Below the pieces are notes generated by a model. The model saw only the letters and a list, made by a program, of their open reading frames with translations, did not search any database and was not told the origin of the DNA. Below are positions 1-64,000 of a stretch of DNA of 64,000 nucleotides, piece after piece. A program made the position numbers and the translations under genes. The stretch's first letter is position 1. Each line of letters opens with the position of its first letter. Source of the DNA: Hysterangium stoloniferum (taxonomy: Eukaryota > Basidiomycota > Agaricomycetes > Hysterangiales > Hysterangiaceae); the NCBI GenBank assembly GCA_015178975.1, contig WHVD01000018.1, positions 474,001-538,000 of the forward strand, given 5' to 3'.

Positions 1-63
1 ATTTACACTTTCAAATCCTCTCCTAGGGTTACCAGCTCCCCCATAAATTACTTTGACTTGGTT
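1..63. other. Flank left of solo LTR-A
   Basis: No gene is seen. The last five bases (59-63, TGGTT) are the left target-site duplication of the solo LTR that follows; the same TGGTT is at 2660-2664. Confidence 0.6.
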
Positions 64-215
64 TGTTAAGGGTTCATACATGGAGGGTTTCTGGGGAAAC
101 CCATGGGAAATCCAGTAGGACTTGGCTTCAGCTTATAGGCTGCACCCTCGCGAGATCATCTTGTCCAATTTCAAACAGGCAGATGGGAATCCCAGGGAGT
201 CTGGGCAGAGTTCAT

Positions 216-470
216 GGGTTGAGAGGTTGTGGGTTGAGAGGTTGTGGGTTGAGAGGTTGTGGGTTGAGAGGTTGTGGGTTGAGAGGTTGTGGGTTGAGAG
301 GTTGTGGGTTGAGAGGTTGTGGGTTGAGAGGTTGTGGGTTGAGAGGTTGTGGGTTGAGAGGTTGTGGGTTGAGAGGTTGTGGGTTGAGAGGTTGTGGGTT
401 GAGAGGTTGTGGGTTGAGAGGTTGTGGGTTGAGAGGTTGTGGGTTGAGAGGTTGTGGGTTGAGAGGTTGG
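216..470. repeat. 15-bp minisatellite, about 17 copies, inside LTR-A
   Basis: A nearly perfect tandem array of a 15-bp unit (GTTGAGAGGTTGTGG in one phase), about 17 copies. Because 15 is a multiple of three, it keeps all frames open and creates spurious ORFs on both strands. The related LTR at 7592-8402 has only short, unexpanded similar text at the corresponding place (about 8210-8260). Confidence 0.95.
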
Positions 471-830
471 GGAGTCAAGATAGATAAGTCGGAGGTTGAG
501 TGATAGATGCATCAGAGCCTGTGGGCTCTGACTAGTGAGAGCAGTGTGATTCAAAGAGGAGTTTAGAGTGGAAAATGTACTAGATTACTGGGGAGAATCT
601 AAGCTGATTTTCTGACTGGATTGTATGTACAACATCTGCCAGACTATATAGACTGTGGAATGAATAACATACCAAATCCAGTAATAATGAAAATGAAACT
701 AACAAACATAAAATGAGATAAGTAAACACCAAACTTGGTGTTAGGAATGGGATGGAATGGAAATGGAGTCTGAATCATGACAGGTCATAAAACCATAATG
801 GGAATGGAGCTCAGTTAGAGGGATGATGGG

Positions 831-2425
831 TGTGAGGTATCAGCTTTATCTCATAATTTTCTCTTAATTTTCTTTGAATTTATTAATATTTTCTCGAATT
901 TATTGTATTTTTATGATATTTTTATTGTGAAATATAGGCTCTATTACTTTTAACTTCACATAATAATAGCATATATGAACTCATATTATGCTATTATATC
1001 TTAGTTAATTTATTATAATTTCTAACTAGTTATTTATATTTTATTTACTTAGTTATTACCTTTCGGCACCTTGTGCAGCCTAGTTTGCGCATTTTTGGAG
1101 TCATGTGACCTATTACATAAGCCTCCGGTGTCGGGATGTCACAAAGGTCACGAATGTGACTACCCGAGTCACACAAGTCACGAATGTGACTACCCGAGTC
1201 ACACAAGTCACGAACGTGACTACCCGAGTCATTATTAGGTTCCGCCGACTCATCGTTTGCTTCCGTCCCGGGACCGCGGCCTTGAACCTACATGTTCAAG
1301 CAAGAGGTTACAACCCTTGTCTCAGAGAAGAGAATCACATCATAGACAAAGGGTAAATATTGAGTAGAATATGAGGTCATTATGATCTCACTAATGACCT
1401 CATAAACTAATGTTAAATTTGATGATGAAACACACCTTTTTATAGGGGGAGTCCACCAATTATTGCAACTTTTCATATGAAGATGCTAATTGTGGACCAT
1501 GCTTTTGGAGGTTAATGTGTGTCAGAACCACTATACACCTCCCAGAGCATCCAACCTATATTGTCAGGAGGTGCTACACTAACTGACACAAGATATTGAG
1601 ACACAAAGTACTTTTATTACAAGCTTATTAAACTCTTGTATATTGTGTATTGCAATAGAGTCAACTCATACTATTTTTAATAACTAAATAGTTAGCTAAT
1701 CATTGAGTTATCAAAATGTATATAAGGAGGGCCAAGTTTCCAATAAAACCAATCTATCTCTCACACATTTTACAGTACAGCACAGAAGCTTACCTCATCA
1801 TCCTAAGGACAATAATAGCCTTAGTCTGATACACTCACTGCAAGCACCTACACTTGCAGCATCTTGAATCTTTGTCAGCAACTCTTGAACTTAGCTAATC
1901 ATCTAAGTTCCCCCAGCCTCACAGCTACCCTTTAGGCTTATTAATTACATAATAAACCTAATAAGTATCCTTACTGAAATCCCTGCCAATACTAGATTAC
2001 TCAAGGCCCAGCCCTAAGTTTATTGAATTAATCAAGTACAAGCACTCAGATAATCCAATACAAATTATTTTCTCTATTAATAAATTATTTAACACCTTGT
2101 TAAATAACTATTAATAGTTACAAATAAGCATACAAGAATCCGAAGCTCTTATATCAAGTCTCTGCCAAGTTACTGCGCATATATTCAGCTTCCAGCCCCT
2201 ATTCTCAAGGAATAGTTCTTGTATTTGCTAAAAGAGTCATACACAGTTCTATTGAACCTTTCAATAATCAAAATAAGCATTGATTTGAGTTGTTTAAGCT
2301 TCATAGCGCAGCTCATTAATCTATCAGTATTTAAATTACTGGACCTTTGTTTGTTTTATTGTTGAAGCTCTGTGACACTATAGCATATATTGAGCTATCT
2401 AAGAGAATCCCCTGAATACATTACA
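831..2425 (-). mobile_element. Insertion within LTR-A, ending in a Copia-like LTR
   Basis: This segment splits LTR-A; the flanks ATGGG (826-830) and ACGGG (2426-2430) look like a 5-bp duplication with one change. It starts TGTGAGG and ends TTACA. The first 580 bp is AT-rich and holds a 30-bp tandem repeat. From about 1410 (TGTTAAATTTGATG) it resembles an LTR also seen in the opposite orientation at 2990-3252 and 52409-52650; a TATA-like TGTATATAAGG lies near 1718. No coding region is visible. Whether this is one non-autonomous element or two nested ones is unclear. Confidence 0.6.
1146..1232. repeat. 30-bp tandem repeat, about 3 copies
   Basis: Three near-identical 30-bp units containing ACGAATGTGACTACCCGAG. 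Each unit contains GTGAC and GTCAC, so the array can fold on itself. The short ORF through it (VTNVTTRVTQ repeats) is a by-product. Confidence 0.85.
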
Positions 2426-2664
2426 ACGGGTTTTCCGAGCAGGGTCCAGTGACTGATGCATGGAACAGAGTCAGACATAGACAGGGATGGAGTCTGGTGG
2501 GTATTCCGGTGACTGATACACGAAGTAATGAAGTCAAATGTGGACAAGTCTGATGTACAGAGTCTGGTGGGAATTCTGGTAAACTGACAATTGGTGTATA
2601 TAGGGTGCGGGTGCATATAAGTTAGTGCCCGGAGTCTGGCGGGAAATCCAGTCATAATATGGTT

Positions 2665-2957
2665 AACCTTTGGAGACTTGTTAGCATTGTTCCCTGTAAT
2701 TTTCTTATATCTGATAGCTACTACAGCCTCCAGGAATATTTCTAAGGTACAGTATATAGTTAGTGTCCATTGGGGGAAGCTGTCATTCTATTTTTAGACA
2801 TCCCATACAGTATGTCAAAGCACCTAGCAGAGGCCCCCCTTACCCTTTTGTCTTTGGATATCCCTCTGCTAGGTGTGTAGTTTTCATCCTGTATATATTT
2901 GCTACCTAGTTGACTTTGGATATCCCATTGCTAGGTGAGGAGTTTTCATCCTGTATA
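2665..2957. repeat. Direct and inverted short repeats, no gene
   Basis: No ORF of note. A block of about 65 bp (TTTGGATATCCC..TGCTAGGTG..AGTTTTCATCCTGTATA) occurs twice in tandem at about 2862-2957. The first copy also forms an inverted repeat with CACCTAGCAGAGG at about 2821-2833. The origin is unknown. Confidence 0.6.
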
Positions 2958-2988
2958 CAGTGACTCACAAAACATATCCAATGTTTTT
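2958..2988. mobile_element. Tc1-type terminal inverted repeat fragment
   Basis: CAGTGACTCACAAAAC preceded by TA matches the terminal repeat that ends the Tc1 element at 43977 (read there as its complement). Only about 30 bp remain before a Copia-like LTR fragment begins, so this is an orphan terminus. Confidence 0.6.
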
Positions 2989-2989
2989 A

Positions 2990-3252
2990 TTAAAAATAGT
3001 ATGAGTTGACTTATTGTAATACACAATCTACAAGTGGGTAATAGACTTGTAATAATAGTACTTATTTGTCAATCAATGTGTCAGTTAGTGAATCACCTTC
3101 TGACATGATAGGTAGGGTGCTAGTTTAGGTGTACACTGGTTCTGGCAGGCATTAACCTCAGAAAACATGGTCCACAATTAGCATCCTCCTATGAAAAAGT
3201 GAAGAAATGGGTGAACTGCCCTGCCCCTAGGAAAAGGGTGGTTTCATCACCA
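2990..3252 (-). mobile_element. Copia-like LTR fragment
   Basis: Read on the minus strand it begins TGTTGGATTTGGTGATGAAAC and ends near GTCAACTCATACTA. It is the same segment as at 1410-1675 (opposite orientation) and 52409-52650. The copies here and at 52409 both stop at the same internal point, while the one at 1410 continues for about 750 bp. Confidence 0.55.
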
Positions 3253-3412
3253 AATCCAACAGTTTTGCAGTCTCACCTTACATATATACATGTACCTTAT
3301 ACCTCAGTAGATAAAATAGAAGAAATCACCAAAATATTTGTCAACATGCTCTATCATACATAGTTTAATATGAGATAAGACTCCAAGGACAAGGAGTCTG
3401 CTGTCCCCAATA
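3253..3412. other. Repeat remnant shared with 26815-26905
   Basis: No gene. Text such as AAATATTTGTxAACATGCTCTATCATA recurs near 26860-26890, so this is part of an unidentified dispersed repeat. Confidence 0.4.
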
Positions 3413-4068
3413 GGAGGATATCTGAAAACTATTTAAGTATACTAAATTCTAATATACTCTAAAGGTCATTTAAACATCTGGGATGTGATTCAAACATAAT
3501 TTGGTTTTTAAAGCTTTCAAAAAGTTTTAAACACTCTCATACATTACAAACTAAAGAATCTTTCTGGACATGAGTAGACAATAAAAAAAATTAGTTATTT
3601 GAAACACTAATACTTTTAAAAAATAGATATGTACCTTTAGATAGTCCATTCTATGCAGATGAATATCATTTATACCTCTAAATACATATGTATTACTTCA
3701 GAATGGATCTGTCAATCTGAACAGATTTCTACTTGATTCAACATACCCAGAATATATAGGAGATTTCACCCAACTAAGAAGGCCATAGGATGAAAAATTT
3801 CCAATGACATCTCACATATTTTACTGGGAAATAACTACAGTTTAGCTTTTAAAAAACAAATTACTAACAAAAGTATTAGCAAGTATTTACATAACTTGGA
3901 AAACTATATACAATAGGTTCTATTAATTGACTCTGAATTGTTTCTCATGGTTGGTGGTTAACAATATAATAGTCTCAGAATAGATACTGCTATTTAAAGA
4001 TGAAGTTTTGTAGCAATATTGCTTTTATTAGTAAACATTTGATATTATAATGATTTCGGACAACCTCC
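3413..4068 (+). mobile_element. MITE, copy 1 (656 bp, 3-bp TSD ATA)
   Basis: The element starts GGAGGATATCTGAAA and ends with the imperfect complement (..CCTCC, 12 of 15 terminal bases matching). It is flanked by ATA at 3410-3412 and 4069-4071. A second copy lies in reverse at 35392-36066. It has no coding capacity and is AT-rich. It is a non-autonomous DNA transposon; the superfamily is uncertain because 3-bp duplications fit PIF/Harbinger or CACTA types but neither terminus is diagnostic. Confidence 0.85.
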
Positions 4069-4109
4069 ATAAGGGTAAAAGTGTCAAAAACCCCCCAAAC
4101 CATGGAATG

Positions 4110-4751
4110 ACCACATCTTGAGGATCCCACTACTATGGATAAGGTTATGACTCACCTACTTGAAGAACAAAAGAAGAAGGAGCAGGACCTCCACAGTCAA
4201 AGGTCAATGCTCTGGAACCCTTTATGGGTTCTGTCCCCAACAAACTGTCCACCTTCCTCATGCAGTATCACTTTAACTTCCATGATTGACTTGCTGCATT
4301 CTCCACAGACTCCTGAAAAGTCAACTATGCACTCTATTACCTCTTGGGATCCACTTTGAAATGGTTTGAACCAGCTTTTAGCAGACTTACTGAGGAAGAG
4401 CCAATCTGGCCTGATGATTGGAATGCATTTGTTGAAGAATTGGAAACAAATTTTGGCCCACATGACCTGTCTGGAGAAGCTGAGAATAGCATCACTAACC
4501 TTTGCATGAAGGACAACCAGCACATCATGGACTATATTGTCCAATTCAATAATCTTACAGCATATTGTCAATGGGGTGATTCCACACTCTGCCATCAGTT
4601 TTACTCTGGTTTGTCTTCCTGCCTCAAGGATGAAGTCTTGAAAGATGAGGATGGCAAACCTAAGACACTTTCCTGGATGTGCCTCAAAGCTCAAAATGCA
4701 GATGCACACTATTGGGAATGTTGAGTGGAAGTTGCCTGTGAAACACCCATG
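4110..4751 (+). pseudogene. Gypsy gag remnant (B-like)
   Basis: The translated text aligns with the gag of element B (34209-35120). Shared stretches include KWFEPAFSRLTEEEP, VEELETNFGP, YIVQFNNLTAYC and SLMCLKAQNADA-like text. Frameshifts and stops break the N-terminal half, and the C-terminal half stays open from 4344 to 4724. The zinc-knuckle region is missing because an LTR (starting TGTTAAG at 4752) interrupts it. It is part of a retrotransposon capsid gene, non-functional here. No pol partner on this strand can be assigned with certainty. Confidence 0.8.
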
Positions 4752-5055
4752 TGTTAAGTGCCATGTCAGGAACTTACTCCAGGACTATCAGGAAATGTCC
4801 AAGAACTCGGAAACCTCAGGATAGGTTCAGGACATTGGCTTCAGCTTATGTACTGCACCTCTACACAAACACTCGAATGTCCTTAATTTCAAAGATGGGA
4901 TTTATGTTGGAAGAGTACAGATATTCAGAGTTTCAAAGAGTTCCAAATATCAAGTGTAAAGACAGAAAGAAGGAATAAGAAACTAAGTTGATATCAGATC
5001 TAAGGTAAAGTACAAATTTGTGGAAACTAATATAAGTTCTCTCATTATTGTACTA

Positions 5056-6653
5056 CAGTGGCTTCCAAAACTGTCCCAATGTTTTGGTAATTCTCAATAA
5101 ATGCTTTATATCCCACCAGATAAATTTTCTAAAATAGTGAAATTATTCCCACATATACCTTAGCATACTAGCTTTGATATACCCAAATATTAGATAATAT
5201 ATGTAGATGGATATTGGTGTCACAGTGAATATTTAAAAATGACCAATCATTGGACAGTTTTGCAACTGCCCTTTTTGAATCAGATATCTTGTTATTCTAG
5301 TACTTTGTATGGCCTCCCTTAGGCTTTATTACAGCATCAAGTCTTCTGGGCATATTTTCAACCAGTTTCTGACACTTCTGAGGCTCAATCTTTGCCCATT
5401 CCACTTCCACCCTCTCCTATAACCCCTAAACTCTCTTTAATGGGGAAGGATATTTCTGGAGCTGTTTCTTCAGGTGGAATCAAAGATGTTCTATGGGATT
5501 CAGGTCAGGAGACTGTGCTCTCCAGTCTAACACCTGAATATGATTTTCAAAAAACCATTTTTGTGCCATCTTGGATATGTGTTTAGGTTATTATCCTGCT
5601 GGAAAATGGCCTCATCTGCTGGAAGATCCAAATCTTCAATGCTCTGGGACAAATGCTGAGCCAGGATCTCCACATATTGTGCAGAATCCATCCATCCTTC
5701 AATCTCTGCAAGCATTCCCACTCCATTCCAACCCATACAGCCCTACACCATGATATCTCCACCTCCATACTTGACTGTAAGTTGGGTTGTCCTATCAGAA
5801 AGTGGTTCTCCAGCTTTTGTCAACACATATTGATGTCCATCTGACCCAATATCATTGATATTGGTCTCATCAGACCACAAGAGCCTTTTCTGATCATCCA
5901 CAGTCCAGTTTTGGTACTTGAGGGCAAAGCTTAACCTGGCCTTTCTATGTTGAGCCTTGAGCAAAGGTCTTTTTGCATTGACTACCACTTTGAAACCATG
6001 CTGTTTCAAGGTCCTTCTGACTATTTTGGGTGAGACATGATATTTATTGATGGAATTAATGTAGTGTGTGGCCTGGATAGCATTATCTAGTTTGCCAGAG
6101 GTGATTTGATATGATCCTCCTTTGGTCAGTAGGAGAAAGCTTGGATGGACATCCTCCTTTCAGGTTTTCTTTGTCTATCTCTATCTCCTGAGCAATTCTA
6201 CTGATAGTAGATTTGCTAAGACCTGTTGTAGAGGCTACATTCCTATTGGAGAGTCCATTTTGTAGGAGGGAGATGACTTGTTCTCTTTTGAGAGAGGAAA
6301 TAGCTTTCATGATAAGAATGATAGTTAAAATGTGACGTTTCATGTCACATTAATTAGAACATCAAATAGATGTCACGTGAATTTTCTTGTAATTTTCCTG
6401 GCCCTCTAGAATATAATATGATATAATGAAATGTGTGAAAAGAGAGGGTTGCAAAACTGTCCCAATGATTGGTCATTTTTAAATATTCACTGTGACACCA
6501 ATATCCATCTATATTGTGTAATATTTGGGTATATCGAAGCTAGTATGCTAGGGTATATGTGAGAATAATTTCACTATTTTAAAAAATTTACTTGGTAGGT
6601 TATAGTATTTATTGAGAATTACCAAAACATTGGGACAGTTTTGGAAGCCACTG
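5056..6653 (-). mobile_element. Tc1/mariner element with TIRs of about 210 bp
   Basis: Both ends read CAGTGGCTTCCAAAACTG inward and are flanked by TA (5054-5055 and 6654-6655). The inverted repeats are unusually long, staying similar for about 210 bp (5056-5271 and 6444-6653) with scattered transitions. The inside carries a decayed transposase on the minus strand. It inserted into the LTR at 4752-6767. Confidence 0.92.
5340..6343 (-). pseudogene. Tc1-like transposase, decayed
   Basis: The order on the minus strand is: an N-terminal helix-turn-helix (ISLLQNGLSNRNVASTTGLS, 6343-6083), then LLWSDETNIN with the first catalytic Asp (near 5880), FQQDNNLNT with the second Asp (near 5600) and AQSPDLNPIEHL with the catalytic Glu (near 5490). 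This is the DD34E signature of Tc1. Several stops and frame changes (a break near 6085-6010, one near 5550, stops after IEHL) make it non-functional. It would cut and paste the element through its long TIRs. Confidence 0.88.
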
Positions 6654-6767
6654 TACAAACTAAGACCACAATAAGATGGAATTGGTAGTATTCTGAAATG
6701 GGAATACAATAAACAAATGAGTGAATACTTGTCAATGGACAAGTTACCAAATGCGGAGCAAATATAC

Positions 6768-7304
6768 TAAGATTACTGGGGGGAATCTAAGCTGATTTTC
6801 TGACTGGATTGTATGTACAACATCTGCCAGACTATATAGATTGTGGAATGAATAACATACCAAATCCAGTAATAATGAAAGCTAAACTAACAAACATAAA
6901 ATGAGATAAATAAACACCAAACTTGGTGTTAGGAATGGAATGGAGCAGAGTGGAGTCTGAATTGTGACAGGTCATAAAACCATAATGGGAATGGAGCGGG
7001 AGTGGAGTCCAAATCGTGACAGGTCATTTGACTATAACGGGAACAGGGCTCAGTTAGAGGGTTGATGTGTTTTCTGAGCAGGGTCTGGTGACTGATGCAT
7101 GGGATGGGGTAGGAGATAAACAGGGATGGAGTCTGGTGGGTATTCTGGTGACTGATACATGAAGTAATGGAGGTCGAATGTAGACAAGTCTGATGTATGG
7201 AGTCCAGCAGGAATTCTGGTAAACTGACAATTGGTGTGTATAGGGTGCAGGTGCATATACAGTAAGTTAGTGCCCGGAGTCCAGTGGGAATTCCAGTCAT
7301 AACA
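6768..7304 (-). mobile_element. 3' LTR of Gypsy element G (family A), truncated
   Basis: It matches LTR-A and the solo LTR at 7592. In minus orientation it starts TGTTATGACTGGAATTCC at 7304. It is truncated at 6768, where it is fused to another LTR, so the U5 part with the stem-loop motif is missing. On the plus side the pyrimidine-rich sequence after 7304 corresponds to the polypurine tract of a minus-strand element. Confidence 0.75.
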
Positions 7305-7515
7305 GTACCTCCCTTTATGTATGCCAAAGTCCCAAAGAGGCTCTAGAACTTGATAAGGTTTTGTCGGCTACATGCATGTGTCAAAGGTCATGTCAGTTAC
7401 TCGTATGTGTCATAAAGTCACATGATCTGGAAGGTAAGGTTCAAACGTGATGAGCCTATATAAAAAATTGAAAAAATGAATTTTCTTCTTCTTTACTACC
7501 CCCATCATCAACATA
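7305..7515 (+). promoter_or_regulatory. Antisense promoter of element G
   Basis: This segment lies between the LTR and the start of the antisense accessory gene. A TATA box, TATATAAAAA, starts at 7457, 59 bp before the ATG at 7516. Upstream are GCCAAAGTCCCAAAGAGG and a GTGTCATAAAGTCACATG block, both with counterparts at the same relative place in elements B, J and L. Downstream of the TATA is a pyrimidine-rich leader. Confidence 0.65.
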
Positions 7516-9289
7516 ATGGGTCGAAAACCAATGCCATGCAGGCCAATGCTGACTGCTGGGCCCTCCACAGGCACTCAATATTGGGCGCCTCTGTTACAAC
7601 TGGAAATCCTGCCGGACTCCGGGCACCAACTTATACGCACCCGTGCCCTATACGCACCATTATCAGTTCACCGGAATTCCCACCAGACTCCGTACATCAG
7701 ACTCATCTACGTTCATCTTCATTACGTTGTGTTTCAGTCACCAGAATACTCACCAGACCCTGTCTCTGTCTAATTCCAACCTTGTCCCACGTGTCAGTCA
7801 CTGGACCCCGCTCAGAATACCTGTCATCCCTCTAACCGAGCCCCATTCCCGTTTTAGTCAAATGACCTGTCATGATTCAGACTCCGCTCCCGCTCCATTT
7901 CCCGTTATGGTTTATGATTTGTCACTATTTGGACTCCGCTCCATTCTGTCCCGTTCCTAACACCAATTTGGTGTTTACTATTCCCGTTTTATGTTTTGCT
8001 CATTTTGTTTCATTATTACTGGATTTGGTATGACATTTACTCCACAGTCTATTTAAACTGGCAGATGTTGTACATACAATCCAGTCAGAAAATCAGCTTA
8101 GATTCCCCCAGTAATCTAATACATTTTCCACTCTAAAAACCCTACTTAATTCACACCGCTCACACTAGTCGGAGCCCACGGGCTCTGGCATATCTATCTC
8201 TCTCACCAGTCTCAACTCACGACCCATGACCTCTGACTTACGACTCACGACCCACAACCCCCACCCGGACTCCCCGGGATTCCCATCTACCTGTCTGAAA
8301 TTGGACGACACAATCTAGCAAGGGCACAGCCTATAAGCTGAAGCCAAGTCCTACCAGATATCCTGTAGGTTTCCGGAGACCCACCCTGTACATATCCTAA
8401 CAACCTCTCACCACTGCCCAAATCTTGGCACAGCAGGAGGAACAGCATCGACAATGAGAGGAGGCTGAGAGGGAGGCCAGAGAGGCTGAAGAGCAGCTGG
8501 ATAGGGAGTATCAGGTGGCACTGGCTGCGGAGGAGGAGGCTGAGAGACAAAGGAAGTGGGATGAGGAGGAAGCCACACGAGTTGCTGCGGAGAAAGCCAG
8601 GGCAGCTGCAGATAGGGCCATGGTTGCCGCAGGAAAGGTAAGTCTCATTGAATCACCATATTGACTTACTGACTTGGCATTTTCAGTGCAAGGCAGCAGA
8701 GGTCGAGTCCAAGTCTGAGGGGGAGCTGGAGAGCCCCCAAAAGGTAAGTCTCGGGTCCATGGGTAATCTGGGAAAGTAACCACATCAACAGAAGTCAAGG
8801 AAAGTGGCACCAGTCTGCCTACCTGCAAGGAATAACCCACAGTGTTCTGGTTGTAATGACCAGAACACTGATTGCAATTGGAAGTCTGGGTGGGGACTGG
8901 GCTGTTTCCAGTGCATGCACCTCAAAGTGAGGTGCTCGCTTGTTCATGAGCAGCCCACGGGGTCCGTGGCATGGGAAGCAAGCAGGTCAGATGGGAATTT
9001 GGGTTTGGATAAGGTCCTAGGGTGGATCACTGAGGGCATAGAGGCCCAAAATGAGTTGCTCCGAAAAAGCAACAAGGTCCAAATTGTGGTGGCGAATGAG
9101 CTCCATGGGCTCCGCTTGGGGTTTTGGAAATTCCTCACAGAGTTCGGCGGATACATATATGAGGAGCCGCAAGCTGGGAGTTCCGAGGATGCCGGGTCGG
9201 ATGAGGACGGGGTGCCCACAGAGGTAGTGGAGCTTCCTCACCAGATGGCTGAGGTTGGGCAAAAACATAGCCCCATAAATGTAGATTGA
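7516..9289 (+). pseudogene. Antisense Zn2Cys6/coiled-coil gene of element G, interrupted by an LTR
   Basis: Exon 1 starts at ATG 7516, is split by the solo LTR 7592-8402 (removing it plus one duplication restores the frame) and continues to 8637. It codes for a charged coiled coil rich in E, A, R and Q, with one TGA stop in a CAA-TGA-GAG context near 8455. Intron 1 is 8638-8686 (GTAAGT..TTTCAG) and exon 2 is 8687-8743. Intron 2 is 8744-8791 (GTAAGT..AACAG) and exon 3 is 8792-9289. All junctions are phase 0. Exon 3 carries CSGCNDQNTDC-x9-CFQCMHLKVRC, the exact spacing of a fungal Zn2Cys6 cluster, followed by about 110 residues with an acidic end. It is convergent with pol of element G (9487-11103, minus). 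The function is probably DNA binding, inferred only from the cluster. Confidence 0.8.
7592..8402 (+). mobile_element. Solo LTR (family A) inside the antisense gene
   Basis: It starts TGTTACAACTGGAAATCC and ends CATATCCTAACA, 811 bp. The flanking 5-mers are GCCTC (7587-7591) and ACCTC (8403-8407), a duplication with one change. A TATA-like promoter region lies mid-LTR, and the U5 stem-loop motif is at 8321-8351 (plus sense: CAGC, CTATAA, GCTG). Its orientation is opposite to the host element G. Removing it joins GCG CCT to CTC ACC in one open frame. Confidence 0.9.
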
Positions 9290-9486
9290 AATAAAATAAA
9301 AGTTTAATAGTGATTTTTTTTGAACATATAAAAGTGAAGTGTGAAAAGCATAAGAATCAAAGTCCGTGGGAAATCCACTTAAGGACTTGAAAGACATGTC
9401 AGAACCTGTAAAAGAAAAGAGAGACATAGGGCAACAGGGAATAATGAACATGAGTCCAAACGTAACATGGGGTCCACGGAGTGCAG
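9290..9486. other. Convergent spacer of element G
   Basis: A gap of about 200 bp between the end of the antisense gene (plus) and the end of pol (minus). No other feature is seen; both transcripts would terminate here. Confidence 0.5.
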
Positions 9487-11103
9487 TCAGAGAGATGATA
9501 GTGGTCCAGGTTTGAGCGGGTAAGCTGTATGAAAGTCAGTAACAATTTCTGTGGCATTACCGAGTTCCTTGGCCAAAATCCATGAAGTCTCTTCATCGGT
9601 GCCCTCGTAACCCGCCCACTTGACCAAGTAAAGCAGTTTACAAGTGCGTCGATGCTTGTCAATTTTCAAATCTAAAATTTGTGAGATTTCAAACTTGGGT
9701 TCTCCATCAATGATGACCAGAGGAGGCAGAGACTGCATGTGATCTGGGATAGTGTTAGCAGTACAAGGTTCTAACATAGAAACATGAAATACTGGGTGTA
9801 CCGTGTGCATGCTATCCAGAAGCCATAGGTCCAAAAGACTGAACCTACTTGTGCTATTATTTCAAACAGACCTAAATATTTTTCAGCAAGCTTTTTTGAT
9901 GGATGGGTAGTCCAGAAGAATTGAGCTTTGACAAAAACGCGATTGCCAATTTTGAAGTTAGGTGGTGGAATCTGGTGTTTGTCTGCTGAACACTGATATT
10001 TCTCTTGGGTGAACTTTATTGCAGTCTGGAGTTCCTTGTGGAGCTTGTGGAGGTCTGTGGTGAACTCTTGAGCATGGGCAGAGGTGAGATTTTGTTCTGG
10101 ATGTACTGTAATATTTGGATTATATCCTTTATTTGCAAAGAACAGGGAAACACCAGTAGTGGCCGAAGGTGCATTGTTGTAAGCAAATTCTGCAAGTGGT
10201 AATAGGGATTTCCAATTGTCCTGTTGATACTTGCAATATACGTGGAGGTATTATTCCAATGTCTGATTGATGTGTTTGGTTTGTCCATCGCCTTCTGGGT
10301 GATGTCCAGACGTGAAATGTAATTTCATGTCCAAGGATTTCCCGAGGGATCTAAAGAAGTGAGACACAAACTCTGATCCTCAATTGGAAGTTACGTGGGA
10401 TGGAACTCCATGCATGTAAAATACATGGATAATAAAAAAGTTCCGCTAACTACATGGATGTAATGGTATCATATGTAGGAATGAATATACCTTGTTTTGA
10501 GAATCTGTCAACAATGACTAGAATGGTGGAAAAGCCTTTGGAGTCCAGTAGGTGTTCAATGAAATCCATAGAGATGGAATTCCACAGGTGTCCCAGTACC
10601 GGGAGTTGTTTCAAAAGGCCGTATGGCTTGTGTTGCTGAGATTTAGAGTGTGGACAAGTAGTGCAAGATTTACAATAGTGCTTAACGAATCCTTGGAGTT
10701 TGGGCCAAGTGTATTCTCTTATTAATGATAGAGTTTTGTTGAACCCAAAATGTCCTGAGAGTGGATGATCATGTTTGTACTGAAGGATCCTGGGGCAGAG
10801 GCCATCGGAGTCCAGTACATAGATGCAATTGTCAAGTCTAATGAAACTATGCTGGTCAAGAGACCACCAGGGTTGACCAGGGTCCATGGGATTGTCAAGG
10901 TGTGCTTTAGTTATCGGGTCTAGTGGAATTGCTGATAGAATATCTTGATGTAACTTCTCAATATCCATAATGATAATTCCACAGACAATGGGATGGATGA
11001 GGAAAGTCATGTGGACTGATGCGGTAAGTTGCTGATTCGTGAAAATAGGTTTCAAGTTGTGTGGGTTTACCATGGCATAGTCGTATTTTGAACTCTGACT
11101 CAT
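9487..11103 (-). pseudogene. Gypsy element G: integrase and chromodomain
   Basis: The minus strand reads through the RNase H-integrase linker (AMVNPHNLKPIF), the integrase zinc-binding H/C region (GHFGFNKTLSLIREYTW, CKSCTTCPHS), the catalytic Asp in ISMDFIEHLL and FSKQGIFIPTYDT, then breaks at about 10450. Further core text with stops follows. An open C-terminal part (9834-9487) holds a chromodomain (FEISQILDLKIDKHR, YLVKWAGYEGTDEETSW). Chromodomains of this lineage direct insertion to modified histones. Frameshifts and stops (near 10449, 10380, 9835) make it inactive. The 5' half (RT, protease, gag) is not attached; at 11103 it meets element F head to head. Confidence 0.85.
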
Positions 11104-11677
11104 TATTTGTAAGACTTACTTCTGATATGACCCCAAACTCTGCTTTTGGTGTGCTTCTAGAGTCTGGCTCAACCTATTGTTTTGTAGATAATGAATTCAA
11201 TTGAAAAAACTTGTTGTCAACCTATTCAATAAACCCAGTCAGACTGACTTTTTGATGGTACAAGCAATTCAGTTATTACCCAAGCTTGTGACCTATCTAT
11301 CCAGTTCCCATGTGGAACATCTCAGATGCTCACTTTCCATGTGATGCAGTTGGACTCAAGTTGCTCAATCATTCTAAGACACAACTGGCTAACCTGACAC
11401 AATCCATTGATTGACTGGGTATCAGGCAGTATTACTTTCCAGACACCTGTGGCATCCAATATGAATGTATCATCCCCAGCCTTTTCAGCACCCATGGCCT
11501 CTACAGCACCCCCAGCTTCACTGGAACTCATGGTAATGCCATCCATGTCTCTTATTAATGCAGCAGCTTTTATTAGGGCTACAAAATTGGACAGATCCCA
11601 GGTGTCCACAATCAACTTGGTTGATGAAGCAACTGGACATTTAGTGACTCTGGAATCCAAGCACATTGCAGACCTAG
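11104..11677 (+). pseudogene. Gypsy element F: protease region, part 1
   Basis: The plus strand encodes the retropepsin-like stretch LLESGSTYCFVDNEFN (compare ALIDSGSTHCFIDTSF in element B), then the sequence leading towards RT: RHNWLT-like text, DWVSGSITFQTP and ATGHLVTLESKHIADL. A frame change separates the active-site part from the ORF starting near 11407. It stops where a solo LTR begins at 11678; the frame resumes at 13094 with E-GVPEKYHDFVDVF once the LTR and one duplication are removed. Confidence 0.82.
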
Positions 11678-13093
11678 TGTTAAGAGCAGAAACTGACGGA
11701 TGTCGGCAGACCAACGGGGACCGAACGGAAGGACTTGGCTTCAGCTTATGTGCTGCGCCCTTGCAAGTTACCGTCAGGTGTCCTTAAATTTTGGGCAGGC
11801 AGAAACTAGTCCTGTCAAGTAAACCTCTTGGTAAACTACTGATCGGAAACCAAAGGATAAGTCAAGGGTTGGGCTGAGGGGTCAGAGACCAAGAGTCGGA
11901 GACTGAGAGAGTCGGAGACTGAGAGAGTCGGAGACTGAGAGAGTCGGAGACTGAGAGAGTCGGAGACTGAGAGAGTCGGAGACTGAGAGAGTAGGAGACT
12001 GAGAGTGTCGGAGACTGAGAGTGTCGGAGACTGAGAGTGTCGGAGACTGAGAGTGTCGGAGACTGAGAGTGTCGGAGACTGAGAGTGTCGGAGACTGAGA
12101 GTGTCGGAGACTGAGAGTGTCGGAGACTGAGAGTGTCGGAGACTGAGAGAGTCGGAGACTGAGAGAGTCGGAGACTGAGAGAGTCGGAGACTGAGAGAGT
12201 CGGAGACTGAGAGAGTCGGAGACTGAGAGAGTCGGAGACTGAGAGAGTCGGAGACTGAGAGAGTCGGAGACTGAGAGAGTCGGAGACTGAGAGAGTCGGA
12301 GACTGAGAGTCGGAGGCTGACAGTCGGAGGCTGAGAGTCGGAGGCTGAGAGTCGGAGACTGAGAGTCGGAGACTGAGAGTCGGAGACTGAGAGTCGGAGA
12401 CTGAGAGTCGGAGACTGAGAGTCGGAGACTGAGAGTTGGAGACTGAGAGTTGGAGACTGAGAGTTGGAGACTGAGAGTGTTGGAGACTGAGAGTTGGAGA
12501 TTAGAGGTTGAAGTTGTAAATGGAGGTTGAATCGTAAATCGGATGGAGTCAGAATGTGTTGGTCATGAATAGATAATGGAGTTGGAAATTAGAGGGGTAT
12601 CTAAGTTGATCTAAGTTGATCTATGTAAGTCGATATTCTGATTGTCTAATAACTACATTTACAGCAGGTTTATATATGAGTTGTCGGCATCTAGAAACTA
12701 CGGTAACTAAGGGAAGAGCGGAAACACTATTTGACAAATAGACTTGACTAGAAACCGGAAAGTTACAATAAGATCAGAAGCCGAGATTTAGCCGAGAGTG
12801 GGGTTACGAGAAAAGGGAATAGTCCATGGGCTACAAGTATATATGGGCATATGTGAAACATAGAGTAAAATGGATCATCATAATGAAAGGGGACGTATCA
12901 AAGCATAACCAGATGGTACGAGTATATTTTGACAGGGGTGTAAACGAGGTTTGATCACCATGGAGGTATACATCAGCGTCAGTGTTCCAAAGGTTGCTGA
13001 AATGATGACTTGATTAATAACTTGGAACATCGATAGACTGTAGTATTCTCGGGGACTGTCAGATTGTGACATGGTTATGACACGGTTGTAACA
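11678..13093 (-). mobile_element. Solo Gypsy LTR (family B/E) inside element F
   Basis: Minus orientation, TGTTACAACCGTG at 13093 to CTCTTAACA at 11678. Flanks CCTAG (11673-11677) and CCCAG (13094-13098) form a duplication with one change. Related to the LTRs of element B and the solo LTR 62801-63573 (773 bp); the extra length here is a minisatellite (about 11885-12500). The U5 stem-loop motif is at about 11729-11766. Removal restores an Asp-Leu-Glu-Gly-Val frame in the pol gene it interrupts. Confidence 0.92.
11885..12500. repeat. 14/16-bp minisatellite, about 40 units, inside a solo LTR
   Basis: A tandem array of GAGTCGGAGACTGAGA-type units. The left two thirds are 16-bp units in two flavours (GAGAGT and GAGTGT starts, arranged in blocks); the right third is 14-bp units (GAGTCGGAGACTGA) drifting to GAGTTGGAGACTGA. 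The blocks of identical variants suggest several rounds of local duplication. Confidence 0.95.
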
Positions 13094-14572
13094 CCCAGAA
13101 GGTGTCCCAGAGAAATATCATGACTTTGTGGATGTTTTTAGTAAGTGAAAAACTGACTGGCTTCTGCTCCACAGACAGTACAACTTAAAAATTTACCCAC
13201 TTTCCTCCATGGAACTTTTCACAATCTGGGATTTCCTGGATTAACATTTGTCCATAGGTTTAATCTGGCCATCAGAGTCTCCTTTCTGAGCACCCATTCT
13301 TTTTGTCAGAAAGAAGGGTGGATCCCTTAGACTATGTGTTGATTTCTGCAGACTCAATGCTGTCACAAGGAAAGATACATAAGTATCTGCTCCTGCTTAT
13401 TCCGATCTATTCAATGCCCCATGGAATGCCCAGATCTACATATACCAAGATAGACCTCAAACATGCCTACCACTTGGTCTGGATTTCTGAGGGATATTAG
13501 TGGAAAACCACATTCTGGACCTGTTATGGAGCTTTTCAATGGTTGGTGATGCCCTTTGGGCTAACCAATGCTTCATCTGTTTTTTTATGTTTTATGGATA
13601 TTTTCTCTGACATGCTTGATGTATACATCATTCTTTATTTGGATGACATTCTTATCTACTCTGATGATCCTGTGACACACAACCAACAGGTCTGTAAGGT
13701 TCTCCAGAGACTCCAACAACATGGACTATCAGCAAATGGTAAAAAATGTACTTTTGACATGGACTCCATGGAATACTTGGGTTTCGTCATGGGACCTGAC
13801 AGACTCTGGATGGACAAAGCCAGAGTACAAGTCATCAAAGATTGGCCTGAACCTCAAAAAGTTTAAAGACATACAATCCTTCCTCAGATTTGCCAATTTT
13901 TACTGGCAGTTTATCTGTAAATATTCCGAAATCATGGTCCACCTTACTCATCTCACTTATAAGGATGCCCCATGGAATTTCAATGATAAGTGTCATGCCA
14001 CTTTTAATCTTTTAAAAGATTCTTTTTCTTCAGCTCCCATCCTTTCACATTGGAAACATGGCCTCCCACTCATTGTTGAAACAGATGCCTCAGACTATGC
14101 ATTGGGCACCATTTTGTCAATCCAGGACTCCAACAGAGAAATTCACCCAGTCACTTCTTTCTCCTGGACTTTTACCAGAATGGAGCTAAATTATGATATC
14201 CATGACAAAGAACTTCTCATCATTTTTGAAGTTTTCAAAGCATGGAGACACTATTTGGAGGGTGTGGGAATTCCAGTTGACATTGTTACAGATCACAAAA
14301 AGACATTTTTTCAACCACAAAACTATTGACCTGCCAGCAAGCCTGGTGGTCTGAATATCTATCTGCCTTTAATATGATCATGACATCTATCCCAAAGAGG
14401 GGAGTAATGACTATGCCATGGTAAACCTACACAACTTGAAACCCATTTTTATGAATCAGCAACTTACTGTATCAGTCCATGCTTACCTCATTCATCCAGT
14501 CATGCATGGAATTATCATTATGGATATTGAGAAATTACATCAAGATATATATTCTATCAGCAATTCTGCTAG
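13094..14572 (+). pseudogene. Gypsy element F: reverse transcriptase and RNase H
   Basis: After the solo LTR the plus strand continues with EKYHDFVDVF, then RT blocks: [30 protein letters not shown] and the catalytic YLDDILIYSDD (about 13637), followed by GLSANGKKCTFDMDSMEYLG. After a stop at 13864, RNase H text follows: [43 protein letters not shown] and DIVTDHKK. At least three stops or frameshifts (13499, 13864, 14327) show it is dead. It ends at 14572 within IEKLHQDI-type linker sequence, where another LTR starts. Confidence 0.87.
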
Positions 14573-15044
14573 ATGTTAGGACCAGGAAACCCACTAGGAC
14601 CTGGAACACATCCTATAAGTATCTGACTCTCTATATCATGTGATTGCATGCACCAGACTCTGCCTAAATAACCCAGACTCCATTCTATATGTGCCGACTC
14701 TCTGTATCATACAAACTACACACCAGACCCCCTCCCAGACATTCTGGACCCCCTTGTTCTCAATCTGTCCTTGCCCATTTGTCATTCAGTTTAGTTTACT
14801 GCTGTGTTTCCCTATCTGTTTGACATCTGGTTTATTGTCTTATTGTACTCTTGATATGTCCTTTTGTACATCTGATTTAGTAGTACAATAACTTACTAGT
14901 CTATATAGTCAAATAGTTATTGTATGTACATACAAGCCAAGCTCCACCTGTTTTATAGAGTCAGACCTCCAAACTAGTATGATCCCTATCATTGGCCCTC
15001 TGATATAGAGCCTCCTCTTATCTCCTTTTGCTTAGATCTTAACA
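14573..15044 (+). mobile_element. Gypsy-type LTR, family K
   Basis: It starts TGTTAGGACCAGGAAACC and ends GCTTAGATCTTAACA. Related text is present in reverse at 15825-16478, at 16941-17370 and as a tail at 61685-61742. It truncates element F. No matching duplication is seen at its ends, so it is the border of a rearranged element rather than a clean solo LTR. Confidence 0.55.
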
Positions 15045-15134
15045 TTCCTGTTCATTATGGCTCAGTTCTCTAGGATTCTCAAGTCAATAATTCTGTCTAA
15101 ATTTGGGGGAGAGGGATGGTATTTCTTGAGATGG
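15045..15134. other. Short spacer between two LTRs
   Basis: Ninety bases with a purine tract (GGGGGAGAGGG near 15104). Possibly internal sequence of the family K element; nothing further is seen. Confidence 0.3.
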
Positions 15135-16602
15135 TGTTAAGTTCTGTGTCAGGACTTATTCTAGAAATATCAGGAAATAACTGGGAACTTGGATACTTCC
15201 AGGTAGGGTCAGTACTTGGCTTTAGCTTACATATGTGCTGCACCCCTATGAAAACACTTGGATGTCCTTAATTTCAGAGGACTGATCTTACAGATATTCA
15301 GAGTTCCAAAGAGCTCCAAATAGTGAGTGTACAGAAAGAGAAGAGGAAGAAGCTAACTAAGTCAATATCAAATCTAAGGTGTAAGTATAAATGTGTGGAA
15401 GTTAATATAGATTCTCTGTGTGAGGGGTACCCCTATAGTTGTTTCATCATATTATATTTCTTATATATTTCTCTTATTTTTCTACTATTTTCTAATTCTT
15501 TGTTTATATTCATTTGTGTTAGTTCAAAGATCTACTTTTGAAGTGTCCTGCAAGCTGTGATTGGGGTATCATCTCAGCCATCTCAAATGGCTACAAGTTA
15601 AAACTTCACACATTACTCTCAGCTTCACACTTTACAGTCAAAGCTCAGATCTCATCACTCAAACTTGCTTGTCACTACCAGTATCTCCTCATATATTTCT
15701 ATTCTTTTCTGTGAACCATCCTTATCTTCATTCCACTTTGTTGGACTCATTCAATTCAGAATTGTACTGTAAAGGTCAATTTTATTTCCCCATCTTAGTT
15801 GCCTCTAGCTACTTCACAGTTACATAGAGATCATACTAGTTGGGAGGTCTGACTGTAGTGGAGCTTGGCTTCAACATATGTGTTGCACCCTCATATGAAC
15901 TGTTAGGGTGCTCCAGTATTTCACACAGAGTGGATAGTATGATAGAAACAGAGATCAACACTTAGCTCAATCGACCAGAGGGCCAAAGTACTAAGAGTTG
16001 TAAGGTAAGGGGTTGTGGCTTGCCAAAGATGCCTTTGAGAGTATTAGATAGGAATAATAGGACTTGATAACTAAAGGGGGGGTAATCTAAGTCAATTTTC
16101 AAGCTGAAGAAGCTGCAACATACATGAAAGAACTTTATACTACAGGGAGATGGATGATTGGAGGGCCAATCAGAGCAGTGAGAGTGATGACAGGTCAAAA
16201 GGAAATAGGGGAAGAAACGGGGATGCAAACAAGACTAAATACAATATAGCAAAGTATACTAAAAAAGTATGAGGGGGTAAATGGGATATAAATATGTGGA
16301 ATAGTGACAGGGGAGCGAGTGGAATGGAGATGGGATGGAAGGCTAAGGTACTAAGATACAAAGAACAAATGTCAGGGGCAGTGCTGGTGGTGATACCATG
16401 GGCAGGGGTACCAATAATGAGACAACAGAGGGGTATGAGGCTAAAAACAGCTTGCAGGGGTATGAAATGACAGGGATCCTAACAAATGGACAAGTTACCA
16501 AATATGGAACAAGGGTGTAGTTCAGTATGTCTGAAGATTAATTGGTTTCCAGAGGTGGAGAATACATCAGAATATTGAAATATTTAGGAATGGCTTGTAA
16601 CA
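15135..16602 (-). mobile_element. 3' LTR of Gypsy element J with insertions
   Basis: The outer parts (15135 to about 15418 and about 16479-16602) match LTR L (62602-63871) and the LTR at 4752. Minus orientation, starting TGTTACAAGCC at 16602. The U5 motif near 15215-15252 has a longer loop. Between the parts lie a TGTGAGG..TTACA segment (about 15420-15824) and a reversed family K LTR piece (15825-16478, ending GGATCCTAACA) that has its own copy of the stem-loop motif at 15863-15897. Confidence 0.6.
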
Positions 16603-16940
16603 GTACCCCCTTGTTAAGGCCAAAATCCCATAGAGGTGATTGGGTACAAAGTAGTGAGCTGTCAGTAATCTGATGTGTCATAGAAACACATGCCTGGAGG
16701 TGGTTAATTTTGGAGGCTGGGTACCAGGTATAAAATCCAAAGAAATTCGAATTAGTGATTTTATTTTCTTTAACCTGAACTTGGTATGTCAATCGGCCTT
16801 CCTCTTTTAACAAAAGTCCCAAAATGTCAAAAGTCAAGGAACTAAAGTTGAACTGACAGAGGATGGAGGAGTTAATATGTAAACAGGGAGAGGAGGCAAA
16901 GGAGTTGATGTGTGAGTTGCATGAGGTGGAAGATGTGGAA
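16603..16940 (+). pseudogene. Antisense accessory gene of element J: promoter and start only
   Basis: The same position and order as in elements B and G. Next to the LTR start are GGCCAAAATCCCATAGAGG and GATGTGTCATAGAAACACATG, a TATA box TATAAAA at 16729, a pyrimidine-rich leader and ATG at 16786, 57 bp after the TATA start (57 in B, 59 in G). The coding part is decayed (stops), but the reading near 16855-16938 is again Glu-rich and helix-like (MEELICKQGEEAKEL). It is cut off at 16941 by a family K LTR fragment, so introns and the cysteine cluster are lost. Confidence 0.65.
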
Positions 16941-17370
16941 TGTTAGGAAAAGAGTGGGTTGACTGTCAGGAACTGGAAAACCTGCCAGACCTCCGGGCTC
17001 CCGGACCCTGTCCTACATGCTCCCAACCCTGTATATTGTATAGTTACAACTGGAGTTCCCACCGGAGCCTGCACGTCAACTTGTTTATGCCCGACTCTCT
17101 GTATGTACCCCACCCTATCTGCACCCAACTCTCTATACCCACTACTGGACAACCCACCGGGACCTGGATGCCACCCTATATGCACCCAACCTGCTGTATG
17201 GAACCTAACATACAGTCACAACTGGAGTTCCTGCTGGGACCCATCCATCACACCTGTCTGTACCTGACATACCTGTCTGTACCTGACATACCTGTCTGTA
17301 CCTGACATACCTGTCTGTACCTGACATACCTGTCTGTACCTGACATACCTGTCTGTTTCTGCTCTTAACA
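16941..17370 (+). mobile_element. LTR fragment (family K-like) with 19-bp repeats
   Basis: It starts TGTTAGGAAAAGAG and ends GCTCTTAACA, bordering element J on the left and element D on the right. No duplication is found (TGGAA against AGTGG), so it marks a recombination joint. It contains a 19-bp tandem repeat at its right end. Confidence 0.55.
17258..17362. repeat. 19-bp tandem repeat, about 5.5 copies
   Basis: Unit CTGTCTGTACCTGACATAC, almost perfect, within the LTR fragment. Confidence 0.9.
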
Positions 17371-17455
17371 AGTGGAGCATTCCTCAGATATTTTCTCGGC
17401 AGGCAACCACAGAGGATTCATCTGAGCCTATCATTTCTGTAAACCTAAGTGGAAG

Positions 17456-17976
17456 ATGGCTGGGAAAAAATGGGATCAGTCGAACTATGGAGGTGTCGAA
17501 ACAGTCGAGCGTACCTCAATGCAGCCCAAGGATTTTACTCGCTGGTTGCCAAAACCAGTTGTCATTGAGGTGTTCATTAATGGTCGACCAGTAAAGGCTC
17601 TCATTGATAGTGGGTCATTGGCAGATTTTATGTCAATGGCCTTGGTTGATCAGCTGCAGGTTACTAAAGAACCACTGGTAAAACACTGACCCTTCAGTTG
17701 GCTGTACATGGATCACGGTCAAAAATCAATTTTTCTGCAATGGCTAAGTTTACCTATCAGGGTATAAATTGCTCTCGCTGTTTTGGTGTAGCTAACCTTG
17801 ATTCCTATGACCTGATATTGGGGACTCCATTTATTTTTCAACACCGAGTTATGCTTGGGTTGAATGCTACACGAGTTAATATCGGGTCAAACCTACCACT
17901 TCTCCTCGAAGGGGACACTGTAGCAGTACTACACTCAGCAGTGGCGGAAATTTTCAAGATGAGTTGGAAAGGTTAA
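17456..17976 (+). pseudogene. Element D aspartic protease
   Basis: The active-site stretch ALIDSGSLADFMS is at about residue 49 of the first ORF (17456-17689). The second ORF (17698-17976) contains AVHGSRSKIN, YDLILGTPFIFQH and GLNATRVNIGSN, typical of the retropepsin-like domain of Agaricomycete Gypsy elements. A stop (TGA at 17687) and a frame change separate the halves. Exactly the same defects are in element C at 39846-40366. It would process the Gag-Pol polyprotein if intact. Confidence 0.85.
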
Positions 17977-18089
17977 GGGCAGACTTGCAGGCTGAAGCAG
18001 CTGATCTGGACCCTGATACAGCATCCACATGACTACCCCCCCTGTGGGCAGTCAACCATACTATTCCACTGATAGACGAGGCAAAGGTC

Positions 18090-19895
18090 TACTCATGGCA
18101 ACCATCTAAGTGTCCTGAAGCTATGCGTCAGCTGTGGCAGGATAAGAAGAATGCCTACTTACAAAATGGTTGGTGGAGGGTAGTGACGGGTACAAATGTG
18201 TCCAATGCTTATCATCCCCAAACCACCAAATGCTGATGGAACTTTACGGATACACACAGTGGTCGACAAGTGTGAACAGAATGCCAATACCTATAAGTTA
18301 GCGACACCCTTGCCAGATATGGAGGCCATCCTGTGGAATGTTGTGTGTCATAAGTACCATAGCCTCATTGATGGCAAAGATGCATACGAGCAAATCCGAG
18401 TGGTACCTGAGCATGTTCACCACACATTGTTCACTTCCCCTGATGGGACCATGGAAAGTTTGATATTACAGATTGGTGACTGCAATGGACCATCCACATA
18501 TCAGACTCTCATGAACCATCTTTTTGCATCATACATCGGGGTGTTTATGGATGTATACCTTGACGACATTGTGGTAAATTTGGATTCCATTGAAGATCAC
18601 GTAAAGCACCTCCGAACCATCTTCAAGGTGCTCCGTCGGGAGAAACCAGAACTGAACTTATTAGGGCATGTGATAAAGGATAAAGGAATAAAGATGGACC
18701 CACATAAGGTAGATACAGTAGCCAACTGGAAGGTACCTACAAATAAGGCCCTCTTGGCTGGTTTTCTTGGGGCAGTTGGCTATCTGGCTAATAACTGCAA
18801 GGGCATTCATTTCCCATGGCCAATCTGGCCACACTTACCAGTGTCAACAAGGCGTGGTGATGGGGTGCAACCGAACAACATGCTTTTGAGGATGTCAAGC
18901 GTATCGTTCACGCTCATTGAGATCGGTATCAGATTGCTTTGAACTACTCACCAGGTCACCCAACTATCAATCTGGTTACAGATGCATGCTTAACTGGTGC
19001 CAGTGGTATCCTGAGTCAAGGTGATGATGTAAGGACAGCGGCAGTGGTATCTTTCTGGTCCGGGAAGTTCAATGCAGCTCAGCAGAACTATCCTGTGCAT
19101 GAGCAAGAGTTGTTGGCAATTGTCGAGTCCTTGAAGCGGTTTCGTCCTCAGTTACTAGGCATCAAATTTTGAGTGTGTACTGACCATAAAGGTATAGAGT
19201 ATATCCTTACACAGAAGAGCCTATCTCTAAGACAGACATGTTGGCTGGACCTTTTGAACGAGTTTGACTTCAATATTCACTTTATTACCAGGGAGTCGAA
19301 TATGTTTGCCGATGCACTGTCGCGGATATACAGTAACGAACCTTTGGGGATTGTAAGGGCGGAATCTGAGTATGTAACTGATGCGCCACTCTTGGATGAT
19401 GAAGAGAAGGGAGCAAAGCCGGCTCCAAGGGTATGGGGGATAGGTGTGTCAACACCATTGTACACTGGGTCTACGGTACTGGTCGCCAAGGAACCATCAA
19501 GGAGGTGGAGTAGGGTGGCCACTCTTCTGCATCCGTCGTACGCAACATTAGCTGGAGTAGTATCATGGGGACAATGTGGCGGGAAGCCAGAAGAAGGTAC
19601 CGTGGATCAGACTGGGGAAGGTTCCCCTGGTCATTCTACAGAGAACCCACCACAGGGGATGAGGGTAGGTACACCTAGTGAGGCTACAGGACCCAGCCCT
19701 TCTGAGGAGATCGACCCACCATTGACAATGGAGGGCAGGAGGCACCAGTCACAACGGGGACCATTCTCCAATTTCTCCCTAGCGAATATTTTTTCAGACT
19801 CTAATCCAGGGCTGGACATTCCCAACATGTTTCGGGGAAGGTACAGTACTGACCACTTCTTTTTCAAAAATACTGGTCGCACCGAGGGAGTATAA
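18090..19895 (+). pseudogene. Element D reverse transcriptase and RNase H
   Basis: RT blocks are MLIIPKPPNADGTLRIHTVVD (as separate motifs), SLIDGKDAYEQIRV, a degenerate primer-grip part and catalytic VYLDDIVVNLDS (about 18555). The RNase H part has INLVTDACLTGASG (first Asp), VHEQELLAIVESLKRF (Glu) and VCTDHKGIEYI. A frame change at 18940 and a TGA at 19170 break it. A linker of about 150 residues (19320-19895) follows before integrase. The fingers region is damaged between 17976 and 18196. The same text up to about 19217 recurs in element C. Confidence 0.85.
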
Positions 19896-19905
19896 AGGTT
19901 TTGAG

Positions 19906-21027
19906 TTGCAGGACGACGGCCTTTTGTTCTTCAATATGGCAGGGACCAAACTCCTTTGTATACCTGACCTTACTGTGGGCAACAGATGCGTGCGAGAAAT
20001 GATAATCTCACAGGCACATTCGATTTTGGCCCATTTAGGGGCGCGGAAAACTGCCACATATTTGCGGTCCACGGCGTGGTTGCCATCGATGATGAAGGAT
20101 GTTGAGTTGTTCTGCAACTCATGCAGTCTTTGTGCCACATCAAAATCGGAGACACAGAAATCACAGGGATTCCTCCGCAGTTTGGAAGCGCCTTCACAGC
20201 CGTGGGAGGCAATTGGCATTGATTTTGCTGGTCCATTGCTAGTGTCCAAAAATCGCCTTGGGGAGTTTGACAGCATTTGTGTTATAATCGACCATTTAAC
20301 ATGTATGGTCCATTTGGTGCCCACACGAACCAACTATACTGCTAGTCACATGGCGGAAGTCGTATTTGAACATGTTTATAAGTTGCATGGATTACCGGTA
20401 AGGATTGTAAGTGACAGAGACTCACTGTTTACTAGCATTTTCTGGAGAGAGCTTCACCCGCTAATTGGAGTTGAGTTACAGATGTCATCGGTATACCACC
20501 CTCAGACAGACGGAGCTACTGAACGAGCGAATAGGACTATGACACAAACGTTGTGGCAGTGTGTCTCACCAAATCAGAGAGATTGGGTCTCGAAATTGCC
20601 AGCTATCGAGTTTGCGATGAATAGTGCGACCTCCGAAACTACCGGCTTTTCGCCATTTGTCCTAAACTACGGTCGGTTGCCGCGTCCTCTTATTTGGGAT
20701 CAGGACACTACATACCCTGGGGTTCAAGAGTTCGCAGTGCAAATTTAGCTGGCAATCATGGCTGCTCATGATGCCATTATTGCCGCTCGGGTCAAGCAAA
20801 CCAGGCAGGCAAATCGCCATCGGCGGGCGGTCGCATTTGGGGTCGACGATCTCGTATATTTGTCTACAAAGAACTTACGATTACCAAAGAATCGCACACG
20901 AAAATTAGTGCCTAAATATATTGGGCCATTCAGGATCATTCGGGAAATTGATACCGGGAGTGGCGGGCAGGATTGGAGTGACGAACTTGACGAGTTGGAG
21001 CAAGGGGTCATGGAATTACACAGTTAA
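19906..21027 (+). pseudogene. Element D integrase, chromodomain lost
   Basis: It has the zinc-binding HHCC part (SILAHLGARKTATYL, CNSCSLC), then the D,D,E core: IGIDFAGPL, IVSDRDSLFTS and YHPQTDGATERANR, so all three acidic residues are present. A stop (TAG at 20746) separates the core from the C-terminal part (20758-21027) with YIGPFRIIREI. At that point the frame jumps directly to DTGSGGQDWSDELDELEQG, which in element C is the end of a separate 3' ORF (27368-27628). The chromodomain and tail have therefore been deleted, about 1.2 kb by comparison. Confidence 0.85.
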
Positions 21028-21079
21028 GTCAGTCCGCCGTGATTTTCACACTGCATTAATGGCAGTGTGGGAGGGCGGG

Positions 21080-21344
21080 TGTAACGGTAGCGGACTTGGG
21101 TTAGGGCGGACTTGGCATCGGGGCTGCCGGGACCGCCTGGCCGGCAGTGTCTTGGACTAATAGTTGTTTGTTTCACGGGGTTTACTTGTTGCAAGGGGCT
21201 ATACTGCTATTATCATAAATAGGTAGATCTCTTGTATTGTGATCTTAGTCTCTTTCGAATAGGAACCTAGTCCTACTCATTTCGCTCCCTTTGCAAAGAG
21301 CTCTCTGAGGGATTACGCTACTCCTTCATAGCGGAACCCTTACA
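21080..21344 (+). mobile_element. 3' LTR of element D (265 bp)
   Basis: It starts TGTAACGGTAGCGG, ends GGAACCCTTACA and is preceded by a purine-rich tract (GTGTGGGAGGGCGGG). It corresponds to the LTR of element C at 27053-27315. It is short and contains a TATA-like region and a conserved TTTCGAATAGGAACCTAGTCC block. Confidence 0.85.
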
Positions 21345-24300
21345 ATACTGCTGATGAGCGTTTTGATAGAAATAAGTGGTATTCTTGGAAGGAGATTATC
21401 TTGTCCACAGCTCACACCAAAGGAATTCACGGTTATCTAGATGGGAGTATCATTAGATACGACCTAACGCTACATACTCTCAGCGGTACATTGCCTCATT
21501 TTGTTCGCGCGCTGAGTGTCTCCTAGTAGGATGGCGTCAACAATAATGGATGCAAACAACTTACACAAACGGAAACTTCAAGACAGAAAAGGTTTAGTGA
21601 AAATTCTCGGGCTAAAATTTAAATTTATCATCAACTTCAAGTTTAGAAGATATTTCCGAGATCGAGAATTTGGGCCTCAGCGCTATGAAACATGGGATGA
21701 GAAACGTGTCAAAAGAAATCAGATGAGCTAAAACGATTTTTTATGCCAGTATAACTTGAAAACCTGATTGAAATATCTGCAATTGTAGTTTTCTTGTATG
21801 AACGGCGGCGCCAGAGCGGGCTTAGACGGGACGTATGGAAGACTAACGTTCGAAGCGTTTAGAGCGGGACGTACCACAGCAAGGGAGGGATGCATTTAGA
21901 TTTCCCCACAGGTTGCGAAGGGCCATGGAGTATTTAATGTCGTAGGAGGGATCGAAAGCTAGCGCTGCACCTCCCCCTGAAAGAAATGACGACATTAAAG
22001 AAGGACACGGGGAACCGTTCGTCCGGCCGCATCATTGGCATTGCGTGAGTCAGGGACACTTGGGCGGAAGAAAAAATAATTAATTACCGCTAATGGATGA
22101 TGAGAGGACCTGAGTGATGAGGCTGCAAGAGTGGCGTGGAAGGCCAATGTGTCACTTGCGCAACTATATAGCGGTAACGAGGAGTTTGGTAGGATATGAT
22201 CAGGCACAGTCCTCTTTGGGATTCGGCCCAGTCCCTCCCACACACTCGTCAGCGCTTGCATATTGTGGTGTGCTTTGACGGCTGACGAACCCCTGGGGTA
22301 GCGTTGGAAAGGATAGGAATGGTGCGTTTGACTTTTGTCCTGTCGATTAACCCAGCTTCCTCACTTTGACATCTGCCCTCATTTCCTGTGACCATTTACA
22401 ATCATACCCACGTAATTTCAACGCCCAAACGATGCTTGAGCTAAGAGACCTCTGCAGTTTTTCCTGGGCCAGTTGTATGACACATTGCCCAGGTTAGCCT
22501 CTAAGGAAGGCATGGGACTGGATAGCGGCTTGGCTGGTAAGAAGGTGACTTGTCGTCTTTTGATGCGGGGCCATCCTTGCAATTTTAACTGCCCGAACAA
22601 ACTCAACCAACTTTGGCTCGTATACCGTATGATCGTCGAGTATGCCCAGGTACAGTTACCGCACCAACTCCTCTCCCGTGCTACTACGTGCCGCCGCCAC
22701 CGCACCCCACCAGCTTTCGTAATCCGAGCCGAGAGAATAGATACATAGCAAGTTATTATGTTTCTGCGCTTCTTGGACTCAATCCACTTTAGTAGCGACA
22801 ATGCTAAACGTCAGCTCTGAGAAACTCCCTACACAGCACACAGGACCGCCTGAATAGTGTCCACTCCTATGATATTCAGGGTATGCGTGGGAAGTGAAAT
22901 CGAGGGGAGTGCGGTGCTATGGTGGAACTGATCGTAAGTCTCCCTAAATATGGGGACAGCGGGCGAGTTGTTGGTGAAATCGGCAACCAAACTCCTACTG
23001 ACTGAACCGCTTTGTTAAGTCGAAGAGGGAGTGGCGGAAGGAACGCATGATAGCCAAGGATGTCTGTTGCCACTGTTTTTAACCTCCCGTTATCAACCTT
23101 GTTGCCATCCTCTGCACCTTCGTATCTTCTTCGCGAAGCATCTAGCAATTATAGTCTTCATGGCTTAATCATCTTTATCATTACCCACAACAAACAGCAA
23201 TATGATACGCGAAACTACAATTACACTTTCAAGACAAGTGAGACGAACATTCATATACCACGGGCGGGAGAGGCAGATAATCTTCCAAACTATTATCGCT
23301 GTCGCATTTGCAAGCTGTCAATAAGCTCCGTGTCGCCAAACTCGTCCACGACCGCCTCATGGACTCTCCTTGTGGCGGCCTTGAACGTTCCAAGTGTAAC
23401 TTGATCCATGGTGCAATCGTCACGTCTAACATGTCTCTCCCTTAGGTCCAGCTGAAATCGGCAGAGAATGATGGCGGATAAGCTGAGAGCATTTTTATGA
23501 GAGCTGATATAAAGCGACATAGCAGGGTACACTTACACGTTCTGAACTGGTGTAAAAATGCCTTGAAGGCTGGGCTATTACGAAGTTATGTACCCTACAC
23601 TAGACGTATTAATTGACTCACCCTCAGCGCCTATTTTGAAGACTTGGTCAAGAAGGAATTTTCAGTTAACAAGAGGGCTGACAAACCTTCAATGTGACAG
23701 TGGAAGTGACGGTAACCGTGAGGACAAAGCTATGACGGGCTGTTCAAGGTTGAAAGCTTTTTAAAGAAGGAACGCAATTACCCATATCTCAAAGCCCCTA
23801 AAGAATAACTTCTCAATGATATTTTACTCAGACAAACTATTTTGTCGTACCTTGGTAAACGATGAGAAATAGAATAGATTTTTTTTCAAATTGATCTGGA
23901 AGAGATCTTTGTCTTCTGACCGTTGATAACATGTACCAGATGGTTATCAGAAATATAATCGTGTCGTAGCCCACTACCATCGTATTTTGAATGATATTTA
24001 CTGTCAACAAATTCAGTTGATGTCTGATGATGGGTGCAAGTTGGTACCTCTTCAAAAATTTATTCTTAGTTATGCAACATAAATGACTTGCATCGCAAAC
24101 GGCTGGACGTACAAGGTAAGGCGCTTTTGTGTAGCGAAAGTTAATTGACATGTGTCCAGGATTGTCGCGAACTGATCCGAATCCGTCAGCCAATGTAATC
24201 CTGAATCAGGATTCGCTGAGTGCGATTGGCCTGTGGACGTACCACTTCTAATCCTGTGGATGCAAATACAAGAGGCAGTAGTATTACTATCAGGAGAATA

Positions 24301-25385
24301 TTCTTGTTTGAGATGGCGTATGCTCTTGCCATAAGGAATCCTAAAGCGTTTGGTTGTTAGACTCTAGCAATAATATGACCGAACCACTTGTGATTACCAT
24401 GCGTCCCGAACAAAAGCAAGATATCCAAAGAGTTAAGGAAATGGAGAAATAGTGTACATGTTCTAAGATAGGAATCATGTAAGCCAGGAGGATTACATCG
24501 GGTATCTAAGCCCCATACTGTGGGTACTGTCACAGCGTTCCTCTGATATAAGCCACAAAACCACATACCGTGATAGATGTGTTCACCAGTTCCAAATATA
24601 AAGTCATGGCCCAGAGGAGAAGCGTTGTATATCGTGTCAATAAATAAAGGATAGTCCCTAACTGAAGAATGGTCGAGGCTTCCATATGTGTTCCACTTCG
24701 CGAGATAATGTGAGGAGGGTGTCATATGTGAAAACCGCTGCAGAGATTTCGTTGAGAGTATACCAAAACCATGCACGAGACTGACCAATTGAGGCCGTAA
24801 TGATATAGTTTAAAGACCGACTGTTAGGCGGACGTCGTCAGCCTGTCGTCTCAGACAAGTAGATACGACCTGATACAACTTACCCATCCGAAACTTGCAG
24901 AACAAATTCAGCCATCTCTTGAGACATCGTGAAGAAATGCAAGGTGAGGGACTCGTGTAAAAATGACTGTTACTTATATGGGACAACATCTTTTAATAAT
25001 ACGAAGGGCTTCTATAGATTCATCAAATGACATCCATGTGCTTTCTTTCCTGTCTCCAGTTTGAAAGGTACTTGACATGGATGCTCAGTTCGTATCAATG
25101 GATAGTATCAGAATGAAGATCCGATGATCAGAGGTGGAGCCCTATTCTGTGAGGTAGATGCGCCTACTATAGGGAGTACATCAAAGAAGCCATCATTTAG
25201 AAATTTACACTTTGTTTCCGCATTTTTTAGAGTGGGGGGTGATCTTTTGTTTTTTTGAGACATCCGTAGTACATATGACACTTTTCTACAATTCTTCCCT
25301 TACACGTTATGAGTCGGATACAGACTGAACGGCACTCAATTATGTCACAGTCACACCGCCAGCCGATTATGGTACGTCGATGTTC
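21345..25385. other. Unassigned stretch, no gene recognised
   Basis: No TE similarity to the rest of the window and no protein family recognised. The longest ORFs (22418-22801 and 24357-24788, both minus; 23060-23404 plus) show no motif. Some hypothetical genes or decayed sequence could be present. No tRNA-like boxes were seen. Confidence 0.4.
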
Positions 25386-26513
25386 CACTGGCGCCCCCCA
25401 CTATGACATTCCCAAAATGGTAGTGATTACAAATATGGTGGGATAATCGATAAGATTTGTCTCAAGTGTTCCATCCAAGCCATTGCTCCGCTAAGCCAGA
25501 TGCTTGACTAATTATGGGCACTATCAGGGGGTCATAGCACTTTTGAGATGATAGGCGATGGTTTCAGGGAGGTCGGGGAAGCAAGAAAATATGAAATTCT
25601 CAAAGAGCTTGGAAGGACATAGATAGATACATGTATATCATAGAGAACACGAAGAGTTGGGCTAGAGGCCTCCCCTCCTCTCATCTGCGTCCCCCAGGAA
25701 TGTGTTTCCTTCATTTTCATCTTCATCTGCACTTCTGGCTCGATTATCACGCATTAAACTGAGAGGTGCTCCGAGTCATTAGCAACTTCGTTTGTAGGGT
25801 CTTCTATCTCAACTGAAGCCTTCTCTGTTGTATGCCTTTGTGCAATTATTGCAAATAGCCTTGTCGCCTTTTTTTGCCCTTGCACATTTCCGTTTATTGG
25901 AGTTACTCGGAGCCATCAACTCAGACTGTTGAGAATCTGATTGTACTGGCCTGGGTGTTGAGACAGGGGTGAAATTGCGAGTCTATGAAAATATTAACAG
26001 TCACAAGCTGTTACAGGACGTATGAACCACCTTTACAAGTACTGTGTGGGGCTCATTCTTCCAGAAAAGAAGGAGAATTGGTAAGTACCTGTGAAATTTA
26101 CAAGTTGGAAGTAGAGTAGGAAGCATCTCAGGGGACACCCACCTCCTCTGCTGACTGAGACAGGTGCCCTTTTAGCTGTAGAAGATCCTTGCTCCTTGCT
26201 CCTCCTTGAGCTTGGGTCCTATCCTGGAACGAGGTGAGTATGAACATACACTACACTGTGGACAAGAAGTTACACAGGGCGCAGATCTTCGAGCACATGT
26301 TGTAGGGTGTCTATAGTATGTGAAAACCACATATATAATTGCATTAGTATTCTGTTAATGTTGTGACGACGCGAAGGACGAACAGTCAGACATCCAACAT
26401 GTTGTTTGGTTGTTTGGTTCAGATAGTATTTGTAGACGTGTTGTTTGGTTCAGATTGTTTGGATTTGTAATAATTTCCTTTTTTGGCAAATGTCATAGTG
26501 GGGGGTGCCTGTG
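25386..26513. mobile_element. CACTA-like non-autonomous element (1128 bp)
   Basis: The ends are inverted repeats of 25 bp with 2 mismatches, beginning CACTGGCGCCCCCC (left) and CACAGGCACCCCCC (right, complement) and then CACTATGACATT. A perfect 3-bp duplication TTC flanks them (25383-25385 and 26514-26516). CACTA/CACTG termini plus a 3-bp duplication are features of the EnSpm/CACTA superfamily. Inside, the minus strand near 25800-25950 reads a short Lys-rich stretch with CNNCTKAY, perhaps a zinc-finger remnant. No transposase core is seen. Confidence 0.7.
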
Positions 26514-26516
26514 TTC

Positions 26517-26660
26517 GTTATGTTGAGGCATTTATGGTATGTTGATGTTGAGCCAACTATGGCACATTGATGTTGAGCCTATTCTGGCATGTTGCTGTTG
26601 AGCTGATTCTGGCTGGCTGATGTTGTATTGATGTTGGAGTGCTGATGCTGATTGTGTGGA
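26517..26660. repeat. Degenerate repeats of about 30 bp flanking the CACTA-like element
   Basis: Several loose copies of a unit like TTATGGTATGTTGATGTTGAGCC. One similar unit (TTATGGTACGTCGATGTT) lies just left of the element at about 25369-25385, so the element appears to have inserted into this repeat. Confidence 0.6.
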
Positions 26661-26716
26661 CATATATGTATATGTTTCTGCATTATCATTGTGCATGCAC
26701 TTAGTACTTAGTACTT

Positions 26717-26814
26717 ACATTTTCAAATTGGACACCACAATCTTGTGAGGGCACAGCCTATAAGCTGAAGCCAAATCCTACCGGATTATCTGTGGGTTTC
26801 TCCACAATGTTTGG
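26717..26814 (+). mobile_element. LTR family A fragment (3' end)
   Basis: It matches the last 100 bp of the LTR 7592-8402, including GGGCACAGCCTATAAGCTG (stem-loop motif, 26748-26775). The terminal TAACA is missing. Confidence 0.65.
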
Positions 26815-27052
26815 TACTTCAGGTGTATATCCTTGGTAACTCAGAGGATAAAATTGCCAAAATATGAAAAATATTTGTGAATATGCTCTATCATATCTAG
26901 ATTGTTAAAATACAATACCATTACATAAGCTCCAAATATGGAAATACTACAAATACAGAATTTCCATTCTTAGAAGACTTCCCATTCTTTAAATGCCTTC
27001 AGTTCTAAAACAACAAAGAGCCCCAGATATACTTAAAAGTTGTCAATGTAGG
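26815..27052. other. Unidentified repeat remnant
   Basis: The first 90 bp resemble 3280-3370. The rest is AT-rich without a gene. GTAGG at 27048-27052 is the expected left duplication of element C, but its partner is lost. Confidence 0.35.
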
Positions 27053-27315
27053 TGTAAGGGTTCCACTATGAAGGAGTAGCGTAATCAGAGAGCTCTTTGC
27101 AAAAGGGAACGAAATGAGTTGGACTAGGTTCCTATTCGAAAGAGACTAAGGTAACAATACAAGGGATCTACCTATTTATGATAATAGCAGTATAGCCCCT
27201 TGCAACAAGTAAAAACCCGTGAAACAAACAACTAGTAGTCCAAGACACCACTGGCCAGGCAGGCCTGGCAGCCCCAATGCCAAGTCTGCCCTAACCCAAG
27301 TCCACTACCATTACA
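27053..27315 (-). mobile_element. 3' LTR of element C (263 bp)
   Basis: Minus orientation, TGTAATGGTAGTGG at 27315 to GGAACCCTTACA at 27053; the counterpart is D's LTR at 21080-21344. The differences from D's LTR include many C/T and G/A changes. Confidence 0.85.
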
Positions 27316-27367
27316 CCCGCCCTCCCACACTGCCATCAATGCAGTGTGCAACTCACGGTGGACTGAC

Positions 27368-27628
27368 TTAACTGTGTAATTCCATAACCCCTTGCTCCAA
27401 CTCATCAAGTTCATCGCTCCAATCCTGCCCACCACTCCCGGTATCAATTTCCATTGAAATAGTCATGTCCTGACCCTTTCCAACACATATTTTAGCTCTC
27501 TGTGCTGGCCAATGTTTGCTGGCCGGCATAGCAATACTATGAGAGAGTGAGGTACTGATAGTAGCATCAGGCATTATTCTCCCCTGCTGCGCAGCAATAG
27601 GTTCAATCCACTGAAGAAGTGACCCCAT
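27368..27628 (-). CDS. Small 3' ORF of element C
   Basis: An open frame of 86 codons on the element's sense strand, between the pol tail and the LTR. It begins MGSLLQWIEPIAAQQGR and ends in an acidic stretch DELDELEQGVMELHS. The acidic end is found again in element D fused in frame to integrase, because D carries a deletion that ends inside this ORF. No family is recognised; it may be a small accessory protein or part of a longer reading frame interrupted by the stop at 27725. Confidence 0.4.
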   Translation of the reverse strand: MGSLLQWIEPIAAQQGRIMPDATISTSLSHSIAMPASKHWPAQRAKICVGKGQDMTISMEIDTGSGGQDWSDELDELEQGVMELHS

Positions 27629-27724
27629 GATTGAAGAAACAACCCTCTTCTTCTTTCACTTGCCCTGTCGGCCATGACTACTACCCTCCTGTTCCCTATC
27701 GTGCTGCTGTGGTGCCATCCCACA

Positions 27725-28148
27725 TCACTCTAATCTCTCTGCCAACACAACAGACCAGTTCTGCTCCCTCCACATGCGAGTGCAGTCCCTACTGCATGCA
27801 GTCGCAATATTGGCCATCATATGCCTCTGTTGCTCCTGCGTCTCAATAATGTGTTGGTGAGCCCTCTCCACCTCTTCCCTCTGTAACACCCATGTGATCT
27901 GCACCCCTTTCAGAGTGCTATCCCATACGGCATTTAAAGTCGCAGTGAAGAATTCTGAAGCAATCTGTGTCTGGCCATCCTCGGTAGACATGGTAGGACA
28001 GCCAAAGGAGGAAGATGAATTGAGAGGTAAAGCAGATCCAACATAAATATAAGGCAAACACTGCATGCTGGACAGGTGAGACACTGGAAACCGATCATGC
28101 CATTCTGCTCGGTGACCAATCTGTGTGCGATTGAAGGATCGCCCCGAC
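27725..28148 (-). CDS. Element C pol C-terminal tail, part 2
   Basis: This continues the frame of 36545-36825 across the insertion of element B: ..LKRGS- at 36545 and -GRSFNRTQIGHRAEWHDRF from 28148, the five shared bases being the duplication. After CPTMSTEDG it is a helical, polar stretch (TLKGVQITWVLQREEVERAH, IIETQEQQRHMMANIAT) ending at a stop at 27725. It lies downstream of the chromodomain; function unknown, possibly a coiled-coil interaction segment of the polyprotein. It is intact on this side, and the only break is the 8.4-kb insertion. Confidence 0.6.
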
Positions 28149-28870
28149 TGTTAAGAACTGAAAACTGACTAATGTCGGTGGCCGACAGGGACCGATCGGA
28201 AGGACTTGGCTTCAGCTTATGTGCTGCGCCCTCGCAAATATCCGTAGGGTGTCCTTAAATTTCGGGCGGGCGAAGACTAATCCTAATGAGTACCTTTCGG
28301 CGTGATACCGATCGGAATCGAAGGACAAGTCGAGCGTCGGGCCAAGGGGTCGGGGCCGGGAGTGGGCGAGCGCACGCGAAGGCGGATGGGGGGATTCTTA
28401 GTATGAGACTGATACAGGCGTATGAGGGTATTCTGAGTCGATATTCTGATTGCCTAGTGACTACGACTACAGCGGGTTCATATACAAGTAACGGGCGTCT
28501 GGAAAATACTAATGGGGAGAAGGGCGGAACACGGTATTAACAATAAGCTTGACTAGGAACGGGAAGTTTATGATTAGTTCGGAGGCCGATGATAACCGAG
28601 AGCGGGATTACGATAAAAGGAAATAGTTCAAGGACTACAAATATAGATAGACATATGCGAAGCATAATATTGAACGGATCAACATAATAAAGGGGACGTA
28701 TCAAAGTTTGACCAGACAATACGAGTTATTTTGACGTAGGCGTAAACAGAGTTTGATCTTCGCGAAAACATTCGTCAGCTTCGGGGCCGATGGTTTCTGA
28801 GATGGTGACTTGAAATGTTGACAAGTGGTGATAACCTCGGGACCGATAGGGTTGCGACACGGTCGTAACA
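28149..28870 (-). mobile_element. 3' LTR of element B (722 bp)
   Basis: TGTTACGACCGTGTCGC at 28870 to GTTCTTAACA at 28149 (minus). The adjacent polypurine tract reads AAAAGGGGAGATAC on the minus strand. The U5 region holds the stem-loop motif (about 28201-28240) and the palindromes TGTCGGTGGCCGACA (about 28173) and CCGATCGG. Confidence 0.95.
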
Positions 28871-29043
28871 GTATCTCCCCTTTTGGCCGAAATCCCAAGG
28901 AGGCCGAAAATCTAGATCCCGTACGTAAAACTTGTCGGGTATGGCTGGGTGTGTCAAAACATCATGTGACTCGGCAAAATTTTGCATATAAAAGTTTGAG
29001 GGTTCCTGGCGCTTGAAATTTTACTTCCCTTCCTTTAACCACC
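28871..29043 (+). promoter_or_regulatory. Antisense promoter of element B
   Basis: A TATA box TATAAAA at 28987-28993, 57 bp before the ATG at 29044, followed by a pyrimidine-rich leader CTTCCCTTCCTTTAACC. Upstream are GGCCGAAATCCCAAGGAGG and a GTGTCAAAACATCATGTGAC block, shared with elements G, J and L although the rest has diverged. Confidence 0.7.
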
Positions 29044-30022
29044 ATGACCATAGGCTCAGGGTCAAAACCCTTCCCGGTTAGATTAACAGTTGTGCCCATG
29101 TCGGTGCTGAGTGGTACGGCGAATGCGAAGGAGCGTCGGCGTATACTCGAGCAGAAGAAAAAGGCATGTGAAGAGGAGGAGCGGAAGGAGAAGGAGGAGT
29201 TGGCAGCCATCGAGGCCGAGGAGAAGAAACAGGCGGCAGAAGAGGCCGCGCGCAAGCACTGGGAAGCAGTGCTTGCAAAGAACAAGCAGCAGGAGGCCGA
29301 TCGGGCGCGGGAGGAGGTGGTGAAAAAGAAGCGGGAGGGAAAGGTAAGTCGGCTCTGGTTTCTTTTGCGAACCTTACTGACAATATTTGTTAGCGCAAGG
29401 CTGCAACGCCTTCGGAGTCTGATGACAAAGAGGGAGAGGAGGACGAGGAGGATGCACCGGGGCCGTCGAGCCCCAAGGTGGGTTCGATTTCCTTAAATAA
29501 AACTTCCCTAAATAATTTTTCCTATAGAAACAAAAGCAGGCCCCCAAGGCGGGGCCCGAAAATGACCCCAAGTGCAATCGGTGCACGAAATGGGGTCGAA
29601 CCTGTCATCCCCAGACCAATGGTCGGGGCCGCACTTGTCAAGAGTGCGCCGATCAGAAGCTTGGGTGTGTTTTCCTGGGGGCCGATGGTTCATTCCAGGA
29701 GTGACAGGCTGATGCTCTAGAAGAGCAAAACCGCCTTATGCAGACCTACTTCTTGGAGACGAGTCGGTTCCGATATGAGATGTTGCGACAACAAGGGCTC
29801 ATAACTGAGCAATTGCGACTCTTGGGCGTCAGGCTGGAGAAACAGACCAGTGTTATCGAGTCTCTCGGTGGTCAACTTGAGCAGTATTTGGAAGTCTCGA
29901 GTTGCAATGGGCATGAAATTGGGGTGTCGGAGAAGGTCGGTGGTGTGGTATCGGTGGCTGTCGGTGTGGAGGAGGGTTCGGAGGCCGGGGAGGAGGGAGA
30001 AGTTGTAGAGGGAGAAACTTAG
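29044..30022 (+). pseudogene. Antisense Zn2Cys6/coiled-coil gene of element B
   Basis: Three exons, opposite to gag-pol. Exon 1 is 29044-29343 (100 codons) and contains a long Glu/Lys/Arg/Ala helix starting AKERRRILEQKKKACEEEE. Intron 1 is 29344-29393 (GTAAGT..TTGTTAG, branch-like TTACTGAC). Exon 2 is 29394-29477 (28 codons, acidic). Intron 2 is 29478-29527 (GTGGGT..CCTATAG). Exon 3 starts at 29528 with basic residues and then CNRCTKWGRTC-x10-CQECADQKLGC, the precise Zn2Cys6 spacing. A TGA at 29702-29704 ends it, but the same frame continues as a Leu/Gln-rich helix and acidic tail to 30022, so the stop is probably a CGA-to-TGA mutation. It ends 97 bp from pol, tail to tail. DNA or protein binding is inferred from the cluster only. 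Confidence 0.8.
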
Positions 30023-30118
30023 ATAATGAAAATATATCGGTTTTTCTTTAAAACAAACAAATCATAGCGTGAAAACATAAGGCATAGTCGGAAAAAGGTC
30101 GGGTACTGCGTGATAGAC

Positions 30119-31612
30119 TTATAAAGAATTGAGAGGACCGGGTTTGTTCGGATAAGCTTGGTGAAACCCTAAAACGATTTCCGAGGCATTACTGAGCTCT
30201 GTAGCTAGGATCCATGAAGTTTCTTCATCTGTACCTTCATAGCCAGCCCATTTGACCAAATAAAGTAATTTGCATGAGCGTCGGCGATTGTCGATTTTTG
30301 AGTCTAGGATCTCTGATATCTCGAATTCGGGTTCCCCATCAATAATCACGGGTGGAGGTGGTGGTTGTATGCGATCGGGTATACTGTTAGGAACACAAGG
30401 TTCTAACATAGATACATGAAATACCGGTGCACTGCACGCATGTTGTCGGGGAGCCGAAGTGTCCATGAAAGTGTGCCGGCTTGTGCTATAACTTCAAACG
30501 GACCTAAATATTTTTCAGAGAGCTTCTTAGAAGGTCTAGTAGTTCGGAAAAACTCGGCTTTAATGAATACTCGATCTCCGATCTTGAAATCAGGAGGCGG
30601 AAGTCGGTTTTTATCTGCAGACCATTGGTATCGTTCTTGGGCCATTGCGATAGTTTTACGAAGTTCTTGATGTAGCTCGTCAAGGTTGGTAATGAAGTCT
30701 TGAGCACGGGCGGATGCGAGATCGCATTCCGGGTGGATTGTGATGTTGGGGTTGTAGCCTTTATTTGCGAAGAAAGGTGAAATGCCGGTAGTGGCATTTG
30801 GTGCATTGTTATATGCGAATTCGGCTAGTGGTAGTAGTGATTTCCAATTGTCTTGTTGATAGTTGCAATAGACACAGATGTATTGTTCCAAGGTTTGATT
30901 CATGCATTCGGTTTGTCCATCGCCTTCCGGGTGATAGCCTGAAGTGAAATGTAGCTTCATGTCTAGTGCTTTTCCAAGTGACCTAAAGAAGTGAGAAACA
31001 AACTCGGATCCGCGATCGGATGTGACATGCGACGGAACGCCATGCTTGGAGAATATGTGGGTGACGAATAATTCAGCTAACTGTACAGATGTTATTGTGT
31101 CATATGTTGGAATGAAAATACTTTGCTTTGAGAGCCGATCCACGACAACTAGGATCGCTGTGTGACCTTCGGATGCTGGTAGGTGCTCGATAAAATCCAT
31201 AGAAATCAAGTTCCAAGGTTTTTCCGGTATTGGTAATTGTTTGAGTAGGCCATATGGTTTGTGTCGCTGTGATTTAGAGCGTAAACACGTAGTACAGGAT
31301 TTACAATAGTGCTTAACAAAATCTCGGATGCCGGGCCATGTATATTCTCTTCTAATGAGTGAGAGGGTCTTATTGAGGCCGAAATGTCCCAAGATTGGGT
31401 GGTCGTGTTTATGTTGTAGGATTCACAGCCGAAGGGTGTCGGAATCCGGTACATAAATGTGATTGTCAAGTCTAATGAAACCTTGTGAGTCTAATGACCA
31501 TTGGGGTTGATCGGGGTCGGACGGGTTATTGAGGTGTGCTTTGGTGACTGGGTCTAATGGAATTGCCGATAGTATATCTTGATGTAACTTTTCAGTATCC
31601 ATAAGGATAACA
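30119..31612 (-). pseudogene. Element B integrase and chromodomain
   Basis: The integrase zinc-binding region (HPILGHFGLNKTLSLI, CKSCTTCLRS) is followed by the D,D,E core: ISMDFIEHLP, TSDRGSEFVSHF and YHPEGDGQTECMNQT. After LGPFEVIAQAG a one-base loss near 30430 shifts the frame. The chromodomain (EFEISEILDSKIDN, YLVKWAGYEGTDEETSW) follows in the open frame ending at 30119. A TGA near 31421 lies in the linker (compare an Arg codon at the same place in G). Apart from these two lesions the catalytic residues are all present. Confidence 0.9.
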
Positions 31613-31614
31613 CT

Positions 31615-32943
31615 TCACAAGACTGGATGAATGAGGTAAGTGGCTTGGATAGACGTGGACAGTTGTTCCGATGAAAACATAGGCTTGAAATTATGCGGGT
31701 TAACTGTGGCGTAGTCGCTACTCCCCTCTTTAGGATAGACGTCCCATCGTCTAGTCATAGCGTCGGGTTTTCCACCAAGGCGGCCGGGGCGGAAACGAAT
31801 TACCATGTTGAAAGCAGAGAGGTATTCGGACCATCGAGCTTGTCGACGGGTGAGAAGTTTTGTGGTTGAAAAGTAAACTAAATTTTTGTGGTCTGTAATA
31901 ACATCTACCGGGTGGGCCGAGCCTTCCAAATAATGTCGCCATGTCTTGAAAGCTTCAAATATTGCGAGTAGTTCCTTATCGTGAACGTCATAGTTGAGTT
32001 CGGGCGCCGAAAATGTGCAGGACAGAAAAGCTACTGGGTGTACTTCACCATCGGTGTCCAGAATGGACAATATCGCGGCAAGCGCATAGTCTGAAGCATC
32101 AGTTTCCATGATGAGTTGAACGTCGGGCTTCCAGTGCGACAAAATAGGGGTGGATGTAAACACACTTTTCAATTCCTGGAATGCCGATCGGCATTCTTCA
32201 GAGAAATTCCACGGGGCGTCTTTACGAGTAAGACGGGTGAGCGGGACGGTAATGTTTGAGTAGTTGTGAATGAAACGACGATAAAAATTGGCGAAGCCTA
32301 GAAAGGATTGAATATCCTTAACCTTCCGGGGTTCCGGCCAATCTTGAATGACTTGAATTTTAGAGTCGTCCATGCGGAGACCGTCAGGTCCCATCATAAA
32401 CCCTAAATATTCAACTGTGTCGACATCAAAAGAACATTTTTTACCATTTGCAAAAAGACCATGTTTTTGGAGTCTTCGGAGAACTTCACGAACGTGTCCG
32501 TCATGAAGTGTAGGATCTTCGGAGAATATGAGGATGTCGTCTAAATACACAATGACAAAGACGTTGAGGAGGTCGGAAAAGACGTCGTTGATAAAACGTT
32601 GAAAGACCGACGGAGCGTTGGTGAGGCCGAAAGGCATTACTAACCATTCAAAGGAGCCATAGCAAGTGTGAAAAGCCGTTTTCCATTCATCGCCTTCGGC
32701 GATCCAAACCAAATGATAGGCATGCTTGAGATCTATCTTTGTATAGATTCGGGCCTTCCGAGGGGCATCGAGTAAATTGGATATTAATGGTAATGGGTAC
32801 TTGTCTTTTTGAGTGATCGCATTTAGTCCTCGAAAATCAATGCAAAGTCGAAGGGAACCGTCTTTTTTCCGAACGAATAGGACGGGGGCTCCATAAGGAG
32901 ACTTTGAGGGTCGGATAAAACCTATAGCCAAATGTTCGTCCAA
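31615..32943 (-). CDS. Element B reverse transcriptase and RNase H
   Basis: An open frame of 442 codons. RT blocks are [52 protein letters not shown], catalytic [12 protein letters not shown] (about residue 131) and [15 protein letters not shown]. RNase H follows: [17 protein letters not shown] (Asp), [20 protein letters not shown] (Glu) and [10 protein letters not shown] (Asp). It copies the element's RNA into DNA in cytoplasmic particles. It is bounded by TGA stops on both sides (32950, 31615) that look like mutated Arg codons within one gag-pol frame. Confidence 0.92.
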
Positions 32944-32949
32944 GAAATC

Positions 32950-33815
32950 TCAGATAGCCGATAATTCGGACTGCGAGAGAGGATAAACCGGGCCTAGGGG
33001 CGGATGTGAACCATCTTCAATATCAATTTTCAAATCGTAAGGCCTGTGAGGGGCGAGTCGATCGGCTTTTTGTTTACTGAAGACATCTGCAAATTCATGG
33101 TATTTTTTGGGAACACCTTCCAAATCTGCGATCGGTTCGGTCACCGGGGATGCAAAGTGACCGGTGACTTCGTCAACTTTAAGATTGACTGTAAATGCTC
33201 GGGAGCCGTCCAACTTGATGGCTCTCATAAAAGCTGCGGCATTTATTAGAGAGACGGGCGGCGGAGAGCTCAGATTTGCCACGGGGGCCAGAGGTGCTGT
33301 AGAGGCCATATTTGCCGAGACAGGTGGAAACGGACCAGTCGTAACAGGCGCCGACGGGGTTCGGAAATGGATACTGCCCAATACCCAATCAATCAACGGA
33401 TTGTAGCGGGTGAGCCAGTTATGTCCTAGAACCACGGAGCAGCTCGGGTCCAACTGTGTTACAAAAAACGTAACTGTCTGAAAGGTTCCACATGGGAACC
33501 GAAGTCAGAGTTCGCAGGCTTGCGAGATTACGGAGTTTGAGGTACCATCAAAGAGTCGGAGCGGAATCGGATCTATTGCGTAGGTTTTTAACTGATTTTT
33601 TCTGGAAAAACTTGTATCTATAAAACAATGGGTTGAACCTGAATCTATGAGAGCTCGAAATGTGAGGGTCCCGAGAGGTTCCGAAGTAAGATTTATGAAC
33701 AAGGAATTAGGATCATACAAGGCGGATGCGTTAAGGTGACAATTTTCCGGTGTGCGAGGAGATTCAACGCAACCCTCCAAACGCATGGAATCCAGAGAGT
33801 TGCTTAATCTTTTTT
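32950..33815 (-). pseudogene. Element B aspartic protease and linker to RT
   Basis: The protease active-site stretch ALIDSGSTHCFIDTSF is in the ORF 33786-33505. After a TGA at 33505 the frame resumes with DPSCSVVLGHNWLTRYNPL (33453-32950), a linker and FSKQKADRLAPHRPYDLKI, leading into RT. The frame of the gag end and the protease frame overlap around a run of six A (plus 33810-33815 as T), where gag hits TAA. This could be a -1 shift site or a simple indel. Confidence 0.85.
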
Positions 33816-35120
33816 CGACTCGACAGCCGGCTTGGCCAGTTGTGAGGTCGTGGCCATATTAGCTGATCGGGCTTTTGTGGCTTTTGGGCAAGCAGCAACT
33901 CGGTGTCCAGGATCTGCGCACAACAAACAAAGGTTGTTGTCCATTCGGCGTTGCTTTTCCTGTGGTAGGAGCTTGCCATCGGAGCTGAGTTTGCCAGTTA
34001 AGTCGGGTTTGTCTTTGTCTTGAGACTTATTCGACTGTTTTCCCTTGCCTTTTTTGTCGTTAGCCCCTTTGTTTTCGGACTTCTTATCGGAGGTCGAGTT
34101 GCCATTGTTGTTGGTGTTTTGATTACCAGACTTGTTGGCGTTCTTATTGTCCGATGATTTTTTGTCCGAGGGGTTTTCGCAACTAATTTCCGAATGTCGT
34201 TCCCAGTATCAGGCGTCTGCGTTTTGGGCTTTCAGACACATGAGAGAGAGGGTCTTCGGCTTGCTGGTCTCTCCTTTGGAGACTTCATCTTTGAGGCGAG
34301 ATGGAAGGCTGGAGTAAAACTGGTAATGGAGGGCCGAATCGCCCCAGTCGCAATGCGCGGTGAGGTTGTTGAACTGGACAATGTAATTGGTGATGCGCTG
34401 AGTGTCTTTCATTTTGAGATTAGAAAGCGCGGTTTCGGCATCACCGGTTTGGTTGTAGGGACCGAAGTTAGTTTCGAGTTCCTCGACAAAGGCATCCCAA
34501 TCGTGAAGCCAATCGGGGTCTTCGGAGGTGAGGCCAGAGAATGCGGGTTCAAACCAGGCTGCTGCGGAATCCTTAAGGTATGAGAGTGCGAAGTTTACCT
34601 TTCGGTCATCCGTTGCGAATGCAGCCGGGCGGTCCCGAAAGTTGAATCGACATTGCATAAGAAATGTCGGCAATTTCTTCGGGTTTGAGCCAGTGAATGG
34701 CTCGGGTTTGTTGACTCGGGTTTGCCCAGGTTCCATTTCCTTGATATTGCTTTTAAGGAATTCGTTAAGGGATCCTAGAGTACCTGAAAACAATTCGCAT
34801 GTTTCTTCAGGGTCGAGAGCCGGTTTCTTTTTTGCGGACTTCTTGGAGCCACTAGCCTGAGGTTGGTCACCATCCTCGGGTTCGTGTTCCGAAACTGGTT
34901 GATTGTTAATCTCCTCAGTTGCTTCGGGATTGGTTGCTTCAGTTACTTCTTCAGCATTGCCAGTAATCTCCACAAAGCGAGATTCTTTGGAGGTTTCTGG
35001 TAGCAGAGTTCTCTGAGTAGCTTGGGCTGTATACAGAAAAGGAGACTTGAGAGTGGAAGATTCTGCTTCGCCGCTAGGCTTGGCATTTCTTCTCGGAGGC
35101 ATGATTAACGGAAAATGCAA
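33816..35120 (-). pseudogene. Element B gag (capsid and zinc knuckle)
   Basis: The likely start is MPPRRNAKPSG at 35102, 38 bp from the LTR; an in-frame Met at 35120 is the alternative. An acidic N-terminal part is followed by the capsid-like region (LPTFLMQCRFNF, AAWFEPAFSGL, VEELETNFGP, YIVQFNNLTAHC). A TGA at 34209 precedes YWERHSE, probably a mutated CGA. The frame continues with a Lys/Asn-rich stretch and the knuckle NLCLLCADPGHRVAAC (C-x2-C-x4-H-x4-C, near 33910-33935). Gag forms the particle and binds RNA. Confidence 0.88.
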
Positions 35121-35139
35121 GTGTGAAATCAGAATATAC

Positions 35140-36539
35140 TGTTAAGAACTGAAAACTGACTAATGTCGGTGGCCGACAGGGACCGATCGGAAGGACTTGG
35201 CTTCAGCTTATGTGCTGCGCCCTTGCAAATATCCGTAGGGTGTCCTTAAATTTCGGGTGGGCGAAGACTAATCCTAATGAGTACCTTTCAGCGTGATACC
35301 GATCGGAATCGAAGGACCAGTCGAGCGTCGGGCCAAGGGGTCGGGGCCGGGAGTGGGCGAGCGCACGTGAAGGCGGATGGGGGGATTCTTAGGAGGGTGT
35401 TTATAATTACTATAATCTCAAATATTTACTAATAAAAGTCTTATTTTTACAAAACTCCATCTTTAAATAGTGATATCTATTCTGAAACAATTATATCATC
35501 AAAAAACAACCATCAGAAATAGTTCTCCATATTACATCTTATACAACCCATAGTTATTTAACAAATTCTATTGTATATAATTTCCTTCCTTTTACAGATG
35601 TCTACTAATACTTTTATTAGTACTTTGTCTTTTAAAAGCTGTAATGTAGTTATTTCCTAGTAAAATATATGAGATGTCATTGGAAATTTTTCATCCTATG
35701 GCCTTCTTTATTAAGTGAAATTACCTATATATTCTGGGTATGTTGAATCAAGTAGAAATCTGTTCAGATTGACAGATCCATTCCAAAGTAATACATATGT
35801 ATTTAGAGGTGCCAATGATATACATATGCATGGAATGGACTATCTAAAGGTATCTACTTTTTAAAAGTATTAGTGTTTCAAACTACTAATTTCTTTTATT
35901 GTCTACTCGTGTCCAGAAAGATTCTTTAGTTTGTAATGTATGAGAGAGTTTAAAACTTTTTGAAAGTTTTAAAAACCAAATTATGTTTGAATCACATCCC
36001 AGATGTTTAAATGACCTTTAGAGTATATTAGAATTTGGTATACTTAATAGTTTTCAGATATCCTCCTTAGTATGAGACTGATACAGGCGTATGAGGGTAT
36101 TCTGAGTCGATATTCTGATTGCCTAGTGACTACGACTACAGCGGGTTCATATACAAGTAACAGGTGTCTGGAAAATACTAATGGGGAGAAGGGCGGAACA
36201 CAGTATTAACAATAAGCTTGACTAGGAACGGGAAGTTTATGATTAGTTTGGAGGCCGATGATAACCGAGAGTGGGATTACGATAAAAGGAAATAGTTCAA
36301 GGACTACAAATATAGATAGACATATGCGAAGCATAAGATTGAACGGATCAACATAATAAAGGGGACGTATCAAAGTTTGACCAGACAATACGAGTTATTT
36401 TGACGTGGGCGTAAACGGAGTTTGATCTTCGCGAAAACATTCATCAGCTTCGGGGCCGATGGTTTCCGAGATGGTGACTTGAAACGTTGACAAGTGGTGA
36501 TAACCTCGGGACCGATAGGGTTGCGACACAGTCGTAACA
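35140..36539 (-). mobile_element. 5' LTR of element B with nested MITE
   Basis: TGTTACGACTGTGTCGC at 36539 to GTTCTTAACA at 35140. Without the MITE (35392-36066) and one TTA it is 722 bp, the same as the 3' LTR. Confidence 0.95.
35392..36066 (-). mobile_element. MITE, copy 2 (675 bp, TSD TTA) in the LTR of element B
   Basis: GGAGGGTGTTTATAAT..GATATCCTCC, flanked by TTA (35389-35391 and 36067-36069). The other LTR of the same element has the empty site with a single TTA (28398-28420 region: GATTCTTAGTATGAG). It is the reverse complement of copy 1 (3413-4068), similar throughout. Confidence 0.92.
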
Positions 36540-36544
36540 CTGAC

Positions 36545-38033
36545 CCCCTTTTCAATGATCGCACGCTTGCAGCACCTACGGCCTCCAGGTACACCTTTAA
36601 TAGTGACAAGTGCTGCACATCCTTATGTGGAAGCCAAGTCGTTTGCCCTGTATTCCACATGACCTCAAACAGGGCATGGGTCCCCTTTCCTGTGTGAGCA
36701 ACTATCTTATCAGCAACCCATTCCCTGGATGACTGACCAAAACCTGAGATTTGTCGCAACTGCCTGCCAGGAAATAGACCGTCATCATTTGAAATGTGGA
36801 TCCAAAGCAAGGATGCATAAAACAAAGGATTAATCCCTTTTTCTTCAACTCTGGTGACAATTCCAGCTTGTAAGTGGCCCCTGGCTCCAGTTCACGAATG
36901 ATCCTGAATGGCCCAATATATTTAGGCACTAATTTTCATGTGCAATTCTTTGGTAACCGTAAGTTCTTTGTAGACAAATATACAAGATTGTCGACCCCAA
37001 ATGCGACAGCCCACCAATGATGATTTGCCTGCCTGGTTTGCTTGACCCGAGCGGCAATAATTGCATCGTGAGCAGCCATGATTGCCAGCTTAATTCGCAC
37101 TGCAAACTCTTGAATCCCAGGGTATGTAGTGTCATTATCCCAAATAAGAGGATGTGGCAACCAACCGTAGTTTAGGACAAATGGCGAAAAGCCAGTCGTT
37201 TCAGAGGTCGCACTATTCATCGCAAACTCGATAGCCAGCAATTTCGAGACCCAATCTCTCTGATTTGGTGAGACACACTGCCACAACATTTGCATCAAAG
37301 TCCAATTCACTTGTTTAGTAGCTCCGTCTGTCTGAGGATGGTATGCCAATGACATCCATAACTCAACTCCAATCAGCTGGTGAAGCTCGCTAGTAAACAG
37401 TGAGTCTCTGTCACTTACAATCCTTACCGGTAATCCATGCAACTTATAAACATGTTCAAATACGACTTCCGCCATGTGACTAGCAGTATAGTTGGTATGT
37501 GTGGGCACCAAATGGACCATACATGTTAAATGGTTGATTATAACACAAATGCTGTCAAACTCCCCAAGGCGATTTTTGGACACTGGCAATGGACCAACAA
37601 AATCAATGCTAATTGCCTCCCACAGCTGTGAAGGCACTTCCAAACTGCGGAGGGATCCCTGTGATTTCTGTGTCTCCAATTTTGATGTGGCACAAAGACT
37701 ACATGAGTTGCAGAACAACTCAACATCCTTCGTCATTGATGGTCACCACACCATGGATCACAAATATGTGGCAGTTTTTCGTGCCCCTAAATGGGCCAAA
37801 ATTGAATGTGCCTGTGAGATTACCATTTCTCACACGCATCTGTTGCCCACAGTAAGGTCAGGTATACAAAGGAGTTTGGTCCCTGCCATATTGAAGAACA
37901 AAAGGCCGTCCTGCAACTCAAAACCTTTATACTCCCTCGGTGCGACCAGTATTGTTGAAAAATAAGTGGTCAGTACTGTACCTTCCCTGAAATATGTTGG
38001 GAATGTCCAGCCCTGGATTAGAGTCTGAAACAA
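36545..38033 (-). pseudogene. Element C integrase and chromodomain-like region
   Basis: The integrase zinc-binding C pair is CNSCSLCATSK. The core has ISIDFVGPLPV and IVSDRDSLFTS, but the third motif reads YHPQTDGATKQVNW, so the catalytic Glu of element D (ATERANR) is Lys here; a short deletion lies just upstream (LFTSELHQL). YIGPFRIIREL is followed by a chromodomain-like segment (EWVADKIVAHTGKGTHALFE, WLPHKDVQHLSLLKVYLEAV). Stops or shifts lie near 37830 and 36930. The tail is interrupted at 36544 by element B and continues at 28148. Confidence 0.85.
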
Positions 38034-39640
38034 TATTCACTAGGGAGAAATTGGAGAATGGTCCCCATTGTGACTGGTGCCTCCCGCCCTCCATTGTCAA
38101 TGGTGGGTCGATCTCCTCAGAAGGGCTGGGTCCTGTGGCCTCGCTAGGTGTACCTACCCTCATCCCCTGTGGTGGGTTCTCTGTAGAATGACCAGGGGAA
38201 CCTTCCCCAGTCTGATCCACGGTACCTTCTTCTGGCTTCCCACCACATTGTCCCCGTGATACTACTCCAGCTAATGTTGCGTATGACGGACACAGAAGAG
38301 TGGCCATCCTACTCAACCTCCTTGATGGTTCCTTGGCGACCAGTACCGTAGACCCGGTGTACAATGGTGTTGACACACCTATCCCCCATACCCTTGGAGC
38401 CGGCTTTGCTCCCTTCTCTTCATCATCCAAGAGTGGCGCATCAGTTACATAGTTAGATTCCACCCTTACAATCCCCAAAGGTTCGTTACTGTATATCCAC
38501 GACAGTGCATTGGCAAACGTATTCGACTCCCCGGTAATAAAGTGAATATTGAAGTCAAACTCGTTCAAAAGGTCCAGCCAACGTGTCTGTCTTAGAGATA
38601 GGTTCTTCTGTGTAAGGATATACTCTATACCTTTATGGTCAGTACACACTCAAAATTTGATGCCTAGTAACTGAGGACGAAACCGCTTCAAGGACTCGAC
38701 AATTGCCAACAACTCTTGCTCATGCACAGGATAGTTCTGCTGAGCTGCATTGAACTTCCCGGACCAGAAAGATACCACTGCCGCTGTCCTTACATCATCA
38801 CCTTGACTCAGGATACCACTGGCACCAGTTAAGCATGCATCTGTAACCAGATTGATAGTTGGGTGACCTGGTGAGTAGTTCAAAGCAATCTGATACCGAT
38901 CTCAATGAGCGTGAACGATACGCTTGACATCCTCAAAAGCATGTTGTTCGGTTGCACCCCATCACCACGCCTTGTTGACACTGGTAAGTGTGGCCAGATT
39001 GGCCATGGGAAATGAATGCCCTTGCAGTTATTAGCCAGATAGCCAACTGCCCCAAGAAAACCAGCCAAGAGGGCCTTATTTGTAGGTACCTTCCAGTTGG
39101 CTACTGTATCTACCTTATGTGGGTCCATCTTTATTCCTTTATCCTTTATCACATGCCCTAATAAGTTCAGTTCTGGTTTCTCCCGACGGAGCACCTTGAA
39201 GATGGTTCGGAGGTGCTTTACGTGATCTTCAATGGAATCCAAATTTACCACAATGTCGTCAAGGTATACATCCATAAACACCCCGATGTATGATGCAAAA
39301 AGATGGTTCATGAGAGTCTGATATGTGGATGGTCCATTGCAGTCACCAATCTGTAATATCAAACTTTCCATGGTCCCATCAGGGGAAGTGAACAATGTGT
39401 GGTGAACATGCTCAGGTACCACTCGGATTTGCTCGTATGCATCTTTGCCATCAATGAGGCTATGGTACTTATGACACACAACATTCCACAGGATGGCCTC
39501 CATATCTGGCAAGGGTGTCGCTAACTTATAGGTATTGGCATTCTGTTCACACTTGTCGACCACTGTGTGTATCCGTAAAGTTCCATCAGCATTTGGTGGT
39601 TTGGGGATGATAAGCATTGGACACATTTGTACCCGTCACT
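37927..39640 (-). pseudogene. Element C reverse transcriptase and RNase H
   Basis: The same domain order as in D: LRIHTVVDKCEQNANTYKLA, DVYLDDIVVNLDSIE (catalytic), INLVTDACLTGASG, VHEQELLAIVESL and VCTDHKGIEYI, then a linker to 37927. The frame break at 38880 and the stop at 38650 are the same as in D. Identity with D is complete as far as I compared, down to about 38614 (D position 19217), after which differences appear every 15-30 bases. Confidence 0.85.
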
Positions 39641-39845
39641 ACCCTCCACCAACCATTTTGTAAGTAGGCATTCTTCTTATCCTGCCACAGCTGACGCATA
39701 GCTTCAGGACACTTAGATGGTTGCCATGAGTAGACCTTTGCCTCGTCTATCAGTGGAATAGTATGGTTGACTGCCCACAGGGGGGGTAGTCATGTGGATG
39801 CTGTATCAGGGTCCAGATCAGCTGCTTCAGCCTGCAAGTCTGCCC

Positions 39846-40366
39846 TTAACCTTTCCAACTCATCTTGAAAATTTCCGCCACTGCTGAGTGTAGTACTGCT
39901 ACAGTGTCCCCTTCGAGGAGAAGTGGTAGGTTTGACCCGATATTAACTCGTGTAGCATTCAACCCAAGCATAACTCGGTGTTGAAAAATAAATGGAGTCC
40001 CCAATATCAGGTCATAGGAATCAAGGTTAGCTACACCAAAACAGCGAGAGCAATTTATACCCTGATAGGTAAACTTAGCCATTGCAGAAAAATTGATTTT
40101 TGACCGTGATCCATGTACAGCCAACTGAAGGGTCAGTGTTTTACCAGTGGTTCTTTAGTAACCTGCAGCTGATCAACCAAGGCCATTGACATAAAATCTG
40201 CCAATGACCCACTATCAATGAGAGCCTTTACTGGTCGACCATTAATGAACACCTCAATGACAACTGGTTTTGGCAACCAGCGAGTAAAATCCTTGGGCTG
40301 CATTGAGGTACGCTCGACTGTTTCGACACCTCCATAGTTCGACTGATCCCATTTTTTCCCAGCCAT
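39846..40366 (-). pseudogene. Element C aspartic protease
   Basis: The active site ALIDSGSLADFMS, then AVHGSRSKIN and LILGTPFIFQH. The same internal stop and frame change as in element D, base for base in the parts compared, which is unexpected for independent decay. Confidence 0.85.
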
Positions 40367-40572
40367 CTTCCACTTAGGTTTACAGAAATGATAGGCTCAG
40401 ATGAATCCTCTGTGGTTGCCTGCTGAGCGAGTATCTGAGGAATGCTCCACTCCTCACATTGTAGGTGGTCTGGAGTCACTATATACTTAACAGCCAACTC
40501 CCAGTCGTGAATTTCATATAATCCAGCAGTACAACGGACTCAGAATCACTGTCTTTCCACACCATAGATATC

Positions 40573-41568
40573 TCAACAGATACTTGTCATATAATATATG
40601 CGAAAGTGAAGCTCCAATAGCTGGCACATAGCATCTCGACAGTATCTTCTAAAGGCAGGCATATCGTGGGAGAACCCAGGTATGTGTTCCTCATATACAG
40701 CCTGTATTTTATCTTTGAAGTCCTTATCAAGCCTTACGACAGACCAAGGCATAAACAATGGAAGGTCAGTATTTGCTTCATCCCAGATATGGAGTCCAGT
40801 GTCTTCAGTGTAAACCCTAAAGCACATGTCAGGGGAAATACCTTCCTGTAACACTTCTTCTGGCAGGAAGTATTCATGCAATGCCCCCAGAAGCAGGTGT
40901 CCCAATGTGACATCCCCTGAACTGGGTGGGTCATCATCCTCCAGTGACTCTCCCTGTTCCATTGCTCCCTCCATTATTACAGCGGTACTCACCACTTGTG
41001 AAATGGCACAGTCACCACCGAAGAGGGCTGGTTTGCTGACTGCCATGTATAATTGGGGTTGAAGGCAGTCAATAATCTCATATGTCCAGTATAACTGATC
41101 AAACACCACCTGAAAATGCTCAGTGTGTTGTATTCCAGCAGCAACTGAATCAGAATTCGAGAAGTGCACACAGCAACACTGCTGTATAATTGCCACAACC
41201 TTAGCTCGGTCAGGGCATTGGGAAGGGAGCCATTTCCCAGCCCATTGCTCATTATCGACTATACTTTGGGCCACTCGATACCCAGGCTCCCTACAGTCTC
41301 TCTTTCCAATTTGCAGGATAGTTCCGGGTGAGACGTTATCCTTCACTAGAAAGTCCACAATTGAGTAGGTAACCTCAAATTGTGTCAGCGGATTATGCCC
41401 CTCAGCTATGGCTTTGTCTGGCCTGAAGAATTCAGTAATCGACTTCTGCAGCCATGCAGCATAAATGCAATCATGTAAACTATCAAATTCCTGCTGGACC
41501 TCCTCGGTTCCCAGTATGAAGGAGGCCATTCGAAGAGGTATTTCAACCCCCTCCTTCTTCTTTTCCAA
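40573..41568 (-). CDS. Element C spacer domain between zinc knuckle and protease
   Basis: An open frame of 331 codons without recognisable motifs. Features: FILGTEEVQQEFDSLHDCIY near the start, GKRDCREPGYRV, an acidic stretch (GESLEDDDPPSS) in the middle and a cysteine-containing C-terminus (FRRYCRDAMCQLLELHF). Its place, after the nucleocapsid knuckle and before the protease, is unusual for Ty3/Gypsy, in which these are near neighbours. It is one of the longest intact frames in the element, so it was probably under selection until recently. Function unknown; part of the polyprotein is the simplest view. Confidence 0.55.
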   Translation of the reverse strand: MEKKKEGVEIPLRMASFILGTEEVQQEFDSLHDCIYAAWLQKSITEFFRPDKAIAEGHNPLTQFEVTYSIVDFLVKDNVSPGTILQIGKRDCREPGYRVAQSIVDNEQWAGKWLPSQCPDRAKVVAIIQQCCCVHFSNSDSVAAGIQHTEHFQVVFDQLYWTYEIIDCLQPQLYMAVSKPALFGGDCAISQVVSTAVIMEGAMEQGESLEDDDPPSSGDVTLGHLLLGALHEYFLPEEVLQEGISPDMCFRVYTEDTGLHIWDEANTDLPLFMPWSVVRLDKDFKDKIQAVYEEHIPGFSHDMPAFRRYCRDAMCQLLELHFRIYYMTSIC

Positions 41569-43211
41569 TCCGGCAACTCATTGCACCTGAACAGACCCAG
41601 CTGACACATGGTTTCCACATTTTGGAGCAGGCACAACCTTCCCCTGAGGGCAATTTCACGCTTCATGACCTTCTTTCTTACACATGAAACACCTCCCCTC
41701 TGCCCGAAGCTGGTTCATCTCCATTCAACTGAGTTTTTGCTGCAGCACTTTCGTCGCGGTTCCCATTACACCTGACCCTGAGGAAGTGGTAGGACAAAAA
41801 GTATTTCACATACTGTCAGTCTGACCTGCTGTCTGTTTAGCATGCTCATTCTGTCGTGGCCAGGATCGGGTTCCAGTCGAAGTGGTCTCTCGTCATCCTT
41901 TCTCTGCCTGATGAAACTCCTCAGCAGCTTCAAATCGTGTTGCTGTTTTGATAAGTCGCTTCCACGAGGTATTGTCTGGATTTAAACCATTATCTAACCA
42001 CTTTTCTTTGATATAGTGGTGCACCCCATCCCACACAATTTGTTTAAGCTGATGCTCTTGCATATCAGGGAAACACATAGCACTATTCTCCACATCTCGT
42101 GCAAAATCACAGAAACAATTTCCACCCTGCCAGGCTGAGGTCAATTGTTTCCGCAACCTCAGCTTATAATCTGCAGGGAAACAATAATCAAAAAGTCCAT
42201 CATAAACAGCTTTTAGTGTCCATCATTTCCGGCTCAAGGCCACATATAGAATGTGGCCTTGCCATCCAAGAAGTAAATTATTAACTTCACAGCCCATTTC
42301 CGATTTAACCCATTGATTTCTGTCCACAGATCATAGGCATATACAAAGGCTTCCAGGACGTCAAGGTCAGCTATGCCAGTGTACACCACAGCTTGCTTTG
42401 TCTTGACTCCCACTAAAAGTTTCTTAGTCCACTTGGTGTCAGCTGCGGACCACTTGTGTCTTTCAGATTTTATCCATTTAGAACTGGGTGAGTTTTTCTT
42501 TCTATTCTTCTTCTGGCCTGCTTTCAATGGGCCTCCAGTATCATCCTCTGACTCCGACCCTGAATTAGGTGAGTCTGCACTCCTATTAGCTGACCATTCA
42601 GTTGTAGTGCTACTTGATGATTCCTCCGACCCATCACTACTGGAGGAACTGCTCGAATCAGAGGGTGGTCCGAATTCTCCTTGCCCTCCGACTGCGAAGT
42701 ACCCACCCTCAGGCACTTGTGAAAACTCTCTCGCATATTGGCTGGTCACCCTCTTGGGCTGTGAACCCCTTGAAGGCTTACTAGTCTGCCTCTCATTTGT
42801 GGCAGTAGAGTATGGACATGAAGTCATTTTACTCTGGTCCCCCAGGATATTCTCACCCTCCATTTGTGCCTTCCCCTTAGTGGATCGGGATGACCCTTCT
42901 GGTCTCATTTCCTCAGCACTTGCAGGCTCCATTACATTGGATGTAGGTGCGTTGTCTTGTACCTCGATGACAATAGCACTTAAGTTTACTGATGGCTTAG
43001 GTCTTGCTTCCGAAATTTCTGATCCTTTCATCTTCCATGGGCTCACAGTGTTGGGTAGGGTCCATGTCCTGGGCAGCAGCCCCAATGGATCCTCATCAGA
43101 ATCAGAACTATCTGCCCACCTAAACCCTGGAGCTGGGTGGTGTTCCAGAACCATTATCTCTGCTTCCTCCTGCTGTAAATCGCCTTGGCTCAGATGGGAG
43201 GAAATGGGCAT
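41569..43211 (-). pseudogene. Element C gag
   Basis: The N-terminal ORF (43211-42234, 325 codons) is acidic and Ser-rich (DSDEDPLG; a run of Ser near residue 185; basic KNRKKNSPSSKW) and then has DLDVLEAFVYAYDLWTEING, typical of the capsid start in this clade. After breaks, 42156-41893 has FPDMQEHQLKQIVWDGVHHY. A knuckle RCFMCKKEGHE-x4-C (near 41655-41690, one stop inside) follows. The Met at 43211 is next to a breakpoint with a Tc1 element, so the true N-terminus and the 5' LTR are missing. Confidence 0.78.
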
Positions 43212-43977
43212 GGAAAAAGACTGGGGAAGTCCTGAATGAGAGGCTTGTTCAAGGGACAGTGAAGTTTGGTGGAGGATCAGTCATGGTTTAGGGGTGCTTC
43301 ATGTGGGAGGGTGTGGGATATCCCACCAGGATTGAGGGTAGAATGGATGGGGAACTTTACAGGAGCATCTTGGATGAAGACCTCCAAAACGGCATCAGGT
43401 ATTACCAGTTGGACCCTGCTAAAATCATCTTTCAGCAGGATAATGATCCAAAACATACCTGCAAAAAGGCAAAGGAATAGTTTGAAAATAATGGAATGAC
43501 TGTCCTACCATGGCCTGCCCAATCCCCAGACCTCAATCCAATTGAGCATCTATGGGATTACTTGAAGAGAAAGCTGGGACAGGATGCCACTGCACCAAGT
43601 GGGATTCTGGAGTTGTGGGAGAGGATAGAGAAGGAGTGGGAAGATATACCAGCTTCTGAGTGTCAGAAGTTAATTGAAAGCATGCCAAGGAGGGTTGAGG
43701 CAGTCATAAAGGCCAAGGGAGGGTACACCAAGTATTAAAATATAGCATATATTGCATCATAATCATCAGCCACAAAACCTTTCCAATGAGCAGGCCTGAC
43801 TAAACTATTTTTAGCATGCCCAAAAATACATATTATGTAATAATATTCTAGGCCACAATTCTATACATGTTTAGCTATCTAGTGTGAATTTTTAATATTT
43901 TTTTCTATTTTTTCTCCCCTGGTAGCAGTTTGCCAATATGCAAACTCAAAACATTGGAAAGGTTTTGTGAGTCACTG
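43212..43977 (+). mobile_element. Half Tc1 element (C-terminal transposase and right TIR)
   Basis: It starts abruptly within the transposase (KKTGEVLNERLVQ) and runs to the right terminus ..GAGTCACTG (43977) followed by TA. The left half is missing; a matching left terminus is isolated at 2958. The right end lies at a TATACTC site of a Gypsy LTR that continues at 43978. Confidence 0.8.
43216..43738 (+). pseudogene. Tc1-like transposase, C-terminal half
   Basis: It reads GTVKFGGGSVMV, stop, GCFMWEGVGYPTRIEGRM, then FQQDNDPKHTCKKA with the second catalytic Asp, a stop in KE-x-FENN, and the open part 43496-43738 with AQSPDLNPIEHLWDYLKRK (catalytic Glu) ending GGYTKY. Both internal stops are TAG where Trp (TGG) is expected, so single transitions explain them. 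It differs from the transposase at 5340-6343 and is better preserved. Confidence 0.85.
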
Positions 43978-44564
43978 TATACTCATATGTACTATCTGGT
44001 TATACTTTGATATGTCCTTTTATCCTTTTGATGATATGTTTCACATATGCCCATATATATATATGTAACTCATGGACTGTTTCCTTTTTCATAGTTACTG
44101 CCCTTGGTTGATCGTGGCCTCCAACCTTATCATAACCTTTCCATTCTTAGTCAAGTTTAATTGTCACCATTGGACACTTCTGCTTTTCCCTTAATTAGTA
44201 TTTCGAGATGCCAATAGCCCATATATAAACCCAGCTGTAATGTAGCTACAAAGCAATCAGAATATCGACTTAGATACACCCCTAGTCTCTGACTCTGCTA
44301 TCTGTTCATGACCTCCACATTCTGATGTCATCCAATTTCACAACCCAATCTACATTTACAACTTCAACCTTGACTTCAATATTCATCACTTTGGTTCCAA
44401 CTGTTCACATATGGCTCAGTTTCCAATCACTGAGTATTACCCTATACATTTAAAATTTAAGGGCATTTGATGGTACCTTTGTGAGGGCACAGCACATAAG
44501 CTGAAGCCAAGTCCTTCCATTCAGTCCCCATTGGTTCCCTGAACCTCCTGTTCCAGTTCTTAAC
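43978..44564 (+). mobile_element. Gypsy LTR (family B/E), 5' truncated
   Basis: It matches the solo LTR 62801-63573 from its internal TATACTC onward and ends CCAGTTCTTAACA. U5 stem-loop motif at 44483-44515. The first 180 bp or so are missing at the Tc1 end. It had inserted in a pol gene that continues at 44565. Confidence 0.8.
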
Positions 44565-44930
44565 ACTTGGCAGTAAACCTGATGCTATGACTAGATGATG
44601 GGACATCTACCTTAAAGAGGGGGAAAGTTATTATGCTGCATTTAATCCACATAAATTGAAACCAATCTTCACCTCTGAACAACTGACAGCATCCCTTCAA
44701 GCATCATTATTTTTCCCTACTTCTCTAGTCATACTGGTACTCCACAGTATCACCATCATGGATGTTGAGAAGTTACATCAGGACATCTTATAGACTCTCT
44801 GAGATGATCCAATCACTAGCTCCCATCTTGAGAATCCTAATAACTCATTGGCCCCCCAATTGTCTCAAGACTCAAGTGATTTCATTCTCCTTGATTGCAG
44901 AATCTATGTCCCAGACTCAGGAACCTGAAT
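44565..44930 (+). pseudogene. Gypsy pol remnant (RNase H to integrase linker)
   Basis: LGSKPDAMTR, stop, WDIYLKEG and then MDVEKLHQDIL and LDCRIYVPDSGT align with the RNase H-integrase linker of elements B and G. Stops are frequent. Upstream RT is lost at the truncated LTR. Confidence 0.75.
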
Positions 44931-46362
44931 ATGAGTGAATAACGGGACATTTTATGATGCAACTGCGGTCCAAACTGCAATTTCAAAGTGTATACAGTAG
45001 AGTGTGACGAGTATTTGGATTGTCAAAGGGCACTAATTTATGAATAATGCCTCAATATTCAATATTTCCTATTAAAACTGATACCTATTGTCTATCCAAG
45101 GTGATCCCCTGTATCCCCTTTTCCCCTCAAAAATCCTAATACTACTACGACTATATCAACAATAGCTATTTCATGACGAACGAATTTAGCGTAGTGCTAC
45201 AACTCTTAAGACAATAAACTCGTGCGACGAAATACAATTATTTATTAGTACATGTGGTCTATTGGTCTATTTTAAGGTATGTCTACCTCATTGGGAGGTT
45301 TGGGGACTGTCTCAAGCCTCGAGCTACACTCGGGGTAAATGAAGCCATCTGGCTTTTTAAACATATACACATAATTGTTTTACATAAACTCTGAGAAAAA
45401 TGACTATATATGCATCTGCGTTCGTTGTTGTATTGCAAATTTATAATAAGATACAAAGGATTTTTAGAGTGTACTAACACACAATGAATCGGGGGGGGGG
45501 GGGGTTCCACACTAAGCTGGCCCATTCCTATTGTGTTAATCATACAAGAATGGAAGGAATTATTTACAGTCCGTGTCGGAGGATTGCATCGCTCCGAGTG
45601 ATAAATTTACCACGTCGTTGGAAATCGATCATCGGCTATTTTTCTTCAAGGTGGGCTTCACTTCTTGTCAAAGATAAATATATATCACGTTCCTCCATCA
45701 GAGACCATGGACAAATTACTTTATCCAAGACAGCATTGCATCGATAAATTGTGTGTGGTACAGGAATATTTGTTCAATACTTTTTGTTGGGTCTTTCCCG
45801 ATCCTCAAAATGTGCTGCAAGTGCCTTTGAGCCCGAAGGATCCCTTCGGAAATACCGCCTCCTTGTACAGGGAGCTTTTTGGGGTCACTAATTTACCATA
45901 ATTAACGGGTAACAATATTGTATGTCCGCTATTTTATTCACCGCCCAGCGGGCCGCTAACAATGCATGGCATATATTAAATTGTTCCGGTATAGATTGTT
46001 CCGGTGTACGATCTCAGAGATCCGGCCCGGTGGTCCCTATGCCAAGCCTGCTGCACGTGTGAGTATATAGCCGATCACGATCGGAGTTCCCTTTCAGCCA
46101 CCCCCCTTCAGCTGGCGGTCTCGAGGGTCAGACCCACTGGAAAAAGATTGGACATATTATCAAATCACCCATAAAAGAAATACACACAAAATAGCAGTCG
46201 TAAAGCGGGCATTGTATTACGTGTGTATGGAAGATGAAAGCTAAACACGAATGCCAAAACAACCGGATACGGTTACAGAATAAGTTCATCGTGCTATTGA
46301 TACATCCCACGCTCCCAATCTATCCACCTAAAGGCCATGAGAAAAAGAAGGGTGCATTAGTG
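44931..46362. other. Intergenic, no clear gene; 14-bp G run
   Basis: Nothing recognised. A run of 14 G (45491-45504) is notable. A short open frame (45707-45901, MDKLLYPRQHCIDKLC start) has a protein-like composition but no motif. Confidence 0.4.
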
Positions 46363-46894
46363 TCATAACAATGACGTTAATGACAATACAGCGATGACGG
46401 CGGGGAGGATGATGGTGGTGGTTTGGTGGTGGGCTGCGTTGGTTTTTGCATCGGAGTCGGCAACAACATTTGGAGAGGACGATGATGATACTGGGACGGA
46501 GGAATCCTCAGGAACAGTATCAACGGAGACTGTAGCTTCTGGGATGGGGGCTGACGGAACGGAAGTTGCAGAGGGGCTGGTAGACGTATCCGTAATGTTT
46601 GGAGCCTAATATAATACCATTAGAATCCACTTATGTTTTAAGACAGGGTTGGAAAACTCACGTTTACGTTATAGCAGGTCCACAAACGGCAAGCGGAACG
46701 AAGGCGATTCATGGTAACAACCTGACCTGGTGTCAGGTTTTGGCCTGATGGTGCGGCAGACACAACTTGGGCCACTAAAAGTAATAGTGTAAATACAACG
46801 GTATTTGCAATAAAACATCGAGAAGGAACTCACAAATAGCGAACAAGACGATGGCCGCAATATACAAAACCGAGATGATGTTTCGGGAGTACAT
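46363..46894 (-). CDS. Small secreted, probably GPI-anchored protein
   Basis: Three exons: 46894-46834, 46774-46662 and 46605-46363, with introns starting GTGAG and ending TTTTAG and ATTAG. The predicted length is 138 residues. The first 28 or so form a signal peptide (MYSRNIISVLYIAAIVLFAI then LAQVVSAAPS). The mature part has two Cys (SACRLWTCYN) and possible N-glycosylation sites (NLT, NIT), then a Ser/Thr/Val/Pro-rich stretch. The C-terminus is hydrophobic (TTIILPAVIAVLSL..) after a small-residue region, as in GPI-anchored cell-wall proteins. The frame is intact through both splice junctions. No family is recognised; a cell-surface role is inferred. The plus-strand ORF over exon 3 is a shadow. 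Confidence 0.75.
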
Positions 46895-49261
46895 TTTAAT
46901 AGTAGTCAATGATTAGAGGGAAAACGAAAAACTGGTAGGAGTGGAAAGCTTGACTAAGGGTAGGGGGAGCTCGACCGAAGAAAGTGCGCTGAGGGACATC
47001 GTAAAGATGAGTAGTACTTATACCATTGGAACCTCGAGTGGAAGAATTCATGAACCCTAATGTCCCTTTGAATGAGCGAATTCGGGTGTCTCACCACTTG
47101 TTCCAAATCAGGATAGCAGCCCAGGCATCCAAACACAAGATTTCCTTTCCTGGCCGAATAGCACTTCCCAATCAGGCAATTCCCTCTGCCGATAAGCTTT
47201 TGTCAGTAAAATGCTCTGGTTCGCTTATATATATTAGAACCTGTTTGAGGTCCTTCGGTGCCTCTCCCTTTGAAAAATTATTGTTGACGGTGCGGCGTGG
47301 GTTTTCCGCAATTTCAAATCGAGGTCGGGGTCCCATGCGTAATATAACCACTTAAACCACATCGAACCACAACATCCCGCAACATCTTTTCAAGTGACAT
47401 GATAGGTATGCCCTGGATCGTCGCATTGTTCTTACAACACTAATAAATGGCATTCCGCTCTCTGGGAATGAGCCATGCAAGACACCTTGCAGGCGGAATC
47501 ATTACACCAGGACTCCACGCATTCCTCCAGAGATTATCAGCTGACACTCCGACTTCGAACTTCTTCATTGCCGAACGGCCGGAACGGAATCGTCTCTACC
47601 ACATACTTACCTCATGTAGGTGACAGCTTCTATCCATCTTCTGACGCCCAAAACAGCTCAATGATTATTAAATCTGACAGATGTAGCATCGCCTCTACCA
47701 CATCTTACCACTGATCGATGTGGTAGAAAAAGGTTCTTAGCAACTGCATTCTCTACATTATTAACCCCATGTCGTATGAGCCGTCTTCCATCTCGCGAAT
47801 GCAGGACTATCTTTGTTCCGCAATTGTCTTTGCAAGTAATGATCGCCATTTTAGGCTGATATCTTCGGAAATAATACAGGCATCCGATAAACTTCAAAAT
47901 GTCCATAAAGTAAGTGAGGAGATGTATGCCATAGGCTTTAGGGTTTTCAGTATACGAATGACGAATGACCTGATCTCTAGATAGTAGCCAGATAGACGCC
48001 ATTTCAACCTCCTCGTTGTGACCCGTTTCCTTTCCCCTGACAATTAAACCTTATCAACAGGATCAAATCATGCTGTCGATGCTGTCGATAGGTGAACAAA
48101 ATGGTCGACGCTGTTGTAGGCAGATCAACTGATCCCATCTCGGGGGTTGTTTCTCTGTCTGTTAGTGAGTCCGATTTCTCACCAACTTGATAGGGGGAGT
48201 TATGATAGGGACTAGCAATGTTGCCAAGAAAATGATGGATGCCCCACATGGTAGGACTAAATAACTCGCTTGCCTTTGTATAATCTTGCAAGCTCCAGTT
48301 TCAAATGCATTGATACGATAAAATGGAAAGAAGCATTATAAAGCCGCTCATCTGGGAAGCAGTATCTTCATTACACATTTTATAAATTGCATACAAGTTG
48401 GGATCTCATCGCCAGTTCCAAAATTCCACAAACCACCGGTCGGTAAATAACATTTTCTCCCTCGACTTAAGCATCGTCTAAAGAACAGGACATACGGAAG
48501 GGCGCTCCCAATCCTCCATAGTGACCTGCCCAGGGAACTTTGAGCGCACTATGAAATATTACTTATTGTGCGAATTTAAAAGCGGGGCAAAATTCTCAGA
48601 CAACCACGGACCACCAACGCCCCCCAGTCAACTAGGAAAAAAAACTATAGAACCATTCCCAAGTTGCCACAGCAGATGGCGAGTCGTGCTCGCGTCGACC
48701 TTGAGGTTCCGGCGACAAGCGACTGGGATCCTGCTCGCACACCAGGAAAGAAGCCGGAGGCGTGTTTGCCACTGGGGATTGCCATTTATGGGCGTGCCTT
48801 TCACCCTGAAGCACCGACTGAGCTCGGCAATATGATATAATGATGGTCGGTCTTCATTTTGCAGCGCTTACAAAAGTCCTCTTGTCGGATAGTCGACCTC
48901 TCACGAGACGCCGCCTGGACTTGCGCATTGACCTCACTTCTGTCATACTACTAGCCTTCGTGGTCAAAGGGAGTTGTCGTTATGGGAGATCGAGAGCCTT
49001 CGAATGATTCATTGTTTATCTAATAACCAAGGAGACTGACGTTCTGCTACATCAAAACTTAGTCGTATAAATAACAAGGTACAAAAATTTATCTTAGGCC
49101 ACCAAGTTATGATATATTTCTGATAAAACTTTAAAGTAAAAATATATATGTTAATAAAGAGTCAAATGAGACATTCACACTTGATATAAACGCATTGTCC
49201 TTGGGCTCATCCTCTTTAACGATAGTACAATAAACCATCCCCAGCAGGTCAACAGTCCGGT
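46895..49261. other. Intergenic, no gene recognised
   Basis: Short ORFs on both strands (for example 47026-47355 plus, 48521-48835 plus) lack motifs or splice-consistent continuations. No repeat family of the window occurs here. Confidence 0.4.
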
Positions 49262-51983
49262 TCAATAATGGTCATGATGCTTCCCCAAACTGACGTCAGC
49301 GACGGTACTGGCCTCGTTAATATTTAACTCGAGGTGTGAACCCATCGGGGCATTGGGGAACGGCGTCAAAATGAGCGTGTGCAAATCAGCCTGGATGACT
49401 TGGCGGCAAAATAGGTCCAAGTCGAGATCATTCTGCAGATTAAGTGGTCTTTAAAAAAAGAGAGGGCTTTATGATGAAGGGGGAGTGACGTACATCATCA
49501 TAGCCTACATAACGAGACCAACGTGAGAGATTGGGCTTATTATCTAATTTACTTCAAAAGGTATAAACGGCACATACCGAATGGCTGTTCAATCTCGTCA
49601 CCTGCTCCCATAAGCAATATTAGTGCTGAAATGAGACACGAATTACAAGGAGATGCGGACCAGCAGCAATGAAGCCAAGATAGAAGAATGCCGCGACGGC
49701 AGTTCCAGGTATGGTGTACCAATTAAAGTCGTGAGCCAGCTGGAAGGGGAGGAAGAACAGGTAGAGCCAAACAGTGCTGGAGGGATTGTGTTAAAATAAA
49801 AGTAAGAGGCGTGAAGGGGACGATGAACTTACTGTCTAAAACAATGGAGTTATTTGACAAGTCTGATTAGTGAGAGTTTTACAAAGGGAGGAAGGTTAAC
49901 CTTATGTGCTGGGAATATACGCTGATTGACACCGTTAGTCTTACGATTGAATTTGGCGACGTGTTTCACGTACTAAGGAAGGGGCGTGGTCAAGATCCTT
50001 TCAAGGGCTGCGGGGGGGTATGAAACATCAATCTACGGAACAATTATAGATAACACAAACTTACTGCCGAGAATATCCTCGTAAGACGCAACGCAACCGT
50101 ACATCCCACTAAGCGCATTGCCTTCACACGTCAAGTCATTAAGACTGCCATCAATGGAAAAGTGACAACATACCACCAAGCACGCCTCTCGCCTCCAGGA
50201 GCGACAACCACTCACTCATGCACCTAAGTATTTCCAACGGCAAATTCTCTCCATCTCCCGCAACCCTGGGACGATGTTTCCCTGTGCCTTGATACGTCTG
50301 TCTCGCCGCCCTCCGATGTTTACGAGACTGTCCTTCCTCAGCCCAGCGGATATTCACACCGCCCGTTTCGTCGTTTCCTTCGAAGCCTTCGCGCCAGTGG
50401 GCACGCCAGGCGCGGTACCAGTAGTATGGGTTTATAGCACGACCTGTAAGCAGAGTGAGGAGAGAAGACACGGAGTTCGGCGGCGGGGAAGCGTACCAAT
50501 GGAACTCAATGTAGCCAAGAACGGGATCAGGTCAGTTGATGCGCCGCTTTTATGTCCAGGCAACAGTGATGGGAGCAATGGATCGTGTTCTCCCTCGGAT
50601 GAATGAGACGACCCGAGCGAGGTACGAGATGAAGAATGCCGCAGAGTTTTGTTAACAGATCCGTATCCAGTAATAGGGGGTACAATGAGAGGTTCCTCGG
50701 ATGGGGGAGCAAGTGTGCTACTCTTGCGCGAGGTAGTAGGAAGCTTACTTCCGCTTGCTTGGGACGTAGGCGTGTTCGAGCCTATGAGAGAATTCTGGGA
50801 TCTTTTTGCTTCCAGTTGGCCGGACATGAGCTGGGAGTAGCTTTCGATGCTGTGTTGACGCTTTGGGATGCGCATGTTGACGTTGTGTGCCACAGGAGGG
50901 GGGTGGGGTTGGGTTTCCGCGGCGTGGTGGGAGTGAGCGTGATGCTCGTGGAATGGACGTACGACGGGGTAGAGGTCTTCGTAGTAAATTCCGAGTTCAC
51001 CTGGTATAATGCATTTAGACAGCCTTGAAGGAGTGATCACTGTGTATTACCTCTAACATAATGTTTGACGGAGATAGCAAACCTAAACAAAATCAAGATA
51101 TGGATTATTCTAATTGGGATGCTTGAGACGAAAAGGTAACTCACGCTTCAATTAATTCAAGCGCGATCCTCTTCTCGCGCATAGCCTGACCAATCTCATC
51201 CCTAGGGGTTTCGTCATTCGCGTCAATGGGTTTGTTGATTTTCGGAGGGACATGGATCCAGACTAAACGGGACATGGTACGACTAGTCTTCACGATATCA
51301 GACCATGCACAACGCCCCCACCAATACCTATGTAGCATTGATCAAGAAATCTGGAACTACTTAGTGTGAAAATTTAAACCTGTCATATCTGTTGGATACA
51401 ACTTGTAAATGAGACATACGATCGAAAAATAAAATAAACTACACACCCGCTAGAAACACGCAAGCTTATGACGAAACCAATAACAACACCTAATTATGGT
51501 ATGCCGTGTAAGTTACGAAAGGGCATCAAAAGGCGGAGAACAACGAAAAATGATCCACAATCGTATATTGTGAAAACATGGTCCAACCCCTATGACTGTA
51601 CATGCCCAGATAACACGACTTACCGAGAAGAGTTAACATGATGTTAGGGATCGCCAGCTTGATTTGAGTCTCTTGAGTTAACACCACAATCGCTAAAATC
51701 CCTCATTAACAGCGACGCAAGTCGTGATAGCGAGTGGGACTCACCTGCCGCGAAGATCGTGTGCAGGAGCACCGCCGGCCATATCCTCCAGATCTTTTGG
51801 GCGCGTCATTTCGAATTAATCGTAGAAGACTTAAAACTCAAATAAGATACATACCACAGTGCCGCCGCTCAACTTGGCCAGCGAGCGGTCAGGCATGAGG
51901 TTGTCGGGCAGTTGAATCGCTCCGTCTTTGTTGTTGGAAGGAAGCAGGATGTGGTTGCCCGTGGTTGATCGACCAGGCGTCAT
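49262..51983 (-). CDS. Bestrophin-like (UPF0187) anion channel
   Basis: Sixteen exons can be laid out, about 570 residues: 51983-51855, 51793-51745, 51692-51624, 51489-51447, 51388-51380 (9 bp), 51327-51145, 51082-51051, 51000-50497, 50443-50170, 50108-50065, 50007-49974, 49921-49901, 49776-49661, 49601-49578, 49504-49494 and 49432-49262. Family hallmarks in order: IWPAVLLHTIFA, IPNIMLTLLGVVIGFVIS, SSGYDRYWWGR, SDIVKTSRTMSRLVWIHVP, GELGIYYEDLYPVVRP, GMYGCVASYED, LERILTTPLPYVYS, TVWLYLFFLPFQL, EIEQPFGYD and NDLDLDLFCR. A His/Ser-rich insert of about 160 residues (exon 8) follows the YYEDLYP motif. The membrane segments suggest chloride or bicarbonate transport. The exon 9-10 junction is the least certain; the donor at 50169 is chosen because it keeps the frame. 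Confidence 0.88.
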
Positions 51984-52408
51984 GGTCGGTTGTTACTAGT
52001 AGAAGCAAAAAAGGTTTTTAGAGTGGTACAATGAGTGTGTGAATTGAGTTCTCGAGAACGTTGGGTATGAAGGTAAAGAGTGGAGTAATTGAGTGATGCT
52101 ATTACCACGATTATCTGAGATAGAGTCCGCCTCTTTGGATAAACATCTGATGGCAATCATATTTTCGCTAGCCGATCGCCGGTTGTATTTTTAGCATCCT
52201 CCGACTGGTAGGTGGATCCCTGTTGATTAAAGACTAATACTGACTTGGATTATGGGATTGTGATAATTATTACCAAATACCGATTATCTTCAAAAAAAAA
52301 ATTTCCACCCCACTCGTTGGCAGTTATTCTATAGTTGTTTGTGTTGAAGCGGTGACTGTGACAGATGAAAGGTTGCGGTCACGACTAACTTTAGTCTTCC
52401 ATACTTAG
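51984..52408. other. Upstream region of the bestrophin-like gene
   Basis: Presumed promoter, read on the minus strand. No clear TATA; no TE until the Copia-like fragment. Confidence 0.35.
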
Positions 52409-52650
52409 TATGAGTTGACTTATTGGAATATAATCTACAAGTTAATAGACTTGTAATAAGTACTTGTGTGTCAATCAATGTCAGTTAGTGAATCACCTTC
52501 TGGCATGATAGGTTTGGTGATAGTTTAGGTGTACATGGGTAAAGTCATGCATCAACCTCCCTGGGCATGGTCCACTGCATTTTCATATAAAAAGTTGAAG
52601 GAGACGAGCTGCCCCTAGGAAAAGGGTGTTTCATCACCATTTCCAACAAA
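52409..52650 (-). mobile_element. Copia-like LTR fragment
   Basis: Minus strand TGTTGGAAATGGTGATGAAAC (52647) to GTCAACTCATACTAAG (about 52409). Same piece as 2990-3252. It lies about 430 bp upstream of the bestrophin-like gene. Confidence 0.55.
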
Positions 52651-54720
52651 TTCAAGGTACAGGGACTATGGACTAAAAAAGTAAAGTAAAGGCAGCCAAA
52701 GTAAAACATATCAGCTAACTTTTTTCAATCAACTTACTTTTTCATCTAAGCCTTTACACTCCATTCTCAGCCTGCTTGATTCGGGCAAGTCATTCTGCAT
52801 TAACATAATTTGCTAGACGCTTGGGTGAGAATATTAATTGATACCTTTGGTATTAAAACGCCATCAGGATGATCAGGACTTTCCGGAAAATGGAATCATG
52901 CATATTTCTAGTACAATTTCTGTATAAAAATGCTGCAGCCTCTGAAACCAATGTATGTATGCTTCAGAAGAATACATCAAATATTTCTCATCTTTTTGAA
53001 CCGCCTACACAGAGCCGGAAGTGAACACTGGCCGCTACCTTCGGGCAGGTAGTTGTAAAGACTTCCATAAAGCTGCATGAATATAGCGGGAGTCATGTGT
53101 GTATAATCTTGCATAGTGCAAGGCCCTAATAGACTCAAATGAAAAAAGAGAGGCAAAAGAAAGTTCCCGGGACCGTGAAAAACGTAGCCGTCGAGAACAA
53201 AGGAATTTTTTGCAATGAATCAATATCCTAGGTTCACTCAACACTCTGTTGGTAACCGCTTGAGAATGATTAAAGCGAGTCCACAGTCCCTCTGTGAAAA
53301 CTATCATCGGTGGTGGTGGTGGTGATAGGGTCATATCTACCTTGTGAGAAAACTATCAATTGTTAGTGGCGTGATGTCTAACAATGGAATACTTGAGTAC
53401 TATATATATTGAAGGTGACGATATATCTTGGAAATACACTCACCATCATGATGCATATTGCTATTCCAGATATGTCTAAACTCGCGGATCCGTCAAAAGG
53501 ATAAATGCTTAGGAGGTGTCACTCATGTTCCTCTTTCCCCGAGCAGCACAGATGATTTTTGAATGCAGTTTTTTACCACAGTGTGTCGAGTTAGTTGTTT
53601 ATGGCTATCAATATTCGGAACTCGCCATTCCAATCACTTCCGATAATACCTCAAGGTTGCGCTTCTGCACACGACGGGAAGTTCTGAAGCTATATGGATT
53701 TGACGATCTATCCTCCACTTTGCCGTTCGGTGGGACATGACACCATCTGTTACAAATCAAGGCTAACGCGTGCTTGAACAAAGGGAATAGCGGAACAAGA
53801 ATGTCTTAGAGAGCACGAAGCACGCATTGTTCGTACTTTTATTTTGTCCATTTCTTTTGTTCCACGAAGAGCTATTGTCATTACAATGCCCCTGTTGTTT
53901 TCTTCTCGATAAGTACTAGGTCTTTCGACACCATTAAACTTCAGTCGATTCATACTTTGTAACGACTGAGATATTATATTTGTTATACCATCCCATGATC
54001 CCAATTCAACAACGATAAGTAAGGTTTTCCGTCATCCCTAATCACCCTAGCGCAAAATTCGCCACGATACGTGTATCCTCGATTGATATGTTTTTTGGAC
54101 TGATTCTTAGAATCGAAGGGGCGACAGCGTAAAGAATATAGTTGGTTCATCGGGGTCAGAGAAAGTCATGTAGCCTCGACGGAGCAGCCCCATAAGATAC
54201 TTTTTACTCCTTCGTGAACCACTTACGGGGAGCTGGTTTCAAAGGAGAAGATCAAATTGAACAGGTATTCATTTGTGGCGGTATTAGAGTTTATTTCACG
54301 AACATGCTCCAAAGATGCCTTCAATGTGAGACGATACATATCAAAACTTGTTGAATAACGGGCAGACAAAATGCTCTGATGATCAAGTTTGCAGGACTAA
54401 ATCGAGGGTGAGGTGTAAGAGTGGAGCAAAAGTAGTAATAGAACCCACCGTGAAGGTAAGTGAGGGAGTCTTCATGTCAATATCTCTTTCCAGCACCCGC
54501 TTGTCCACTAATAAAAGAAGATGAAAACGCTAGCCCGCTGTGAGGCTGCTTGACAGAGGATTCAACTACAGATCAGGGATTTGGGAATGTCTACACCCAT
54601 TGTGTAGACGCCCTAGCCTCCCTAGCCTCCCTAGATCTATAGTAAGCTTTTATACCGACTAGTAAATAGGGATCTCGCGAAAGTAGTGTCTAGCCGAGCT
54701 AGCTAGCTCTGCTAGATGAC
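52651..54720. other. No gene recognised
   Basis: Short ORFs only (53035-53334 minus, 53516-53740 plus, 53750-54004 minus), without motifs. A small tandem CCTCCCTAG repeat is at about 54615-54640. Confidence 0.35.
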
Positions 54721-54721
54721 T

Positions 54722-55107
54722 CTAGACAATATAGACGGCATACTTACTGATCTTCCCACTTTCCTGATGGAGACATCTTCGATAGAAAAGATTCTTCATG
54801 CCTTCAATGGAGGGTGTTGTGGGCGCCACTAGTACAGCCATTGGAACATTTTGGTTGACAACAGAAGGATAAATCTGACGGTGGGGGAATCGGCACCGGA
54901 CACTGAACGATGTTAACATCATATGGTTCCTCGGCGATGATATTCCTGAGTATCCGATGGCCACGGGATCCGTCCGTGCGCGCTATATTCATAATATCAA
55001 CACACCTGCCCGCTAGCCTGAAGCATCAGATTGTTGTTGCGGATCAGCCCTGCACTATCTCTGTAGTTAGCATACGATACACGTCAGTAGATCCCTCCAA
55101 CTTCATG
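54722..55107 (-). CDS. Possible gene fragment, unrecognised
   Basis: Minus-strand frames here have a protein-like composition. One starts MKLEGSTDVYRMLTTEIVQ (55107). Two overlapping frames in the middle read DIMNIARTDGSRGHRILRNI and IYPSVVNQNVPMAVLVAPTT, the latter running into NLFYRRCLHQESGKIS before a possible GT donor near 54750. They could be exons of one gene with an unplaced intron or a frameshift. No family is recognised. Confidence 0.3.
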
Positions 55108-56416
55108 AAAAGAATAAAATGGTGCTTATCCCCAGCCAATACTATATATTATAAAAATAATTACATTTAAACTTTGTCGCACGAAAAAGTGGAAAAGATG
55201 GATAAAGGATATTGGGAGAGAAGGAGGAAAGGAGGATACATGTATTGTGCCAGCAACAATGTCCAAAAATCTTATACTTATGTAGCAATAAAAGACAAAA
55301 TAAAAGATTCGGACAAGAGTAAAAGGCGGGAAGAAAGAACTCGCGACTGAATAGTGAGTGGCAGATGCCAACCACTGTCGCCCCACAACTTGCTTGAAAA
55401 CGGGGTTTAACTAACTAACACACAATAAAAAAAATCACTAGCCATATCGTCATTGGCAACATCACCGCTACGTTTTGAAAAATTTCCTCAAAGGTTGTCG
55501 TGGGCAATCTGCACCGTGGCGAGTGGATCTTGGAGCGCGATGAGAAGTGGACCTACGGGGTAGAATATTGGGACTAATGAAGATACTGTGGAGTGGCAGC
55601 CATATATGGAGCGCGGTTCACCGTGAATGGGCTCACGAGCGTTTTGTTCACCAATGCGATGTTTCTCGTATGTCTACAATTTTTGCGACTACATCCAACT
55701 TCGAGTTTTGCGAACCAGGGTTTGCTACTGCGAGTAAGCTTGTAGTCCCACAAGCAGCCAGGCTGAATTATTGTGTTACTTTGTGCGGAATAGGAGTTGG
55801 GAGGATTCCAAGGTCCGGCACGGCTGACATTGTATGCCGGCGACCGAGAGCTGCTAATCCGACAATGACGTTTCATCTTCAAAAGTTTGCTTTGCGCAAT
55901 TATCGTCTAATCACATGCAAACTGCAAAGCCCGAAGTTGTGACCAGTGAACCGTCGGAGAAGGAAGTAGTGAATCGGAAATCTCAGGCTCATTCGGCGCT
56001 CCAAATCTGGCGAGAATTCGAACTACCTACGTCACCAGTGTGCTCATTTTTCTGTTGAATTTCTCCCAGTTGATCTCATTCGTGGACAACTATAGGATTT
56101 CAGCATCGTCAGACTCCAGGATTATTGGTTGAATGCTACAAACATGAATACAGTGCAATACGTGTGTGTACCTGAAGGTCATGTTCTAAGGCTACTGCTG
56201 GTGTACCACTAAAGTTATCCACACAGCCTTTATGGCGCTCCGATGTGTGGTATTCCATGTCATTTCCGTGCTCACGTCGGCAAATCCAGACGGCCTGGAA
56301 ATCGCCGTAACCGTGGAGATATTATACTAATATCTGAAAAACAATTTTCTTGAGATTCAGAGCATATAAAGGCTGATGGATGTGCCCACCTATCCTTAGT
56401 GCTATCAGCATTTCCC
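55108..56416. other. Intergenic; ORF of unknown value
   Basis: ORF 55547-55942 (plus, 131 codons) has no motif. The last 80 bp may be the promoter of the terpene synthase; a TATA-like CATATAAAGG is at 56364, about 100 bp before the start codon. Confidence 0.4.
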
Positions 56417-56467
56417 ATGCTCCTTTTGATCCCTCAGACGACTGCCTCGATCACCAATTCCATCGCC

Positions 56468-57675
56468 ATGGACCCATCCAAACAACAAAGTCAGTTCCTT
56501 CATCCCGCTCGGTTCATCTGAAATTAATGGTCATTATTGATATTCAATAGTGGAAATGAAATCAATATTGCAATGTTTTCTTTCTGATTTGAATCATGGG
56601 CCCTTAAACATCGATCCTACAAATGTTGAATTGGAGGCCTTCATGAGATCTGAAATGGAATCTCGTAATATTCAATGCATCCAGCTTGAACGAACGCTCC
56701 ACTTGGCCGCGAGTATGATCGAGGTAAGAACACATGCCCATGTCATGGATATATTTTGATGCCTACCGTGTAACATACATAGTTAGCCTATCATGACTGT
56801 AGCCTGGCAGAAAAGAAAAACATTGCGCTGTATAACTGGTACCTCCCCACTCCCTCAACCTTTGATATGTCTCTGATATTCGTCTAATCAGGTATCTGAT
56901 TTATGTCGACGACATGTCAACTACAGACCCAGTCGCCCTGAACGAATTCGAACAACGCTTTTTACGTGGTCAACCCCAGCTAAATCCCGTCCTTACCGCA
57001 CTCATCGAAACCCTTATGAACATGTGGGATTTGTACGATCCGTTATCCGTCAACTCCATTATATCAGCGACTTTCGAATTTATCACGTCGAACTGCATCG
57101 AGCCAGAGCTGGAAAAGACCATGCCTCCTGTGGAGGGCTTCCAGCGATTCCCTTGGTTCGTACGGGAGAAATCTGGCGTCGCAGCCGCTTTTACGCTTCA
57201 AATATTTACAAAATCGAAAAATTTCGCGATGATGGAGATTTTGAAAGTTCTTCCTGACATCTATTACTGGATTGACCTGACTAACGACCTTCTATCGTGA
57301 GCATTCCCTACCCTACTGCCCTGTTCATATGATCGACAGACCATTAAACCAACTGCACTCGAATAGATTTCACAAGGAGGAATTAGCAGGCGAAAAGGGC
57401 AATTACGTTCACCTCCGTGCAAACGCAGAGAGTTTAGCTCCTCTAGAAGTGTTGGCCAGGATGGCCGAAGAACTGCGGATATCGCGTGATACTATCCACG
57501 AGGGATTGGTGCAGAATCCGTCGGCTCTAAATGCCTGGAAAGTATATGAGCAGGGATATGTGTAAGTCCAATTATCCTGTCTGAATGGCACAATGTTGCT
57601 CACGCAGACTTTCTATTCTCTAGCAAGTGGCACATGATTCAAGAGCGATACAAACTCCAAGATCTGATCTTGTGA
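56468..57675 (+). CDS. Trichodiene-synthase-like sesquiterpene synthase
   Basis: Six exons: 56468-56489, 56551-56723, 56783-56838, 56892-57296, 57367-57561 and 57624-57675, 300 residues. An in-frame ATG at 56417 would add 17. All introns are GT-AG and the frame is intact. Family features: LAYHDCSLAEKKNIALYNW, the first metal-binding motif YLIYVDDMSTTD (DDxxxxD type), FLRGQPQLNPVLTAL, NMWDLYDPL, TFEFITSNCIEPELE, PDIYYWIDLTNDLLSFHKEE (the N-D-x2-S-x3-E triad), AGEKGNYVHLRA and a terminal ERY that can supply the Arg-Tyr pair. The enzyme would cyclise farnesyl diphosphate with Mg2+. The product cannot be told from sequence. No P450 or other pathway gene is recognised within the window, so this is a lone core gene. 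Confidence 0.92.
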
Positions 57676-59470
57676 GACATACATTTTCTTTGTCAAGCTC
57701 AGTGTTTTTACAAGGCAGCCTCAAACATATACTAGTATTGCCAATAAGAGAGTGCATGTGTATTTAATTATTTCCTGTTGTTTTATGCTATATCGATTAG
57801 ATTATGGCTGCAGATCAGATCAGACTCGAGCGATTTCATTCGATATATGAGGGGACAATGATTACTATCAGCTTGGTCATGACCACCGATTGTGTACTTT
57901 GCCATAATGTGGTCACTATCTAGATATAATCGAAAGTTAAAAATCTACCAGCAACTGTCTGCGCGACTTGATTGAGCCGTTCCCGATGCTCAGCCCTGGC
58001 GGGTCTGCTGAACCTCCGCCGGCCCATTTTTTTCTTTAGGCCGAGCAAAAGAGTACTGGCGACGCAATGAATACCACCTCCAGAAGAAGAATGTGACAGG
58101 GAGTGCCCATAGTACTCTGGGAGTAGACAGAATCATCGGCAAATAGATTGTTGCGGTCGGAGATGTTGAACCGGGGTTCATTCAGTCCACCACCAAGGGT
58201 CTGATATACTCCCAAAAGGTTTACGTGTTCCTTGGCTATCCCAGTCGTTCACCCGAAGGTCAACGTTGCTCAGCTTCTATTGAGCAATAGCCAGGTGACT
58301 TTGACAACGCGAGGTCACCAGCGTCCACTAGAGCGCCGCTGGGCAGACCACCTTATCATTCGCCGCAATCAGTTGTCTCCGAAGATTGAACTTTGTCAGC
58401 TAATGTAGAGGTGGCTAGGGGAAGCGGGATAGTAACGGTTTCGAGCCGACGAAAGCTCTCATAGGGGGATACCGCTACCCCGACCGTTTCGCCCGTCCAG
58501 AATTACTGATTAGGAGTCTACTACTGAGCCTGGTCCAAAGGGAGTGATAAGATAGTCGATTCGTGCCGACCTACGCGTGCATCGAACTCTGAGAATCTTG
58601 GTGACCCAGTGGTCGGTAGTATACGGTTGGGTGGTGCACCTGTCAGGGGAGGGCCGAGACCAACGGTCACCGAAGCTGACAGGTCGTGTACCGGGGCCAG
58701 CAGGTTTCCCTGCTGGATCGGATTTTGTCGGTGTCCATACAGCAAGACGATGGTGGACTTTGAGTTGTTCCGAATGTTCCGCGTTAGAAGCGAGGAAGGG
58801 CTGCCTGTACTATATAAAAAATGGAATCTTGAAGCTTATACATTTATCGCATGCCACAACATGCTCAGATTATTAAGAATAATGCAACCGTTTGGCAGAC
58901 AGAAGAGCAGGACGCGCGGCCACGGGTTCGTCCACTTAGGAAAGCAGAGCAAAGCTTCAGTAATTAGACACGTGCACCTTCCAAACTAAATCCTGTACTT
59001 CAGAAAGGCTCCGGAAATATAACCTTACGGTTTTCAGTTGTGGACACAGTCGATGTATAGAGGCTACTTATTATCTTGGCTTTGAGATCCTACCACACCC
59101 GGCTCGATCTCAGTTACTATGGTCGATCTTCCCAGAAAAAAGAGGAACGCTGAGCTTAATTACTTCATCCCGAGTTCACAGTCGATTGTTACGACTCGGC
59201 ATCCCGGCCACATATCTCATCGAGTCCCCAGATCTCATCGAGTTAGAAAGGTTCTAAAGGAAAGATAAAGTGTCAATGAACGAAAAAATTTACGACTGAG
59301 AATCGATTGTTGTTCTCCAGATCTCATCCCATTTACTTGGCGTCAACTTAAGCTTACTTGCTCTTATGTGTCATGCCATCCCCCAGACACGCTCTCAGAC
59401 CTTTAAAATGTGTAATTATCAATTTCTAATGATAAAAGGAGTGCAATAATGAGACAAATTTCCGTTGTTG
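57676..59470. other. No gene recognised
   Basis: Downstream of the terpene synthase. A short minus ORF (58181-57990) with a hydrophobic stretch LWALPVTFFFWRW, and plus ORFs at 58577-58989, carry no motif. Confidence 0.35.
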
Positions 59471-59479
59471 TATTTACAT

Positions 59480-61330
59480 AATAGCTAAAATTAAGTTTTT
59501 ATAAAAAAAATCTTATTGTCTGGACCGAAAATGAGATGTGTAAGAATAAAATTGATTAGGATATGCCTCTGCGACATTAGCATTGAAATCGGATGGATAG
59601 TAACTGGCAGGATTCCCGGTGCTGATGGCAGCAAGTTGGTGTGATCGACCGGTGCTGCTGGCGACAATTTGAGGGGGTCAATTAAGCATGTGTGGTGAGG
59701 CTGGACCATTTAACAGTGGGTGAAGAGGGGCTATTTGTGAATTTTGCCTTAAATATTCGGGCTCTACATGAGGAAAAGGAAATGGCGGGTTGTGATGAGA
59801 ATGCATTGAAGAGTTACTGGGAGAGTATGGATGGAGGGATGATGAAAGTAGGTGGTTTATAGTGCCTAGGCTCAGTTTGAAGGCGGTAGGCAGGTGGCTG
59901 TGTTGGTGTCAAAGAAATTTGAGGATGAGACGAAGATGTCGGGTTTGAAAAACGAGGGTCTGGAGTTATTGTTGAGGGATGTGACATCTGAATTGGCTGT
60001 TTATAGGTTAATGAAGCTGTTTCGGATAGTTTTGAAGCCTTTTTAAGCCCAGGTGTTCCAATGTAATTTCCTTAGATTGTTCTGCATCTCAGTAAGTCAT
60101 TTTCTGTCCTGTTGCAGCCTTTTCACTAGTCGCTCATGATCTTTCCTTTTTCCAGTAGAGGATTCGAGGACCAAGGCTTGAGTTTCTACATGGGATTGCA
60201 GACGGAGCACTTCGTTATACAAAACATTAGTCTCTTCATCGATAGACTCGATAGACTCGATGGTATGTTTTTGAACCAGCCCTAGAAATAAGCAAATTAG
60301 TAAGAGATCAATAAAAGACAAGAGAAAAGGTTCAGAAATCTACTACTTCTTTGAATTGCACGTGCCCCTCTGCAACAGTGAGTCGCCTGTTGATCTCATA
60401 TTGATACCATCTTTGCACAGAATATCGAGGCTCATACATCGAGAGTCAAATTGCATTCCATGCATGATTCCCACTAACATCGTGAGTTCTATCCCATCTC
60501 AATTGATATTCTGATGTGCCTGCTCATTACCATTGGATGTTGATGGCGATGCTTTCCATATTTTAAGTGGAATTTTGCTCAGTGGCTGGTAAATTCCTGC
60601 AAGGACGAATCCAGATGCTGCTTCTATATCTTTTAGCCAGTCTAGTTGTTGTAGTTTATCAGATATTAAAAAATATGCAACAACATATGGAACTTACCTG
60701 CTGCCTTCTTTCCTCTTGAGTGGATTAATTGTAAGGTACCTTCAAAGTCAGGTAATGGCTCTGTAGAGTAAAGGCTCATCATTTCAGCATGAATGGGAAA
60801 TATGATGTGTCCTTTTAGATTTCCAACCTTCCATGTGAAATGTGTGAAGCAAAGACTGTACAAATGGGCTAAGTGTTCATATGGTGACAGAGTATGCAGT
60901 GCTTTGGTATGTTCAATGGCACAGTACCCTGCCATCCCATGACAAATTTATTCGCAGTACAACCTGAGACCTAAAGAAGAACTGGGTTGACTGGTTAAAC
61001 ATAGCTGATTTTCACAAACCTACCCCTGTGGCCATCAGCCATGATGCCATCAAAGCCATCACCATGTATATGATGAAACTTAACCATTAAACCTGTGTCT
61101 TCTTCTATGATGTTAAATATACATTGAAATAAAATTTGGTGTGCTAGTGCACTCTGTGAGGTAGTAAATGCCTGAGTGACTACAATGGCTATATTATGTA
61201 TCTGAGATTAGGGATGGTAATAAGACAAAAAGCAATCTCACACCATGAATACTCAGGAAACCATGCTTCCATCTCAAATTCTTGCCAGTTGTGAAGCTGT
61301 TTGAAAGATGTGTCAATGGATGGCCATTTG
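59480..61330 (-). pseudogene. Decayed Agaricomycete repeat-associated protein
   Basis: Minus-strand text with many stops: FEMEAWFPEYSWCEI (about 61270), VVTQAFTTSQSALAHQILF, HIHGDGFDGIMADGH, then the open part 60935-60666 (LSPYEHLAHLYSLCFTHF, MMSLYSTEPLPDFEGTLQLI), then WKASPSTSNGNEQAHQNIN and ELTMLVGIMHGMQFDSR. The end (60321-60097) is a coiled coil (LYNEVLRLQSHVETQALVLE). I know similar proteins as a large, probably transposon-related family in Agaricomycete genomes; function not established. At least five stops make this copy dead. Confidence 0.55.
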
Positions 61331-61684
61331 GTTTTGGATAGCAGTATACTCATGGCATGAAACATGCATTACAACAAGCTGAAAGGGTCCCTCACCCAGG
61401 ATCTCATGAGTTTCAATGCACCAAACATAAACTTCATCTTGTGGGAGTAGCTTATGCTCATTATAAACATGCTTGGCCCCTAAATAATGTTTTCACATAT
61501 GGGAACAATAATGTTCATATGTTGAATACGTGGACAGTAGTGATTGTCTCTATAAGGTAGATTTTTGAACAAAAGGTAAATAATCAATTCTAGTGATTGT
61601 CTTGAGAGTGTGAAAGGGACTGTGGTGTGACAGTTTAGTTGATGGTTTGAGGAATAAATACTGTATTACCTGTTACATGACAGA
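61331..61684. other. Unassigned
   Basis: ORF 61357-61560 (plus) without motif; otherwise nothing seen. Confidence 0.3.
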
Positions 61685-61742
61685 TCTCTATCATCAGCCC
61701 CTCCAACTTAGAGCATCTTCTCCCATTTGGCTTAGATCTTAA
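61685..61742 (+). mobile_element. LTR family K tail
   Basis: It ends TTGGCTTAGATCTTAACA as in the LTR ending at 15044. It cuts the antisense gene of element L. Confidence 0.5.
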
Positions 61743-62386
61743 CACCTTGCCCTTATCCTTGCCCTCGACCATCTCTGTTTTTTCACCCTTTGCTGCACAT
61801 TTGGTTGCAAGCATGCATGGAACCTTGTTTACTGCACACAGAAAACATGACCCAGTCCATTTTGTGTTCTGTCACACATATGGTATCTTCCAGTCCTCAC
61901 ACTGTTTGCATAAAATTTCATTTGTGCTATCAAGTCACTTCAGACCTTTTGGTTTTTGTTTTTGTCTCAGATATTAACAATTTCCATCACTTTTACAAAA
62001 AAAACATACTCACTTTAAGGCTCAATGGCCCAGCTTCTTCCCCTTCTAGTGCTGTGGCTTTTCACTGTTGTTCTATTATCAACAGAAAGTCTATGGAAGA
62101 TACATAATTGGTTCACTTACATTCTGCTTCTCTTCTCCTTGGCCATCTTCCACCTACTGTCCACCAGTTTCTCTAGTGCTTCCTTTCTCCATTCTTCCTT
62201 TTCCACCTATAAACTCTCCTCTTCTACTTTTTTTTCTGCATCCTCCGCCTCTTTCAACTCCTGAATTAATTGCCACATCTCCTCTTCCTGTTGGAGCCTC
62301 AACTCCTCCATATGTTGTCATTTCAACTTGAGCTCTTCTACCTTTGATATTGTGGGAGTTTTGGTATCCAAAAGTTCTGGCATCAT
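61743..62386 (-). pseudogene. Antisense Zn2Cys6/coiled-coil gene of element L, truncated
   Basis: ATG at 62386; an exon 1 Glu/Lys-rich helix (MEELRLQQEEEMWQLIQELK) with two stops, to 62121. Intron 1 is 62120-62065 (GTAAGT..AACAG), exon 2 is 62064-62014, intron 2 is 62013-61966 (GTGAGT..CTGAG). Exon 3 starts at 61965 with basic text (KQKQKPK-like) and then CKQCEDWKIPY and SCFLCAVNKVPC. The second half keeps C-x2-C-x6-C; in the first half the third Cys is Tyr (TAT) and a TGA follows. It is cut at 61743 by an LTR tail. The same exon plan as in elements B and G. The element's pol would be on the plus strand to the left but is lost. Confidence 0.72.
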
Positions 62387-62601
62387 GGTATGTAAAAAAT
62401 GGATGATGAATGGATGTGATGGTTTGGATTAAAGAAAGAAAAATCACTAATTGATATTTGGAAGTTTTTATACTCAGAACTGGCCTCCAAAACTCTCTAC
62501 TTCCAGGCACATGTTATTTTCATGACACATAATGGATAACTGACAGATCAGAGCTCAGTATCTAATCACCTCTATGGGACTTCAGCCTAACAGGGGAGTA
62601 C
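62387..62601 (-). promoter_or_regulatory. Antisense promoter of element L
   Basis: Read on the minus strand: CCCATAGAGG block next to the LTR, TATGTGTCATGAAAATAACATG, TATA box TATAAAA at 62472-62466 and a pyrimidine-rich leader TTTTTCTTTCTTTAATCC, then the ATG 86 bp from the TATA. Same order as in B, G and J. Confidence 0.6.
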
Positions 62602-63871
62602 TGTTACACTCTGTTCCCAGATACTTCAATCCTCCATAACATCCATGGAACATTATTAGATCCCATACTTCCAGACCTCATCCTTTGTTCCATATTTGGT
62701 AATTTGTAACTATTATTCACAAGTTTCCTTATTATGTTCCCATTTTGGAATACTCATTCCTAATTTCATATTATTGTGATCCTAGTTTGTAGTACAATAG
62801 TGTTATGACCATGTCATAACCATGTCACAACCCGACGGTCCCCGAGGATACTACCGTCTATCAATGTTCCAAGTTATTGATCAAATCATCATTTCGGCAA
62901 CCGTCGGAACACCAACACTGACATATACCTTCATGGCAATCAAACCCTATTTATGCCCCTGTCAAAATATACTCGTACCATCTGGTTATGCTTTGATATG
63001 TCCCCTTTCATTATGATGATCCATTTTACTCTATTTTTCACATATGCCTGTATATACTTGTAGCCTGTGGACTATTCCCTTTCCTCGTAATCCCACTCTC
63101 GGCTCATCACGGCTTCCAAAAATATCATAACCTTCTGGTTCCTAGTCAAGTTTATTTGTCAATAGTATTTTCCGCTCTTCCTTTAGTTAGTAGTTTCTAG
63201 ATGCCAATAACTTGTATATAGACCTGTTGTAGTGTAGCTACTAGGCAATCAGAATATCGACTTAGATACCCCTCTAATTTCTGACTCCATTATCTATTCA
63301 TGACCACCACATTCCGACTCCATCTGATTTACAATTCAACTTACATTTACAACTTCAACCTCTAGTCTCCGACTCTCCGACCCAACCCTCGACTTATCCT
63401 TCGGTTTCCAATCAGTAGCTGAGAGGTTTACTCAACAGGACTAGTTTCTGCCCACCCGAAATTTAAGGACACCTGACAGTTACTTGTGAGGGCACAGCAC
63501 ATAAGCTGAAGCCAAGTCCTTCCGTTTGGTCCCCATCGGTCTACCAACATCAGTCAGTTTTCTGTTCTTAACAAATAGCAATAACATCTGTATTAGCCCA
63601 GCACATTTGTATTTACATCTCAGATCTGATATTGACTTAGTTTCTTATTCCTTCCATATTTCTGTACACTTCATATTTGGAACTGTTTGGAACTCTGAAT
63701 ATCCATAATATTCTGGTGTAAGTCCCTTCTCTGAAATTAAGGACATTCCAAGCATTTGGGTAGGGGCACAGCACATAAGCTGAAGCCAATGTCCTGACCC
63801 CATTTAGAAGTTTTCAAGTCCCAGTTATTTCCCAATAGTTCTGGAATGAGTTCCTGGCCCAACACTTAACA
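62602..63871 (+). mobile_element. 3' LTR of Gypsy element L, with nested solo LTR
   Basis: TGTTACACTCTGTTCCC at 62602 to CACTTAACA at 63871, preceded by a polypurine tract AGGGGAGTAC. It is interrupted at 62801-63573. Without the insertion and one duplication it is about 492 bp. The U5 stem-loop motif is at 63763-63796. Confidence 0.85.
62801..63573 (+). mobile_element. Solo Gypsy LTR (family B/E), 773 bp
   Basis: TGTTATGACCATGTC..GTTCTTAACA with perfect 5-bp duplications AATAG (62796-62800 and 63574-63578). U5 stem-loop motif at 63486-63520. The region that is a minisatellite in the solo LTR 11678-13093 is a short unexpanded CTCCGACTCTCCGAC stretch here (about 63366-63385). Confidence 0.95.
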
Positions 63872-64000
63872 CATATGTGGTAATTCTCTGCTTTTAATTC
63901 TTTTTCTTTTTTTCACATTCATTGTGTCATTTGAAAATTCTACAGTATGTTTTGATGATAAATATGAAGATTGTCATACTATGAGTGCTGACTATCCCAG
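63872..64000. other. Right flank
   Basis: AT-rich sequence after LTR L; nothing recognised before the window ends. Confidence 0.4.

Follow-up and report, generated by a model that had tools for sequence, protein, structure and literature searches.

An intron-containing antisense gene with a zinc-cluster-like motif in two distant families of chromodomain Ty3/Gypsy elements of Hysterangium stoloniferum

In the agaricomycete false truffle Hysterangium stoloniferum, a lineage of chromodomain Ty3/Gypsy elements has a real accessory gene in antisense, common to two families that diverged long ago. Antisense accessory genes are known in LTR retrotransposons; the putative metal-binding motif of this one leads to testable proposals on its role, namely zinc binding, DNA binding and control of the LTR. 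The gene has at least 300 matches in the two families, which are about 25% identical. We analyzed a 64,000-nucleotide stretch of contig WHVD01000018.1 (the window, to which positions without a contig name such as C1 refer), and genome searches covered the 111-Mb, 554-contig assembly.

The element that hosts the gene runs along the minus strand of the window:

28149-28870, minus strand: 3' LTR, 722 bp, TGTTA..TAACA
30119-30493, minus strand: chromodomain end of pol (PF00385, 29.7 bits, cut-off 25.1), convergent with the antisense gene
30403-31422, minus strand: integrase (H2C2, rve and Tf2-1-like SH3; Pfam)
31615-32949, minus strand: reverse transcriptase and RNase H (Pfam)
34209-35141, minus strand: gag (Retrotrans_gag, Ty3 capsid-like; Pfam)
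35140-36539, minus strand: 5' LTR, split by about 678 bp of other DNA

The order of gag, reverse transcriptase, RNase H and integrase, the C-terminal chromodomain and the flanking LTRs identify a Ty3/Gypsy chromovirus. Its two LTRs are identical at 705 of 722 aligned positions, and the flanking CCGAC and CTGAC look like a 5-bp target-site duplication. The pol gene of this copy is disrupted and spread over several frames. The intervening DNA inside the 5' LTR occupies about 35393-36070.

The antisense gene lies on the strand opposite gag-pol, in the interval from the pol stop to the 3' LTR, which is the position of an aORF-3R gene. A distance of 174 bp separates its ATG (29044) from the inner LTR edge. 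At the other end, the last base of its stop codon is 30022 and the pol stop, after the chromodomain, begins at 30119, leaving the convergent stops about 96 bases apart. The gene consists of the following parts:

29044-29343, plus strand: exon 1, charged Glu/Lys-rich helix with basic KKKREGK at its end (dN/dS 0.22)
29344-29393, plus strand: intron 1, 50 bp, phase 0, GTAAGT..TTAG
29394-29477, plus strand: exon 2, acidic linker (dN/dS 0.18)
29478-29527, plus strand: intron 2, 50 bp, phase 0, GTGGGT..ATAG
29528-29701, plus strand: exon 3, first part, basic KKQKQ patch and six-cysteine cluster (dN/dS 0.15)
29702-29704, plus strand: in-frame stop TGA, the codon of the earliest stop in 5 of 40 aligned copies, the window copy included
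29705-30022, plus strand: exon 3, second part, in unbroken copies only, coiled-coil-like stretch and acidic tail (dN/dS 0.19)

The window copy itself would give a product of 186 aa that ends just past the cysteine cluster, at the TGA; in unbroken copies the product has about 292 aa, some 105 of them beyond this stop and up to 30022. The cysteines are spaced C-x2-C-x6-C-x10-C-x2-C-x6-C, and the coiled coil in the exon 3 tail was judged by eye. An earlier, sequence-only reading of this DNA had described a gene antisense to gag-pol between chromodomain and 3' LTR, with three exons, two 50-bp phase-0 introns and a product made up of a charged coiled coil, an acidic linker and cysteines at this spacing. 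The coordinates and the Pfam chromodomain agree with that placement, the splice sites recur in other copies (below) and the cysteine spacing is as it was described. The reading had also extended exon 3 to 30022, which is right for unbroken copies and overlooked the TGA at 29702 in the window copy.

We compared 40 close copies, namely the window copy and 39 of the other best DNA matches to the gene, a sample biased toward gene carriers. Both GT..TAG splice pairs were kept in all 40. Lengths differed from the modal value in 4, 3 and 4 of the 40 copies for exons 1, 2 and 3, in 18 for intron 2 and in none for intron 1. Nineteen copies were intact from ATG to stop and 21 were not. The 249 coding variants of the gene include 148 CpG-site transitions, with an omega (dN/dS) of 0.62 for single-copy and 1.07 for shared variants; shared variants at CpG sites (77 nonsynonymous, 41 synonymous) show no constraint. 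We read the CpG-site variants as neutral, methylation-like deamination decay of copies. Non-CpG variants common to at least two copies numbered 10 nonsynonymous and 16 synonymous, against an expected ratio of about 2.9 (omega about 0.21), and those found in a single copy had an omega of 0.39. Integrase divergence among the 40 copies was high (0.093), an effect of L010, L018, L019, L021 and L027, in which this piece has been cut or replaced. In these same five loci the antisense gene is nevertheless 95-97% identical.

Selection on the reading frame was estimated from more divergent copies. Twelve of 14 sequences were used (the window copy and 13 divergent loci, the loci partly picked for an open exon 3), omitting L081, which has an internal deletion, and L082, whose exon 1 is expanded and frame-shifted. 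The antisense frame had an omega of 0.198 (95% codon bootstrap 0.164-0.238), and the five other frames gave 1.10, 0.98, 1.08, 1.16 and 0.34; the last is the opposite-strand frame whose third positions coincide with those of the antisense gene. An overlapping gene on the sense strand was rejected as the source of constraint, the other two opposite-strand frames being near 1 over the spliced columns. Transversions amounted to 0.051, 0.058 and 0.120 at codon positions 1, 2 and 3, and to 0.15-0.19 in introns, while dS between divergent copies reached about 2 (saturated). The sequence-only reading had suggested dN/dS as a check on its gene, and in these 12 copies the value is clearly not near 1.

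The lengths of the exons mostly followed the reading frame. Exon 1 measured 297 or 300 in 11 of the 12 copies (that of L078 is replaced), exon 2 varied in threes in all 12, and exon 3 (to 29930) did so in nine, L079, L086 and L087 being shifted. The introns varied freely (49-61 and 48-58, with one intron 2 reduced to 17), and GT..AG was kept at both introns in 11 of the 13 divergent loci, L081 and L084 being deleted there. Only two of the 13 were unbroken over the whole gene; we regard most of these loci as old copies. For comparison with pol, seven of the 14 sequences were shared, and on these omega was 0.22 for the antisense gene, 0.20 for integrase and 0.30 for the chromodomain end. Purifying selection on the antisense gene, like that on integrase, is thus strongly supported. 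On the same seven sequences (loci L078-L085 and the window copy), dS was nearly three times as high for the antisense gene (0.73) as for integrase (0.26); candidate causes are a codon content rich in CpG and the swapping of 3' modules among elements. The splice sites kept in all 40 close copies, the 19 intact ones among them and the frame-specific low dN/dS bear out the earlier claim of an intron-containing antisense gene encoded by the element.

The position of the gene is regular among the genome matches listed. Searched with exon 3, the genome gave 452 candidates, of which the best 150 were scored and all 150 matched; a further exon-3 search (best 150 of 628 candidates, 150 matching) overlaps this set. 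At least 114 of the best 150 chromodomain matches have a gene match on the opposite strand just beyond the chromodomain, at a median start-to-start distance of 720 bp among the matches listed, and in none of the 150 gene matches listed do gene and chromodomain share a strand. The pairing drew on the lists of the best 150 matches and 45 added entries, and 114 is a lower bound: among the 36 chromodomains without a paired gene match, two have a neighbour in the further exon-3 search and one is L043. Eight divergent copies could be examined with their flanks. In seven (all but L082) the gene is on the strand opposite the chromodomain and integrase, seven (all but L078) have an LTR beyond the far side of the gene, and six combine both, the arrangement between chromodomain and LTR that the sequence-only reading had asked about. 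Presence and conservation of the gene in most copies of the family are again as in an aORF-3R gene.

Some apparently young elements do without a listed copy. Five siblings (C1:274048-275349, C3:193486-194787, C523:182246-183547, C221:53641-54942 and C496:545864-547165) have an open pol of 1302 aa, with integrase 96% and chromodomain 90-91% identical, and no antisense gene is found near them among the genome matches listed. A genome search with PF00172 gave 52 matches, none listed beside these siblings. Other elements (C32, C37, C135, C167 and C377, for example) have an equally open pol together with the antisense gene. Because five siblings with an open pol have no listed gene match, the gene is maybe dispensable in cis; in these siblings it may be absent, be present as a more distant version, or have its products supplied in trans.

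Such antisense genes also find their way into catalogues of fungal genes, where they pass for host proteins. In GenBank, the H. stoloniferum models BU17DRAFT_68404, 70826, 80596 and 86143 cover pieces of the gene. BU17DRAFT_70826 has exactly the exon 2 and the beginning of exon 3 predicted for its locus, and omits the cluster of cysteines, at which this copy is broken. Word-based protein searches, which require shared 5-letter words and reach close relatives, found homologues in H. stoloniferum only; at this reach Botrytis gave no match.

A relative element at 7.3-11.1 kb of the window has a homologous antisense gene in the equal place, with these features:

7457-7590, plus strand: gene start, TATATAAAA box at 7457 and ATG at 7516
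about 7591-8126: reversed LTR-like insert in exon 1
8458-8637, plus strand: downstream part of exon 1 (charged helix), preceded by an in-frame stop
8638-8686, plus strand: intron 1, 49 bp
8687-8743, plus strand: exon 2
8744-8791, plus strand: intron 2, 48 bp
8792-9289, plus strand: exon 3, C-x2-C-x6-C-x9-C-x2-C-x6-C and a helix-prone tail
9487-9861, minus strand: chromodomain at the end of pol, with 70% identity to that at 30122-30487 (PF00385, 30.3 bits)

The gene start reads MGRKPMPCRPML here and MTIGSGSKPFPVRL in the first element, and the two introns sit at equal positions (GK^CKAA and SPQK^K). The exon-3 products of the two families share 25% identity (BLASTP, E 5e-8), and all six cysteines align between them. 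The exon 1 insert is 80% identical to 6760-7305. A genome search with exon 3 of this second family matched at all of the best 150 of 1274 candidates. For 65 of the 150 gene matches listed, a listed chromodomain lies 509-1340 bp away on the other strand, the remaining 85 have no partner among the 150 chromodomain matches listed, and within 2.5 kb no gene-chromodomain pair among the matches listed is otherwise arranged. Since homologous genes occur in two distant families, the gene is older than the family split or was exchanged between families.

Upstream of the gene, two features point to a promoter of its own:

28871-28982, plus strand: polypurine-tract side and putative upstream promoter, the most conserved of the non-coding stretches measured
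28985-28994, plus strand: CATATAAAAG, the TATA box ahead of the gene

Among eight of the 14 sequences, mean pairwise identity was 89% over 28872-28982, compared with 80-88% for the exons and 71-73% for the introns, and the transversion rate was 0.034 over 28900-28982 versus 0.15-0.19 in introns. Conservation of 28871-28982 may partly serve plus-strand priming, though it reaches over more than 100 bp. The sequence CATATAAAA is exact in nine of the 13 divergent loci, altered in three, and lost in one whose 5' part is replaced. We also observed TCATGTGAC or its reverse complement about 20-40 bp ahead of the TATA box in each of the two antisense genes; it occurs at 28962, reversed at 7417, and also at 1101, three occurrences against about 0.5 expected per window.

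The nature of the cysteine cluster bears directly on function. In 82 matches, collapsed to 47 distinct rows, the six cysteines were 96-100% conserved, and ten or so other residues, including G, H, P, Q, K, L and F, were equally conserved. Conserved cysteines that are common to the distant second family fit a metal-binding cluster. The spacing in both families agrees with the Zn2Cys6 form C-x2-C-x6-C-x5-12-C-x2-C-x6-8-C. Scores against PF00172 were 14.2, 14.7 and 16.9 bits, below the gathering cut-off of 21, and the cluster does not appear to fit the residue pattern of PROSITE PS00463. The PDB held no sequence match to the product. An AlphaFold model of the first-family cluster, built without an alignment, had a pLDDT of 67 and no Foldseek match at E<=0.001; the model of second-family exon 3 had a pLDDT of 40 and was set aside.

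In the DNA-binding part of Gal4-type factors the order is cluster, linker, coiled coil. The antisense product resembles the fungal Zn2Cys6 factors in its cysteine spacing, followed by a linker and a coiled-coil-like stretch, and differs from them in that its cluster lies in the middle of the protein and its Pfam score is under the cut-off. A true Zn2Cys6 (Gal4-type) domain is therefore only suggested, and we file the cluster as Zn2Cys6-like rather than as a member. The assignment made by the sequence-only reading stands for the spacing, with the cysteines 96-100% conserved, and falls short at the 14-17 bits of the Pfam comparison.

Jointly, the observations show a real, selected antisense gene, and they are best explained if its spliced mRNA encodes a nuclear protein that binds DNA and regulates the element, an explanation to which we give about an even chance. 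The order of the domains and the conservation of the promoter are our grounds for inferring expression, zinc binding, DNA binding and regulation. In this scheme the antisense mRNA would be transcribed and spliced, and the basic patches could carry the protein to the nucleus. There the zinc cluster and coiled coil might bind DNA as a dimer, most likely at the promoter or LTR of the element itself. Such binding would set sense transcription, in a feedback like that of retroviral HBZ, a bZIP protein made from a spliced mRNA, or along the lines suggested for antisense ORFs in plants. The introns survive each reverse transcription because, being antisense, they are unspliceable in genomic RNA, and therefore only the nuclear antisense mRNA would yield protein; they show how a retroelement can keep introns in the long term. 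Somewhat short of even odds is the wider proposal that this spliced zinc-cluster regulator pre-dates the family split and acts in trans, with young siblings thriving without a copy. It includes that host genes are perhaps controlled too, that the gene is a fungal counterpart of HBZ, and that its antisense position keeps the introns.

A different role, which we consider unlikely but worth weighing, is that of an integration accessory, with the protein acting in the pre-integration complex, in nuclear entry or in site choice together with the chromodomain. Selection equal to that on integrase, the fixed place beside the chromodomain and the basic patches would all suit this role, and the available parts of PMC7264820 discuss such roles for plant antisense ORFs. 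However, the conserved promoter and the introns suit a nuclear mRNA separate from genomic RNA, and nothing was found that ties the antisense gene to integrase. Slightly less probable still is a counter-silencing factor that acts on host heterochromatin, methylation or RNAi and so maintains the activity of the family, in cis as well as in trans. The preponderance of CpG-site transitions among the variants (148 of 249) points to host methylation pressure, and the young siblings without a listed gene match are maybe served in trans, but neither the Pfam nor the protein searches brought up a resemblance to any anti-silencing protein already known.

That the antisense RNA is the useful product, through double-stranded RNA control, with the protein incidental, seems very improbable. 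The genes are indeed convergent, and antisense promoters of such a kind are known (PMC7264820, in its available parts), yet a frame-specific dN/dS of 0.20 and length changes in threes in exons 1 and 2 show that selection acts on the protein, and they largely refute this reading. Least credible is a chance ORF, or a functionless host gene recently captured by one family, as the broken window copy, the 21 of 40 close copies that are not intact and the 11 of 13 divergent loci that are broken might suggest: frame-specific dN/dS refutes a chance ORF, purifying selection with dS to about 2 refutes both readings, and a second family with 25% identity and equal introns and two lists of best 150 matches each go against them as well.

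The regulator reading has counterparts in other retroelements. The gene brtn of Boty-like elements is reportedly the subject of Zhao et al. 2011, Virology 417:248. Passages in PMC7264820 and PMC4227169 place it in antisense between pol and the 3' LTR of these elements in Botrytis cinerea, and a BRTN-like transcript is reported from Monilinia (PMC5987419, in its available part). Boty thus appears, in these passages, as a fungal Ty3/Gypsy chromodomain element with an extra antisense gene in the equal place. It differs in its ascomycete host, and brtn as known through the passages of citing papers comes without mention of a zinc cluster. In plants, the available parts of PMC7264820 and PMC11963269 describe aORF-3R antisense genes in Grande (gene23), RIRE2, Retand (ORF4/TRP28) and PvRetro13; TRP28 is predicted to bind DNA, and gene23 is nuclear, with its own upstream promoter. 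The plant genes differ in their domains (TRP28, SMC), and the word 'intron' is absent from PMC7264820 and PMC11963269.

Among retroviruses, HBZ of HTLV-1 and APH-2 are antisense genes for nuclear regulators (PMC11963269, available part), and the HTLV antisense promoter lies in the 3' LTR (PMC7264820, likewise in part). In contrast, the TATA box of the H. stoloniferum element is internal, beside the polypurine tract, and a cysteine cluster takes the place of the bZIP of HBZ.

Antisense additional genes in LTR retrotransposons are therefore a known kind, going by the available parts of PMC7264820, PMC11963269, PMC8365987, PMC4227169 and PMC5987419. The sequence-only reading had known of no description in fungal Ty3/Gypsy elements, and this claim of novelty goes too far, with brtn of Boty and the plant cases already in print in those parts. 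In the literature searched, mostly at the abstract level, we found no description of an antisense gene with introns or a zinc cluster in a fungal retrotransposon. As far as searched, what is new here are the introns, the zinc-like cluster, the frame-specific selection and the conservation between distant families.

The window holds two further repeats. A 16-bp tandem repeat array at 11796-12467 (30 registers) is open in several frames and encodes S-Q-S-P-T-L repeats. The segments 20943-21292 and 27102-27452, 6 kb apart, form an inverted repeat pair with 91-96% complementarity and are perhaps LTRs of other, oppositely oriented elements.
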